NCBI GenBank assembly: GCA_900618795.1
Contig: UYJD01000002.1
Location: forward strand, 2,186,908-2,250,907
Length of the DNA stretch: 64,000 nucleotides
Direction of reading: 5' to 3'
DNA from: Cyanodermella asteris
Lineage: Eukaryota > Ascomycota > Lecanoromycetes > Ostropales > Stictidaceae
How positions within the stretch are numbered: the first letter of the stretch is position 1; each line of letters starts with the position of its first letter. A program made the position numbers and the translations under genes. Below are positions 1 through 64,000 of this stretch, in pieces. The notes beneath the pieces are model-generated. The model was not told the DNA's origin. It ran no database searches and was given only the letters and a program-made list of their open reading frames with translations.

Positions 1-1512
1 CCAGTCACCATCGTCCCCGCGCCCTACCCCTGCCAAACATTCATCATGACTCGCAATTCTTATCAAAATGGGAACCAAAATGAGTCCTCTGTGCAGCACG
101 TTGTTGCATCTCGCACCAGCCGAGACACGGCCGCCGTGCAGGGTCTTCCGGCCTCCCACGAGCCGTGGACTGCCCTCACTGCGCATCCATCCCGCGCTGC
201 AGGTCTCAGACCTCGACAGACCGTACCAGATTATCCTTATCCAAGAGACCTTCCACATGACCTACAACCTGAGCGTCGCCAAGCTTTTGCCCCTTCCCAT
301 ATCGACGAGAAGGTCCTGGCCTCCGTGGGCTCACAATTTGACAACGACGGCGCCGGAGCCCTGCTGGGACAGAACGGTCGTGGCGCTGTGTCGGCTGGCC
401 CCGGAGAGCACCGTCTTGGCCACAAGAGTGAGCAGCGTCGCCATGATTCGACACACAGACTCGATCAGCACTGGAGTCCGAAGACAGCACGCACCTGTGA
501 AGGCAGAGCTAGCACGGTCGGCTTGACCAACGTCAAGCCCAGGACCAGCAAATAGCGGATTAATGCTGGTAAGACGCTTCAATCATACATGTCAGCACGA
601 ATCCGCCTAATGTTAGACTCGGGACAGATGCATCTGGCACCGCGCGATGCCTTTGGTCACGACGTGCCGTCGAGAAAGAGCCTCCACCAAATCGCGCATC
701 ACAGGAGGGGGATGAACGGAAGCAGACAAGGCAAGACACGGCCATCTCACTATAAGACGGAACGCATCAGACGCTAAAGCTGTCGTCATACATCCCATCA
801 CACCTAATAATCTTGACTAGTCGCCGGGGTGGCTGGTCGCCGACTGTTTGACTGGCTGCGAGGCGCGGCTCAGCCTCGCGGATCAACCATCCCGGAGAGC
901 ATCGTCAGTGCTTCGCCTCCTTCAGCATCCCACCACCTCTTCAATTCACAACTCAATTGGTTCCTCTCTGCCGCATTGGCTTTGATTTTCGAGATAGCCG
1001 TATGGTGTGATGACCCGACGAAGTGGTTATCGCTGTCAAAGCACGTTCCACCCGGTCGCCACGGTGCCACGGTCCGCACGGTCTGTACTCTTGTATACTT
1101 TGTATTTTTGATCATGAGCCATGCGACTTGTCTTCTGCTTTCCGAGAGCGTGGTGCGCTAAGGAGTTTTTGTGGGTCTTTCTGGGGTTCATGGGATGGGC
1201 ACTGACATTTGTCGGCTATTGGTTTCACGACATGTGTTTTGCGTCTCACCTGTCGGGCACAGGTGGAAGCATGTCGATGAAAGTCGTTGGGAACGTTTTC
1301 TTCACCCTACTGCGATAAATACTATGTATATGTTCTATGAATGCTTGGGCTATGTACTTGAAATTTTCCACACATCGCATACTACTTCCGAGTGACACTA
1401 CATCTATACGGGGCAAAGCGTGAACACACATTGGGACAAACAGATGGTGAGATATGAGCACAATGATCTTTTGCTAGATTAATACCACCCCCGTTCACGA
1501 CTTCGCCCCAGC
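1..1512. other. No supported gene; left edge of window
   Basis: I see no supportable gene. Several short open frames overlap on both strands, which is typical of non-coding DNA of moderate GC. Frames around 829-1318 (+) encode hydrophobic stretches, but they switch frame and have no recognisable domain. A short run near 215-290 (+) faintly recalls a transmembrane segment of fungal rhodopsin-like proteins, but nothing around it supports a gene. The 3' UTR of the minus-strand gene ending at 1513 probably lies in the right part. Confidence 0.5.
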
Positions 1513-3183
1513 CTACTTCTTCCCCTCATCAGCCGGCATACTATCAATGCGATCCATCTTCCTCACAACACGATACTGCGTAACGCTCCTCTCACTTCCT
1601 CCCGACGAACTCCGCGGTCTCTCCCGACGATACGAGCTCGTCGACTCTTCCCTGTGTCGACCCCGGCCCCCTGATCCTGCGCGACTCCGGCTCCTGCGTT
1701 CGGCACCGCCGATTTCCTCTTCGACCACAATCACTGGCACATCGTAGTCTTCTCTACGCTCCGCAGCCGTCGCGGAACTGCTCCGAGTACGCCTATGTGT
1801 TGGTGTTGGGCGCACCCGGTCGGATGGGCCGGAGTCGTCGATTACGATGAGCGGAGATTTGGAGCGGCGGGGCAGAGGAGTGTCCGATTTTCGACGGGCG
1901 TGGCCGGGACGGAACTCGTCGGTCGCCATCGTGTCGGTTCGTGGAGGCCGGGTGGGACTCGCAAAGTAAGCGTTTGGGGCGGGCACGAAATCCGGTCGCA
2001 AGGTCGTTTGTGGGCGATCGTCCTGGTCTCGGAAGTATTCCGGGTAGGGTTTGTGTTCCTTTGCTTTGCGCGAGGATTTCGAGCGCCGGAGGCCTGATTG
2101 CATCTCCTTCTTCCGTGGCTCTTGTTTCCTTTTCTCGTCTTCGGCTGCCTCTCTCTGCTTCGCCGTCTCGATGTAAATGTCGGGCCCTGTGTATCCTCCA
2201 CTTTTTGAGCGACTGTGCCCCGGTCCACCGCCATTGTATGGAGGGAAGTAGGGTACCTTGCCGGTCCCTGTTGGGTATCTGTCGAACCCGGGCCAGTCGG
2301 CCGGATTGCCCTTGCCCGATGAGAAGTCTGGTCCGTAACTCGGCCTCGAGCTGGCATTTCGACCCAAATCATCGTATCCATGAGCACCACTGCTCCTCGG
2401 CGTGAATGTGTCATATCCACCAGACATGCCCGACACACGACTCTCATGACTCCTCTGCCGGACGTGATCCGTCATCTTAGATTTCGTGTCCGGATCCGCC
2501 GTGACATAAGTCGATGCTAATGGCAAGTTCGCTTGAATTTTTTGCCTCGGAATCCCCCTTCGTTCCAGCGCTTTGATCAACGGCCCGAAGTCGTTGTACC
2601 GCTTGATCGCATCGCTGATCATCTTCTCCTGGTTCTTTGGAAATTGCCGCAGGACATCCATCATCTCCTCCTGGCCGGTTTCGAGGCGCCGCAGCGAGCC
2701 ATACACCAGACTCGTATACCAGATGTTGAGCTTGGCCTCGTGGTAGGAGATCTTGCGACGATACTCGGTGAGATTGGACGACTCCCAGACAGCCCAGATG
2801 AGACGGCGACCCGGTCCTTCGTCGTGGATCTTGCTGTACTTTTCGACGAGTTTTTCGAGCACTTTCAGGTCGGCGCGGAGGCCATCGAGGTGGGCCTGAA
2901 ATTGCCTTTCGCTGTAGCAACGTATTAGAACAGTCGTCCGAGAATGAACTGGACAGGATCGGTCAATAAGCAGTTCGACTCACGCATCTGGTCCGGCTCG
3001 TTCCACTAACGAGCCCCCCGTCGCTGCCTCGAGCTCCAGGCGCTCAATCACGTCCCTGGTCGCCCCGGCCTTTTCGGCAATCTCGTCGAATTGCTCCGGG
3101 GCATCTTTGTACTTGACACAAATATCATATATGAACTTGCAAGCTGTCAGAATATCGCCCGCGCCGATCCCGGGAGCTGCCAT
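1513..3183 (-). CDS. STAND-N-terminal-like (Helo-like) protein with RS-rich disordered tail
   Basis: Two exons: 3183-2984 and 2911-1513. The 72-nt intron has donor GTGAGT and acceptor CTACAG. The frames join exactly to give 532 aa from an ATG in good context. Residues 1 to about 190 are helical. The start (MAAPGIGAGDILTACKF) and the segment around DAPEQFDEIAEK look like the fungal N-terminal domains that precede NACHT/NB-ARC in STAND receptors (Helo-like/NACHT-N type). No Walker A or NTPase follows. Instead, from about residue 230, there is a long tail rich in Ser, Arg, Gly and Pro with many RS, RRSKS and SRSRAG clusters and acidic patches, so it is probably disordered and phosphorylated. Family membership is inferred from the N-terminal pattern; the function is unknown. 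It could act as a signalling adaptor that has lost, or never had, an NTPase. Confidence 0.72.
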
Positions 3184-3790
3184 GGGTGCTCAAAGTCCAC
3201 CACACAAAATGATGAAACGAAACAAAAAAAGTTTTCTTGGGGGCCGCGATGCAACTCTCGGTTACACCAACGCAGAGTCAAGGACTCGTTGCAGCTTTAA
3301 ATGTTGAAGCAACAGGAAGAATAAAGATCGTGCTCACATACCTCAGCCTTGCAGCCTTGCTCTGTTTTTCTGATTTGCCCCTAGTCAGCCTTGGAGGGGG
3401 CTGAGTTGGGCGTACGGTGCCACCATGACAATTACGCCCCCAAATCCCTGCGCCGGGGCGCTCGTGCTGAAAAGGCGATCAAGGGCCTTCGTTTCCGTCC
3501 CCGCCACCGACTCTTTCTCCTCTTTCACTTCCGTGCCGGCCATGCTCGTAAACCCCCACGTCTCTCCACAATGAGTGTGTGCGTGTGCGTGTGCGTCGAG
3601 TCTGGGGTCGTGACGACTTCTCAATCGGCCGACCCTGTTCTTCGTGATGAGGGGGTGTTTGTTTCGCGGACATGGTCGGGGTCGTGAAACTCTATAAGGC
3701 TGTGATGCCCACGAGGCTGCGATCGGACGAGATGATGCTCAGCCCGCTTGTGAGAAAGATTGCGCTCACGAAGAGTGTGGTATTGCAGTC
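3184..3790. promoter_or_regulatory. Divergent intergenic region with GT-rich tract
   Basis: This 607-bp gap separates the start of the minus-strand Helo-like gene from the start of the plus-strand carboxylesterase, so it should hold both promoters. A purine/pyrimidine-alternating GTGTGTGCGTGTGCGTG tract lies at about 3572-3596 and could form Z-DNA or act as a microsatellite. No gene is seen. Confidence 0.45.
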
Positions 3791-5557
3791 ATGTATCCGG
3801 TTTTATTCTTCTATATGTACTTTCTTACCGCGTTGTCTCGAACTTGCTACGCGGCGCCCACACTCGTGGCTGAACTCGACTACGGGACGTTCAGTGGTGC
3901 GTACTCGACTCAGTACAATATCACGTATTATCAAAAGATACCGTTTGCGGCGCCTCCTGTCGGCGAGAACCGGTTTCGTGCACCGCAGCCACCGGTCCGA
4001 ATCACAAATGGTGGCTATACGACGACCGGCCCTGAGCAATGAACTAAATGTGACAGGAAACTACAACTCGACTCGAACCTTCGACATGTGTCCGCAGCGG
4101 ACAGTGAATGGATCGGAAGACTGCCTGTTCCTGGGCCTGTATGGTCGGCCATGGTCCGTCGGACAGTCGTTGCGTCCCGTGGTCGTGGTCTTCTATGGTG
4201 GAGCCTTCATTCAAGGCGACGCCTACTTCACCATACCGCCAGCCGGCTACCCGACCCTCAACGTCTCCGCGTCCAACGACTTCATCTTCGTCTATCCAAA
4301 CTACAGAGTCAACGCCTTCGGCTTCTTGTCCGGTCGAGAGATTGCGAAAGACGAGAATTCGGATCTGAATGCTGGGTTATTGGACCAGCATGCAGCGCTG
4401 CAGTGGACGCACAAGTACATCTCCAAGTTTGGCGGGAACCCGGGGAACGTCAGTATATGGGGCCAGTCGGCGGGCGCTGGATCGGTTGTTGCGCAAGTGA
4501 TTGCTCAGAATGGCCAGACGAGTCCAAGGCTGTTTTCGAAGGCGCTTGCGTCGAGCCCTTTCTGGCCAAAAACGTATCGATACGACGCGCCAGAAGCGCA
4601 AGCTGTCTACGACACGTTTGCCAACCTGACCGGATGTTCGGGGTCGAACTCGCTGAAATGCCTCAAGGCGCTCGACGTACAGACGCTCCGAGCCGCAGCA
4701 CTGACGATATCAGGATCACACACATACAACACCTCCAGCTACACCTGGGCACCAGTCATCGACGGCAAATTCCTCACCCAACCCCTCTCCTCCGCAACAG
4801 CCTCCGGCGCCATAAACATCGACACCGGCTTCGGCATGTACAACCTCCACGAAGGCGAAAACTTCGTTCCACCAGGTCTGCAAAACGCAACCAACAGCGG
4901 ATCTCCGCCTTTCAACTCCTCAAGTTCGTCTTTCGACACCTGGCTAACCGGCTTCCTACCACGTTTTTCATCATCGAACGTTGCGCGTGTCAAGGTCATG
5001 TATCCCGAACGTGGCGCGGCGGAAGAACTCGGTTCGTACAACACGAGCTACGTCCGTGCGGGTCTGATTTACAGGGATGTCGTCCTCGCGTGCCCGGCAC
5101 TCTGGGTCGCTGACGCGGCTGCGCGACGCGGACACGGATCCGGAAGCGGAAACGGAAATGGGTATCTGGGAGAGTACACGATCGCACCGGCGAAGCATGG
5201 CAGTGACACCTCGTGGGTAAGTCGCACAAACCCTCCCAAACGCTGCAACGTCATTGATTGGTGCAACGTGGGACGATCAATGCTTAAGTTGACGTCTCCC
5301 AGTGGAACCAGGTCAATGCGGTGCAAAAGACGGATCCGTTCACGTATCAGGGGTATGCGGGTGCTTTTGCGTCTTTCTTCCAGACGGGCGATCCGAATGC
5401 GCATAAGTTGACGAATGGGTCGACCGTTGGGGTGCCGGGGTTCGAGACGGGGAAGGAGTTTGTGATTCGACAGGACGGGTTCGCGCAGACGGAGGTATCG
5501 CTGTTGAGGGCGAGATGTGAGTTCTGGCGGAGCGTGGCAGGTTATGTGCCATTCTAA
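3791..5557 (+). CDS. Secreted type B carboxylesterase/lipase
   Basis: Three exons: 3791-4010, 4057-5216 and 5303-5557. The introns are 46 and 86 nt (second donor GTAAGT, acceptor CCCAG); the first contains an ACTAAAT branch-like site. The product is 544 aa. The N-terminus MYPVLFFYMYFLTAL... is a signal peptide ending near CYA-AP. Family landmarks are IPFAAPPVGENRFRAPQPP, EDCLFL, the oxyanion GGAF, and the nucleophile elbow GQSAGAG (Ser about 211). The acid is likely Glu about 339 in NLHEGE, and the catalytic His is about 454 in AKHGSD, just before intron 2. Many N-x-S/T sites fit secretion. It belongs to the esterase/lipase/cholinesterase alpha-beta hydrolase family and would hydrolyse carboxyl esters outside the cell; the substrate cannot be told. 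The start at 3791 was chosen because it gives the signal peptide. A longer upstream frame from 3672 lacks one. Confidence 0.9.
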
Positions 5558-6381
5558 GAGAGCCTGAAAACTTCGGATCGTATCATTGTAGGCACTGTTC
5601 GATCGCAAGGACAGCAGGTAGGTCAAAGCAGGTTGAAGCTCTTTCAGGTACAGCACCCTGCCATCCTCGAGTGAATGATAGTGAGGCGGCGCAGATCGAT
5701 TTCATCTGACGCCGATATGCTAGGCACCTAGCCTATCATCTTCTAGTACAAACACGTTTTCAACTACTGCTTGATTTACTCGCCGAAGTAACTGTCTGCG
5801 CAGCAGCCCATGTAGCTCCACATGTAGGTATATGGACACTTGTTCACACGGACGAGAGAGCACCTACAAAGGTAAGGGTCCAAGTAAGTTGAATATGTTT
5901 TACATAACGATTTGGAGCAACCGTCCAGATACTTCCCGTCGCCGTGTGATTCCAGCTGGCTTTGGATGTAATACTTTCGCACTGGGACATCATGTTTCGA
6001 CTACATTCACTGACAGAGTTCTTTCCATCAATACCATAAATATGCATGTATAGAAACAAAGAATTGTCACAATCGAGGCGGTGGACATGGCATGTCACTC
6101 AAAAACGCGTGATCACGTGATTCTTCTCAAACGCCGTCGCGCGACGGCGCTTCGCACGGCGCTCCTTTCACCACTTTCCTGCTCCATGTCTTTAGCTAGG
6201 CGCCCGCATTGGACTATCTCTTTCTCATCCTTCCACCCTTCACATTCTCTTTCAAGGAGCGCAGGCGCCGCAAGTATTTTGGAATCCGCGATCTCTTCCA
6301 AAGTCATTACACTGCAGCCACGCGTTGCGACATTTGGGCTGGAGCCGCCAACATCTCCAACATGAGACAGCATTTCTACGC
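5558..6381. other. Intergenic, no gene seen
   Basis: 824 bp between the esterase stop and the first in-frame ATG of the F-box gene. Only overlapping short frames without domains are present. The right half contains pyrimidine-rich stretches (about 6160-6250) of the kind found in fungal core promoters. Confidence 0.4.
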
Positions 6382-7416
6382 ATGATAAGACCATTGAGAA
6401 CGACATTCGACATGGAAGCAAACTCGGGTGCGATTCTTCGCGTCTGCTCCTACCACCGGAGAGACTTCGACTTTATGCTCATTCGATCTCGGCCGCACGA
6501 TATGCAGCGAGTTCAAGAGTCCATGCAGACAGCGTTCGAACATGGAGTCTGCGCGGATTTGGGTACATTAGATCATCTTCCAGCAGAGGTGATACTTATC
6601 ATCCTGCGCAATCTCGATTTGCTTTCCTACTTCCGTTTCCGCCAGGTCAGCCGGCGCGCTCGCGTACTGTCCACGTCACTCCGAGAATACAGGTTGGTCG
6701 CCAAACATGGCTTGGAGGGTTTGCGAGGTCTTCTCCGCGCCAAAATTGCGTGCAATTTCACTGCTGCGGATCTCTACCTTACTCTCGGTGCTGCCACCTG
6801 TGCATGTGGAGCTTTCGGTGGATTTCTCTTTCTCCCGACCCTGATGCGCTGTTGCTTTGCCTGCATCCGCAAATCGGCTGCACTTCGCGTACTCAGCACC
6901 TCGTGTGTCTCCAAACTCACAAAGATCTCTGCGAAGAGGCTGGGCAAGCTGCTCGACTCGATACTCTGTACCGTGCCCGGCTCTTATTCTGCGCTCGACA
7001 ACCCAGCCAGGCGTCCGAAATATCTTGTCGCCCATGACCAGACTGTTGCAGCATTACAGGACCTCGGTCTCCTCAGTCCAGAGTCAACGACGGCGCTGCA
7101 GAACGAAAAGGACCAGGAGAACTATCGCTTCATGGTTTCCACGGCGTTTCCGTGGTTTGATTCCAGCAGGGGCCTGGCGGAACACGGCGTTTGCTGCAAA
7201 GGATGTCAAGTTCGTGTCGAAGCCTCGACCGGGACTTTCGAAGACCGCGATCGGGTCTTTTCAGAAGCGGGCTTCCTATCACATTTCACGAGCTGTGTGG
7301 AGGCGCAGACCATGTGGGCTGAAAGTCAAGATGGAACAAGTTCATTCGTGGAGCCTGAGTTCACGCGCCGGAGTGGTTTCTTCAGTACACTAGGACCCGA
7401 CGGCCTGCCCAGATAA
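6382..7416 (+). CDS. F-box domain protein
   Basis: Single exon, 344 aa from the ATG at 6382; the frame is open further upstream but without an earlier ATG. An F-box lies at about residues 63-105 (LDHLPAEVILIILRNLDLLS, then the conserved RFRQVSRRAR). F-box proteins bind Skp1 through this motif and present targets to the SCF ubiquitin ligase. The rest has several cysteines (CCFACI, CCKGCQ) and an EDRDRVFSEAGFLSHFTSC segment near the C-terminus, the kind of tail found in fungal F-box families of unknown target. No LRR, WD40 or Kelch repeats are visible. A second ATG at 6412 is also possible. Confidence 0.78.
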   Translation: MIRPLRTTFDMEANSGAILRVCSYHRRDFDFMLIRSRPHDMQRVQESMQTAFEHGVCADLGTLDHLPAEVILIILRNLDLLSYFRFRQVSRRARVLSTSLREYRLVAKHGLEGLRGLLRAKIACNFTAADLYLTLGAATCACGAFGGFLFLPTLMRCCFACIRKSAALRVLSTSCVSKLTKISAKRLGKLLDSILCTVPGSYSALDNPARRPKYLVAHDQTVAALQDLGLLSPESTTALQNEKDQENYRFMVSTAFPWFDSSRGLAEHGVCCKGCQVRVEASTGTFEDRDRVFSEAGFLSHFTSCVEAQTMWAESQDGTSSFVEPEFTRRSGFFSTLGPDGLPR

Positions 7417-7598
7417 CAGCACGTAGTAGAGATATGGTCATCACGAGAAGTTGTACATTTCGCTACCAAATACAAGCGCTTCTTCACACACAGTTAAAGC
7501 TTCGACGCATATATTCCAGTCGCAGAAAGCTCCAAGCAGTTTCCCCCAGCTTCCTCAGTTGCCGGACTCGCATTCGTGCAGAGTCATCACCTGATACT

Positions 7599-7805
7599 TC
7601 AAGGCACTGGATCCGAGAAGTATTTCTGTTGTGCGTCCGGATTTACCAGATGGCCTTCACAGTAATTGACAGAAAACTTCTTGGTTTCCTTGATGATGGG
7701 CTTGCACTTGATGTTCATGCCCGTATCCCGTGCAGCGGAGCACTGAACGAACTCCATCTTTTTGAGGCAACCGCACGTGTATTTGATCATGTGCCAGGTG
7801 CACAT
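7599..7805 (-). CDS. Small cysteine-rich protein, 68 aa
   Basis: Intronless 68-aa frame starting MCTWHMIKYTCGC and ending before 7599. It has seven cysteines in a pattern I recognise from small fungal hypothetical proteins: MCxxxxxxYTCGC, about 10 residues, then QC, then C near the middle, then NYCExHL close to the end. There is no signal peptide, so it is probably cytosolic or nuclear; the CxC and paired cysteines suggest metal binding or disulfides. It lies convergent to the F-box gene, 182 bp from that gene's stop. Function is unknown. The remembered family pattern is the main support; codon evidence is limited at this length. Confidence 0.6.
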   Translation of the reverse strand: MCTWHMIKYTCGCLKKMEFVQCSAARDTGMNIKCKPIIKETKKFSVNYCEGHLVNPDAQQKYFSDPVP

Positions 7806-8685
7806 GTTGGAGTTTTATCTGTTTCACGGCAGTGTGAGTAGCATGAAACCCGTTGAGCCTGCTGGTCATACAAACCTTTGTCGGTAGATCTGGCGACTGA
7901 CCAGCAAGGGGATTTCGTAGCTCAACTTGATCGACTCGTTTGATTCTGGCTTCGATCAGCTTACTCCAAGAAAGGGACCACGATCGCCGCACTTGGCCAA
8001 CCTTTTGATTGTGTAAATGTGAACTGGCTCTTCCCGTTACTCGAGGGAAGAACCAGCTGGCTATATAACTCTTTTCTGGTCCCGCCTAGCGAGGCATGGT
8101 GTGTGCTTCAAAAAGAACACCGCGCGGCTGGAAGGCATTAAGTTTTGTGACTTTCGATTGTTGGCCTGTCCCTCGACGAAAGAAAAGGAAATGTTCAGCT
8201 GTCTCTGCCATTTTGGGGTCTTTTCGGCTGCTAGCCCTCGCCTGAGCGCTACAGCGGCGGTTACTGCAAGGGGGTCTATTTGAAGTGGAGCTTGAGACCA
8301 TAGGGCTGAATCCGCCGGCTGGCGATCAACCGCGGGTGCAACCAATTCGCCCTCAAAGCGAAAACGTAGGCGCTTTACAGCGGCTCTGGAGATCCACACA
8401 ACCCAAGATAACTACGCGCCCGGGGTTGCGCCCAGCTCTGCTGCGGATGAACTCTGAAGACGCGACTGGGCGGTTTGGCGTCTAGATGTCTAGACCTGTG
8501 GAGAATATGCCTTTCAGCTTGAGGACCTGCATTGCCTCGCGACTCAAAGTCTCCGATCGGACTACTTAGACTCTTTGCCGGTCCACATTACGAACCTTGC
8601 ATGGTTGCCTACCCTCCTTCCGTTACTACCAATCTGCACGAGACCAAAGAAGTCAGCTGGTTCTGCGTTTAGAGTGTCGCGAGCA
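7806..8685. other. Intergenic, no gene seen
   Basis: 880 bp that should hold the promoter of the small cysteine-rich gene (left) and of the kinase-fold gene (right). Short frames on the minus strand (8061-8399) carry no domain and are not convincing. Confidence 0.4.
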
Positions 8686-9522
8686 ATGGAGCAACCTCGC
8701 ATTATCTCTATGGAATGCTCGACTTGGGGAAGAAGCGACAACCACTACCGGATCAAAGCCGGAGCGAGTGTCAAATACATCACGGTCCAGGCCATGGCAC
8801 TCGATGCCGAGGAAGTGGACGACATGCCATTGAACTTCATGAATATCCTTCCTCCGTTGCCTTATAGCAAAAACGACTGGAACAAGGCATACATCTCACG
8901 CAATGCAACATCGGGCAAACTAGAGTCCAAGCTGGTTCAATCCAATCTACCTGGCGTCCAAACGGTGTGGCACCCGGGCAGAGTCAATTTCTTCGATCTG
9001 GAGAGAATCGAACAGCTTAGTCTGCTCGGCCAGGAGTGCTTGTGGAGGCCAGGGCTCACAGATGGCGACCACAAGCCCGAAACGCAAACACAGCGAACCG
9101 TGATAGCCAAAATGGCTCGATTCGCCTGGGAAATCCAATACATCGAAGCAGAAACCAGGATGTACCAGCTCCTACAACCCCACGATATTGCGCCACGGTT
9201 TCTCGGGCATGTATACGAGGCAGATAGGGTCACTGGAATTTTGCTGGAGAAGGTCGAAGGTCGGCATGCCGACTTGAAAGACCTGCCCATCTGCGAGGCA
9301 GCTGTGCGACGCCTTCACGGATTGGGCATCTTGCACGGAGATGTCAATCGATACAACTTCATCATCGGCGCAAACGACCAAGTCACTTTGATCGATTTTG
9401 AAAGGGCAACCATTGATGCCGATGCGCGTGCGATGGAAGAGGAATTGAGATCTTTGGAAAATCGGTTGAAGGACGAGTCGGGAGTGGGTGGAGGCTTTAT
9501 GCCAATGGAAGATGATGATTAG
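8686..9522 (+). CDS. Protein kinase-fold (PKL/APH-like) hypothetical protein
   Basis: Intronless, 278 aa from the ATG at 8686. The upstream frame opens with a TTG, so this is the first ATG. The C-terminal half reads as a small kinase-like C-lobe: RLHGLGILHGDVNRYNFI gives the catalytic-loop pattern HGDxxxxN (His about 217), and VTLIDFE is the DFG-equivalent (Asp about 237). An upstream E-x-x-x-Y helix (EAETRMYQLL) and APRFLGHVYE...GILLEKVEG are the usual hinge neighbourhood. The N-terminal 110 residues have no glycine loop that I can see. Fungal relatives are often labelled 'alpha-galactosidase A' without enzymatic basis; the sequence argues for a kinase or phosphotransferase fold. The substrate is unknown. 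Confidence 0.72.
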   Translation: MEQPRIISMECSTWGRSDNHYRIKAGASVKYITVQAMALDAEEVDDMPLNFMNILPPLPYSKNDWNKAYISRNATSGKLESKLVQSNLPGVQTVWHPGRVNFFDLERIEQLSLLGQECLWRPGLTDGDHKPETQTQRTVIAKMARFAWEIQYIEAETRMYQLLQPHDIAPRFLGHVYEADRVTGILLEKVEGRHADLKDLPICEAAVRRLHGLGILHGDVNRYNFIIGANDQVTLIDFERATIDADARAMEEELRSLENRLKDESGVGGGFMPMEDDD

Positions 9523-10201
9523 TAGTACACATGAATAGTAGGCGCAAAACCGCGACGCAGAATCATGAATTGTATTGATCAGAACATTCTCTTCGCCGCA
9601 TCGCCATCGGCTTACGCTCAAGTCTTCTTGTCTCCAAACGCCCCCGCGATCGGTATCCCAGAACAATTAAGTGACAGACTTGCAAAGCCGGCGAAGAAAA
9701 ATCGTGGCGCACATGCGGATGAGAACACTTCTGAACGTCCTTGATGAACACCGTGTTTGCCGAGTCTGAATGATCTCAAAAAGCACGTTGGCCTCGAGCT
9801 CTATCGGCACCTACTGCATTATCTATCAAGGTAGATTTGCGCTTGATCGTACAAGTTCGAGTAGAGATTTCAAGTATGTACTTACGCAATGACTTTCTGC
9901 CTCTGCGTCTTGCTCGCCTGCTAATTCAATTCAGGCTCATACATCCCCCCACTACCCCACACTGTGGCGCAGTCCGACGCCATCCCCAGTATGCCTACGT
10001 CATTTCACCCCTCGATTCAAGGCATGAAGGCCGGCTCCAAGACGCATCACGACATCTGCTGCCTAACAATCCGAAGTCTATATGCTCCGCACACAACCCA
10101 AACACTCTCCATACCCAGCCACAGAACCAACCTCAGGCCAGCTTTCGCCAACTTCATCCCAACCCTAAAAAGAACACCCCCTCCACCACCACAATAACAA
10201 C
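9523..10201. other. Intergenic, no gene seen
   Basis: 679 bp. Toward the right it becomes C-rich and purine-poor on the plus strand (about 10120-10200, many CCA/CAC), a typical fungal 5' UTR/promoter composition for the inhibitor gene that begins at 10202. Confidence 0.4.
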
Positions 10202-10563
10202 ATGCCTCTCGTCGTCCCCGGAATCCAGAACACGGCCGGCACATCCAGCGACAACGCCGAGTCGTGGCTGCACAAGCTCGCCGGCAAGCAGCTCGGCGAC
10301 TCGCACGACGCAACCGTACGTGCGGGCCGGAAGACCACGCAACGGGACGGAGCCGAGCTGATGTGATTGCAGACTTTTGCGAAGAAGGAGCTGCCGCAGA
10401 ACCACAGAGTTCTTCAGGGTGACAGCTTCGGCACGGCGGACCACCAGCCAGACAGGTGAGCGACACGATCGACGGGGACAAAGTCATAAAAGATCTGACT
10501 ATCGATAGGCTGAACATCTACACCAACGACAAGGGCATCGTCGAGAACGTCAAGTTCGGCTGA
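10202..10563 (+). CDS. Proteinase inhibitor I78 family protein
   Basis: Three exons: 10202-10315, 10373-10455 and 10509-10563, coding for 83 aa. The introns are 57 nt (GTACGT...GCAG) and 53 nt (GTGAGC...ATAG). The protein starts MPLVVPGIQNT, then has WLHKLAGKQLGD, then the family core TFAKKELPQNHRVL and DHQPDRLNIYTNDKG, ending VENVKFG. This is the I78 (potato-inhibitor-like) fold of fungal subtilisin/proteinase inhibitors. There is no signal peptide, so it probably acts inside the cell, for example against vacuolar or cytosolic subtilisins. It is convergent with MON2, 128 bp between the stops. Exon phases join cleanly (0 and 2), which supports the model. Confidence 0.88.
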
Positions 10564-10691
10564 TCCACCAAGCACACAAGAGCGGGACACGCATGCATGT
10601 ATGTGGACGCGAAACGGCGGATACGATTCAAGGTGGCCACTCAGATCGGGTGAGGTCAACTCATGTATTAGAAACATCTTCATGACACAAA

Positions 10692-13600
10692 TCAAGAGGT
10701 AGAAGCCTCACTCAACTGCAACAACGCTTCCTTGATCTTTTCATCCCGTTTCGTGACCCGCAAAGCCATGATCGCCAACCCCGTCGCCGACTGCCGGTGT
10801 TCCTGGCTCAATTTTCGCGCTTCGTCCGTGATTTCGGGCGACTTATCCATTGTTATGCTCTTCTGCAGCAGGTATATGAGTTCTCGCTTTTGGCTTAGCG
10901 GGCACGGCATGCGGCCTCGAAGGGGCTGGTCGGTGATATATGCTTTTAGTATCAGTGCGAACCGCAGGCGCAGGTATGGTGCTGTGGCTGTGGCTAGCCG
11001 GCTGTGTTCCGGAGACTTTCCGGCTTGGGTGACGAGTTCGAAGAGTCGGTCGATGAGGAGGTAGCAGAGTTTGGATCGGTGATTCGGGTCTAAATCTCGC
11101 ACGCGCCCGATACGTTTTAGGTTTGGCCACAACGACGGGTGGGAGGGGATTAAGGAGTCGTCGGGATGGGGATCGTGAATGATGGACCTTAGTAGTAGGA
11201 TGTTGGCAAATTCGGAACAGTGGCTTGGTGAGCCAGGTCGCGCGTCGCTTCCAAGGCTCGGTACGAGCAGATGGTAGAATCGGTTGAAGGCATCGATATC
11301 GAAGAGCAGATCTTCGGACAGGTTCAGGCTCGGGCCCTCGCTTTCATCGCCGAGCCCTATGATTGCGTCCAGGATCTGAAGACCGACACCCCAGATGCCA
11401 GTACTGGTGTCAGATGACTCTCGTTCCAGGGACAACGTCAGTAGAGGTGACAAGACGTTCAAAGCACTAGTTGTTGCTTGCTTCCAAACCTGGATAACTT
11501 GTTCCTCCCTTTTCCATGCTCTTTTGTGTCGGATGAGGATATTGAGTGATTCAAGACACTGAATCATGCCAGGTTCTTCGTGGAGATTCAGAGCGGGACC
11601 CCGTTCCCGCACGAATTGTTCAATGAGTCTCGCGATATCTTTCGTGATTGCAACAAAGGTTGGTCCTTTGACCGTCTCATTCGGCCGCTCCTTCTCGTGG
11701 GATAGAGCTGCAAGCTCTGAAAGGACTATCAAGAAGCCCGGAGCTATTGACGTACTGGTCGCAGCATATATGTAGTTCAGCAGCTTCACGCAATCGGCCT
11801 GCAGAGGCGTAGTCGTGATCAGGTCTCCAGCGTAAGTCGTCGGCGTTGATTCAGAAATGTTAGCAGCCACCTGCCGAAGTAGCGGCGGCGCTATTTGGGT
11901 CCGCTGAGCTGGGACGGAGACTCTGTATAGCTCTGTCGCGCATGATGTGAATGCTACCAGCGCGGCTTGATTGTCACTGCTCGCTGGTCGATCAAGACGC
12001 TGATGCTGATATGCCTTTTGATCTAGCAAAATTTTCCAGGTTGAAGCCGTGGATCTAACGAACCTCGGATCATCATTGTTGAGAATCCCAAGGACTTTTG
12101 ACATCCCAGAATATGTCACCGTTGTCAAGTTGAGAGATTGACGGCTCAGCAAACCAGAAATCTGCTTGATCCATCGCGCCCAGACATCCTCTTTGTCGTG
12201 GGCTTCTAATAGCGTTGCCAAATGTTCTTCTAAAAGGGCGCAAGTTCCCGTGTGGATAGCTGCCGCTGTCTCGTCGAGTGCCAGCGATACGCTATTTATA
12301 CTTGCAGAATCGTCGCTTGCTGCTCTGGTGCTTTCATTCAACTGGTAGAGGCGCAAGATCACCTTATCCATGCATACTGCCCAGTGTTCTGGCAACAGCC
12401 TGTCGCCGATAGAATTAAATATCCTGAAGCAAGCATGCACAGCGTTATTGCGAACTTCAGCTTGGGTGCTGGCCGTGCCTTCTGAGATTGCGTTCAGAAG
12501 TTGCAGCCAAAGTATGGCTCGGGGCGACATAGACTCGTCAGGCTCCGGTGCTAGTTCTAGGTGTTCCTGCTCGGTCCAGATATTGTCTGACAAAGTTTGA
12601 TACAGAGACGTACTGGTCAAACTGATGTTGAGATCTATGTCCTGACTGCAGCAAAAATGGACCATTCGTAGTACCCGTGGAAGGCATTCATGGGGAAGTG
12701 ACTCGATCAGATCGGCGCAAACGACTTGCAGAGAGGCGAAGGCGGACCGCAAGAGCCTTTGTGAGTATGGTCGAACCTTGGAAGACGAATGGCTGTCCTC
12801 TTGCTCGGTGTTCTCAGACTCGAAAGCTGATAGCATGAGCTCGCAAGCATCAGGCCAGCCATAATCGATCGAATCTCCATATTGATCAAGGCAGGTCTTG
12901 AGTGTTTGTAAGGCAGCATTGTGGATCTCAGCGTTGCCTGTCTTCGTCGTGTTGTCGCTGATCTGGTCGTCGTATTCGCGAACGACATCCACAATTTGTC
13001 GCAGAATGCTAAAACCGAAGGGTATTAATGTTTTGGGTCGTTCGCCATTCGTTTTGGCAAATGTTGTGGCAATGACGCTTTTGCAGATCGTATCTGCGGC
13101 CGCGAAGCGTACCTCCGGATCAATGTGAAAGGCTTTCACCAGACGCATCAAAGTCTCCACCATACTCCTCCATCCGCTGGACTCGGGGCGGCTTGTATTT
13201 AACCTGCTCTTGCTGTAGTCAATCAGCTGAGAGAACACGTCAATTATGAAGACATTGGCGCGGAGATCTTGCAGACCCTCTGTACGCTTGCTGCTGAAGC
13301 TAGAGGACCGTCGATGGTGGCCTGGTTGCGGTGCTTGTGTACTTTCAGCGGACTGACCCCGAAGTAAACCATCAATGAGCTGAAGAAAGCCGAGGTACTG
13401 CTTCTGTGGCAGGTCACTTGCGCTACCAAGCATTCTTGACGCTGCAGATCGGACAGCAGCAATTTCTGATGAGAATTCTTTGGAGAGATCTCCCGAAATA
13501 GATAGAGTGGGAGCAATGCTAGCCGGACCGCCTTTCGACAGCGTTCGGTCGGTGCTGATGTGTCCAACTATCACATCAGCCTGCTGAAGCGTACCCAGGA

Positions 13601-15587
13601 CAATGGACCATGCTTCATCGAGCACCGCGCCGAGAGCGATACCAAGGTTCAGTAAAGCTCGAAGGCATAGTAAATTCCTGGGACTGAGCCGAGGCAAAGG
13701 AGCTGACGAAACCGAGCCTCTTCTATCTCCAGCTGATGCGTCCGGTTGAGTCGCTCGGGACAGCTCACCGGGTAATGACTGTTTTGCGAGCGCTGTAAGG
13801 AATGCATCCCGAGCTGTTGCGGATCGCAAGAGAGTCGCCACCTGGACAAGCTTTTGGAACGATCGGATGGTGGTATGGTAGTACTCTGCGTCTAACGCGG
13901 CCTGAAAGAATGTGGAGTAAGTACTCAAGACCGCAGGCCAGCAGCTCTCAAGCAAGCCAGCTGCTGCTTCTATTTGTCGTTCATCCCGATGGCCCTTCAG
14001 CTCAAGAGGATTTGTAGGCAGTTGGCTTTCTTCGTCGTCAGAAGAATCATCAGAATCCTCTGGCATGCCAGAGTCATTTCTGGAGCGAGAGACTTTGGAG
14101 CTCGCAAATGGTAAGACGAATCTTGCAAGACCGTCGCAAAGAAGGTTGAGAGAAGAAAGGACTAGAGCGTAGATGTATGAAGGCGGCACTCCGGGGGCAT
14201 CCGCCTTGTCGAGCTGCTCGATCAACGACACCCGTACAGTGCTTTGAGCAACGCTAATGCCTGAGTCCATGGCAGTCGTACTTGTCAAACTCACCCCAGT
14301 AGTAGCAGTGGTAGGATCTGCTTGCAAAGCAGCTAGTCCATCGAAATCCTCGTCGTTCTGTTCGGTGACTGTTGGCATAGATGATGAATGACCTAGTCCA
14401 ATGATTGAAGGTTTCTCGGTGGCAAGCCGACCAAACATGGCTAGCTGCTCTTGTACAATCGCCTTGTGGCCAGGCTCCTGGTCGAAAACGGCATACATCC
14501 TTCGAACATTGGATGGCTCTTTGTAGGCATCTCTGAGAGCTTCCATGCACATGGTCCGCTTCCAAGATGTCGTAACATCAGGCTCGAGCATATGCGTCAG
14601 CATACTAAGCAGCATCTCAAGTTCAGTCGGCAGGACTTCAATGAATCCTTGCACAACGGGAGGAACCAGCCGTAGTATCCTGACGATTTGCGGGAACGAG
14701 GACCCTGAGGAGACCACGCGCAGCATCAGTGGCAGCAGTTGCTGACGGAGTATGTCCACGAAATTGCTGTACCTTGGGATGACCGTTGTGAAGTTGAGGA
14801 GGATGGTTCCCACCAGCTCCAGGGCAAAATCCTTCGAGACATTGGCCTTTCGCAAGCTCTCAACCGGTTTGCCTTCGGCAATGGAACACAAATCCTGAAG
14901 TACCTGGTGGCAGTCGAGCTCGGCTTGCCAGGATGCTTTAGTAGTGTCCGGACTTGTCGCTTCTGAAAGCGCCTTGTCATTTCCAACGCGTGTAAAGACA
15001 TCATTGACGATCTGCTGGAGTGTTGCCGCCGCTGTGTGCGAAATCATGGCGTTTTTGGCTGTTTGGAGCACAAAACACACTTGTAGGGCTGTTGCCAATC
15101 TGGACTCGGATATCTGGTCACCATATCGCTGAAACAGCGATGGCATGACCTGCAACACACGGAGCTGTACATCGGTGCCCAAGCTGCTGCATTCGCGGAG
15201 TGATTCGAGGAGGTCCTCAAGGCGCTCCTGAGCAAGGCCATCAGCGACAACCAGCCGTTGAAGGCTGACGACGGCTGAGATGGCGAGTTTCGGATTGTTC
15301 GACTTGCAAGCAAGTAAAAATGGGCGCACGAAGCCCGGTCTTCGACGTAGGTCTTTGCCGTGTCAGTAGAGTAGCGAGAATGAACGGACTTTCATACCAG
15401 CTGCAAGTTGTGATTCTGAAGTATTGGTCAATGATTTGAGGTCCGCGAGCGATTTCTCCGCAGCCTGCAACTATCAGTAGGACTCTATATTGTCATACAC
15501 GTAGACTACCGTTCTGATATCCGGTGCTTTCCTTTTGGCGTCTTGAATGAGCGTGCTCAGCTCGCCAGCCAAAAGCGCCGCTGTCAT
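10692..15587 (-). CDS. MON2: Mon2 homologue (Golgi/endosome trafficking scaffold)
   Basis: Three exons: 15587-15510, 15464-15398 and 15352-10692. Both introns are 45 nt, with phases 0 and 1, and the product is 1601 aa, close to yeast Mon2 (about 1600). The joined N-terminus reads MTAALLAGELSTLIQDAKRK, then AAEKSLADLKSL, then RRPGFVRPFLLACKSN, the expected DCB-type start of Mon2/BIG/GBF relatives. Large HEAT-like helical regions follow, with no Sec7 catalytic domain, as in Mon2. Acidic and Ser-rich inserts occur near residue 470. Mon2 is a large Arf-GEF-related scaffold that works with Dop1 and the flippase Neo1 at the trans-Golgi/endosome. It is a housekeeping gene; I see no lesion. Confidence 0.9.
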
Positions 15588-16028
15588 CTCGGCGTCCCGC
15601 GCATCGCCGCGCAGCGATGGATTTTACACAAGTCGAAAATTTGCCCTTCCTGCCGGCCAGACAACCAAGCTAGAGGGGAGTGCGAGTTCTGAACCAAAAA
15701 AAGTGGCCAGGCGATCAAAGCGTGCCGAGATGCCAGATTGTGTACGAGAGGGTCACGTGATGGTGAGCTTCAGATTCCGATCGTGGAGTTTGAACTTTGT
15801 ACGTTACTTCATAAATGACCGGGATTATATCAACATCATCAGCGGTTGCTCTCCACGCCCAAGCACAATGAGCCTAGATCCTTCCAAACGACCTCAACGC
15901 CAGCGCCAAAACCCATCCGCGATGAGAAGCTAAATATGTACACAAATCGCTATGCTCTCAAACGAAACCCAGTCCCAGATCATGAACGGCCTGAGCGTCT
16001 GTACACACTTTGCTTTGTCGTCACTCAC
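15588..16028. promoter_or_regulatory. Intergenic: MON2 promoter and RAD51 3' flank
   Basis: 441 bp upstream of MON2 (minus strand) and downstream of RAD51 (minus strand). It should contain the MON2 promoter and the RAD51 transcription end. There is a GTCACGTGATG stretch (CACGTG E-box-like) near 15751-15761. No gene is seen. Confidence 0.4.
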
Positions 16029-17057
16029 TTAGTCCTTCTCCAGGTCCTTCGGGTCTGGGTCACCAATTCCATCTTCTTTGATTGCGAATAGACAATCAGA
16101 TTCGGGCAGACACGGACTGTCGTAGATTTTGCAGACTCTGGTCTCTCCTCGGCCCTTTTTCAAGCTAAGGCGCGTTGTGCTGGCGTGTGCGATGATGTTG
16201 CCTCCAATCGGCTTCTTGGGATCCATCATCATTGGCCCTCCATCTACCTGCGCCACAACCTGATTGGTGATTACGACAGCTATCCCAAACTCATCAGCCA
16301 AGCGCATCAGCATTCGCAAGAACTTGGCCATGTGTGTCTGACGTGCACTGAGCTCTCCACGTCCAGCGTAATCTGTTCTGTAAAGACTAGTGGCTGAATC
16401 GACAATGAGCAAGCTGAATCTCGTCTCGGTCATCATTTGCGCTGCCATTTGGAGCAGTTGTAATTGATGGTCGGAGTTGTATGCTCGCGCGTAGGCCACA
16501 TTGTCAAGTACTTCCTCGCCATTAAGACCGTATCGCTGCGCAACGGCCAAGAGACGGACGGGTCGGAAGGTACCCTCGGTATCGATGTAGAGACACTTGC
16601 CCTCGCCACCACCCATGTCGAAAGGAAGCTGACAGGTGACAGCTAGGGTGTGACATAGCTGTGATTTACCCGTTCGAAACTCTCCGAAAATTTCGGTGAT
16701 AGATCCAGTCTCGATACCACCAGCGAGAAGCGTATCAAGCTGTTTCGAACCCGTCGTGATTGAGATCAGCTCAGAACGTCTTTGATGCATCTCGGTCGCA
16801 GTTGTGAATCCCATGGGGACGAGCTTTGCAGCTTCAGCTAGAATCTTGGTTGCTTTCTGCTCAGAAATACCCTTGATCATCTCGAGTGCTTTCTTGGGTG
16901 TATATGCTACCGCCTCGACTGTGTGAAATCCTCCCTCTTGTATGAGCTGAATGTCGCGCTTGGTGAGACCTGCCATGCCCTCCAACGACGTGATTGAAGT
17001 GGGCGCTCCTGGCATGCCGTCCATGCCGTCCATCGCCTGCTCATCCTCGGCGCTCAT
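16029..17057 (-). CDS. RAD51: RAD51 recombinase
   Basis: Intronless, 342 aa from the ATG at 17057 ([14 protein letters not shown]). An N-terminal helix-hairpin-helix region lies at about residues 50-85 ([17 protein letters not shown]). The RecA core has Walker A GEFRTGKS at 125-132 and Walker B LLIVDS with Asp 220. The DNA-binding loop region has [14 protein letters not shown], and there is the fungal/eukaryotic signature [10 protein letters not shown] with [20 protein letters not shown]. The C-terminus [11 protein letters not shown]...DPKDLEKD is typical. It forms filaments on single-stranded DNA for homologous recombination. The loop after VDGG is a few residues shorter than in Aspergillus UvsC as I recall it. 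A frame extending to 17090 begins with TTG and is not a likely start. Confidence 0.97.
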
Positions 17058-18814
17058 GTTGACGTTGGTTTGTTTGTACTGAATGAGCAATTGCTATCTT
17101 GAACGTGGCGAGTGGAACAAAGAATGCTCGTGAGCATCAAACTCTCTTCACACCAAGACAATGACGAAGATGCGCGGAACTGGCTGTCGGATGATGGGCG
17201 AAGAACGTGAGGAATTGAGAAAGTGTTGTGCCGTCGAGGGGTGGCGAATCGCGCCTCCCCAAGAAGACGCGCCGGGGCCGTGGAAAGTAGCACGCGGTGT
17301 CACGTGAGCGTAGGCAGCACCCGCCCACCCACCTCTCTTGCCGTCTTGGAAAAACGCAGTCGCCCGCCAGGCGCTAGCAGCCCAATGCGGTTAGCGCCGA
17401 GGTCTCGCGGCTACAAATTCTTCGCAGAGCTTCTCACGATCTTCTTTTGCTCCTTATCATCAGTAGTAAAATTACCTTTTACTAATGGGAGCTCCGCTAC
17501 GGCGGCTTGCTGAGGGTCACCCTGCTGAGCTCATTTGAGTTCGCCCGTGGGTTTTCTTCCGTTCCCGGCTCCCTTGAGGAACGAATCCGTCTTTCCATAA
17601 CAGCTGCGGCATCTTCTTTATGGGCCGTAACTGTGGGATGGATGCAACAAATATGCCAAGATCACAATTTGTCAACGAGGCGCGAGGGCATCAAACTCGG
17701 CGTCGCCGTTCTGGGCAACATGCCGCTCGAACGATAACATTGCGGACACTGCGGAAGTTGGATCGGTGGACAAAGGCAATCGCGAAAAGTCGTAGAGGGC
17801 TGCCAGGTCAAGTTACGCAAGTTTCTTGTGCACGTCATTTACTAGCTATCAGTGTTCACCTTGTTTCTCACATCCTTGTGCAACCTGTCAACCAATACTT
17901 CAAGGTCATTACTCAAACTCTTTGTGGAATTGCTTTTGGCCGCCCGCTGCCTGTGTCGCGTCCGTTGTGTTGCGATCCATGGTGCGCCTTTAAAAGCGGA
18001 CTTGCAGCAGTGCTCTCAACTCCTAGACTCGAAAAGGTAGGTACACATGCAACAGCCTAGTTCGCGTATGCAGAAGATCTATAAAGACTCCGTCCTTGAG
18101 CATCAATAAGCTGGCATTGCATGTTTTCCGAGCCTCGAGTCTACCCCGCGGGGCAGGGGTACTGCAGGATCCTTGTCCTTGTCAATGCCGTTTCGAATGT
18201 CATGCTTAATAAGTCCTATCTGTGAGGCAATTCAGCCTGTTAATACGGACTTGGACTATGTGCGACCCTGATTCCCTGTTGTGCTGTACCCTCACCTTTG
18301 ACACTCGTCCGCATATCACAAGAGGCGTCTTCTCAAGTACTCAGATCGGTGATGATCCGACCAGGGCTGAAAGAAGCCTGAGGTCTGCCCGAGGTCTCGC
18401 TGAAATCGCGTGACCCGGTCCTGGTCTCGAAACCGGCTGCACAGAGATTCTCAAAGAAGCTCGATATCCGGCCCCCGAAACGCTAATGATCCTTGATGTT
18501 CTTTGATGGATAGAGCCAGCGGGGCAGGTACGAGTAGCCGGATTGTGTACCTCCAATCTCTCACTTGAACATCAACGGCATCATTCGTGGCTGAGCCTCG
18601 TTACGTCTTGCCGGATGACTATACCTACGCAAGTATTGTGTTGATCGTTCGAAGCATCAGCAGCTTTCGATACTTATTTGCTCTCCGTTCACGTCAGCTC
18701 TTCTTCCCTTTCACACTCTTCTTCAGTTGTGTGAGCTTCTCCTGTTACCACTACAGCTCCGACGATTGCATACTTTCCCTAATCAACAGTGATTGTGGAG
18801 AGTTAGAACTCACC
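17058..18814. other. Intergenic 1.76 kb, no gene seen
   Basis: This divergent gap lies between RAD51 (minus) and the secreted propeller-like gene (plus). The left 300 bp is GC-rich with CACGTGAGCG and a CCACCCACC stretch, probably the RAD51 promoter. The right 200 bp is pyrimidine-rich (about 18690-18760), probably the 5' UTR/promoter of the next gene. The middle has only short incoherent frames. Confidence 0.4.
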
Positions 18815-19865
18815 ATGAAGTTATCACCCCTCATCAGCTTTGCCTTGAGCAGCCTCACTCAGCTCAGCAACGGCCTCGCACTCCGCTCCGCCAACTCGAT
18901 CACTTCTCCAAAGTCGTTCGGCGACTTCCTCATGCGCGACAACGGCACCCTCGCTCTCACGTCTCCTGGTCTCAATGCCGTGACAGTCATCGACCCCAGC
19001 TCCGGCGCCGAGCTCTCCCCAATCACCGTTCCCGGAGTCCAGGGCACCTTCGGCATCGTCAACTCCAAGACCACCGACTACGAACTCTACTTCGTCGTCG
19101 GCGGCAACCTGACCGCCAAGGGCACCCCCGTCCCAGGTTCCTTCGGTCTGTTCTCCGTAAGTACAATCCCCTCCGTTCCACAATCACATGAATCCAAACC
19201 CATAAACCAACAACCAATAGATCCAGATCGAAACCAGCGGCGATGGCACCTACGACACCAAAGTCGCCAAGCTCGCCTCCATCCCCTCCCCAGCTCAATC
19301 GCCCACCGGCAGCATCGCCTTCCAGTACGACTACGTGTACATCGTCGACACGGCCGCCTCCAACATCATAACCTACCAGCTCAGCACCTCCGAATTCGAC
19401 TTCTCCGCCTTCCCCGCCAGCGCCGCGCTGACCAACCCCCAGCACTGCAACGGCCAAGTCGGCATCGACGGCCTCGCGCTCGGCTCCGACTTCACCCTGT
19501 ACTTCAGCAACCAGGCGCAAGCGCTGACGGGCACCGTGCAGCTCGACTACTACGGTGTGCCGTCGGGCGACTTTGCGGTGCTGGCGCGGCAGCAGGCGCA
19601 GACTCGAGGCAGCGACCCGGATTGTGCGTCCTTGTCGTGGGGCAAGTTTGCGGTCGATGAAGACGATAATCAGTGGATTGCGGCGTCTGATGACTCGATT
19701 GTCAAGAGCAGCAGGGTGGGGAACCATTACAAGGTTTTGAGCCCGGTGCAGAGCCCGGTTGCGCTTGCTTTTGGTGTTACGCAGGCTACTCGGACAACCT
19801 TGTATGCCATTACGAAGGGGACTAGTGGGAGCGTGATTCGGTTCTGGGATACTACTGGTGCTTGA
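18815..19865 (+). CDS. Secreted beta-propeller-like (SMP-30/lactonase-type) protein
   Basis: Two exons, 18815-19156 and 19221-19865; the 64-nt intron has donor GTAAGT and acceptor AATAG in phase 0; 328 aa. The start was chosen at the ATG giving a signal peptide (MKLSPLISFALSSLTQLSNGLA); the frame is open upstream but reads as 5' UTR. Repeated blade-like motifs follow: LMRDNGTLALTSP, FQYDYVYIVDTAASNI, GLALGSDFTLYFSNQ, KFAVDEDDNQWIAAS and LYAITKGTSGSVIRF, each about 50-60 residues apart, as in six-bladed SMP-30/gluconolactonase-like propellers of fungi. The metal ligands are not clear. Likely an extracellular protein or hydrolase of unknown substrate. It is convergent with the Mpv17-like gene. 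Confidence 0.8.
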
Positions 19866-20111
19866 AAGGCCGTTGAAAAATGTCATTATTGGTATGAACT
19901 ACACGGATGAACGTGAAAGAGACAAGGAGGAAGATTGGTTGAGATAAGAAAGTGCCGAAAGACGGACAATTGAAACCTTGATTTCCAGCCTGTAAGAGTA
20001 CGCCGAAGAATGCGTCAATACTGAATCCGATCCTATCATAATTCATTTCCGTGCAATGCAAGCGCCAAAATTCGGTCTATCGCTAACTGACATAAACATT
20101 CCCAACCAGTA

Positions 20112-20937
20112 TTAAATACGAATAGCGCCTTGCTCTTCCTTCTTCTCAGTCGCAGCATTCGTCAAAGACAGGTACGCCGTCCAGCCAATACCGATAGTAG
20201 ACACGAAAGGCTAGATCATGGTCAGCGTTGTCAGCGAAATAAGGTGAGGATAGGACTTACAATCTGAAATTGGAGAGGCATGAACCTGAAGTTCACGATC
20301 TGAACAGCCGGCCAAATCATGTAGTTCGCCTTCAGCGCCGGCAAATACGCAGTCTTGAACTTGTTCTTGATAGTATCCTTGCCACCACCCTCTGCCAGCG
20401 TCATGAAAGTGAAGAAGCAGCACAGACCGAACGGAGACATCACAGCCTGATCAACAGCAGTACGCTTCAAAACCTGTCCAAAGCCGCCAGCATCCTTTCC
20501 AACCGGAAACGCACGACCGAGGAAAGCGAACCACTGGTATTGGATTGGTGTCATGATGAAACCGTAAGCCATGAAGCGCACCAGGCGCTCGAAGTCAAAG
20601 GGCGGCGGGCCACTTGGCGAATCGAATATCAACTCGTCTTGCCCGTTCGGCTTGAAGGGGTTCTTCTCGTCCAGCTCGTGTATCTCGCCTTCTATGCGTT
20701 CGAGTGCTGGTGGGATGGCGGAGGGGTTGCGCATGCGTGTGGTGCGCAGCGAGGTGAGGGACTGTGCGACGGTGTCTGCTATTCCGGCAAGGATAGCGTT
20801 GGTGATCATAATCGTTAATACTGAGAGAAGGTTAATCCAGGTTCAATGCGAGTTATAACAAGTCTTAGTAGAGTCTCACCTGGTTTGGAGGCATAATAAG
20901 AGTTGAACTTGGCGATGAGGCGGCTCGTGATGGCCAT
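20112..20937 (-). CDS. Mpv17/PMP22 family membrane protein
   Basis: Three exons: 20937-20880, 20820-20261 and 20210-20112. The introns are 59 nt and 50 nt (donors GTGAGA and GTAAGT), and the product is 238 aa. The N-terminus MAITSRLIAKFNSYYASKP-VLTIMITNAILAGIADTVAQ is the classic Mpv17 start, with a short helix, then 'P..T..' and a G-x-x-D-x-x-x-Q motif. The signature W-P-x-x-Q-x-x-NF-x-x-x-P is present as IWPAVQIVNFRFMP, followed by the last exon's membrane segment VSTIGIGWTAYLS. These are four-helix membrane proteins of peroxisomal or mitochondrial inner membranes; relatives include yeast Sym1 and Woronin sorting complex protein. Which organelle cannot be told. An insert of about 35 residues after the first helix is acidic and Pro-rich. 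Confidence 0.9.
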
Positions 20938-21742
20938 CTCGATGATGAAGACGAGGGCGTGTACTAGGGGCTGAGAGGTTCGAGAATCAGTAAGTTGACT
21001 TAGTTCCGCTCAGCAGGGGTAGCTTGGGAGTGTGCAAGGTTGTAAAAGACGTATGGCCCAAGTGGAAAAGACAGATAGGCGCGGCATGGGATTGTGACAG
21101 GCTTGATATGGCATTTCGTCACCGCACGGCAGGTATAGCGCTCATAGATCCAGGAGCAGCATTCCGAACTCACCACCGGTCCCCATATGTACATCTTTTG
21201 CATTTTGGACAGCATCCTGGCGGGTGTGCTCCAGTCGGAGCGAAGTTTGATGGTGTAGACTCAGATAAGGATAGGGAAGGCTGTATAAGTATGGAGGCAA
21301 GTCGTGTGTCGGATGCCTGTAAGGGCTGGTGCTTCGGCGTGGCGCTGTTCGCTTCCGGTTTCGCTGGCAGTGAGGAGTGCGTCTTGAGGTCTGGCGAGAA
21401 GGGAGGTGCAAAGAGGATCAGGATAGGAGACGCTGAGACGATGAAGACGATGAAGACGATGCGGATGTATGAAGCAGAGTTGTTTCAGGACTTGCAGAGT
21501 CGGCGATGAGGCGGGCTACGCTTGGAGCGGCCAGGGCGGTATCGAACCCCGGGGACGGCGGGCGGCTGGCCAAAGAAAGCCAAAAGCCAAACACATCATC
21601 GCCAAGAAGCCGCTGGTCATGACCGAGTCTGGTGACAAGAGCTTCATCCCGCCCGTAGGCAACATCCCTACAGCTCCATTGCAGTCCAACAACCTCTCTA
21701 GAGAGCCTGTCGAGGTCAGCTTCGGCTTTGTCCAGTCTCGCC
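20938..21742. promoter_or_regulatory. Divergent intergenic region (Mpv17-like / V-ATPase H)
   Basis: 805 bp between two divergent starts, presumably holding both promoters. A short GATGAAGAC-type triplet-rich tract lies at about 21425-21465 (GAC GATGAAGACGATGAAGAC), a small tandem repeat. No gene is seen; the frames on both strands across 21400-22000 are by-products. Confidence 0.4.
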
Positions 21743-23234
21743 ATGTCGCTTGATCCGCCACCATACCTCAGCTCGCTGCAGAACAACATTCGCGCCCGAC
21801 CTATACCTTGGGAGGGAGCTGTCCGGGCCAAGACGATAACAGACCATGACCTTAAGCGCATAAAGGCCGTCGACAAGGTGCGGAAAGAGCAGAGACGACA
21901 GACTGTCGAGGCGAATCCTGGTTTGTACCGAAGTCTGCTTCTCGGTGGTTCAAATGAGAAGAGTGTGCTCGAGTCGGCAGCTAAACGGCCTGAAATCATC
22001 AACTACATCTTGGTGCTTGCTGGAGACTTAATCAACGGTACGCACTGCTGACAGACAATTGAAGCACCGGCATTGACAGTCTACAGATGTTCCAGACTTT
22101 GGTACCGAGCTTCTCAAGCACTCCGATCCATACAAACCGTTCATTCCTCTGCTCACCCATTCCTCGAACCCTGAAGAGTCCATTCCCCTTCTCGCTTCAG
22201 CCGTCCTGTCGAAACTTCTCTCCACACAACAGTTGAAAGCCACCGACTGGTCGTCAACTTCGGAAGAGGCCTTGAAGAAACTGTACAACTATCTCGCTAA
22301 GCTATCACAGAGTCATGACAGCGGCTTGCAGGACATTGCGGTGCAGGAGTATTCGTTGGTCATGCGCGGGAAGGAGTCGAGACGACGCTTCTGGGAGCAG
22401 CGCAAGGATACATTGGTGCCTTTGGTCGAGGTTCTGCAAGCAGCAGGTGGTGTAACAGGCGACAATGCATCAGCTACCCTCTTCTTTGGAAACACAAGCG
22501 TGCGAGCAGCGACCGATGCGGGCATTGGGGGTGGCGTTAGCCTTCAGCTGCTTTACCACGTCCTTCTGGTCGTCTGGCAATTGAGCTACGAAGCGGAAGC
22601 GATAGGCGAGGACTTTGACAAGGAACTCGACATTGTCGCGCTGTATACCCATTTGTTACGCTTGTCGCCAAAGGAGAAGACCACGCGACTACTATTGTCC
22701 ACTCTATACAACCTACTCACCGTCAATAAGACCTCCCTTCTCCCAGTTGCCACATCGGTTCGGCTACCAGCGGTCTTGGCGAACCTGAAAACGAGGCATT
22801 TGAGCGATGAAGACTTACTGGAGGATTTGAACAATCTCGATGAGATGCTGTCAGACTACACCTCCGCACAAACAACCTTCGACGAGTATGCCGCTGAAGT
22901 CCAGGCCGGACACTTGCGCTGGTCGCCGCCTCACAAGGACGCCTCGTTCTGGAGCGAAAATGCGGGGAGGATCTTGACCGAGAACAAGGGCGAGCTGCCC
23001 AAGAAATTGGCCGAAATTCTCAGTAAGGACTGGGAAAATGACAAGCAGGTTCTGGCGATTGGATGTAACGATGTGGGTTGGCTGGTCAAGACAGTGCCAG
23101 AGAAGAGGACTGCACTGGAAAAGCTTGGCCTGAAGCCTCGAGTCATGGCACTCATGGCGGATGCGAATGAGACTGTACGATGGGAGGCTTTGAAGGCGGT
23201 GGGCGAGTGGATGAGATACAGTTTCGATGGGTAG
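21743..23234 (+). CDS. vma13: V-type proton ATPase subunit H
   Basis: Two exons, 21743-22037 and 22087-23234; the 49-nt intron has donor GTACGC and acceptor CTACAG in phase 1; 480 aa, matching yeast Vma13 (478). The N-terminus MSLDPPPYLSSLQNNIRARPIPWEGAVRAKTI is characteristic of the fungal subunit. The C-terminus has the well-conserved hallmark LRWSPPHKDASFW followed by ENAGRIL and VLAIGCNDVG, ending RWEALKAVGEWMRYSF. Subunit H bridges the V1 and V0 sectors, activates ATP hydrolysis in the assembled enzyme and silences it in free V1. A cytosolic face of the vacuolar membrane is expected. The start at 21743 is the first ATG in frame. Confidence 0.96.
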
Positions 23235-23284
23235 CTGTGTGTAGCGTTATACGTTAGAAATATTCCAAAACAAAGACATTTTCA

Positions 23285-24250
23285 CTACAAGACTGCAACA
23301 GCTCCGACGATGCCCATGGCTGCCACAATGCCTGCGAATGGAAAGCTTGTTCCTCGAACCGCAGCCGCCGTCAAAGTTGAGCTGCTCGGAGCCGCGGAAG
23401 TTCTCGAAGCGCTTTGAGCAGATGCTTGTGATGTCGCAGATCCAGCATTTCCAGAGGCAGCACTCGCCGAGCTCGTCTGTGCAGTCGTCCCAGAAGTCGC
23501 GACAGTCTCACTCTCACTCCCACCCCCACTCTCCGTAGTCCCTTGTGCTCCCGACACCGTGACGCCCGTCGTCTGCGCAAAATAGTCTCCCGTCGAGCTC
23601 TCCTCCCCCGAGCTCGCACTCTCCAACGGCCCAAACCTCGCACTCCCCGTCCGGCTCTGCCCGATAACCACGTGGCTCAACGTACTCGGATCCGCCAAAA
23701 TACTCCCCAGAACATCACTGACCGTCCCGACGTCCCCCCAAGCCCCACTCTCCGCCTCCGCTCCCGCTCCCTCAATCGCGCTCTCCACGGCAACCACCTC
23801 CGTCACCAGCCCGCCCACCCAATACGTATGCATGTAACCCCGGACGTCGCTCGGCAGGGACGCGAACCACCCCGGCGGACTCCCCGTCGCGAACTCTTCC
23901 TCGAAACTGGCGGCGAAGCCCGGGTCGTGCACGATCTGGCTGAGGAAGCCGGCCGGCACGGCGGTTTCGAGCACGGAGAGCACGGGCGGCGTGGGGAGGT
24001 AGGCGAGCAGGTCGGTGGCCAGCGGGTACAGGGAGAGGAGGGCGGCGGGGTCGGTGGGCAGGGGGATCCCGGCGGAGGAGGCGAGGGCGAGGAGGTCGGA
24101 GAGGGATTGTCGTTTGTGGATGTTGAGGGCGAGGGAGGCGGATGGGTCGGTGGGGAGGGGTGGGGAGGCGGTTTGGGCGGGTGTGGCGGCGGGGATGCTG
24201 TGGACGCCGAGGGAGAGAGAGAGGAGACTGAGGAGGAGGATGGAGTACAT
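23285..24250 (-). CDS. Ser/Thr-rich GPI-type cell-surface protein
   Basis: Intronless, 321 aa from the ATG at 24250 (MYSILLLSLLSLSLGVHSIPA), a clear signal peptide. A KR-Q site near residue 48 could be a Kex2 cut. The middle (about 60-200) is a helical region with LPTDPAALLSLYPLATDLL, VPAGFLSQIVHDP and PPGWFASLPSDVRGYMHTYW; this LPSDV(R/Q)xY phrase recurs in fungal wall-protein families as I remember them. The last 110 residues are Ser/Ala/Thr/Gly-rich and end in a hydrophobic tail (FPFAGIVAAMGIVGAVAVL) preceded by small residues, as expected for GPI anchoring. It is convergent with the V-ATPase H gene, only 50 bp between the stops. Function is unknown. Confidence 0.78.
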   Translation of the reverse strand: MYSILLLSLLSLSLGVHSIPAATPAQTASPPLPTDPSASLALNIHKRQSLSDLLALASSAGIPLPTDPAALLSLYPLATDLLAYLPTPPVLSVLETAVPAGFLSQIVHDPGFAASFEEEFATGSPPGWFASLPSDVRGYMHTYWVGGLVTEVVAVESAIEGAGAEAESGAWGDVGTVSDVLGSILADPSTLSHVVIGQSRTGSARFGPLESASSGEESSTGDYFAQTTGVTVSGAQGTTESGGGSESETVATSGTTAQTSSASAASGNAGSATSQASAQSASRTSAAPSSSTLTAAAVRGTSFPFAGIVAAMGIVGAVAVL

Positions 24251-24726
24251 CTTGAGTGATGACGACCTGGACGAGGGTACAAGTAGGTACGAGATTCGAA
24301 GAAACAACGCTATCGAGACAATGGCTTGGATATATAGGTGGGCGAAAGAGTCACGGGTGTGAGCGAGGAGGTTATATAGAACTCAAATTCGGCTATATCG
24401 AGCTGCGTACCCTGCCACGAGTACAGGGTTCGCACTAAACAAATCAAGCGTGCCTATCGCAGCTGTGGCTGAAAGTTCGCGAAGCCGTTGCCTGCTACCC
24501 CATCTCCCCATCTCGGGCTAGAGGGAGCTCGGGGAGGCGATTTGTCGAGGCTCGACGATCTTTCGAGGAAACCGGTTTCCTGGCGGGACGATGGGCCGCC
24601 ACATTTGCACAGCCACGAAGAGTGGCGTTCCTCGGCTACAAGGTCTCTGCCAGAATTGACCCTCCTGACTGAAAGGACTGGTAATATTCGAAGGGAATTG
24701 TCTGCGTAGCACCTGAGTTTGACGTG
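24251..24726. promoter_or_regulatory. Promoter region of the surface-protein gene, with TATA box
   Basis: 476 bp upstream of the minus-strand surface-protein gene and downstream of the CIA30 gene. A TATATA box lies at 24331-24336 (reads TATATA on both strands), about 85 bp upstream of the start codon at 24250. No gene is seen in the remainder. Confidence 0.45.
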
Positions 24727-25617
24727 TCAAATGCTCGACCTAGACTGTACGTTGTGCCGTGGTGAGTACGAACAGACACGGACGTACGATGATCGAATGA
24801 ATTGAATAATATCTTTTGCGCCTTCGACAATTACAATCTCGACTTTGATGAGCTCCTCTGCGGCCTTATAGGCCGAAATAGACCGGAATGTAATGTCAAA
24901 CTCGCCGTCCTGCTTCGCAAAGAAGCTTCGCGCCATCAAGCTATATCGCTTGATATGGTTCGTCCTCAACGGCTTTGGGTCCTTCACCTCCCTGCCTCGA
25001 AAAGTTGCTTTAAACTTGCTCCACGGAATGTAAACCTCAGAGTAATTGCTCGACTGCGCTCGATCCGGTCCGCCTTCAACGGTGGTCGAATTCGCAGGTG
25101 CATAAAAGTCATACTCCCAGCTGATGCCACTCTTCACCCTCCCATCCTCTCTCCGGCCCGGCACATCATCCTTCAAAATGAACGTATACCGCTTCTCGTC
25201 ACTCCGAGCAATACGAAGTAGCACTCCATCGTACGAAGATAGGTCGAAAACCGTGCTGTCGTCGTCGTACTCCGTAGTCACAGATGCGAATCCCGCACCG
25301 CCCAGCGTCTGCGTGTCCAGCGTACCGTAAAACCTCGCAATCAAAGCCCCGTCCTCTGATGACTTTGTCTCTTTGAGATGGGACTGTGAACTGCCGCCTC
25401 GGACGCGGTCGTCGACGGAGATCCAGGTCACTTTACCGGGTTCATTCCAGGGGAGGCTGTCTCCGAATAGAGGGGTGATGGCTGAGATGTTGGTCGCGGG
25501 CGTTTCATGTAGCCTGCTGGCGAGCACGGCGGTGTTGGTGGTTGGGATGGTGGGATTGCCTGTTAGCCAGGAGAGTAGCTTCTGGGCTTGGAGGAGGGAT
25601 TGCTGGACGAGCATCAT
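24727..25617 (-). CDS. CIA30: Complex I intermediate-associated protein 30 (CIA30/NDUFAF1)
   Basis: Intronless, 296 aa from the ATG at 25617 (a second ATG at 25614 follows at once). The CIA30 domain covers most of the protein: WISVDDRVRGGSSQSHL at the start, then GTLDTQTLGGAGFASV, FDLSSYDGVLLRIARSDEKRYTF, ISWEYDFYAP, VYIPWSKFKATFRGREV and IKRYSLMARSFFAKQDGEFDI. These are the standard landmarks of this mitochondrial complex I assembly chaperone. The N-terminus before the domain is short and only weakly presequence-like. The last 40 residues after SAYKAAEELIKVEIV are not family-like and may be read-out sequence or hide a 3' intron, so the end is less certain than the core. Confidence 0.88.
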   Translation of the reverse strand: MMLVQQSLLQAQKLLSWLTGNPTIPTTNTAVLASRLHETPATNISAITPLFGDSLPWNEPGKVTWISVDDRVRGGSSQSHLKETKSSEDGALIARFYGTLDTQTLGGAGFASVTTEYDDDSTVFDLSSYDGVLLRIARSDEKRYTFILKDDVPGRREDGRVKSGISWEYDFYAPANSTTVEGGPDRAQSSNYSEVYIPWSKFKATFRGREVKDPKPLRTNHIKRYSLMARSFFAKQDGEFDITFRSISAYKAAEELIKVEIVIVEGAKDIIQFIRSSYVRVCSYSPRHNVQSRSSI

Positions 25618-26043
25618 TGAGATTGCACTCCTGGAGTGGTGATGCTGTTTCGATGCGATGTCGAGACCGATTGAGGCTTGCGGTTGTGCGAGACAGGATT
25701 GTTTGGGAGCCGAACACAATGCGACAAATCAAGTGACGAGACCAGTGTTCGATTCTTTCGCGACTGATGATTGGGTGCCCTTGGAGAAGAATTGCTAATT
25801 GCCGATTCTACTGCCGAGCGTAATGATTGTGGAAAGAGTTGCGGCGCGGTTTTGACTTTATGCTCAATGTGAAGAGATTCGCCGAGACTTCGGCCGACGG
25901 ACAGTTCGACAGAGGTTTAATGGACAAAACCGGAGGATCGAAGAACAATCGTTCGCAGTATGAATGCCCTCAATCGACTTCGCAATGGCAAGCCATCTTG
26001 TGAAACATCGCTGGCCAATGTCCAAGCTCTCGAGTATTCCTGT

Positions 26044-26068
26044 NNNNNNNNNNNNNNNNNNNNNNNNN
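26044..26068. other. Assembly gap (25 N)
   Basis: A run of 25 undetermined bases. The true gap size is unknown; nothing is said here about the missing sequence. Confidence 0.99.
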
Positions 26069-28278
26069 CAATTCCGTCCTTCCCCCGCGAATCAACGTCA
26101 TGACTTGCCGAACCACGATTCCACGAATAAGCTCGGATTCTGCTACGGGAAGGCGGAGCAGTCAGACCTGATGGTCCAGACATGTCAGAAGTCTTTCTTT
26201 TTCCAGAACATCGAACCTCCTTCAGCTATCGAGCTCGTGCAGTCTTACGATTTAGCGCTTATCTACTTGTCAACGGTGCTTATTGCATCGTTGCACCACA
26301 CATCCACACAGCTTCGCTTTCTCAGAGTCACATTCGAGTTTCGTTTGCTCCAGCTATCGAAATCGTTACCCCTCCTATACAATATCATATCCTTATACGC
26401 AAGCTCCTTTTTTCGTCCGTTGCGCAACAACCCTGACGTTCCGGCGTTACAGCGCAGTCCACCTCGTCGGCGCTATCGAGATGAACTGCGTCTTTCTGAC
26501 CTGCCTAAGGCCCGATTCATAGTGCATGAATCTGGTTGCAACCTCGGCAGCATGTCCGACTTGTCAAAGCTGCCATTGAGTGACTATTGCGGTTCGAAAG
26601 TCGTTGGCCTACTTAGCACGCTCGTGCTGCATGATCGCCTGAGTTCGCTGCCATTCTCCCACTTTTGAGCTCGGATGAGCGGTGTCCCGATCCGTAGCCT
26701 TTCAGAAACCAGACTGGCTCAATTGTTTTCAGAACTCGGTCATGTTCGCTGGAGAGGCGGGTTCTGATGTGAGAGTGTCCCGAAGCTGAAGACAGCCTTT
26801 GCCGCTGGCTGTCTTCCGCTTCTCTCAGCTCGACTGTGCGATTTGCAATACTTATCAGCAAACTTACTCTCACAATCTGTTTTGACGTGCTTGCTGCCCC
26901 TGCTTTACCAATGATAGTTTATCTCGTATTTCAGCATTGCTTTTCAGTGCCATCGCAATAGTACTTCACCCACCAGCTTTCGAGAGGCCCGACTATACTT
27001 CTTGGCCGACGGAAACGCGCACCGATACCGGCTGTAATCTTGGTAAGGAGCTTCGATCATGCTGCTTTGGTCGTGCCTCGAAACGCTAACTGTCTTCAGA
27101 ACCGCCACTTATCACCGTGAGCAGGGCGTATAGGGCACACAATCAGTCCCATGATGCCCGAACCATCTCAACAACTACTCAGGGTGACTGCGACAATGTG
27201 TTTGCAAAATGAGTTCGCTTCGCCCGAGAAGCGCAATTATGTGTGCCAGGACCTGGTTATGCACAAGCTTTTTCGTAGCTCCAAGGCAGCTCAACATTGA
27301 CGGGTCTTTGGCAAGAAACCACTCCGTAATGTTGATAGACGTGAATCGTTATTTTGTCTGTCCGCGTACCATTGAGACCGTCGATCGGATGTCCCTTGGG
27401 TACGAAAGGCTCCGTTCGAGTCAGACGTGCAAATTGTCGTCTTTCTTTCCTTCACACGCAACAGAGATTTAGCTCTGGCCGTGTCGGGTTCATCGTCGGT
27501 CAGCTGGATATCGTGTTTGGTGTCTGGAATTGGGACAGACTGGCGTTGGGTCAGATGGCCAGCAGAACTATCACGGACATCTCTTCATAGCCGGAACTGG
27601 TATCAGTTTCGTGGAGCTGGCGACGCAGTCGTGCAAATGTCTTTGCGAATATGCTTCACCAAGTCACCGGCCCGCCCATGCTTGCACTGGATTATCAATC
27701 GCCATAGTCGCGAGATCATGTCAGGAGATAGGTACAGGCATAAGGCAGTCTGTCATCTACCTCCGTCCATACTTGTGGAAATTATTGTGAAGTATCAATT
27801 CAGGGAGGCTGGACATGACATAGGCAGCAACATTTGTATGTCCGTCCGTCTCACGGGCTGGCGGAGATGGAGTCTCGGTCCAGAGCCTATCGTCGAGGCA
27901 TTATTCGGAAGATCTCAAAAGGGACTGCGCCCAAAACTCGGCTAAACTAGTCCTGGCGTTCTGCCGGACGGTTCAACCCGCCAGCCAATAATCGGAGAAC
28001 TCGAAGGAACCGCTGAAACGGAGTTGCTGCCATCTCCATCGCCAGTTCTGTCCTACGTCACCTCCGGATCCGGAAAACGCGGTGGGGCCTGCGTGAGTTG
28101 GACGCTTTCTGATGCGGCCAATTGGTCAGATACTATGTCGTGCATGAGATGATTTTCCATGCGGTAGCCTGCATGTGTATAGAGGCAACGTGCGATCGTG
28201 GGGTTTCGGAGTATCGCTAGATTTCCATGGGTAGGACGAGTGGCTTCGAAGCTCAATCACTAGGTACCGTGATAAAGA

Positions 28279-28431
28279 TATATACATGCTCTCGAGCCCC
28301 ACCTATTTGAGCATCCATCATCACACATCAATCAACCCATCGATCAGTCAATCAATCAAGCGACTCGTACATCAGCCCAGGAACTACTACACTCGTCCAA
28401 ACTCATCCAACTTCACATCCAATTCTCCACA
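28279..28431 (+). promoter_or_regulatory. TATA box and ATCA-repeat leader of the AKR gene
   Basis: A TATATA box at 28279-28284 lies about 150 bp before the ATG. It is followed by a leader with irregular ATCA/CAATCA repeats at about 28315-28363 and a pyrimidine- and A-rich segment immediately before the start codon. This layout suits a well-expressed fungal gene. Confidence 0.45.
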
Positions 28432-29430
28432 ATGGTTCAGGTCGCAGGACGAGAAGTCGGCTCGACAGGCTTCGGTCTGATGGGCCTGACATGGCGCAAA
28501 GAAGTCACCCCAGACGAGCAAGCCTTCGCAGCCTTCAAAGCCGCCATCAAAAACGGTAGCGTCATGTGGAACGGCGGCGAATTCTACGGCGACATCACCA
28601 ACGGCCCCAACTCCCTCACCTTGCTCAACAGATACTTCACAAAGTACCCCGAGGATGCCGACAAGGTCGTCCTGTGCATCAAGGGCGGCATGCAACCCCC
28701 CCTGACCCTCGACGGCAGCCCCGAGGGCATCCGCAAGTCCGTCGACAACTGCCTGCGCCTCCTCCCGCCGAGCGCCAAGAAGATCGATCTGTTCGAAATG
28801 TGCCGCGTCGACAAACGGTACCCCATCGAGCAGCAGATCGAGGTCCTGGCACAACTCGTCGAGGAAGGCAAGATCGGAGGAATCTCGCTGTCGGAGGTCA
28901 AGGCCGAGACCATCCGCCGCGCGGCCAAGGTCCACCCCATCGCCGCCGTGGAGGGGGAGCTCAGCCTGTGGGAATTCCGCTTCCTCGAAAACGGCGTCAT
29001 CGACACGTGCGCCGAGCTGGGCATCCCCTTTGTTGCGTACTCGCCACTGGGCCGCGGGTTCCTGACGGGGCAGGTCAAGTCGCGCGCCGACATTCCCGAA
29101 GGCGATTTCAAGCTGCTTGTCCCCCGGTTCAGCGAGGAGAATTTCCCCAAGAACCTCGAGCTCGTGGACAAGTTGGGCGCTTTTGCCGAGAAGAAGGGGT
29201 GTACGCCCGCACAGCTTGCGCTTGCTTGGGTGCGGGGATTCAGCGGGAAGCCGGGACGCCCGGTTGTCATTCCGATCCCCGGTGCGACGGCTGCGTCCAG
29301 GGTGGAGGAGAATGCGAAAACTTTCAGTTTGACCGAGCAGGAGGAGAAGGAGATTGATGAGATTGTCAAGAGCATCGAGATTCACGGTACCGGATACCCT
29401 GCTCAGGCTATGGAGCAGCTGGAGGGTTGA
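28432..29430 (+). CDS. Aldo/keto reductase, pyridoxal reductase-like
   Basis: Intronless, 332 aa. It is an aldo/keto reductase with TIM-barrel landmarks: GFGLMGLTWR near the start, catalytic Tyr 52 in GGEFYG and Lys 84 in LCIKGG. The NADPH-binding C-terminal part has AYSPLGRGFLTG and IPIPGATAASRVEEN. The version of these motifs (GLMGLTW, GGEFYG with GPNSLTLLNRYF, MCRVDKRYPIE) matches fission-yeast Plr1-type pyridoxal reductases (AKR8), which reduce pyridoxal to pyridoxine with NADPH in vitamin B6 salvage. Codons favour C at third positions, suggesting good expression. It is convergent with the DUF3431 gene, 51 bp apart. A different small aldehyde substrate is possible. Confidence 0.88.
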   Translation: MVQVAGREVGSTGFGLMGLTWRKEVTPDEQAFAAFKAAIKNGSVMWNGGEFYGDITNGPNSLTLLNRYFTKYPEDADKVVLCIKGGMQPPLTLDGSPEGIRKSVDNCLRLLPPSAKKIDLFEMCRVDKRYPIEQQIEVLAQLVEEGKIGGISLSEVKAETIRRAAKVHPIAAVEGELSLWEFRFLENGVIDTCAELGIPFVAYSPLGRGFLTGQVKSRADIPEGDFKLLVPRFSEENFPKNLELVDKLGAFAEKKGCTPAQLALAWVRGFSGKPGRPVVIPIPGATAASRVEENAKTFSLTEQEEKEIDEIVKSIEIHGTGYPAQAMEQLEG

Positions 29431-29481
29431 AAGATTACTGTCTACTGATAGTTTGCACAATAAGATGAGCGTCATGTTGTT

Positions 29482-30525
29482 TTATTCGTTGATTGTCTCC
29501 TTGATGTAGATCTCGTGATACTCTCCTTCCACATCAGGGTTCCAACCCAAATCTGACGCGGGCTCACAGAGTCCGAATGCCCGGCAGTAGCATGGATCCT
29601 GGTCTACACAGTAAATGGCAGGCTTGCCAAATAGAATATGCCACATGTACTCGAGCACCCTCCCCGTCCACATGTCCATCCTATCAGTAGTCGTTAACCA
29701 TTGATGAAGCCTCTCGTACACCAGCTTCGGGCGCCGGCGAATAGCATCCTTTGAAACCGCAAACTGGCTACAACAAGGCGCAACAACGACCTCGGGACAC
29801 GGCTCGGCGTCGAACGCGAAAGACCAGGCCTCTCGGTATGCGTCGTTGACTTGATTCCAGTATTGCACGGTCTTGAGCGTGCAGTGCTTCTCTCGCTCAT
29901 ATCGAAGGCTCTGGTACCCATTGCCGAGGACGTGTGTGAGGTTGAGACGTTCGATGGCCTTGACGTTGGTTTTGAGCGAGACATCGACGTGCGGTGCGGT
30001 GTTGTGGTGGTGGGTGAAGACGGTCACATCTTGTAGATCGTCGTAGTTGTCTATTATGTATGTGAGGTAGTGATTCGCTTCGTTGCCTCTGTTGATTTCG
30101 GTGTGGTATTCGGCGGTTTCGTCTCCTGCGACGTATATCCTGTGAGCCCAGCTGAGAAGGCCGTCAGCAATCGTGACATGCAAGCCGGTAAAAGAGGACG
30201 ATAGTATCAGGCGGACTTCCTGCCAAACAGACTTGAGAGAGCCAGAGTAAAGTGTAACTTCAACGACTTCAATCAAGCTGTCTCAGAAGCTCCGACCATA
30301 CCTTGGCAGTTCCTGCACCCACTGAGTATCGGGCACTCTTTTCTTGTCGGTGGCAACCACTAGCAGCTTGGTTATATCACCAGTCAAAGCGTCGGATAAT
30401 CGATCATTGGTAGCGGCCGTGCCGGGATCGACTCTGTAGTAAGCGAATATAAAATACAACAGCGCTGAAATAAAAAGATATGCAAGTAGACGCGAATATC
30501 CACGGATGTGATACACAAAAGCCAT
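29482..30525 (-). CDS. DUF3431-type type II membrane protein
   Basis: Two exons in my model: 30525-30302 and 30139-29482, with a 162-nt intron (donor GTATGG, acceptor CTCACAG) that joins in frame and gives 293 aa. Exon 1 encodes a membrane anchor (about residues 10-30, LLAYLFISALLYFIFAYY) and the start of the domain, KLLVVATDKKRVPDTQWVQELPR. Exon 2 begins IYVAGDE and contains NRGNEANHYLTYII, VFTHHH, YREAWSFAF, and APCCSQFAVSKDAI with RPKLVYERLHQWL, then EYMWHILFG near the end. This arrangement fits the fungal DUF3431 family, thought to be glycosyltransferase-like lumenal proteins. The frame before 30139 is also open but does not match the family, hence the intron. The intron is longer than its neighbours and should be confirmed. 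Confidence 0.78.
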
Positions 30526-30885
30526 GCTAATAATGCTGCAATGGGGAATAGAATGAGTGGCGACGCAAGGTGCCAGTACGGATGTGAGCTGCTATGACAT
30601 TTATACAGAGACCACGGTCTAGGTTCAGCCGCGCGTACCACAAGCCTTGGTACACCGTCGTGTTCCTCGGGGCGTGTGCGGCGCTCATTGTTAGTTGGCG
30701 TTGGGTTGTCAGCCTCACTGAAGAAGTGTGAAGGTGTCGAAGAGCTAAAATGTGTGTCAGATCAGCTTGTTCTGAAACCTGCACCTGAATGTGGTCCCTG
30801 CTGGCCTCGACGGAGTGCGGACCGCCGTCAAAGTGACCCGCTCTGTCCACGAGCTGGCCGATACACAAAACACTTCCTTCCAGTC
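30526..30885. promoter_or_regulatory. Divergent intergenic region (DUF3431 / SCY1)
   Basis: 360 bp between two divergent start codons; both promoters should be here. The frame of the plus-strand gene is open back to 30676 but has no suitable ATG-initiated family sequence. No other gene is seen. Confidence 0.4.
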
Positions 30886-33580
30886 ATGTTCAAGTCCTAC
30901 GCCTCCAATGTCCAGGCCAACTATACCCTAGCGCCACGGCCGACATGCACCGCCGGAGCCTGGCAGGTGTTTGCAGCTACCCACAAGAAGTCGGGAAAGG
31001 CCGTGTCGGTGTTCGTATTCGACCGGAAGACCTTGGACGTGGGCGGAATCGAGTCGCGACCCTCGGCGCAACGGAAAGTCCACAATGAAGTGATTGAGCG
31101 GTTGAAGAAGGAGGCGAGCAGTCTGGCGCGGCTCCGACATCCTAGCGTGCTCGAGCTTGCGGAACCGGTTGAAGAGACGAGGACTGGCTTGATATTCGCG
31201 ACTGAACCTGTGGCTGCCACGCTGAGCGGACTACTCGCGGACAAGGACGATGAAGAGGCGGCCGGGAACAGGCCACACAAAAGGTCCGTGGCTGGTGCTT
31301 CTGCTGTGGAGCTTGACGAGCTGGAGATACAGAAAGGCCTACAGCAGGTAGCCAAGGGGCTGGAATTCTTGCACGAGTCAGCCGGGTTGGTGCATGCGAA
31401 CTTGACCCCGGACGCCATCTACATCAACGGGAAGTCCGACTGGAAGGTTGCTGGTCTGGGTTTCGCAGGACCGCCCGATGGAGGAGAAAGTAAGCCTGGC
31501 GCTGGGGTTCCCATTGCACTATCTGAGCTCCTCTACAATGACCCGAGATTACCTCCAGCTGTTCAGTTGAATATGGACTATACCTCCCCAGACTTTGTTC
31601 TGGATAGCAATGTATCGTCGGCCGCGGATATGTTCTCCCTTGGCCTGATAATGATCGCGCTGTACAATTCGCCCCACCGATCACCAGTCAAGACACACGG
31701 GAACTCTTCCACATATAAGAAGATATTCAGCACCCCCTCGACTGTGCCCACGGCGTCGAACAACTTTCTGTCAGCAAAGCCTCTTCCACAACAGCTTAAG
31801 AACCAAGTCCTTCCGCGGCTCATCACACGTCGAGCGGCCCAAAGGATGAACTCGCGCGAATTCCAGCAGTCGGCCTTCTTCGACAACGTGCTTGTATCGA
31901 CTTTGGAGTTCCTGGACACGCTTCCTGCGAAAACAGCGAACGAGAAGTCTCAGTTCATGCGTGGCTTACCCCGAATATTGGACCAGTTTCCGCAATCTGT
32001 ACTCGAAAAGAAGCTCCTGCCCGGCTTGTTGGAAGAGACGAAAGACAAAGACCTGCTCGCACTCATTCTTGGAAATGTCTTCAAGATACTACAGCTCCTT
32101 AAAGGCGCTCAACGAGCCTTCGCAGATCGGGTGATTCCGAAGCTCAAAGAGGTCCTGCTTTCAGGGGCCAAGAATGAGCGAGGCTCACAGAAGGAAGCTG
32201 GTTTGGTGATATTTCTCGACAACCTTGCGCTCATAGTCGATAATTGCGATGGCAAAGTCTTCAAAGATGGTAAGTCACATTCTCAGAGTTGTTCATGCCG
32301 CGGACCGTCAGTCGTATGACAATCAGATGTACCGATCCTGCCTCTACGATACTATAGACGCTAACGTGAAAATGGTAGATATATTGCCCATCTACGCGAC
32401 CGCCTTGCTTTCTCCGACGTCAGCCGTCATCGACAAAGCGCTGCAAAGTCTTTCGGTGGTTCTTCCCAAACTCGACTTTTCAACCATCAAAAACGAGTTG
32501 TTTCCAGTCATCGCCACCGTCTTTGCAAAAACATCAAGCTTAATGATCAAAGTACGCGGTCTCGATGCCCTGAACGTCCTCTGCGGAGGCAAAGACACTG
32601 CTTCAGCAAGGAAGAACAACAGCAGCATTCTAGACAAGTACACGGTACAAGAAAAGGTGGTCCCCCTTGTCAAGGCTATAAAGACCAAAGAGCCCGCTGT
32701 CATGATGGCTGCACTAGGTCTTTTCAAGTCAATCGCCGACATTTGCGACTACGATTTCCTCGCGACTTCGGTCCTGCCAATCTTGTTCAGTTTCTCCCTT
32801 GGCCTGTTGCTGAATCTGGACCAATTCAACCACTTTATGGAACTGATTCAATCAACCACGTCCAGGATACAAACCGAGCACCAACGAAAACTCGGCGAGC
32901 TCGCGACAAGCTCGCGCGATCAAAGCAACGGCGGAACCAGCTCACCAGGTGACTTGATGGGCTCTTCAACGCCGGACATATTCAACACCGGTGCCGGTCC
33001 GGATGATTTTGAAAGTCTCGTGCTCGGCAAGAAGTCCGCCGTTCCTGCGGCCGACTCATGGGATTTACCTTCTCGGCCTGCAATGCAACCGGTTCAGGCA
33101 AAGGCTACTGCGATTGCAGCACCGTCTTCTGGCCAAATGTCGTGGCAGAACAACATCTTACAGCCGTCTCAAACGATCTCTAGGGCCATCACGCCGGACA
33201 CGATGCTCAATTCGTTCCCAACCATGCAGCCGATGCAACCGATGCAGCCACAGCGAGTGACACCCGGCGTCATTCAGCCCAGCAATCCGTGGGCTGCACC
33301 GACATCGCCGCCGCTGGCCAGTCCCGGGTCCGGCGCAGGGCAGTTGGGCGGGTTTGGGTCGAATTCTGGAACGATCGACTGGAGTTCTGCACAGCAGTCT
33401 CGGTTCACACAGCTGCAGTCGACGTCGTATTTGAATTCGCCGCCGCAAATCCAGCAACAGCAGCGCATTCAGCCGCAGCAGCTGGGTGGATTTGGATTGC
33501 AAGCTCCGCCAAGCAATACCCAGAACCAGGCGCAGAATCAGAAGAAGACTAGGCTTGATCAGTATGAGAGTTTGATCTGA
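30886..33580 (+). CDS. SCY1: SCY1-like pseudokinase
   Basis: Two exons, 30886-32269 and 32379-33580; the 109-nt intron has donor GTAAGT, a GCTAAC branch site and acceptor GGTAG, and joins as VFKD-DILPIYATALL, restoring the family sequence; 861 aa. The N-terminal kinase-like domain (about 15-330) is degenerate: the catalytic loop is HANLTPDAIYIN instead of HRD, and the DFG site is AGLGF. HEAT-type repeats follow (about 350-640; LPRILDQFPQSVLEKKLLP, FSTIKNELFPVIATVF, IKVRGLDAL). The tail is low-complexity, rich in Gln, Met, Pro and Asn, with NPWAAP. Scy1/SCYL2 proteins act in clathrin-dependent traffic between Golgi and endosomes. The start at 30886 was chosen because the text MFKSYASNVQANYTL matches family N-termini. 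Confidence 0.92.
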
Positions 33581-33767
33581 TCAGGAAGCAGCCCACGCGT
33601 CATGACTATATATGAAAATACCCAGACTAATATCAACTTCATGGTCACGTATGCTCGTGGTAATCGTAAACTCGCAATCCCGGCCCCGAGTGCAAACAAT
33701 CTTCGTTGGGTATCAAAAATTCAAATCGCTGCAATCGCATCCAATTCATGAAACTCGTTATCCTTCG

Positions 33768-35198
33768 TCATAGCCAGAGGAAGCCACGACAATGTTCGCT
33801 GCCACACAAACATTTCGTCGCAAGCTTCCCCTTTTCTGCCTCCATCTTTTTGACCTCCTTGGCGTCGTTCGTGGACGAGTTCTGATCCGTGTCTTCACCC
33901 AGGTAATCGAACGTTAGCTCCGTCCCGCCGGGGATGTCTTCCAGCGCGAAGAAAGCGAGCTCGTAAACTTTCGCGTCACCACGTGTAGTTGAGACACACC
34001 AAATGCCGCAATTCGGGTCGCAAGAATGGTTGATGAATCTGGTCGGTCCGCCCATGAATTCTCCGTCCACAACGTAGAGATCCTCCTCGTCCAAATCCGG
34101 GCCTCTGAATTTGTCGAGGGTGAAGAGATACGAGTCCTTGTTGTTTGAATATTCTTCGCGGCGGTCCGCTTCTTGGCTTGTGATGACCTCGCCGAGGTAG
34201 GTGTCGATGAACTGGCCCCTCCTGATATCCTTCGGACATCGCAACCCCCATCCCCTCCCATCACCGGTCCTGAATATCTCCAACGGTATCGTCCGCCCCT
34301 TTTGCACCAGCATATTCCGACAATCGCGACCATCCACGCAACACCCGCACAACGGCGAACACTCGTAAATAACATGCCGCGTCTTCAAGAACTTTCCCAC
34401 CAACAGCCCCTTGTCCGCGCCAACCGCCCCGTATGGATATCCCAACCTTTTCCCATCTTTGTCCGTGGCGCTGTCCTCGAGACACTCGCATCTGTGAACG
34501 TATTCGCAACCAATGTCCCGGCCGTTGTTGGGCGGACAGGTGCATCCGGTGAGGAATTCGCGATCCAGACGCTTCGTGCCGCCGACGAACTTGTATTCGC
34601 GGATGAAGCGGAAGGATTTGGGGAGGGTGGCGTTGTCGACGGAGTTGACGAGGCAGAGGTCGGAGGTGATTTGGGTTCGCGTGGAGACGACGGCGATGTC
34701 GTCCGAGTCGATAAGGTAGTATGCGACGGCGTCCTTTGGGGGAGCTATGTGTGGGATCACGACGGAGATGTTGGAGCTGCGTAAGGGCCGTGAGGGTCGT
34801 GACTGAGGTTTGGGGATGGGATATATATTCTTCGGGATTGCCGTCGATGAAGTTCTGGGTTGCTGGGTAGAGAGATGGCTGTGAGAATGAGGTAGAGGGT
34901 ACGGATTTGGTCGTGGTACTGTCGTGGGTGAGGGCGAGTGTCGCTGATGAGGAGGATCGAGGTGCGATATTGCTGAGTGAAAGCTGTCATTGCTGCTTTT
35001 TGCATTCGCCATGTTCAGCCCATTGGCAGCCTCCAAGCCCGGAACAGGCCTCGCTTTATATGCAGGCCGCTCATCGTCTGGTTCCTCCGGGCTGGGCCTC
35101 TTGTTGCCAATCACGGGAATCGTGTGAAAGCGCGGCGTGATGGGTGGTGACTGTGGTGAGCGCTCTGCCAGAGCGTGGCGGTCGGGCAAATAAGGCAT
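33768..35198 (-). CDS. dim-5: Histone H3K9 methyltransferase, DIM-5/Clr4 type
   Basis: Intronless, 476 aa from the ATG at 35198 (the TTG at 35213 is not used). The first 150 residues are Pro/Ser/His-rich and disordered. A pre-SET zinc cluster follows (GCTCPPNNGRDIGCEY, HRCECLEDS, ECSPLCGCCVDGRDCRN). The SET domain has GRGWGLRCPKDIRRG, TYLGEVI, FINHSCDPNC (Asn about 390) and ELTFDY. The post-SET motif is CLCGSEHCRGFLWL. There is no chromodomain, as in Neurospora DIM-5. The enzyme methylates histone H3 lysine 9 in heterochromatin, the step that in fungi with DNA methylation directs methylation of repeats. It is convergent with SCY1 (187 bp). Confidence 0.93.
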   Translation of the reverse strand: MPYLPDRHALAERSPQSPPITPRFHTIPVIGNKRPSPEEPDDERPAYKARPVPGLEAANGLNMANAKSSNDSFHSAISHLDPPHQRHSPSPTTVPRPNPYPLPHSHSHLSTQQPRTSSTAIPKNIYPIPKPQSRPSRPLRSSNISVVIPHIAPPKDAVAYYLIDSDDIAVVSTRTQITSDLCLVNSVDNATLPKSFRFIREYKFVGGTKRLDREFLTGCTCPPNNGRDIGCEYVHRCECLEDSATDKDGKRLGYPYGAVGADKGLLVGKFLKTRHVIYECSPLCGCCVDGRDCRNMLVQKGRTIPLEIFRTGDGRGWGLRCPKDIRRGQFIDTYLGEVITSQEADRREEYSNNKDSYLFTLDKFRGPDLDEEDLYVVDGEFMGGPTRFINHSCDPNCGIWCVSTTRGDAKVYELAFFALEDIPGGTELTFDYLGEDTDQNSSTNDAKEVKKMEAEKGKLATKCLCGSEHCRGFLWL

Positions 35199-35710
35199 GG
35201 CTGTGAGATGCAATCATTGACAGCCAGTTTGGAAAAGACAGGACGAGTTGGGGGCGCGGGCAGGTATCCAGATGGGTTGAATGGACTCTGAGACACGAGA
35301 GCAGAGACTCGGAAACGCGCTCGCTTTCGTCTCACGCGCCGCGCGCAGATCGATTGAAGCGCCCCGCTTCACCGTTTGTGGCCGCTGTTGATGTGAGACA
35401 ATTTCTTCGACTTTCTCACTTTTGAGCAACCATGTGAAGTATTCCAAGCCAAGTAGGCTTTCTTTATCAGCATCATCAGCTCACAATACGTGCTGGGCGA
35501 CTGTCATCTCGGCTCATTTTGCTTATTGAAACTACCCGAATGACTTGTACTCAACGATACCTAATGAACAACCTTTCGCTCAGCACAGAGCAGTTTCTTC
35601 ACAAGGCTTGAGGAATCTGCCCTTGTAGGACATACAATGTGCAATACAGCATCCTTCTGTTCTTTCTCTGTGTCCAGCGTCTTGCAATTATTTTTAAGTG
35701 CCTTCCTATA
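35199..35710. promoter_or_regulatory. Upstream region of the methyltransferase gene
   Basis: 512 bp between the dim-5 start and the 3' end of the next minus-strand gene. It should contain the dim-5 promoter. It is locally AT-rich at about 35600-35710, consistent with the neighbour's 3' flank. No gene is seen. Confidence 0.4.
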
Positions 35711-36892
35711 TTACAAATGATGCGCAAACCAACATATCAAACCTGCAAGATCCCGTTTCCCAGTCATGTTGGCCGGAGCAGTGAAATTGCCCGAATTTGT
35801 CTGCCCACTGCATTCTCCTACAGGCCGGAAGAATTGAAAGCCGACCGAGGAGTTTTGCTGGTTCGAGACCAGCTGAATGTCGCTTCCACTGACCATAAAA
35901 TTGCCATTGCCAGTCTTCTCGATAGGCAGTCCCATTCCGGTCGTGTTCAACGTGCCATCCGACTTGAGTATTCCCGAGTTGAGCAGCTTCTGCATTTCCG
36001 ACTCGATGCTTGCGCATTCGGTTACGTCGCGAGCGTCCGACCCGACGCTTGGGAAGTCGGCGGCGGTGCTGCCATTGCTCTTTGTCACGAAACTGTTGAC
36101 TTGGGACAGGAGAGTTCGCACGCTGAGCATGTTGCTTGCAGGTGTGGCTGCAGATGTAGCGGCTGATGCGGTCTGCGACGGAACCGCACCGACGACGCTC
36201 GCTACTGGTGCAGTGGTGGAGGCTGAAAGCGGCACAATGAAGCCAAGCGCAGACGAGATCTGAGCTCCGGCCACTGACATTGCAGAGACGATGCCGCCCA
36301 TCTCAGAGGCCAGGGCTGGGTTGGCTGAAACGATCTTGGATACCTGACCGGAAACTGCTGCTGCTGGTGTTGCTTGCGGTGAGCCGGCAGGGATCTCAGA
36401 CAGAACGTTGCTCAAGACTTTGTTTGGAGAATTGGAGACAGCACCCGGTGAGTCCTGCGTGCCGTCTTGCTGAGGTGCTGGGATCAGAACGGTCATAACT
36501 GTGGTGATCATGCGAATAGGTGCAGCAGCAGCAACAGTACTTTGGAACTGTGCCTGAGGTGTGACAGAAGTGACAGGATTCGATGGTCCGAGCAAGAAAT
36601 CGCTCTGGTCATTGAGACTGTTTGTCTGAATGGCACCATTTACTGGGGAGTTGGTTGGCGCTGCGAGTGCTACACTGGTCGGCGAGAGGTCTGAGGAAAG
36701 TCCAGCTATCCCCTGAGACTGACTCGCCAGTCCGGCGCTGGCAGTTGGGAACGTAGAAGGTAGGTTGAAGGCATTGGATGTTGGTTCAGGGGACCTTGAT
36801 GAATGGACGGTGTTGTTCCCAACAGCAACGGGCGACGCATCTGCCACAATGGCAAGACAAAAGACGAAATACGATGACGAGAAGTTCAACAT
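35711..36892 (-). CDS. Secreted Ser/Ala-rich protein with C-terminal KR-peptide
   Basis: Intronless, 393 aa from the ATG at 36892 (MLNFSSSYFVFCLAIVADASPV), a signal peptide; the earlier TTG at 36931 is unlikely. The body is rich in Ala, Ser, Thr, Val and Pro with AIQTNSLN at about residue 90. A mixed region follows with EMGGIVSAMSVAG, NSFVTKSNGST and CASIESEMQKLL, then FMVSGSDIQLVS. It ends with NMTGKR-DLAGLICWFAHHL: a dibasic Lys-Arg 13 residues before the stop, which Kex2 could cut to free a short hydrophobic Cys/Trp peptide. I do not recognise a domain. The AIQTN(S/T)LN phrase and a KR...ICW segment are also found in the secreted protein at 49633. Function is unknown. Confidence 0.7.
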   Translation of the reverse strand: MLNFSSSYFVFCLAIVADASPVAVGNNTVHSSRSPEPTSNAFNLPSTFPTASAGLASQSQGIAGLSSDLSPTSVALAAPTNSPVNGAIQTNSLNDQSDFLLGPSNPVTSVTPQAQFQSTVAAAAPIRMITTVMTVLIPAPQQDGTQDSPGAVSNSPNKVLSNVLSEIPAGSPQATPAAAVSGQVSKIVSANPALASEMGGIVSAMSVAGAQISSALGFIVPLSASTTAPVASVVGAVPSQTASAATSAATPASNMLSVRTLLSQVNSFVTKSNGSTAADFPSVGSDARDVTECASIESEMQKLLNSGILKSDGTLNTTGMGLPIEKTGNGNFMVSGSDIQLVSNQQNSSVGFQFFRPVGECSGQTNSGNFTAPANMTGKRDLAGLICWFAHHL

Positions 36893-38266
36893 AATGAATG
36901 ACTTGATTGTGAACTTGAGTTTGAGAGACAAGCGATCGAAGAGCCGTACATCGCCGGCAGGGTCCTCGATGAAGTCTTATATTGAACTCTCACCAGCCCC
37001 CTCGAACGCATGGAAGGAGAGCCCATCAGGCATGACAAAGTTTGCAAGTGTGGGTGTCTTTGGTTTCTTCTAGATAGCGATGCATCATGTCTTGTATGAA
37101 GGAGGCCGACAGTGCATGAAATGGTCGCATTTATCGTCCTGATCCTGGCAGAGTCAATCACCGCCTATGTCTGACGATCCAGATTTGACCATGCAGATAA
37201 GAGCCAGTAAGACATTGGCATCGTGACCATGACTCTTCAGCTTGATGTGAGGCACCAGCGGGGGCATGAAGATGACTGACGCTGGCGAGCTCAATGCGGT
37301 CAAAAGTGGAGACCATATCTCCTTTGCGATCAAAGAGACAGGCATCCCTTCTTCTGGCCACCACTACACGTCGCATCGAGAAATAGCATGAACGGCTGCG
37401 ACTCAACAATCTCATTGTCCGCTCAGCAGCCGAAGGGTATAGTGGCCAGCCGGAGTTCCTCTCGGGCGGCTGATCTGCTACATGAAACACGATCTTCACG
37501 GAAGGCTGCATTAGCTTCTTACGCAAGTCCTCATCGTCGGCCGTACTCCTCATCCTGCATCACGTAACACCCAAACCATTGTTGTCTTCAAATATTACCT
37601 GTCCTGTAGCTGCTTCTCCGGCTCGTGTCTTTGTACCCAGCAAATGAACCCCCTTGTCGGTCTTGTCTGGCGGGCGAGGCTGAAACAGATCTTTTGATTG
37701 TCGACCGCCCCAGCCACTTCCGACATCCACACTGAAGCTCATTCTCCAGCCAACGATTGCTTGCGCTACCCACACTACACGTGAAAACATGGTGACGGAC
37801 GCTATGCAGACGCAGCATACGGAATGCCGCTCATAACGATGTTCTGCAGACAGGCAGGTTATTAGCTCCACTATGCTGTAGTCAACCCACATATGAAAGC
37901 AAATTGTGTTCTTTATTTATACCAATGTCAAGATGAGTCGCCCCCCTGGTACCCCTTTGTTCGAGCGCGCTTGGTTTCAATGCCGCTTACTTGGATGGCT
38001 CTGCCGATGAGCTGCCATTCTTTCTTGAGGAGCAGTGAACGCCCAGGCTGTGTCTCCGCAGGGATGAGCCCGGTCTCTTGACATGTCGGCCCTGTGTGTG
38101 AGCCTTGATGTTGCGGTTCGAATATATCTTCATGGTTTACGCTCGACTTTTTGACTTGATTATTTACTCATCTACCGCCGCTCTCATCCGTTGAGTCCGC
38201 GTTGGCTGCCCATGAGCAACCACGCTTGTTTTTGATCACATTCACTCATCACAGCCGCCATTCGAC
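36893..38266. other. Intergenic 1.4 kb with a possible decayed frame
   Basis: No confident gene. On the minus strand a single reading frame runs from 37892 to 37158, broken only by one TGA (about 37560-37562). Its product is not a family I recognise. The right-hand 300 bp should contain the promoter of the rhodopsin-like gene. Confidence 0.35.
37158..37892 (-). pseudogene. Possible hypothetical or decayed gene
   Basis: A minus-strand frame of about 245 codons with one internal TGA. The text either side of it looks protein-like (GWGGRQSKDLFQPRPPD...QVIFEDNNGLG; then DLRKKLMQPSVKIVFHVAD). Near the end a second frame (37345-37154) also looks plausible (SPASVIFMPPLVPHIKL), hinting at a frameshift. 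No splice signals nearby explain either break. No domain is recognised, so it may be a degenerate host gene or a chance open frame. Confidence 0.22.
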
Positions 38267-39355
38267 ATGTCTTACATCAGTCCAGGCGGTCTTCTCGGAC
38301 TCTCCGTCTTCTTCATGAATCTGACGACCATCATGCTCCTGATGCGATACGTGACCATGCGAATGACAAAACGAGCAGTCGGCATCGACGACCTAGCGCT
38401 GACAATCGCATGGGTCTTCACCATCGCCCTGAGCATCAACATGATCACAGCCGTCGCTTTCGGTCGATGGGGCGTTACCCTGTCACTCCCGATAGATCCT
38501 GATGGCAATATCGACCCCTTCCTCGGAATGAACTTGCCGGACCAGGCAGACTCCTCCAAAGTAAGCACAACATGTCCACCTGCTCGCTTCAACTGACACG
38601 ACCAGTTCTTCTACGCCCAAGAAATCCTCTTCGTCCTCCAACTCGTCTCCACCAAACTCGCCATCGTCCTCTTCTATCGACGCGCCCTCGTCCTCGAAAA
38701 GCGCGGCTTCACCCACTGGGCAACCCTGATCACCATCCCCCTCATCGCCCTCTGGGGCGTGGTTTTCTTCTTCATGTACGTCTTCCAGTGCGGCACCCGC
38801 TTCTCCCTGATCTGGGACGGCCCCGCGCTCGAAGAACTCCAGTACTGTCTCGGCCAGGAGCTGGAGGTCGGCTTCGCCATCTCCGGCCTGCTCCTGGACA
38901 TCCTCATCGCCGCGCTACCGCTGTATCGCGTCTTCACGCTCAAGCTTTCGGTCCCTAAGAAAATGCAGGTCGCTTCTGCGTTTCTTGTCGGTGGGCTGAG
39001 TGTAGCTGGCGCGGCGGTGCGTGTGGCGACGTTTGTCAGCGAGATCAATATGGTGGAGAACAGCTTGACGGTCGTGGCTGGAGACCCAGGGATGTTGGAT
39101 AGCTTGCTGATGTTTTGGAGCATGTTTGAGGCGGGCTTTGCGTTGACATGTGCGATCATGCCCGGGCTTAGGCCGATGATTAATAAGGCGGCGAGGATGG
39201 TTGATGAGAGGTTGTCGACGTTGAGATCGAGGTCTTCCAGGAGTGACAAGTCCTTTGGGAGTGATTCGACTTTCTCTGACATGGCGCCGTTGAGTGTCAA
39301 GGTTAGTTATGAGGTGAGGGTGGAGTCGAGTGCGAGCGATGTGAGGTATGTATAG
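38267..39355 (+). CDS. Rhodopsin-domain integral membrane protein (fungal 7TM)
   Basis: Two exons, 38267-38560 and 38606-39355; the 45-nt intron has donor GTAAGC and acceptor CCAG in phase 0; 347 aa. Seven hydrophobic segments are visible (GLLGLSVFFMNLTTIMLLM; LALTIAWVFTIALSIN; EILFVLQLVSTKLAIVLFY; LITIPLIALWGVVFFF; ISGLLLDILIAALPLY; ASAFLVGGLSVAGAAV; FWSMFEAGFALTCAIM). The TM2 entry motif GIDDLALTIAWVF, the KL(A/S)xxLFYRR segment after TM3 and QC in loop 2 match the fungal rhodopsin-domain/Pth11-related family, though no CFEM domain is present. The C-tail is Ser-rich. Probably a plasma-membrane receptor-like protein; ligand unknown. Confidence 0.85.
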
Positions 39356-40407
39356 GGATGGTAATGATACATTTGTCATGGTCATGTCGTATACGGAGTA
39401 ATGCTATAATTTGATGTGTGCTTGTCATTATTCGAACGCATGTGTTGACCAGTTGTGCTTCCGAAAGTCTCCTGCAAGATTTCAAACCTTGTAGGCCACT
39501 TCTCACAAGGTTGTGAGCGATGATCTGCATCGTGCTGGCAGGAGAAGCTGATCATTTGCACAAACAAAGGCTAGAACCTATATTTGGGGGCACCTGGCTG
39601 GAGGATTCATCAATGGCCGTTCTCGATAGGTGGTGACCGATCGATCAAGGCAGTCGACTATTTGCCTGTACTCGCAGGTGTCATCGCATCCGTCCGAGTA
39701 CCTGTCGGAGCACCTGTCGAAGTAGTTGTCGTCGTGATTGTTGAAGCACCTGCCTTGGAGCCTGTCAGAACAGCCATCGTCAATCTTTTTCAGTCACGGA
39801 GCAGACAAATCGATTCGCTGATGACGGCTCATCCATGCGGGTGCTCGGACAGGTGAGATCGCAAATGCTTAATCGTATCTCCAGAAGTGTTTGTCAAGCA
39901 TGTCACAGATAGGGAGCGGAAATAGCTACTGGACGAAGGCGGTTGCAAGCCACATGCTCTGCGTAGTCCAAAGGCGGCATACATCAACTTAGGCGACCTC
40001 GATGTCGTCCATCCAACGTATATGGTCGAACAGCATTGGGGTTTTATTTCCTGTCAAGCATACTTTCGGGCCGATCTGTTAGACGCCCATACAGCTAGAT
40101 GTGCAGCGTAACATATGAGAGTTGAGTGGATTAGACAGGGAACAACAAAGGTGGTCATCGGCCGGGGCGCCGAACACACTTGACCATGACACCAACAATT
40201 TCAACAATCGATATATCAACCAGAGCAAGAGCTTTCTGCGTTGTTCATGTACTTGAATCGTTCGCTGGAAGCCGCGCCATCTGGTGATGCATGACTCACG
40301 GAGGTTCGGCCGCTCTAACACGGTCGTAATGATTTACTTTTTGAAAATATAATCAAAATTGAATTACCTATGGATCATTCCCACAGATAAAGGCCTAGTG
40401 CCTTTAG
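39356..40407. other. Intergenic, no gene seen
   Basis: 1.05 kb between the 7TM gene and the tRNA gene. At 39680-39775 the plus strand has several imperfect CACCTGTC/GAAG units (a short degenerate repeat reading VPVGAPVEVVVVV in one frame). No gene can be supported. Confidence 0.4.
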
Positions 40408-40547
40408 TCTTCCATAGCTCAGTTGGCTAGAGCGTCCGGTTCGTTTACCCTCTATCAAAGCCAACTAAAAACTAAATACTGATCCTTCTACAGACTGTTA
40501 ATCGACAGTCGATCGGGAGGTCGCTGGTTCGAGCCCAGCTGGAAGAG
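40408..40547 (+). tRNA. tRNA-Asn (GTT) with two intervening sequences
   Basis: Acceptor stem TCTTCCA (40408-40414) pairs with TGGAAGA (40540-40546). The D-arm is GCTC/GAGC (417-420/430-433), and the T-arm is GCTGG-TTCGAGC-CCAGC (40523-40539). Removing 40439-40493 and 40501-40511 leaves a 74-nt tRNA whose anticodon arm is TCCGA-CTGTTAA-TCGGG: standard eukaryotic tRNA-Asn, anticodon GTT at 40497-40499. The 11-nt insert at 40501-40511 sits between positions 37 and 38, the canonical site of nuclear tRNA introns, and its ACAGTCG pairs with CGACTGT of the joined anticodon arm. The 55-nt insert at 40439-40493 lies in the anticodon stem, between positions 30 and 31. It begins GTTCGT, has CTAAAT and CTGAT branch-like sites, and ends CTACAG, like a spliceosomal intron. 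Discriminator G; a T5 terminator follows. Whether it is functional is uncertain. Confidence 0.85.
40439..40493 (+). other. 55-nt spliceosomal-like insertion inside tRNA-Asn
   Basis: The insert starts GT and ends AG, at a length (55 nt) inside the range of the mRNA introns in this window (45-162 nt). It carries ACTAAATACTGAT about 10 nt before the CTACAG acceptor. Precise removal restores the exact tRNA-Asn anticodon stem. It could be an introner-like element or other intron-like insertion. If it is retained, the gene would be a pseudogene. Confidence 0.7.
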
Positions 40548-40551
40548 TCAC

Positions 40552-40556
40552 TTTTT
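40552..40556 (+). terminator. Pol III T-run terminator of tRNA-Asn
   Basis: A run of five T on the plus strand begins five bases after the discriminator base, the expected RNA polymerase III termination signal. Confidence 0.8.
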
Positions 40557-41575
40557 GCGTGGCACCACCCTTTTGCGCAGCCTCAGCAGAGCATGAGACG
40601 GCAGAAGATTTCGGTGCCACATGTATAACCTCAGAAGGAACGTGGTGGCGGCATTGGTCAATTTTGCTTGATGTTTGGCTTCATTTCTCGCTTGGGCGAT
40701 GTGCGGCAGCCAACTGCGCTTCCCGCTATCGACGGTCGATCCAGCCGAGCTCGCCAGGGCCCTGCTTGGCCGTGATCTTTCCCTAGGTACTTCTGTAGCT
40801 GGCAAGCGAGAGCGTTGTCGAGGAACATTTTAGCAGAGGTGCATTTGTGCGCCATACGAGATCAAGCAAGCTCATGTTATGGCCGCAACAGTGTTGTCAC
40901 TCTCTAACAATGAATCCCGTACTGAGCCAGACTTATAACTGGCGAAGAACATGCATGTATGTAAGTACATACCTAGGTAGCTGGAGGAAGATGATGTTTA
41001 CAGCGAGCCCCTGAGGCGACGACGACGCAACACCTCGGCGGACAGCGGCCCAGCTAGAAGCTTTAGCTGAACCTTCTGCTTAAAAAACTAATTTCGCAAC
41101 GACGCCACAAGGGTTGGAACAGTGGTCCGGCGGATCCGCGACCCTTCAGCCACGGAATTACAGGTAATGTATCGTGCCCGACGGTTCTTCAGGTGAACCG
41201 GTGTTCAAGGTAGCAATAATGGAACCTTGAAGCTTCGAGATTAAGATGAAATACATAATCATGACGTGGTTGAACTTATCTCTGATTACAAGCTTCGACG
41301 CGTGGCGACCTGCCTGTTTTGAGAAGCGATAACTGAAGACAGATAGCAATAGTACGGCTACAAGACCCATTGAACAAGCATACGACTACGAGCAGATCAG
41401 ATGGTGGGTGGCTTCTCAAGATATTTGATAGACCGTCCACCCTGTCAACGTTATCGAAAGTATTTCCAAATTTCGGTAAAACACATTCAGGATCGGCAGA
41501 TGCCAGTTCAAGAAAGATACCTGCTCTGAACGCTCACGAAATACTGCTATCCCAACTCGGGATCATGTCATAATT
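40557..41575. other. Intergenic, no supported gene
   Basis: About 1 kb between the tRNA and the SSR4 stop. A 70-codon minus-strand frame (41370-41158) begins with a hydrophobic stretch (MGLVAVLLLSVFSYRF) but matches nothing I know and is probably chance. Near 40950-40975 there is a perfect short inverted repeat GTATGTA-AG-TACATAC. Confidence 0.4.
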
Positions 41576-43649
41576 CTACATTGGCTGCGTCGTCGAGTCC
41601 AAGGAATTGCCAGCATCACCGTCCCCGGCTCCAGCACCATCAAACGCATCGTCGAAAGCGCTCGTACCAAAGTCGTCCGCGGGTGTCCCACCGAGGCTGT
41701 CATCCGGCAGATCAAGGAACTGTGCACTAAAGTCGTCGCCGGGTGTTCCTGTCTCGCCAACCCCGTGATCGGCGGGGACGGATCCAGTTGCAGGCATGTT
41801 CTGCAGGCTGGGATCACCGGCTCCAAGATCCAGCGACGTGTCGCCGAGGAGATCGTCCTTGTCGACCATTTCGAAATCATCGTCGGGCAGCGCAAGGGAG
41901 TCGTCTGGCTGGGCTTGTGGCGCTCCTTCTGCGACTGTGCCATCGAGGCTTTGGAACCCATTTGTGGGAGCGTGGGATGCCGCACGTTGATTCGAGTCGT
42001 CTGTGCCTTCCATGATTGTGTCTTGTTGGGCGGCTGGCGTTGGAGCTTTCTCTTCCAGGCCACCCTTGTTGATGCATTGAGCTTGCTGAATGACCTCGAT
42101 CCTCCTGCCGAGCGACTTCTCGACATCTTGGGCAATGTTTTTAATGTCGTCTAACTGGCGGACCATGGCGACATCGACATCCTTCCCAGCGGGTGCATGT
42201 ATGGGGTCTGCTCGCTCAGACTTCGAATTCGCATGGGAAGGGAATTGTACTGCGCTGCGCAACTTCCGCTCAGCCTCTTGTAGAGCGCCGCTCTGTCTGA
42301 TCTTAGCCATGCGCTTCTCGTGTAGCGCCTTTTCTTTCTCCATCTCAGCCTGCATTTCACTGATTTTATCCTCGGCCTTTTTGATGTACGCGTTGTACTG
42401 ATCCGGGGTCGGCTTGACCAACTCGCGCTCATCGTCGGGTCGGATTGACGTATCAATGAAATCGTAACCATTTCCCAAGCCAGATAGATGGCCAGCTCGT
42501 CCTTGCCCCAGACTCACAGGCTTCAATCTGTGCACTGGGTATGGTGTGACGAAAAGCTCCTCCATCCATTCCGTGTGCTGTTTGTATCGCTGGACACTGA
42601 TCTCACGTGGAGTCAAGACATCCATGATATCTCTTCCTCCGTCGTCTTCTCCCTCGGGTAGGATATATGCCGGCGGCGCGACTTGACCAGCGTTGTTGCG
42701 CGCGCGTTTCGGCAGAGGCTGGCCACGTGGATCAACCAATTGGTTTCCCAAAATGTACATACCTGCCTTTCCACGGGCAAGCTGATATCCGGGTCCGGAC
42801 GTCTCCTGTGACTTCTCAATCGGCGGCGCTATCTCGGGCCAGCTATCGTTATTGGCCCAGACGAAGCCTTTCTGCTTGATGTCAAGCCCTCGATCGAAGC
42901 GCGAGATGGCATGATCTGGGGACAGAATACGGCCAAATAGGTTGTCACGCTTAAGCAGGGCAGGAATTTGCGATTGTGCGATTTGTTGTATAGCATCGAG
43001 ATCGGTTCGTAAGACGTCGTTGCGCTCAGCGCGCTTGTACAGCACCAGCCAAATATTTGGATCACAAGCGCTTTGTCCATCTTTTGGTGGTGTCGCAGGA
43101 AGAATGCGGTATCGAAGACGTGCATGTACAGTATATGGCTCTACTGCATGAACGCGTATCTGCTTCTGCTGGGGCAACAGGAGCTGAGGGACGTATCCGG
43201 AACGATGCTTGTGAGTCTCGAGAGTCTGCAAATTGTCAGTGTGTCTGCCCTTTCACTTATACAATCGCGCTCACATAATCGTCCAGCTGCTCTTTCGTAG
43301 TCTCTTCTTGATCTGCCCAGGCATAGCCGTCGGTAGGAAAGTGGTCCAAGGGCACGACAATCTCCTGTTGCGGATTATTGGCGGCTGGCAGCTTGTTCGA
43401 CTGCCATACGATGAGACTTGTGCGGTCTCTCGGAATATCGAGCTTCTGCCATGACCAAGCACATGGTCGCTCTGTTGTCTTCTTCTCGGCCGCTGCTTCA
43501 AGGAGCAGGTCTCTGATTTGCTCATTTGTGAAGCTGAAGACGTCGCCCTTGTCCTCACATTTGTAAGACGACACGAGATGCAGGTGCCATCTCAAGCGTG
43601 GATCGACTTTTTCGGACGGATCAGCGATGGGGCCTCTGGGCATAGCCAT
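41576..43649 (-). CDS. ssr4: SWI/SNF and RSC complex subunit Ssr4
   Basis: Two exons, 43649-43275 and 43225-41576; the 49-nt intron has donor GTGAGC and acceptor TTGCAG in phase 0; 674 aa. The joined text runs HLHLVSSYKCEDKG, then VPLDHFPTDGYAWADQEE, KHRSGYVPQ, VHARLRYRILPATPPKDG, PNIWLVLYKRAERNDV and FVWANNDSWPEIAPP, then KRARN. This is the DUF1750/SWI-SNF_Ssr4 family: HLVSSY, DGYxWAD and RYRLxPA...WLVxY are its landmarks. The C-terminal half is a coiled coil (about 400-450, EDKISEMQAEMEKEKALHEKRM) followed by an acidic Asp/Gly/Ser-rich tail. In fission yeast Ssr4 belongs to both SWI/SNF and RSC chromatin remodellers. It is head to head with DIM1. Confidence 0.88.
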
Positions 43650-45167
<1,518 letters not shown>

Positions 45168-45427
45168 ATGAAGCAGATGGTTTACTTTCCCCACGCAAAC
45201 TTGCGCGAAGTGCCAATCTGCATCAGATCGAGTTTCTGATTGGATAGACCATGACCGACATAGCGGAGCATAACGTGAGGAAAAGGCGGTAAAAGAACAA
45301 TGCGAGCCCCCAGCAGCAGGACCATGTTCTTCTACAGGAGAGAAGCTGAGTTCAAGACAACAGGCTCCGCGCCCTCTGCTAGCGAGAAGATCACTGAATG
45401 GATGCCCGCCTCCTACTGCGCCAGGTT

Positions 45428-45979
45428 CTAGCGAGGAATTGTTTGGACGGACAACATGCCTGCTTCTCCGCATCTCGTTTCTGCAGGCTGACCCAGGCAC
45501 TCTGAGAGGTCCAGCAAAACGTTGCTGCATCGGAAGTAACAATCAGCTAAATTCTGACTCTGAACTTGCGAGGCTGGTAAGAAGCGGGGCGAGATGCCGG
45601 AGTCGCGGGAATATGCATGTCTGCACGCCATATTGGCAGCCTCGATGCCTAGCTCCGCTGCAGCTGTTCGATCTTGGGCGACCGCAAGCCATCGTTGAAG
45701 ATCCGTCACAAGACATTCTTGACCGTTCTTTAGTCTGTGACTACCAAGATGCACGAAAGGTGTGGTAGCCAGCCAAAAGCGATTGTGATTGGCATTTGAC
45801 GGGGCAGATTGGAGGTGTGTGGAAATGCGGTACAAGATCGTTGGTACGTCGTGCAGCAAAAACTCTGTCGTGTTGGTGATAGTTTGATCGAGGTCCCACA
45901 CGTCGACATGCTGCTCGAGGCAGGTAGAACCAATAGATCGAAGAGGTACAGGTTTTCGTGTGAACTTCTTTCGGCCCAT
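45428..45979 (-). CDS. Hypothetical protein (uncertain)
   Basis: A 183-aa minus-strand frame from an ATG at 45979 (MGRKKFTRKPVPLRSIG). The amino-acid text looks coherent (VDVWDLDQTITNTTEFLLHDVPTILYRI, FWLATTPFVHLGSHRL, CLVTDLQRWLAVAQDR, LADCYFRCSN) and contains a hydrophilic basic start, but no domain is recognised and no splice extension is obvious. It is convergent with DIM1. It could be a small orphan gene or a chance open frame. Confidence 0.33.
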   Translation of the reverse strand: MGRKKFTRKPVPLRSIGSTCLEQHVDVWDLDQTITNTTEFLLHDVPTILYRISTHLQSAPSNANHNRFWLATTPFVHLGSHRLKNGQECLVTDLQRWLAVAQDRTAAAELGIEAANMACRHAYSRDSGISPRFLPASQVQSQNLADCYFRCSNVLLDLSECLGQPAETRCGEAGMLSVQTIPR

Positions 45980-48900
45980 TGTGCGCCCTAGAGCTTCTCG
46001 TGAAGTATCGACTCGAGGTCATTGTGAAGATTGACGTGTGTTGTAGTTTCTGCTAAAAGCATCGCTTCGCGTGGCCACAAGGCCAGCCGTGCCGGAAATT
46101 AGAATTACGTGTTTCCCTCACAACCTTTGTCACTCATGGCCCAAATCGTCTGCTCGTCGGCGAGATGATGCGCGACAGATGCGAGTACTTCCTGCAGTCT
46201 CGTCCCAACATTCAACACGGCCGCCGGAAGCGCGCTCGTGGAAATCGATAGGCTCACGGCCGTTGCTCTCCTGCCACAGTTCTTACCGCGTTCGGTTCCT
46301 GCTGTTGCTTGTCCAGTCGTCCACACCTTTCTCGTGTGCATTATCTTCCCCCCGGCAGCCTGTCTCAGCGTTTGGCCAGATCAAGAGGACGGTCTCCGGA
46401 GCATGTCGACAGGCAAACGGTTTGCAAACGGACAGGGTATACCCCGGAGCTTTATTCAAGTTACAGCACTCTTATGTATATCACGCTTCTACCGTTACCA
46501 TAAATATGTCTGCACCATGCTCGTATCGCGCTCGTGCCCCCCCGGTCGAAAGTGGGGAAAAGAGCAAGGGCAAAGTGCAGGGATGTCGCGACCATTACTG
46601 TGGGGATCTAAAGAGCAGACACTTCCTGCACAACTGGTGAGAAAAGTTGTTCACCGCAAGCGTGCTGGCGGTGATTATTATTATTGTCTTCGCAACGAAT
46701 CGTTCGCTGCGATTGCCGCTCGTCGCCGTTCACTTTTCGAACCCGAGACATCCGGGCGGAACCATAACCTGTCGCTCGGCGAGTCGGTCGGTGCCAAGGG
46801 GGTCTTGGCTCATCGCGTTTGACTTTGATCGTACAGTCGTTAATGAAAGTTTTCAACAGACTTCTCTTCGGCTCCAGCGCAAGGCACCCTTTACCTTGGT
46901 TCAGGAGAACATATTACAGTACTTTGCATAAGTTTTGTGTTGTTCGTTGCTGACCTAACATGCTACCGACCCGATCGTCTGGCGTGCAGAGATCGATCGC
47001 GAGAAGGCATAAAGTTGGGCTCGACGGTGGGCCTGCTAGCCTGGACCTGTCTGTACCAATCTCAGCAAGCCCGTGCGTGCGTCTAGAGAAGTCATTGACC
47101 GGTTGTGGTTGTTCATGTATGTACGGTTGTGGGTGCGTCGAAAGGTGAGCAGCCTGTGGCCGCCAAAGTGAGACACTCCGGCTATGTATTGCCTTGTGCC
47201 CTTACTGCTGCCACCATTGGAACATGCCTAGACACCCGAGGTCAGCGGGCGATGGCAGCGCCCTGGCTGAGGCTGGCCTCCTCTGTTGGCCCTTTCCGGG
47301 GTCTCCTCGAACGTGGACAATTCGTTTCCATGATAGGGGCGCCATGTTCCTACGTCGACAGCGGCCAAGGTGCAAACATGTCAGCCTCCTTCGCTACGGG
47401 AGGGTACGCGACTCGTCGGGCCAATAATTCATCATGTGAAGTCATTTCAGCAGCCGACGCACGGGAGCTTGGGCGGTACAGTACCACCGTTCCATTCCAG
47501 ATTGCTTTCATAGCGCACAGTCTGGACTAGGCCTAGCCTGGACAGACCGAATGAGATCGACTGCACGCCCGTCATAATGCTGAGTGGCAGCGCCTACGGG
47601 CCGCCATGGCTGGCTGTACGTACCGTGCAGCTGTCAAGCATTTTGTCATGGAGGCGACGCGGCGCTAGCAGGGATGCTGGCGTCAAGTCTAGAGCTGCCC
47701 GAGCTGCCCTGAGGTCGTAGTTTCGGCCGCACTTCGGATCGGGCCTTCGGCGGCGGACAAAGCTCGTGGATCAGAAGCTGTTCCTGACGATCAAGCCCGG
47801 GGGGACGAAGGGACGAACCGTCGGGGGATCGCATGTGTGTACATACACGTGAGAGCATCGCATCGCGTCGCATCGTCACTTTGTTTGCCTCGCTTCGCTT
47901 CGCGTTTATACTTGTCGTACCTGCCCGAAACTTCTTCCTCTAAAGTCCAGAGTCAGATACTGTAGAACGTGTACGCCGATTGTGGAAAGCGGGCGTCGAC
48001 TCGGCCCATCGACGCTTTGACCGTGACAGTCCTCGAATGCTTCCCTTCTCCATGTACTATTTTGTTCTGCTCCTCGCCAGCCATCATACGACTGCGAATT
48101 ATTATCGGACGAAAAGCACAGCGTTCGCCGGTGCGTGGCGTGCCATTAACCGCATTTGAGACTTCTTGCTCGTAGTGTCATGCAGGATGACCTCCACGCT
48201 TTGACTTTTCCGCACAAGACATACTGTAACACGCTTCCTTTGACCATCGGGTCCTTCGATGCATTGCGTTGACGCACTCGGATGCCTCGCATGCCCTGCA
48301 ACCATGCGCTGTCCAGCTTACGCTATGGAGCTATCTGCATCCTGCTTTTGCTTCTTCAGTGCTTGCCTCAAGACTGTTTGGCCACTTTGTCAGCTTAGCA
48401 GCTTACACATCTCCACACTCAGACCGTGATTGATCGCGATTCGTCGGGCAGACTGTCTTGGACCTGGGACTTCCTAGTCACCATCGACGTGGTACGTGAA
48501 GTACGTGGAAATGTACCCACCCCTGAGCACAGTCTGCACCATCCAGCCATCTCGACGGTCGCTGCTTTCGCTAATCGTAGTGATCGACATATACTTGATC
48601 TCGACACGAGCGGTAGCTTGAAAGTCGCCTGTACTGCATTGCCGTACCACGGCCAGCCGTCGACTGCAGCGGCTCGCAATAATGCGGTTGAGTCGAGCCG
48701 TGGCCATCAGGAAATAGCCGCCCAATTTTTCAATGTCTCACCTGGACGACGACTCGCTGTCCGCGGTAGACATGCGCAGGTACTTCCATACCGAGGCGAG
48801 AGACACCCGTCTTACCACCACGTTGCGACCGTTGAGTACTGCAGTGTTACTGTGCTCGAGATGAGTCCGTACAGCGGAGTTGCTTCGAGGATGTTTCCAG

Positions 48901-49632
48901 GCTAGAAGCCGCAAGGATGGACGACATGCGCCTTGTAGAACCACTCGACAGATTTCGAATTTCCACAGATGCCCGAACCACCACCAAGCCACCGCTTGGA
49001 AGGCCAGAAGAGGCATGTTTATTCGAGGGTAGCCCGGCTTGTCTAGCCTGCAGTCGAGCCATGTGGGGGGCTTTTGCTGCACGTCCGCCTGCTGGAGGAA
49101 GGTTTTTGGAACGTCGGCTTGAAGCTCCTTTCTTCCGTCGACTTGATTTCTTACGCTTTCCCCTACTCGGCAATTGGAGCTTACCATGGCTGACGACTGC
49201 AGCTAGACCTCCTGTCCGCTGATGAGGCTCCGGCCGTATGATTCCTCGACTTCATTTCGCCAACCTCTAGTGCATTTGGGACCTTCGCGATCGGGCTCCA
49301 GCCTTCTGCTCAGGCCGTTTCTGTACACAGGGTCCCTTCTGCAGTCCATACATGCCTGTCGGTATCAAGTCCTGGTCTCGACCAAGCTCCCTAGGCGTCC
49401 TATACCATCGGCGTCTGGATGCTTCGCGATCTAGCCGGACCCGTGGTTTGCAACTGAGCACTGGCGGACGATCGAGCTCTCTGTGTAGTCTGGTCTAGCA
49501 GCCCTTGTCAGTATCGTTGGCTTCAGCATGTTATATTAGAGCTCTTCTCCTCCCCTTCCTGGATGTTGTTTTCCCCTTCACCCCTCCAAGTCATTCGCTC
49601 CAGACCGCCGTCAATCGTTCGAAACGGTCATC
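45980..49632. other. Gene-poor 3.65 kb region
   Basis: The longest gene-less stretch. It contains many overlapping frames up to 195 codons on both strands (for example 46238-46822 and 48426-48905), none with a domain, a consistent start context or a compatible splice model. Near 47825-47910 are short repeated motifs (GTGTACATACACGTG palindrome-like; GCATCGCATCGCGTCGCATCG; CGCTTCGCTTCGCG). I see no transposon protein or terminal repeats. It may hold long promoters, non-coding transcripts or decayed sequence. Confidence 0.4.
49532..49632 (+). promoter_or_regulatory. Core promoter of the secreted cysteine-rich protein gene
   Basis: A TATATTA box begins at 49532, 100 bp before the ATG. It is followed by a long CT-rich tract (about 49541-49590), the layout seen in strongly expressed fungal genes. 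The downstream gene has very strong C-ending codon bias, which fits. Confidence 0.5.
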
Positions 49633-51036
49633 ATGAAGGCATTCACTTCACTTCTCCTCGCCGCCGTGGCTGTCCAGGCCAGCGTTGTCCCCCGTGACGA
49701 TGGCAGCTCCCCCAACTTTGCTTCCATCACCGCCCAGCCCCAGCCGAGCGTGACCGGTCCCACTACCGGGGCTGCTATTCAGACCAACACACTCAACGCT
49801 GTGCAGGCTTCCAGCACCGGTGCCGCCGCTGCGACTGGCACCAGCAACTCGAAGCGTACCATCTGCTGGTGCTTCGGCGACTGGTGCTTCGGATTCTGCC
49901 CTCCCAAGTCGAACCCCCCACCGCCGCCTTCTGCTCCGACTACCACTGCTCCGCCGACCACCACCGCACAGGCTACCACTGCCCAGCCAACTGCTTCCGT
50001 TTTCACCACCCCAGCAACTTGCACCCCGACATCCTACACCCCCTACTACCCTGCTACCTCGACAGTGACCCCCAAAAACACAGGCACCGTTTCTTCTGCC
50101 TCATCATGCCCTACGCAGCCCGAGGCCGGAACCTACTGCGGATTCATCAACCCTGAGGATCCCTGCGCTCCTCAGCCCGACGGCTACGGCCCCGTCTCGA
50201 ACCCGGACACTCCGGATGCTTTCAAGACCAACCCCCAGTGGGCTCAGCTCGCCAACGCTGCCGTTGCCCCTGCTGGCTACGATCGCGTCTTCACCAATCT
50301 GAACGGCTCCGTCTCCGCCCCCAACTACCTCGGCCTGACTACCCTGAAGAGTTACGACGTCAACGCCTGCGCCTCCAAGTGCGAGTGCACTCAGGGCTGC
50401 TCGTCCTTCAACCTGTACATCGAGCGTGACCCGTCCCTGAACCCGACCAACAACGACAACAACAACCCGACTGTCTGGGGCACCTACTGCCCCAACCCGG
50501 CATCCATGACCAGCTTCAAGTGCACGCTCTGGGGCGGCCCCATTTCCGCCAAGGACGCGACCAACTACGGCCAGAACCGCGAGGGCTTCCAGGTCGTCAT
50601 CGCCGGCAGCAACGGCTACACCCTGCAGCCCACCTCGCCCAAGACCCCTCCCAGCCAGCCGCAGCCCGGCTGGGGTAACCCCCACCACTGCGGCGGCGGC
50701 GGAATCGACGGCAGCAAGCACCACATGGGCGGCCACTTCTTCCCCGGTCCCTTTGACGTCCGCATATGTGTTGCTTTCGCCGAGGCTCAGACCAAGAAGA
50801 ACAGGGACGCTTGCGCTCCTGGCGGAAGCTACGACGCCTGCAACTTCTGGAACGCGTACGCCCTGAAGAGGAACGGCCAATACTACGGTATGTTCTGTGC
50901 TCTGTTCACCGACAAGCCGGACAATCCCGAGGGCATCTTCACCGGTGGCTTCTCGGTTGGCTTCCAGTGGGATGTCGACTGGTCGTGGTCCCAGTACAAG
51001 GACTCCGCCAGCTGGGACTTTGGTATCAAGAACTAA
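49633..51036 (+). CDS. Secreted cysteine-rich protein with Pro/Thr linker
   Basis: Intronless, 467 aa. The signal peptide is MKAFTSLLLAAVAVQASVV, followed by PRDD. At about 45 comes GAAIQTNTLN, then SKR-TICWCFGDWCFGFCPP, a Kex2-type site before a Cys/Trp/Phe-rich stretch. A Pro/Thr linker (about 95-155) follows. The C-terminal region (about 155-467) starts CPTQPEAGTYCGFINPEDPC. It contains NACASKCECTQGCSSFNLYIERDPS, a cysteine pattern resembling PAN/Apple-like folds, then VWGTYCPNPASM, KCTLWG and EGFQVVIAGSNGY. The end is RNGQYYGMFCALFTDKP...SWDFGIKN. I know such secreted families from Dothideomycetes but no function. Codon use is strongly biased to C at third positions, pointing to high expression. 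Confidence 0.82.
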   Translation: MKAFTSLLLAAVAVQASVVPRDDGSSPNFASITAQPQPSVTGPTTGAAIQTNTLNAVQASSTGAAAATGTSNSKRTICWCFGDWCFGFCPPKSNPPPPPSAPTTTAPPTTTAQATTAQPTASVFTTPATCTPTSYTPYYPATSTVTPKNTGTVSSASSCPTQPEAGTYCGFINPEDPCAPQPDGYGPVSNPDTPDAFKTNPQWAQLANAAVAPAGYDRVFTNLNGSVSAPNYLGLTTLKSYDVNACASKCECTQGCSSFNLYIERDPSLNPTNNDNNNPTVWGTYCPNPASMTSFKCTLWGGPISAKDATNYGQNREGFQVVIAGSNGYTLQPTSPKTPPSQPQPGWGNPHHCGGGGIDGSKHHMGGHFFPGPFDVRICVAFAEAQTKKNRDACAPGGSYDACNFWNAYALKRNGQYYGMFCALFTDKPDNPEGIFTGGFSVGFQWDVDWSWSQYKDSASWDFGIKN

Positions 51037-52399
51037 GTGTCGGGCCGGAGTGTGATTCAATGATGGTGATGTTGTGGAGGGAACGAGCTTGAGAGAACTT
51101 GCATTTTCTGCGCGGTGTGGAACTCGTGCGGTATGACTATCCTTTTGATAGATTTCTTTAACTCAAATATAGAATTTCGATGCCCAACCACATGTACTCT
51201 TCAATAGGTGCTTCTGATGTGTTGCAGGTCAACGGTGCTAAAATCAATTGCCGCCGGTGGCACTCAACGGTTCCACGGCACAAACCTGGCAGTTAGTTCC
51301 GCAGCCCGAGCCCAAACTAGCCGGCCAAAATTTCGAAAGGTTGAAAGGAGGCGCGGTGACACAGTGTTTGAGGCAAACGCAGACTGTAGAATAGCTCTGC
51401 AGCTACGTATTCATGTCTGTTGCGTTGATCCCGGGCCGAGTTTGCAGTACGACTCGACGTCCGAGCCGCTTTCCGAAGTATTTTCTGGATGTCTAGCAAA
51501 GTACGTGCGGGGGCGTACTCACCTACACACCTGCGCAAATACCTCCCAGTCTACTCGCCCAAATGTTCACATAGGTGTGTTTGCAAGGACTTCTTCCGGT
51601 TCATTCCCGAGTACGCGAGCAGCTACGTGAGCAGCCAGTCACCGACATGGCTCGGTACCCATTTGAGTACCAACGGGAGTGCTTTTGCACACACTGAGAT
51701 GCCAACATCGAGCGACACCCCTATGGCTATTGACGGGATGACTCCTCAAGGTAGGATACCTAGCCTGGGCACGGAAGTTACAGCACACGCGGCATCGGTC
51801 ACGCATGTGCTATCCGGGCAAACGTGAAAGCAGCTCCGTCAGGCGCACAGCCTACTATTGACAACATTGCGTCGCGGGTCTGACTCATGCTGTTCCATTG
51901 GGGCACGCGTTGCATTGGAACCGCAGTTGGAATCACAGTTGAGCCGTCATTGAATGTTTGTCGCGCTGCAAAAATTCTTGCAAAGCGATCTTTACTTGCT
52001 GCTGACCTCTTCATCCTTCACAATCCGCGTTGATGCATATGAAAGGCATTTGCGCCAACACACCAACAACTCATGATTCGCGTCGATGACCGAGGAAAGC
52101 GTTGGCGCCAACACGTCAATCAAGGCTAAGAGCAATTCCACTATAAAAGTCGTTTGATCGATTCAGCTCTCCTCCTCAAGCATCTCCGCAATCGAGCTGT
52201 ACCCGTGGTTAGCTCAGCATTGCACGTCCGACAAACGAAGAACAAGGTCTGGAGCGATACCCTCGTCGCAAAGTAAATGATTCCATAGTTGCCGCATTTT
52301 CGAGAGTGTTTGTGAGCGATAGTTCGATGATACTAACTTCGGTACGATAGCAACAGAAACGCACCGAACGCAAGCAAAAGGAACTTCAGCTTACGAATC
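51037..52399. other. Intergenic 1.36 kb, no gene seen
   Basis: No supported gene. At about 52047-52062 and 52100-52115 two similar motifs (TGCGCCAACAC and TGGCGCCAACAC) lie about 53 bp apart upstream of the next gene, possible binding sites for a regulator. The right end is the promoter/5' UTR of the caspase-fold-like gene. Confidence 0.4.
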
Positions 52400-54511
52400 A
52401 TGTCTTCGTCCCGAGCTGTTTTCCCACACCAGCTTCCCCCTCGCGTGGAGCCTTATGAGGCTGGTGGCCAGAACCGTACCGACATTTTCCAGCATACTAC
52501 CCTTGGTGGCAAAGCTTTCGTCTCGAGGTGCCCGATTCCTGACATCAAGAACAACACCAGGATTGTCGCTGTGTGTGGGATCGCTGACGATCAGGCCAGC
52601 TACACAGTGCAGCCTAAAACGTCAAAGGACACAAAGGGCGCGACTATGTACAAAGATTGGGGCTGGGCAAAGCAAGACGAGGATGGTTGGTTCTTTTCAG
52701 ATTTCTTTCTCATGTACCATCTGCTCCGTGGCGCCAAGGGCAAACAGGTATGGCTCGCTTGCGTCGAGCCAGCCAAACTTGTCCAAAGATATGGTAATTA
52801 CCATCATGGGCAGCCCGGTAATGTCAAGTGGGAGGACGATGGCAAGCCTTCTCCAGGTCTCCCTGCCGACCGCCGAGTGGTTCTCAGTAAGGAGCTGCTT
52901 CCGCAGGTTGCCGAAGTCGCCGTCGTGGAGCCGTCTCAGCTCAAGAGCCGATTCCTTGACGAAGTAAAGAATGCGCACGATCAAGCGTTGAAAGATGGCT
53001 CTGACCTGCTGATTCTGATGATGAGTCACGGAGAACAGATGAGCAGTGCTATCCAACTTGGAAAGAGAGATGACCAAATATGGCTGCGCCCCACGGAATT
53101 GTATCCTTACATCACCACTAGCGGGCAGAGAGCCGTGCCGGTAACAATCATGTCGACATCCTGCTATGCAGGGCGGTGGGCAGTTACGAAGCCCGGTACT
53201 AACAAGCTCAATGTGACCGCTTTGCTGGCGTCGAATCATGGGATACAGTCCAACTACCATGTAGCTGCCCCTGTGAGCGGTTCGCTTAGTGGCGGTCACT
53301 TTACGACCGCAGTAACAAAAGCACTGGCGCGTTGCGAAATCTCAGGCTTAACTGATGAAGATCTCGAGGAGTCTGATGAGCAAGAGAAGCACGAGTCCGG
53401 TCAGGAGGAGCAGGGAACGACATTTGCCGCTCTTGTCACCCTTGTCGACAACATTTGTCAACAGGAAGTGGCCCTTCATACGCTTCTTGATAATCAATTC
53501 TCGTTTGCTGCGCAAGACGACGAGTGGGAACAGCATTACGGGAAGCGGACGGGAATGCCGATGACTGGTTTCGCCAAACGCTGGGAAGCTTTACCGAAGG
53601 CGCCTATGCCAACGGTCACGCCAACTGACTTGCAAACGAGTCGCACTGGGGGTATCAGACGCCCAGAGTTCCCTGTCGGTACCAAGGAGGCGTGGGTCGC
53701 TTACAAGTGCAGGCAATACTTCGCCACCAATCCCGGACCTGACGAGCTTCTGAGCAACCACTTCCCGCACAATAACATCAGAGCTTGGTGGTCGGGTGCA
53801 CCCAGACACAAGCCCGAGATACTGCCGATGATTGAAGCCTGTGTTGACGAGCGCATACGGCTGACAGATGCTGCGAACCGCTGGGTCAGACACTTGAAGA
53901 TTGAGCAACCTCCGTGCGAGGATTTCATCAACATCAGAGCCAACATCATTGCCCTCACCCCCGAACAGGGCGGCCGTTACGACGCAATCTTCGACATGTG
54001 GGAACATTGGCAGATTTTTGAGCAACCTTGCCGCACACTGATGCGTTTCTACCCCAAGCCTCTTGAGTATATCACTCTGGCGGCAACGTATGCCGGCTGG
54101 ACCGAGGAACGGATGAGGACGGAGCTCGCGGCGTGTTTCCTGAACCAGAGTGCCGAAAGCGAGTCGGCTACCGGCGTGCCTCTCGTTCCAGGAGTTCGAC
54201 GCGACGTCGAGGCAGCTCTTGTCCTGAAAGCAACGGCCTGGGACAGACTGAGACAAGGTCTCACGGACTTTGCTCAGTCAACCAAGAAGCGGATGCGCGC
54301 TCAGTCGTCGGCTTCTGTCCAGTCAATGTCGCCGACGAAATCAATGTCGCCTCGCAAATCTTTTGCTTCGCTCCGAGGCTCATCGCCCGCAAAGCCCGGC
54401 TCGTCGTGTCCGGATCTGACGCCGCGAAAGTCGAACGCCTCCCTCCGCAGCACTTCTCCGGTGAAGAAGATTCGGAAGATGGCATCCGGCCTGCTTTCGT
54501 TTGGACGCTGA
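52400..54511 (+). CDS. Caspase/legumain-fold-like hypothetical protein with SP-rich tail
   Basis: Intronless, 703 aa. The N-terminal third reads as a caspase-like fold: a first strand IVAVCGIADDQAS, a strand before a helix (VWLACVEPAKLV), then DLLILMMSHGEQ with His 210 and VPVTIMSTSCYAGRW with Cys 255. A His...Cys pair 45 residues apart, each after a hydrophobic strand (hhhhxSHGE and hhhxxxSCYAG), is the hallmark of clan CD peptidases (C13, C14, gingipains). The middle (about 420-620) is helical and unrecognised. The tail has repeated SP(T/R)K motifs (SPTKSMSPRKSF, SPAKPG, LTPRKSNA, TSPVKK), like CDK sites or DNA-contacting SPKK motifs. There is no signal peptide, so it is probably cytosolic or nuclear. 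The fold is inferred by eye; activity is untested. Confidence 0.7.
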   Translation: MSSSRAVFPHQLPPRVEPYEAGGQNRTDIFQHTTLGGKAFVSRCPIPDIKNNTRIVAVCGIADDQASYTVQPKTSKDTKGATMYKDWGWAKQDEDGWFFSDFFLMYHLLRGAKGKQVWLACVEPAKLVQRYGNYHHGQPGNVKWEDDGKPSPGLPADRRVVLSKELLPQVAEVAVVEPSQLKSRFLDEVKNAHDQALKDGSDLLILMMSHGEQMSSAIQLGKRDDQIWLRPTELYPYITTSGQRAVPVTIMSTSCYAGRWAVTKPGTNKLNVTALLASNHGIQSNYHVAAPVSGSLSGGHFTTAVTKALARCEISGLTDEDLEESDEQEKHESGQEEQGTTFAALVTLVDNICQQEVALHTLLDNQFSFAAQDDEWEQHYGKRTGMPMTGFAKRWEALPKAPMPTVTPTDLQTSRTGGIRRPEFPVGTKEAWVAYKCRQYFATNPGPDELLSNHFPHNNIRAWWSGAPRHKPEILPMIEACVDERIRLTDAANRWVRHLKIEQPPCEDFINIRANIIALTPEQGGRYDAIFDMWEHWQIFEQPCRTLMRFYPKPLEYITLAATYAGWTEERMRTELAACFLNQSAESESATGVPLVPGVRRDVEAALVLKATAWDRLRQGLTDFAQSTKKRMRAQSSASVQSMSPTKSMSPRKSFASLRGSSPAKPGSSCPDLTPRKSNASLRSTSPVKKIRKMASGLLSFGR

Positions 54512-55111
54512 TGAAGCGACCGGCATTCCGTCTCGTCTGGCTCAGAGGATTACTTTCAGCAGGGCGTGGAGACTCTGCAACTTGCGGCGATCCTCAAGGG
54601 ACCCGCGTATATCGCGTTTGGGGATCAGGTCGTGCATTATGCTTTTTCTTTTGTGTTTCAAGGTTGCTGAGGGTATTGCGGATAGAATGATGTTGATGCA
54701 AACAGAATAATTACGATGCGAATAGAATCACATTGATGCCAAAGATACATGATTGGGCCTGTTCCTTAGATGCCTGCTTTGGCGCCGGCCTCCTAAGCGG
54801 CCGCTGAAAGCTAGGCCACTTCGCTGGCCGGCAGCTGGAATGCAGGGCACTTTAGCTGCCTTGAAATAGCTGACATCCCAGGCGGCTAAGGCTGTATAGC
54901 TGAGGCTGTACTGGTGGTCTCAAACGAGGCGATATACGTGGTTGACTACCTCTCTAGATTGGCCAGCTTCGCCATATAGACTAATCTACGGCTTGACATA
55001 CATACGTGCTCTTGCCTCTGTTTTCGACAGAATTCATAGCATGGGAGTCCACCTGCAGTACTCCAGCCCTCAAGCCGCAACATCAATCGGTAATTCGAAC
55101 GCGGACCGTCT
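54512..55111. other. Intergenic with GC-rich palindromic stretch
   Basis: 600 bp. Between about 54778 and 54925 lies a stretch dense in GGCC/GCCGGC/CAGCTG palindromes, including GCGGCCGC and a GGCCA-CTTCGC-TGGCC hairpin (54814-54829). It could be a structured RNA or a repeat remnant. No gene is seen. Confidence 0.4.
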
Positions 55112-56672
55112 ATGAAGATGTCAACGCTCCTGGATCTACCACCAGAAATCGTGCACGCTATCATCATCTATAATCGTCTCGCCGGACGACTTCGAAAACC
55201 TGGTATTGTCGTCGAGAATTTTTCATCTACAATCTCAGCCACTGCTGAAACGTCATTATGTTCTTCGCCGCCAGTTCAGACACTTTTAGTACAATACCTG
55301 GCCGCTCGGGTCGCCGTATCTAGACATTGGCACAGCATGGGATCTCATTGTCCAAACAGCTGCCAGCCCCGTCATTGCCCGACACATTGTACGTGCCGAT
55401 CTCCGTGACGACAGCTTCTCTTCCTGGAAGCGAACTTGGCTTCCTCCTCGAGATATCAATGATTATTCGGAAGCTATCGAGCTGATTCGATCTTCTCCGT
55501 TTCTGGAAGAAGCTGGCCTCGACGCAGACTTTCACATCACCACAATCGCGAAAGACTTGACTGATCATAAGCCTGTCGACCGCTACTCGCAGGCTGCAGC
55601 CACTTTCGTCCTCTCGCTCCTTCCGAACGTCGAAAGTATTACGTTGCCCGATCGCTGGAAGGGCGTGAGCTCCGGCGACGACCCTGGAGCCGAAAATGTG
55701 CAGCTTGATCGTTTTGTTGCGACAGTAACCCGCAATGCAAGTGCTGCTGATACACAAAGAAATGGAGCAGTTTCAAAAGTTTCAGCGCTCGCGGTCTCCG
55801 ACGGGATACCATCGCCGGTCAGCAAGGAATTCGACCTCCAGGCAGCGCCATTACTTTCTTCGCCTCACATCCGCTCCCTAATCGCGCGAGACTTTTGGGG
55901 ACGAGGCATTGTTGCTGAGGAGTCCTGGGTAAATGCCAGCAAGCTAGAGGTGTTGGTCCTCCAAGATTGCTTCTACCACGACCTCAACCATCTCAGCGAC
56001 ACTCTTCAATACGTGCCTAGACTGAAGAAACTCAAATATTCGAACTCCAACAAGGTCAATGACCAATGGGTGCGCTGGAAGGCCTTTGACGCCATCGAGT
56101 GCATTGGGCGCGCAGTCGGCGGTCATCTCGATGACCTTTCCGTATCAGCAGGTTATTCCAGCGGGTCTATCGTTTTCAGGGACATTTCGATGAATTGCTT
56201 TCAGCGGCTCAAAAGACTCGAGCTCGGTCTCGATCTCATCATGATGACTCATATTATGCGAAGGACGAACAAATCTCAGCGCTCGGATGGAGAAGCTCAT
56301 CTGCGTGGAGAGTCGCTGTTGGACTTGCGATATCCCCTCCTCAGCGTCTTCGTACCGTCGTCTGTGGTTGAGCTATCTCTGCTCGTGCGCGGAATCAACC
56401 CGGTGTTTGACGAACCAAGAAGAACGTGTAAATTCTTTGCAGAGACTCTCAGAGAAATGTTCGACAAGTTTCCTCAGACGAGGGATCAATTTCTGACCTC
56501 GTTGAAGAGGGTTGTCTTAGACTGCGCTACAGATGCTGAGGACGTGTTGAAAAGGCATTGCAAAGAGTTGCGCAAAGAGATCGAGAAGACGGATGTACAG
56601 CTGCGAATTCGTGTCCCGTCACGCTTTGAGATACAACGCGTAGACTGGGAGCAGGTGTGGTATGATGAATAG
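55112..56672 (+). pseudogene. F-box protein gene with broken 5' part
   Basis: The protein begins MKMSTLLDLPPEIVHAII, an F-box start, at 55112. The rest of the F-box (SPDDFENLVLSSRIFHL, then LLKRHYVLRRQFRHF) continues in the next frame from 55176, so a one-base shift lies near 55160-55175. That frame then meets a TAG at about 55287-55289 and runs open to 56672 (about 460 codons: IGTAWDLIVQTAASPVIARHIVRADL, ... LKRVVLDCATDAED). The order (F-box, short basic segment, then ASPVIARHI and a long LRR-less body) matches a fungal F-box family of unknown target. I found no intron that removes both breaks in frame: a GTATTG...TTTTAG candidate (55203-55289) fails on phase. It is either a recent pseudogene or it contains sequence errors. 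Confidence 0.62.
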
Positions 56673-57009
56673 AATATATTCTGCCTTTGCTCAAAAACCC
56701 GACATTGTAGTAGATAAGGAGCAATGCTCTCTGGCTCGAAAGCTTAACAAATCTTTACCGAAAACTCAGCACGAGCGCTGACGAGACACAAGTAGCGCAG
56801 ACTTGTTGACATAGGCTCCTTTCGATAGCGAGCGATGTGTCTGGTGGAGAAGCATATCAGTACAATGCTGGTCGCCGATATGGTCGAAGGTGCCCATGTT
56901 GGTTGGCCTCGGTTGGCGTCATCGCCGCTCCGAATTGTCAGCCGCCGCAGTTGAGCTCTTGCAGCTTCTCAACTACTTCCACTCCCTGCCTTTCACCCAG
57001 CTGTCCGAA
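56673..57009. promoter_or_regulatory. Intergenic; promoter of the MFS transporter
   Basis: 337 bp upstream of the chosen MFS start codon. The frame of the transporter is open back to 56890 with an ATG-like start, but that part is not typical of the family, so most of it is probably 5' UTR. No other gene is seen. Confidence 0.4.
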
Positions 57010-58659
57010 ATGCCGTTGGAGCAACAGAGAACCGACGAACAGCGTCCCCTACTCGACGAAACGCGCACCACTTACAACAGCGCCGCCAATGGAGATGCCG
57101 AAGCAGACCCGCACCCAGCTCCGACCTCGGCCGTCGAAGAGGAGGAGGGCTCGACATGGAAGTTGTTCAGTATAATGGGGTGTATATACCTGGGTACCTT
57201 CCTCGCTGCCGCCGATAGCACGCTGGTCGCCACACTATCTGCGCCCATCAGCAGCGAGTTCGGCTCCCTGGCCCTACTATCGTGGTTGGCAACGGGCTAC
57301 TTCATTGCCAATTCCGCTTTACAGCCGCTGGCCGGCAAGCTCACAGACATTTTTGGCAGAAGAGCAGGACTGATCTTCAGTAACGTCTTCTTCGCGGCAG
57401 GAAACCTGATTTGCGGGCTCGCGCAAAATGAGACGGTCATGATCGTCGGGCGTGTCGTGGCGGGCATGGGTGGTGGAGGACTGACAGCCATCAGCACGAT
57501 CGTGGCTAGCGATCTGATACCCCTCCGAAAACGTGGTATATGGCAAGGCTTTGGAAACATTTCCTTTGGAGCAGGCTCTGCCCTTGGTGGTGTCATTGGC
57601 GGCGTACTCAACGATAGTATCGGCTGGCGGTGGGCTTTCTTCATCCAGGTTCCCATCACGCTCGTGTCGCTGCTTTTCATCGTCTTCCTCGTCGACATTC
57701 CGGTCAATGACACTGGAGGGGGCCGTTGGAGGCGCGTCGACTACCTTGGTGCCCTTCTACTTGTTTCTACGCTTGTTGTGCTCCTCATTGGCTTGAACTC
57801 CGGCGGCAATGTCGTCCCATGGTCCCATCCTCTAGTCCTGATCACTCTTCCACTATCTGCTGTCCTACTTCTAGCTTACATCTACGTCGAAGCAAACGTC
57901 GCTCGTGAGCCAGTCATTCCGGTCCGACTCCTTGTCAATCGCACTCTCCTGGCCGGGTGCTTCACAAACTGGTTTGGTGCAATGGCCATGTTCGGCATCC
58001 TCTTCTACGTACCCATGTACTTCCAAATCCAGGGCGACAGTGCCAGCGTTGCCGGTGCAAAAATGGTTCCCAACGCGATCGGCATAGCCGTTGGATCCAT
58101 TACCGTCGGTACAATGATGCGCTGGCTCGGCAAATATTGGTGGCTCAACGTCGCCGTGCAGTGCTCTTTCGTCCTCGGCATCGCCCTGCTCTCGACTCTG
58201 CAAAACGACACCCCAGGGGCTCTGCCCTACGTCTACCTGTTCCTCACAGGTACTGGGTACGTTGGCATGCTGACGTGCACGCTCATCGCGCTCATCTCGG
58301 CCGTCGACCACGAACACCAAGCCGTCGTGACATCTGCCTCGTACGCGTTCCGAAGCACGGGCTCCACCATCGGCATCACGATTGCGAGTGCGATTTTCCA
58401 GAACGTATTGAGCCGCAACTTGTGGGCGAGGTTGGGCGACCGTAAGGGGGCCGAAGAAATTATCCCGCGGGTGAGGAACAGTCTTGAGGAGATCAAGAAA
58501 TTGCCGGCCAACTGGCGGGATGTAGTGGTTGGTGCGTATGTGGACTCTTTCAGAGTTGTGTTTGTCGCATTGCTGGGACTGGCCGTGCTGGGCGCGGCGA
58601 TCAGCTTGGCGATGAGGGAGCACAAGTTGCACTCGACCATTTCGAGGAGAGACTCGTAG
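57010..58659 (+). CDS. MFS transporter, DHA2/Vba-Fnx type (14 TM)
   Basis: Intronless, 549 aa from the ATG at 57010 (MPLEQQRTDEQRPLLDETRT). The frame extends to 56890, which would add 40 residues. The N-terminal QRPLL acidic dileucine-type signal suggests vacuolar sorting. MFS motifs: TM1 GTFLAAADSTLVATLSAPIS; motif A GKLTDIFGRRAG; motif B region VGRVVAGMGGGGLTAI; motif C GAGSALGGVIGGVL; and the DHA2 loop WRWAFFIQVPI. The hydrophobic profile fits 14 segments. The closest families are yeast Vba1-3/5 and fission yeast Fnx1/2, vacuolar basic amino-acid transporters; multidrug efflux remains possible. It is convergent with the serine carboxypeptidase gene (206 bp), which fits a shared vacuolar theme but proves nothing. 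Confidence 0.88.
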   Translation: MPLEQQRTDEQRPLLDETRTTYNSAANGDAEADPHPAPTSAVEEEEGSTWKLFSIMGCIYLGTFLAAADSTLVATLSAPISSEFGSLALLSWLATGYFIANSALQPLAGKLTDIFGRRAGLIFSNVFFAAGNLICGLAQNETVMIVGRVVAGMGGGGLTAISTIVASDLIPLRKRGIWQGFGNISFGAGSALGGVIGGVLNDSIGWRWAFFIQVPITLVSLLFIVFLVDIPVNDTGGGRWRRVDYLGALLLVSTLVVLLIGLNSGGNVVPWSHPLVLITLPLSAVLLLAYIYVEANVAREPVIPVRLLVNRTLLAGCFTNWFGAMAMFGILFYVPMYFQIQGDSASVAGAKMVPNAIGIAVGSITVGTMMRWLGKYWWLNVAVQCSFVLGIALLSTLQNDTPGALPYVYLFLTGTGYVGMLTCTLIALISAVDHEHQAVVTSASYAFRSTGSTIGITIASAIFQNVLSRNLWARLGDRKGAEEIIPRVRNSLEEIKKLPANWRDVVVGAYVDSFRVVFVALLGLAVLGAAISLAMREHKLHSTISRRDS

Positions 58660-58865
58660 AGGGAAATGTGGAGGGCGCAGAAGACGTAGCGGATAGTAAA
58701 GTTGATAGGATCGATAGACTACAAACGGGCGGCGTACACCCGAGGGTCTGGGAATAAGACATGCATTTCAGAGATGAACGTCCAAGATACTGAAACAGAA
58801 GCAATGGTTGATACAAAAACGCAAAAACACTGGCACGGTGACCTTTGTCCAGTTGCTTCGCCTGA

Positions 58866-60736
58866 CTACGCTTGAAGCACAAAATCCTTGAACACCACCT
58901 TCCCACTTCCGATCACTTCCAGCTGCTCCGCCGTACACGACATAACCGCATTCAGCTGATAACAAACCGGCTCCTTCGGCAGCGGCGCCATCTGCCTAAC
59001 ATCAAAAACCTCCCTCGGGCCCACCGTCGCCAACGAAGTCCCATTGTCCCCGTCCATCGATCTCAACCCATCCGGCACATCTACCCTCTTCATACTCCTC
59101 TCAAAGATCCTATAATAAGTCTCCGGCTGATACGACGGCCCCTGATGCCCAGCCCGGAAAACCCTCGAAAACGAAAGCCCCCCGGCTTGCCGCACCAATC
59201 CACCCGTATACGTCTCGTTCGTGCCGATCTCCGCGTAACCCGCGTCCCGGAACGCGTCCGCGCCCTTCCACGAGAGGGCGAGGCTGGCGGCTTCGCCGCC
59301 GAACCAGTTTACTTGGTAGTCGCGATCTCCGTTGACGAGCGCGACGTTGACGCCCTCGTCGAGGAGACGCCCCAGGGCTTGCATCTGGGTGGTTTGCACG
59401 AGGTCGCCGGTGCCGAAGAAGGCGGTGGAGATGGGGGTGCTGTTCTCGGTCCAGTTGACCGCCGCGCCGAGGGCTTCTTGGACCCAGCGCTGAGCGAAGA
59501 AGCCGGTCAGGTATGGGGGAACCCAGGATCCGGGGATCGGCTGCGCGATGTCGTCGGCTTGGAGGCCGGAGAATGAGAGGGGAGGGGCTTGCACGCCGAG
59601 GGTACAGGAATGGAGGGCTAGGGCGCAGAGGTTGTTGACGGTGTTATTGGAACCTGTGTTACGGGGATCGGAAGCTGCGGCGGCGGTTTGGCACTGCGAG
59701 GCGAGATCCAGGCAGCCGCCGGGGGAAGTCAGGTTTGATTGCATTGCTGCGAGAATGGTGGAGTTGACCATCTGGATACCGTACGTGTTGTTTACGGCGA
59801 AGGAGGGGTATGACCGCAGGTGGAGGACTGGATCCAGCCAGCCGTTGATTATGCCGATGGTGTCGAATTCGAGGATTTGAGCTTCACAGAGCTCACCAGA
59901 AGCGATTTGACTGTTCTTTTCGTGGAAGAGGCGTGCGATTTCCGGGCCGTATCGGCCTCCGTAGGACTCTGTCCAGAGACTTAGCTTGTGATTCTTTGGT
60001 AGGTATTGAGGGAAGGCCTGGAACCAGGTCTGCACGCCTTCCCAGTAGATCTGCGCTGTGTTGCCAGTAGTATTGGCTGTATTTTTCGGATTCTGGCTGG
60101 CATACGTCCCCAGTCCGATGGTGTCGTTTGGTCGAGGCAATGGCGCCACGGTCTCTGGAATGATCGGGAGTCCCTGGCCCAAGCCGCGAGCTGTCGAAGG
60201 AACAAACTCCATCGAAGCGTTGACTTTGGTATCGTATGAATAGCCCGTCATGTCTAGTTGATCGATGAAGAGAATGTTGGCTTCATTGTTAAAGGACCAC
60301 GGATTGAGTGTAGTGCTATTCGAGTCTGCGTTGACGATGCAGGGCCCCAAGTCGTTGACCGCAGAGGCGATGGAGCTGAAACCGGGACCGCCACCGACGA
60401 AGAGCACAAATGGGTCGTGTGCGGGGTCTTTCCTCGATTCGAAGAACCAGTAGAATGAGTTGGCGGTCGTGCTGGAGTATTTGGTCGGCGGCGTCGCGAT
60501 GTACCCGCTGTAGGACTTTACGCCCGGCGTAGTCTCACAAACGGCATTCTACGTAGAAGTTAGTCAACTGTGGATATGTGTGGATGACCGAGAAACTGTA
60601 CCTGTTTGACGGAGACTTGATAGCCATCGCCAAGCTTACCCTTCACGACTTGATCATATTGAGGCTCGGCCGGGAATTGGGCAGACACTAATGAGGCTGT
60701 GAGCACCAGTGCGCTCGGATAAGCCGCCAACAGCAT
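58866..60736 (-). CDS. Secreted/vacuolar serine carboxypeptidase (family S10)
   Basis: Two exons, 60736-60602 and 60548-58866; the 53-nt intron has donor GTACAG and acceptor CGTAG in phase 0; 605 aa. The signal peptide is MLLAAYPSALVLTASLVSA. S10 landmarks: FYWFFESRKDP, FVGGGPGFSSIAS (the usual NGGPGCSS, with Phe replacing Cys), LFIDQLDMTGYSY, and the nucleophile WTESYGGRYGPE (Ser about 240). The catalytic Asp is in VNGDRDYQVNW (about 455) and the His in FRAGHQGPSYQPE (about 513). Many N-glycosylation sites and cysteines fit a secreted enzyme. It removes C-terminal residues from peptides, usually at acidic pH. The signal-peptide start was chosen at the ATG at 60736. No lesion is seen. Confidence 0.92.
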
Positions 60737-61340
60737 TATGCTAGGCTTGAGGGATTCTAATGAGCTAGAAAAAGGTGTGGGAAGGCAAAGGGAAACAGGA
60801 AATATTGAATCTGTGCTGAAAGCAAAGCGAATGAGAAACGCAAAACAAGGCGACTTTATATGTTTCTTGATGCCTGACTTTTACCGCACTAGCTGTGGAA
60901 CAGCTGACAGTGTCAGTCACCGCAGATATATTCCATAGATGCTTTCGAACAGGCATGATGGTCGAAGGCGAGCACACCAATAGGAGACGCGACTAGGACG
61001 TCGGAGGGGATTCATTACTTGTACAAGGTACAGGTGTGGAGCCGGAACTAATTCTCGCCTCGTTCTGCAACAGCCACTCGGAACATACAAGCCCCCCCCC
61101 TGAATGCTTTATTATTCTGGTAAGATAGTAAGTAGAGAGCAGGGAAAGTTAAAGGCAACATGAGCAAAGTCACGTACTTCGACGGTGGGTGAAGCTCGCG
61201 CTCAGCCGCCGTGTTTCAGAATTTGGCGAATCGTTCACAAGTCCAGTGACTCAGAACAGGACGTCGACGGCGGTATCTCTTTGCCGCTCCTACTGCGCGA
61301 CGATGGAGCTTGTCATCTCACGCGGTCCTCAGAAACCCAC
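60737..61340. promoter_or_regulatory. Divergent intergenic region (carboxypeptidase / GlnRS)
   Basis: 604 bp between divergent start codons. On the minus strand a TATAAAG box lies at about 60853-60860, 120 bp before the carboxypeptidase ATG. A C10 run sits near 61094. The plus-strand frame is open upstream of 61341 back to 61185 but starts with GTG and is not family-like. Confidence 0.45.
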
Positions 61341-63137
61341 ATGGCACCAAAAAGTGCTACACAGAACGCGGCAGCGTCCGTGACTCTCGCCGAGCACGAC
61401 GCGATCTTCAAGGGCGGCTTTCTTGCCAATGTTTACCAGGAACGACCAAAAGGGGCCAATGGCATCGACAAGGTCGTCACGCGCTTCCCACCCGAGCCCA
61501 ATGGATTCCTACATCTTGGGCATAGCAAAGCTATAGCCATCAATTTTGGTTTCGCTCGCTACCATGATGGGGAGACGTTCCTTCGCTTCGACGATACAAA
61601 TCCTGGTGCAGAGGAAGGTCGATATTTTGATGCCATCGAGGAAATGGTCGCTTGGCTAGGCTTCGCACCAAAGAAGATAACATATTCGAGCGACAACTTT
61701 GACAAACTGTACGAGTTGGCCGAACAACTGATCTAGGATGACGGGGCTTACGTCTGTCATTGCACAGCCCAGCAACTCAAGGCTGCCCGCGGTCTCCGAG
61801 AGGACGGCACTCGTGGTGGCGAGCGAACTCCTTGTGAGCACCGTGACAGGCCTACCGACGAATCCCTGTCCGAGTTTCATGCAATGAAGGATGGCAAGTA
61901 TAATGCTGGCGAAGCATTTTTGCGCATGAAGCAGGACTTAAGCGACGGCAATCCGCAAATGTGGGATCTCGCGGCGTACCGGATTCCGGAGAGCAACGTC
62001 CCTCACCATCGAACAGGCACGAAATGGAGAATCTATCCGACGTACGACTTCACCCATTGTCTTTGCGATAGCTTCGAAGGCATTACCCACTCGCTATGTA
62101 CGACCGAGTTTGAGCTCTCGAGAAAGTCTTATGAATGGCTCTGTCACCGCGTGAAAGTGTACACGCCAATGCAGAGAGAGTATGGTCGACTGTCTCTCGC
62201 CGGAACAGTCCTTTCCAAGCGAAAGCTGCAGGCTCTGGTAAACCAAGGCTATGTTCATGACTGGGATGATCCAAGGCTTTACACCTTGATCGCACTGCGA
62301 CGTCGTGGCGTACCGCCAGGTGCCATTCTATCTTTCGTCAACGACTTGGGTGTTACCAAAGCACCGAGCATAATCGAAACAAGTCGCTTCGAGCAATATC
62401 TGCGCAAATATCTGGAAACCAGTGTGCCGCGTTTGAATATCGTCCTTGAGCCGCTTCCTGTTATCATTGAAAATCTTCCTGACGATCACGTGGAGATGGT
62501 AACGCTACCATTTTCCAAAGATCCGGCCTTTGGCGAACATTCGATTCCATTCACAAATAAGGTCTACATTGATCGCAGTGACTTTCGCGAAGAGGACTCG
62601 AAGGACTATTTCCGCCTGGCGCCCGGGAAAGCCGTCGGTCTGCTGAAAGTGCCATACCCGATCATTGCCACGGGCTTCGAGAAAGACGATGCTGGAAACG
62701 TCACATTTGTCAAAGCAACCTACGTTCAGCCGGACGAGAACGGCAAGTTCAAGAAGCCCAAGGCATACATCCAGTGGGTGGGAGACTCCCCTGCACATAG
62801 CAGTCCTCTCAAGGCTCGCGTCAGGTACAGCCATCAACTATTCGACCGTAAGGATCCAGATGGTCACCCGGATGGCTGGGAAGCCGCGATCAACAAGGAT
62901 TCCGAGCAATGGTATGAGAATGCTTTGGTCGAGCCTGGGTTCTTGGAAGTTAAGCGGCGAGCTCCTTGGCCGTCAGAGGCTGGTGAGAAGGCGCAGGAAG
63001 GCAAAGAAGCAAGGCCCGAGGCGGTCAGGTTTCAGGGTCAGCGGACGGCGTACTTCTGTGAGGACAAGACGAGTACTGCGGAGAGCATCGTGCTCAACAG
63101 GATAGTCAGCTTGAAGGAAGATACGGCGAAGAAATGA
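61341..63137 (+). CDS. GLN4: Cytosolic glutaminyl-tRNA synthetase with in-frame TAG
   Basis: One continuous reading frame of 599 codons from the ATG at 61341, interrupted only by TAG at codon 132 (61734-61736). Class I signature: [15 protein letters not shown] (HIGH-like) and GTVLSKRKL (KMSKS-like). GlnRS features include [78 protein letters not shown] and [13 protein letters not shown], plus the C-terminal anticodon-binding barrels ([28 protein letters not shown]). The stop sits between AEQLI and DDGAYVCHC, in the catalytic domain where relatives have a Lys, Gln or Arg. The rest is intact for 467 more codons. The long N-terminal extension of yeast Gln4 is absent. Other genes here end in TAG, so TAG is not generally reassigned. 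It could be an error, a recent pseudogene or programmed read-through. Confidence 0.85.
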
Positions 63138-64000
63138 TGCTGTGAGCACGGTTGAGTCAACAGGCGAGGACTTGGTCATTTTTGCAACCTGCGTAAGCAA
63201 CCTCCCGTCCGAGCATCATGTAGAACCTGATTCCACTGGCCACCCCCCAAAAATATGGTGAGGCAACCTACCCGGATGTGGGTTACCATGCCAGATGCAT
63301 GCATGCCTTGGCTATTCAATCCAGTAAGTAGCCTGAGCTCGCCTGAGTTGCTCGCTAATCACGTCCCTGTTGCACCAACTAAACCCGCTAATGACCACCC
63401 TGCCGCGTGCTCAACCCGGCCTCGCATGGTTCGCTTGAAACGAGGTCTTGGTTTGGGAACAAACTTGGAGTCGCTGTTTAGTTACAGAATGTCCCCGTAC
63501 AGTGATCGGAGTTGGCAAATCCGTCAAATCGTTGGGTAATGACACTGATGAGACTAAAACTCACAAGAATGTAGGTGTGTTCGGCCGATGACATAATCTG
63601 AAATAGAGACTGTCCACTGTCTCTTCCATGTCCGCCACCTAGCGCAAACAGAATTACTAGCATCGGCCTCGACTCATCTGCAGACAGAGCAGACACGCTT
63701 GCGCAGGCTGGAGGATTGGTTGAGCGGAACGATGGACAATAGTACGTGGTGGCTCAGTGGGAACCCCTAAAAAGACCACCTAAGAGACCCACCGCAGCGC
63801 GGTAACTAGAGTGACCGCGCGCAGTTCTAGGTCAGCACTAACAGTCAATATATAGCTTAGTTGCTATAGTGACTGCCTCTGACACTCAGCCACTCCGCCA
63901 TGCCGTATCTGCCAGTCGAGGGCGGTATCCTTTGACAAGGCTGTAAGGCAGACTCGCCTACTACGAAGACGACTGCATCTGATTCAGCGCATCTTCATAT
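63138..64000. other. Right flank, no gene seen
   Basis: 863 bp after the GlnRS stop. No coding or RNA gene can be supported. A 12-bp hairpin with a TTAGTT loop lies at 63842-63875 (CAGTCA/TGACTG and TATAGC/GCTATA), preceded by a CGCG-rich stretch at about 63795-63825. Confidence 0.4.
63842..63875. repeat. Short imperfect hairpin
   Basis: Two stem blocks, CAGTCA with TGACTG and TATAGC with GCTATA, are separated by a small internal bulge and closed by TTAGTT. It could be an RNA structure or a terminal-inverted-repeat remnant; no flanking duplication was identified. Confidence 0.35.

Follow-up and report, generated by a model that had tools for sequence, protein, structure and literature searches.

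A tRNA-Asn gene of Cyanodermella asteris apparently interrupted twice, by an 11-nt tRNA intron and by a 55-nt insert with the look of a spliceosomal intron

The 64,000-nt stretch of Cyanodermella asteris DNA analysed here, which we call the window, carries on its plus strand a tract (40408-40547) whose letters and coordinates are as the original prediction gave them and which contains an Asn tRNA gene that appears to be interrupted twice. Excising 55 nt (40439-40493) and 11 nt (40501-40511) leaves a complete 74-nt tRNA-Asn(GUU). The first exon holds the 5' strand of the acceptor stem, the D arm and bases one to four of the anticodon stem. The letters show the two internal promoter boxes, A and B, and a T-run terminator, and the locus is a predicted Pol III gene; TAGCTCAGTTGG and GGTTCGAGCCC are what we take to be the two boxes, going by the usual consensus. 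The features of the locus, each with its evidence in brackets, are as follows.

40408..40438, plus strand: exon 1 of the tRNA-Asn, positions 1-30, 31 nt with 20a (start of the Rfam match, pairs, conserved positions)
40415..40426, plus strand: presumed A box of the internal Pol III promoter, TAGCTCAGTTGG (sequence letters)
40439..40493, plus strand: 55-nt insert with the anatomy of a spliceosomal intron, GTTCGT...TACTGAT...CTACAG (in silico removal, parses, null comparisons)
40477..40483, plus strand: candidate branch site TACTGAT with RCTRAY inside, branch A at 40482 with a further 11 nt of insert after it (letters)
40494..40500, plus strand: exon 2, positions 31-37, ACTGTTA, anticodon GTT at 40497-40499 (ARAGORN after removal, position check)
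40501..40511, plus strand: 11-nt intron at 37/38, ATCGACAGTCG, which pairs with 32-35 (ARAGORN after removal, bulge-helix-bulge test)
40512..40547, plus strand: exon 3, positions 38-73, with G73 (Rfam match, position check)
40526..40536, plus strand: presumed B box of the internal Pol III promoter, GGTTCGAGCCC (sequence letters)
40552..40556, plus strand: T5 run, a likely Pol III terminator, 4 bases past the tRNA (sequence letters)

The window also holds protein-coding genes on its minus strand, including a reading frame of 1545 aa, with the DCB and HUS domains of a Mon2-like trafficking protein (10692-15329), a gene for a Rad51 recombinase (16029-17090, Pfam E-value 1e-131) and one for the SWI/SNF-RSC subunit Ssr4, which extends over two frames with probably a short intron between them (41576-43649).

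How the gene appears to tRNA-finding programs depends on how it is searched. With 401 bases scanned under permissive filters, the Rfam tRNA model gave a match whose two ends lie exactly at 40408 and 40547 and which skips 70 bases in the anticodon loop; it scores 44.7 bits, the gathering score being 29. With gathering scores and fast filters, Rfam listed nothing in the whole 64-kb window and missed this tRNA too, on account of those filters. Automated annotation may overlook such genes, as Rfam does at its gathering threshold with the tRNA at 40408-40547. ARAGORN found no tRNA in the window when introns were disallowed; when one anticodon-loop intron was allowed, it reported this gene alone, as 'Pyl(cta)', an anticodon that makes no sense. 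Given the sequence without the 55 nt, the same program returned tRNA-Asn(gtt) with an 11-nt intron. The 74-nt product forms all 21 cloverleaf pairs, including a wobble U27-G43, and G15-C48 is present as well; 13 of 13 checked positions, namely 12 general ones and G73, taken as the Asn discriminator, are as expected. The complete tRNA-Asn body that had been claimed to emerge after two excisions is thus borne out, as is the claim that taking out the 55 nt restores TCCGA-CTGTTAA, by which the Asn arm with its GUU loop is reconstituted exactly. We therefore confirm the observation of a doubly interrupted tRNA-Asn gene.

The larger insert was said to lie between positions 30 and 31 and to carry the signals of an mRNA intron. 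The first of these statements stands in part. Shifting the excision one base earlier gives the identical RNA, three later shifts retain GUU in an acceptable arm, and three further ones leave acceptable arms with other anticodons; the placement is accordingly not unique. It is, however, the sole one with GT...AG ends. We enumerated all two-excision parses in which the first piece measures 30 nt or more, the second, at 37/38, measures 6 nt or more, and the product keeps a five-pair stem with a pyrimidine at 32, U33 and a purine at 37. There are 65 of them; GT...AG occurs in one, the proposed Asn parse. As to the signals, the insert has GT...AG ends and the branch motif TACTGAT, and its GC content is 36%, against 56% elsewhere in the gene. 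The ACTGAT within that motif, which conforms to RCTRAY, stands at a suitable distance, 11 nt before the end. These two elements are as predicted. The donor GTTCGT is weak, agreeing with CAG|GTAAGT at six of nine positions, and a mechanical search for introns gave 28 candidates, largely doubtful ones, none of which starts with it.

For comparison, the introns of the window itself can be consulted. Finding them by codon bias (5 candidates, or 28 with looser limits) yielded mostly noise and was set aside, and the comparator introns kept were the two backed by split Pfam domains, one half of which scores below its cutoff.

38561..38605, plus strand: 45-nt intron of a Fung_rhodopsin gene, GTAAGC...ACTGAC...CAG (PF20684 parts on both sides, junction script)
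43226..43274, minus strand: 49-nt intron of the Ssr4 gene, GTGAGC...ACTGAC...CAG (two PF08549 parts of 48.6 and 42.5 bits, cutoff 27)

The PF20684 half upstream of the first intron is the weak one (20.6 bits, below the cutoff of 27), the downstream half scoring 55.4. For the Ssr4 intron the junction script permits other joins, and its top row is a 67-nt variant with the same donor. The Pfam matches in these two genes, between which the tRNA locus lies, support a fungal host. The 3' end of the tRNA insert is laid out like those of these two homology-supported introns. All three end in CAG, the branch motif is ACTGAT in the insert and ACTGAC in both comparators, and the branch A is followed by 11 bases in the insert, 9 in the Fung_rhodopsin intron and 10 in the Ssr4 intron. 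The donor GTTCGT is weaker than either GTAAGC or GTGAGC.

Signals of this kind can arise by chance, and all of the following tests were made after the fact on a single locus. Among 20,000 shuffles of the 66 inserted nucleotides, GT-AG was found in some parse in 9,996, for which reason we dropped GT-AG in any parse as stand-alone evidence; GT-AG with a loose branch motif was found in 4,054, also in any parse, so that this pair by itself is weak evidence. Stricter combinations were rare. GT-AG and RCTRAY, joined to a pairing of 5 bp or more with the second piece, appeared in 55 of the 20,000 shuffles, and a correctly placed CTGTTAA loop in 157. For the DNA of the window, 66-mers were taken from every second start on both strands, with the locus excluded (n=63,636). 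GT-AG with RCTRAY was found in some parse of 1,468 of these, among which 100 also pair, 56 also have C32, A37 and A38, and none has both; no window 66-mer joins a CTGTTAA loop with GT-AG and RCTRAY. When 55-mers of the window were set in the insert's place, 883 of 127,681 had GT-AG, 20 had RCTRAY in addition and 95 the looser YTRAY, and for shuffles of the insert the counts were 67 of 50,000 with GT-AG and 7 with RCTRAY as well; these 55-mer nulls cover slides 0-7, without the three later anticodon-changing ones, and the window null includes the minus strand of the locus. The evidential weight lies in the conjunction of the intron signals with the Asn loop, and the controls overturn neither the Asn reading nor the likeness of the 55 nt to a spliceosomal intron.

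The smaller piece is of a more familiar kind. In yeast, removal of introns by the tRNA endonuclease calls for a 3-nt bulge at the 3' site and for pairing between anticodon and intron, rules that need not be equally strict in this fungus. The 11-nt piece sits at 37/38 as predicted, ARAGORN placing an intron there once the 55 nt are gone, and all four central pairs of a bulge-helix-bulge can form. The 7-bp pairing CGACTGT/ACAGTCG described for it does exist; it is complete, however, only after the 55-nt removal, and three of its seven bases (29-31) are shared with the anticodon stem. When the whole stem forms, 4 bp (32-35) are left and the bulge on the 3' side measures 4 nt; if both bulges are set to 3 nt, the central helix has 4/4 pairs and the outer helix 2/3. 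A 3-nt 3' bulge next to a fully paired stem, as the yeast-derived rule would have it, is not found in the 11-nt intron. It may be added that this intron starts with ATCG and is followed by another ATCG (40494-40515), and that its ACAGT repeats, in inverted form, the ACTGT of the anticodon arm, as though fold-back copying had produced the intron.

Could the same endonuclease remove the 55 nt? If it did, both pieces would be tRNA-endonuclease introns, the larger one in a non-canonical place as in archaea, Cyanidioschyzon and nucleomorphs, where multiple and non-canonical tRNA introns are known, those of archaea occurring also at 30/31 (PMC4090602, in the sections available). A first bulge-helix-bulge run favoured larger bulges in ties, and it was repeated with the smallest bulges first and with three extra slides. 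None of the five slides that keep GUU has a full bulge-helix-bulge at the ends of the 55 nt, central pairs numbering 2-3 of 4, which disfavours removal by the tRNA endonuclease. The three slides that lose GUU by changing the anticodon reach central pairs of 4/4, although with outer pairs of only 0-2/3. Judged by this predicted pairing, the 11-nt piece, in spite of a blemish, suits the endonuclease better than the 55-nt piece does. Two endonuclease introns would also run against the description of eukaryotic tRNA genes as having one intron at most (PMC8450103, by the tRNAscan-SE authors, in excerpt), and they would reduce GT-AG and the branch motif to chance. The organisms that offer a likeness, in having more than one intron per eukaryotic tRNA gene and in a non-canonical place, differ in turn: the available sections of PMC4090602 indicate that bulge-helix-bulge motifs seem decisive in Cyanidioschyzon and that the inserts in Guillardia nucleomorphs measure 3-24 nt, their splicing not being understood. 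The tRNA-Asn insert is 55 nt long, has mRNA-intron signals and shows no full motif at the slides that keep GUU. We find two endonuclease introns very improbable.

A simpler arrangement has a single canonical 66-nt intron at 37/38 (40446-40511), an anticodon CGU (Thr), and an Asn loop that is coincidental. Only one intron is then required, and it lies in the usual place. The 5-bp stem TCCGG/TCGGG pairs fully without any splicing, with G31-U39; the first base of the insert being G, the unspliced precursor can form this full stem as well. The bulge-helix-bulge of this parse (3-nt bulges, central 3/4, outer 3/3) is not much worse than that of the 11-nt intron at equal bulge sizes. A purine is usual at position 37 of tRNAs, and a G73 discriminator is usual for Asn and unusual for Thr; the Thr(CGU) parse gives U37 and has the G73 that is atypical for it and typical for Asn. 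It would moreover leave to chance a correctly placed CTGTTAA, as seen in just 157 of the 20,000 shuffles. In the Asn reading, the uninterrupted form would be TCCGACTGTTA.

Similarity to other tRNAs does not speak for Asn. The comparison set consisted of 71 ARAGORN tRNAs from 8 viral contigs, which had been picked by a 5'-half pattern, and 3 further tRNAs from human and yeast, with yeast as the only fungal reference, and the test sequence contained the Asn loop. The best matches of the 74-nt Asn parse were Ile (74%) and Met (72-73%), top scores that are expected given how the contigs were chosen. Asn tRNAs reached 72% (human), 70, 65, 57 and 57% (viral) and 66% (yeast), and Thr tRNAs 64% (yeast) and 61, 59 and 58% (viral). 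The tRNA body, which appears no closer to the available Asn tRNAs than to Ile and Met, is not recognisably Asn by this measure, a result that lends the Asn reading no help. Exact patterns gave no relative of the tRNA and no homologue of the arrangement in collections of viral contigs and of prokaryote genomes, both of them non-fungal. With both sides considered, a Thr(CGU) gene with one 66-nt intron strikes us as unlikely.

The main rival is of another nature, as it grants the Asn reading. One of several tRNA-Asn genes would have been hit recently by the 55-nt piece, whether filler DNA or the stray copy of an intron, and would give a misprocessed transcript, making the locus a young insertion pseudogene. 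In eukaryotic tRNA genes, short inserts in the D or T arm mostly affect a single gene out of a large synonymous set and are taken to mark pseudogenes (PMC4090602, from the sections available), and the weak donor fits such a fate; the insert described here is in the anticodon stem. Against it, the 21 pairs and 13 positions of the mature tRNA are without decay and the promoter boxes and T run are intact, although a young pseudogene would look equally undecayed. Filler DNA is also disfavoured by the rarity of GT-AG with the branch motif (20 of 127,681), numbers with which a stray intron copy is compatible. We hold the young pseudogene to be a doubtful but serious possibility, behind the explanation that we prefer.

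According to that explanation, which in our judgement could equally be right or wrong, the locus is a nuclear fungal tRNA-Asn(GUU) gene in which an 11-nt tRNA intron at 37/38 is accompanied by a 55-nt U2-type intron at 30/31 that the spliceosome would remove. The spliceosome is proposed for the 55 nt because three spliceosomal signals are found there and because the fit to the endonuclease is poorer than that of the 11-nt piece. Pol III would transcribe the precursor, from which the spliceosome would excise the 55 nt, much as with the mRNA-type intron of fission-yeast U6. This excision would create the A31-U39 pair and the GUU loop, after which tRNA endonuclease and ligase would take out the 11 nt. 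That the product is a functional nuclear tRNA which needs the spliceosome (55 nt, 30/31) and then the tRNA endonuclease (11 nt, 37/38) is a tentative proposal, a little less probable than not. In its boldest form, the order of the two steps would decide the product: the endonuclease could act first on the unspliced precursor, whose TCCGG/TCGGG stem forms in any case, and the same gene would then yield an Asn body with a CGU (Thr) anticodon. The spliceosome reading has to contend with a 5' exon that holds just 31 nt of tRNA plus a leader. Pol III products also come without the mRNA cap.

As to its origin, the 55-nt intron probably entered a gene in which the small intron was already present, through reverse splicing or some comparable single transfer. 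Apart from the one-base slide, no target duplication can be read from the sequence at the 55 nt. An introner-like origin had been suggested, and introner-like elements are indeed spliceosomal introns that have multiplied in Pezizomycotina (excerpts of PMC4457414 and PMC9860276). Such elements are defined by many similar copies, however, and no second copy of the 55 nt was found in the 64-kb window, the best other match being 11 nt; the last 16 bases of the insert likewise have no other window match with up to 3 mismatches. On the evidence of the window, the suggestion is so far without support. The main text of both papers never mentions tRNA.

The presence of a Pol II-type intron inside a Pol III gene was originally taken to be new. 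Stated so broadly this does not hold, as fission yeast provides a precedent: Schizosaccharomyces pombe U6, a small structured Pol III RNA, carries an mRNA-type intron that is thought to be due to reverse splicing (PMC10484740, in part). What stands is the narrower claim, since no published case of a spliceosomal intron in a tRNA gene was found among the matches listed from the open-licence literature, seen in excerpt. In addition, nuclear tRNA introns are mostly found at 37/38 (PMC4090602 and PMC8450103, in the sections available). U6 and the tRNA-Asn differ in that splicing has been demonstrated for the former and is proposed for the latter. They differ also in that U6 acts inside the spliceosome, which explains the accident of intron gain, and a tRNA does not. 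The nuclear 18S rDNA of fungi is a further parallel, with spliceosomal-type introns in a non-coding structural RNA gene, here in a Pol I transcript with long exons. Lichen fungi, too, have mRNA-type introns in their 18S rDNA. An mRNA intron in fungal 18S rDNA is named in the title of Rogers et al. 1993, as cited in the available part of PMC11782384.

What would such a gene mean? If the spliceosome does remove the 55 nt, recruitment of this machinery would require neither a cap nor a Pol II tail and would tolerate a very short 5' exon. To our knowledge, spliceosomal introns belong to Pol II transcripts with few exceptions, namely U6 and fungal rDNA. Nuclear tRNA genes would, against the rule, no longer be confined to one intron each. 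Gene finders that allow one anticodon-loop intron would misname or miss such genes, ARAGORN calling this one Pyl and a single 37/38 intron making it Thr(CGU). The locus would serve as a clean natural reporter for the gain of introns by non-coding genes, and the making of one tRNA may call for two splicing machineries that are unrelated to each other.
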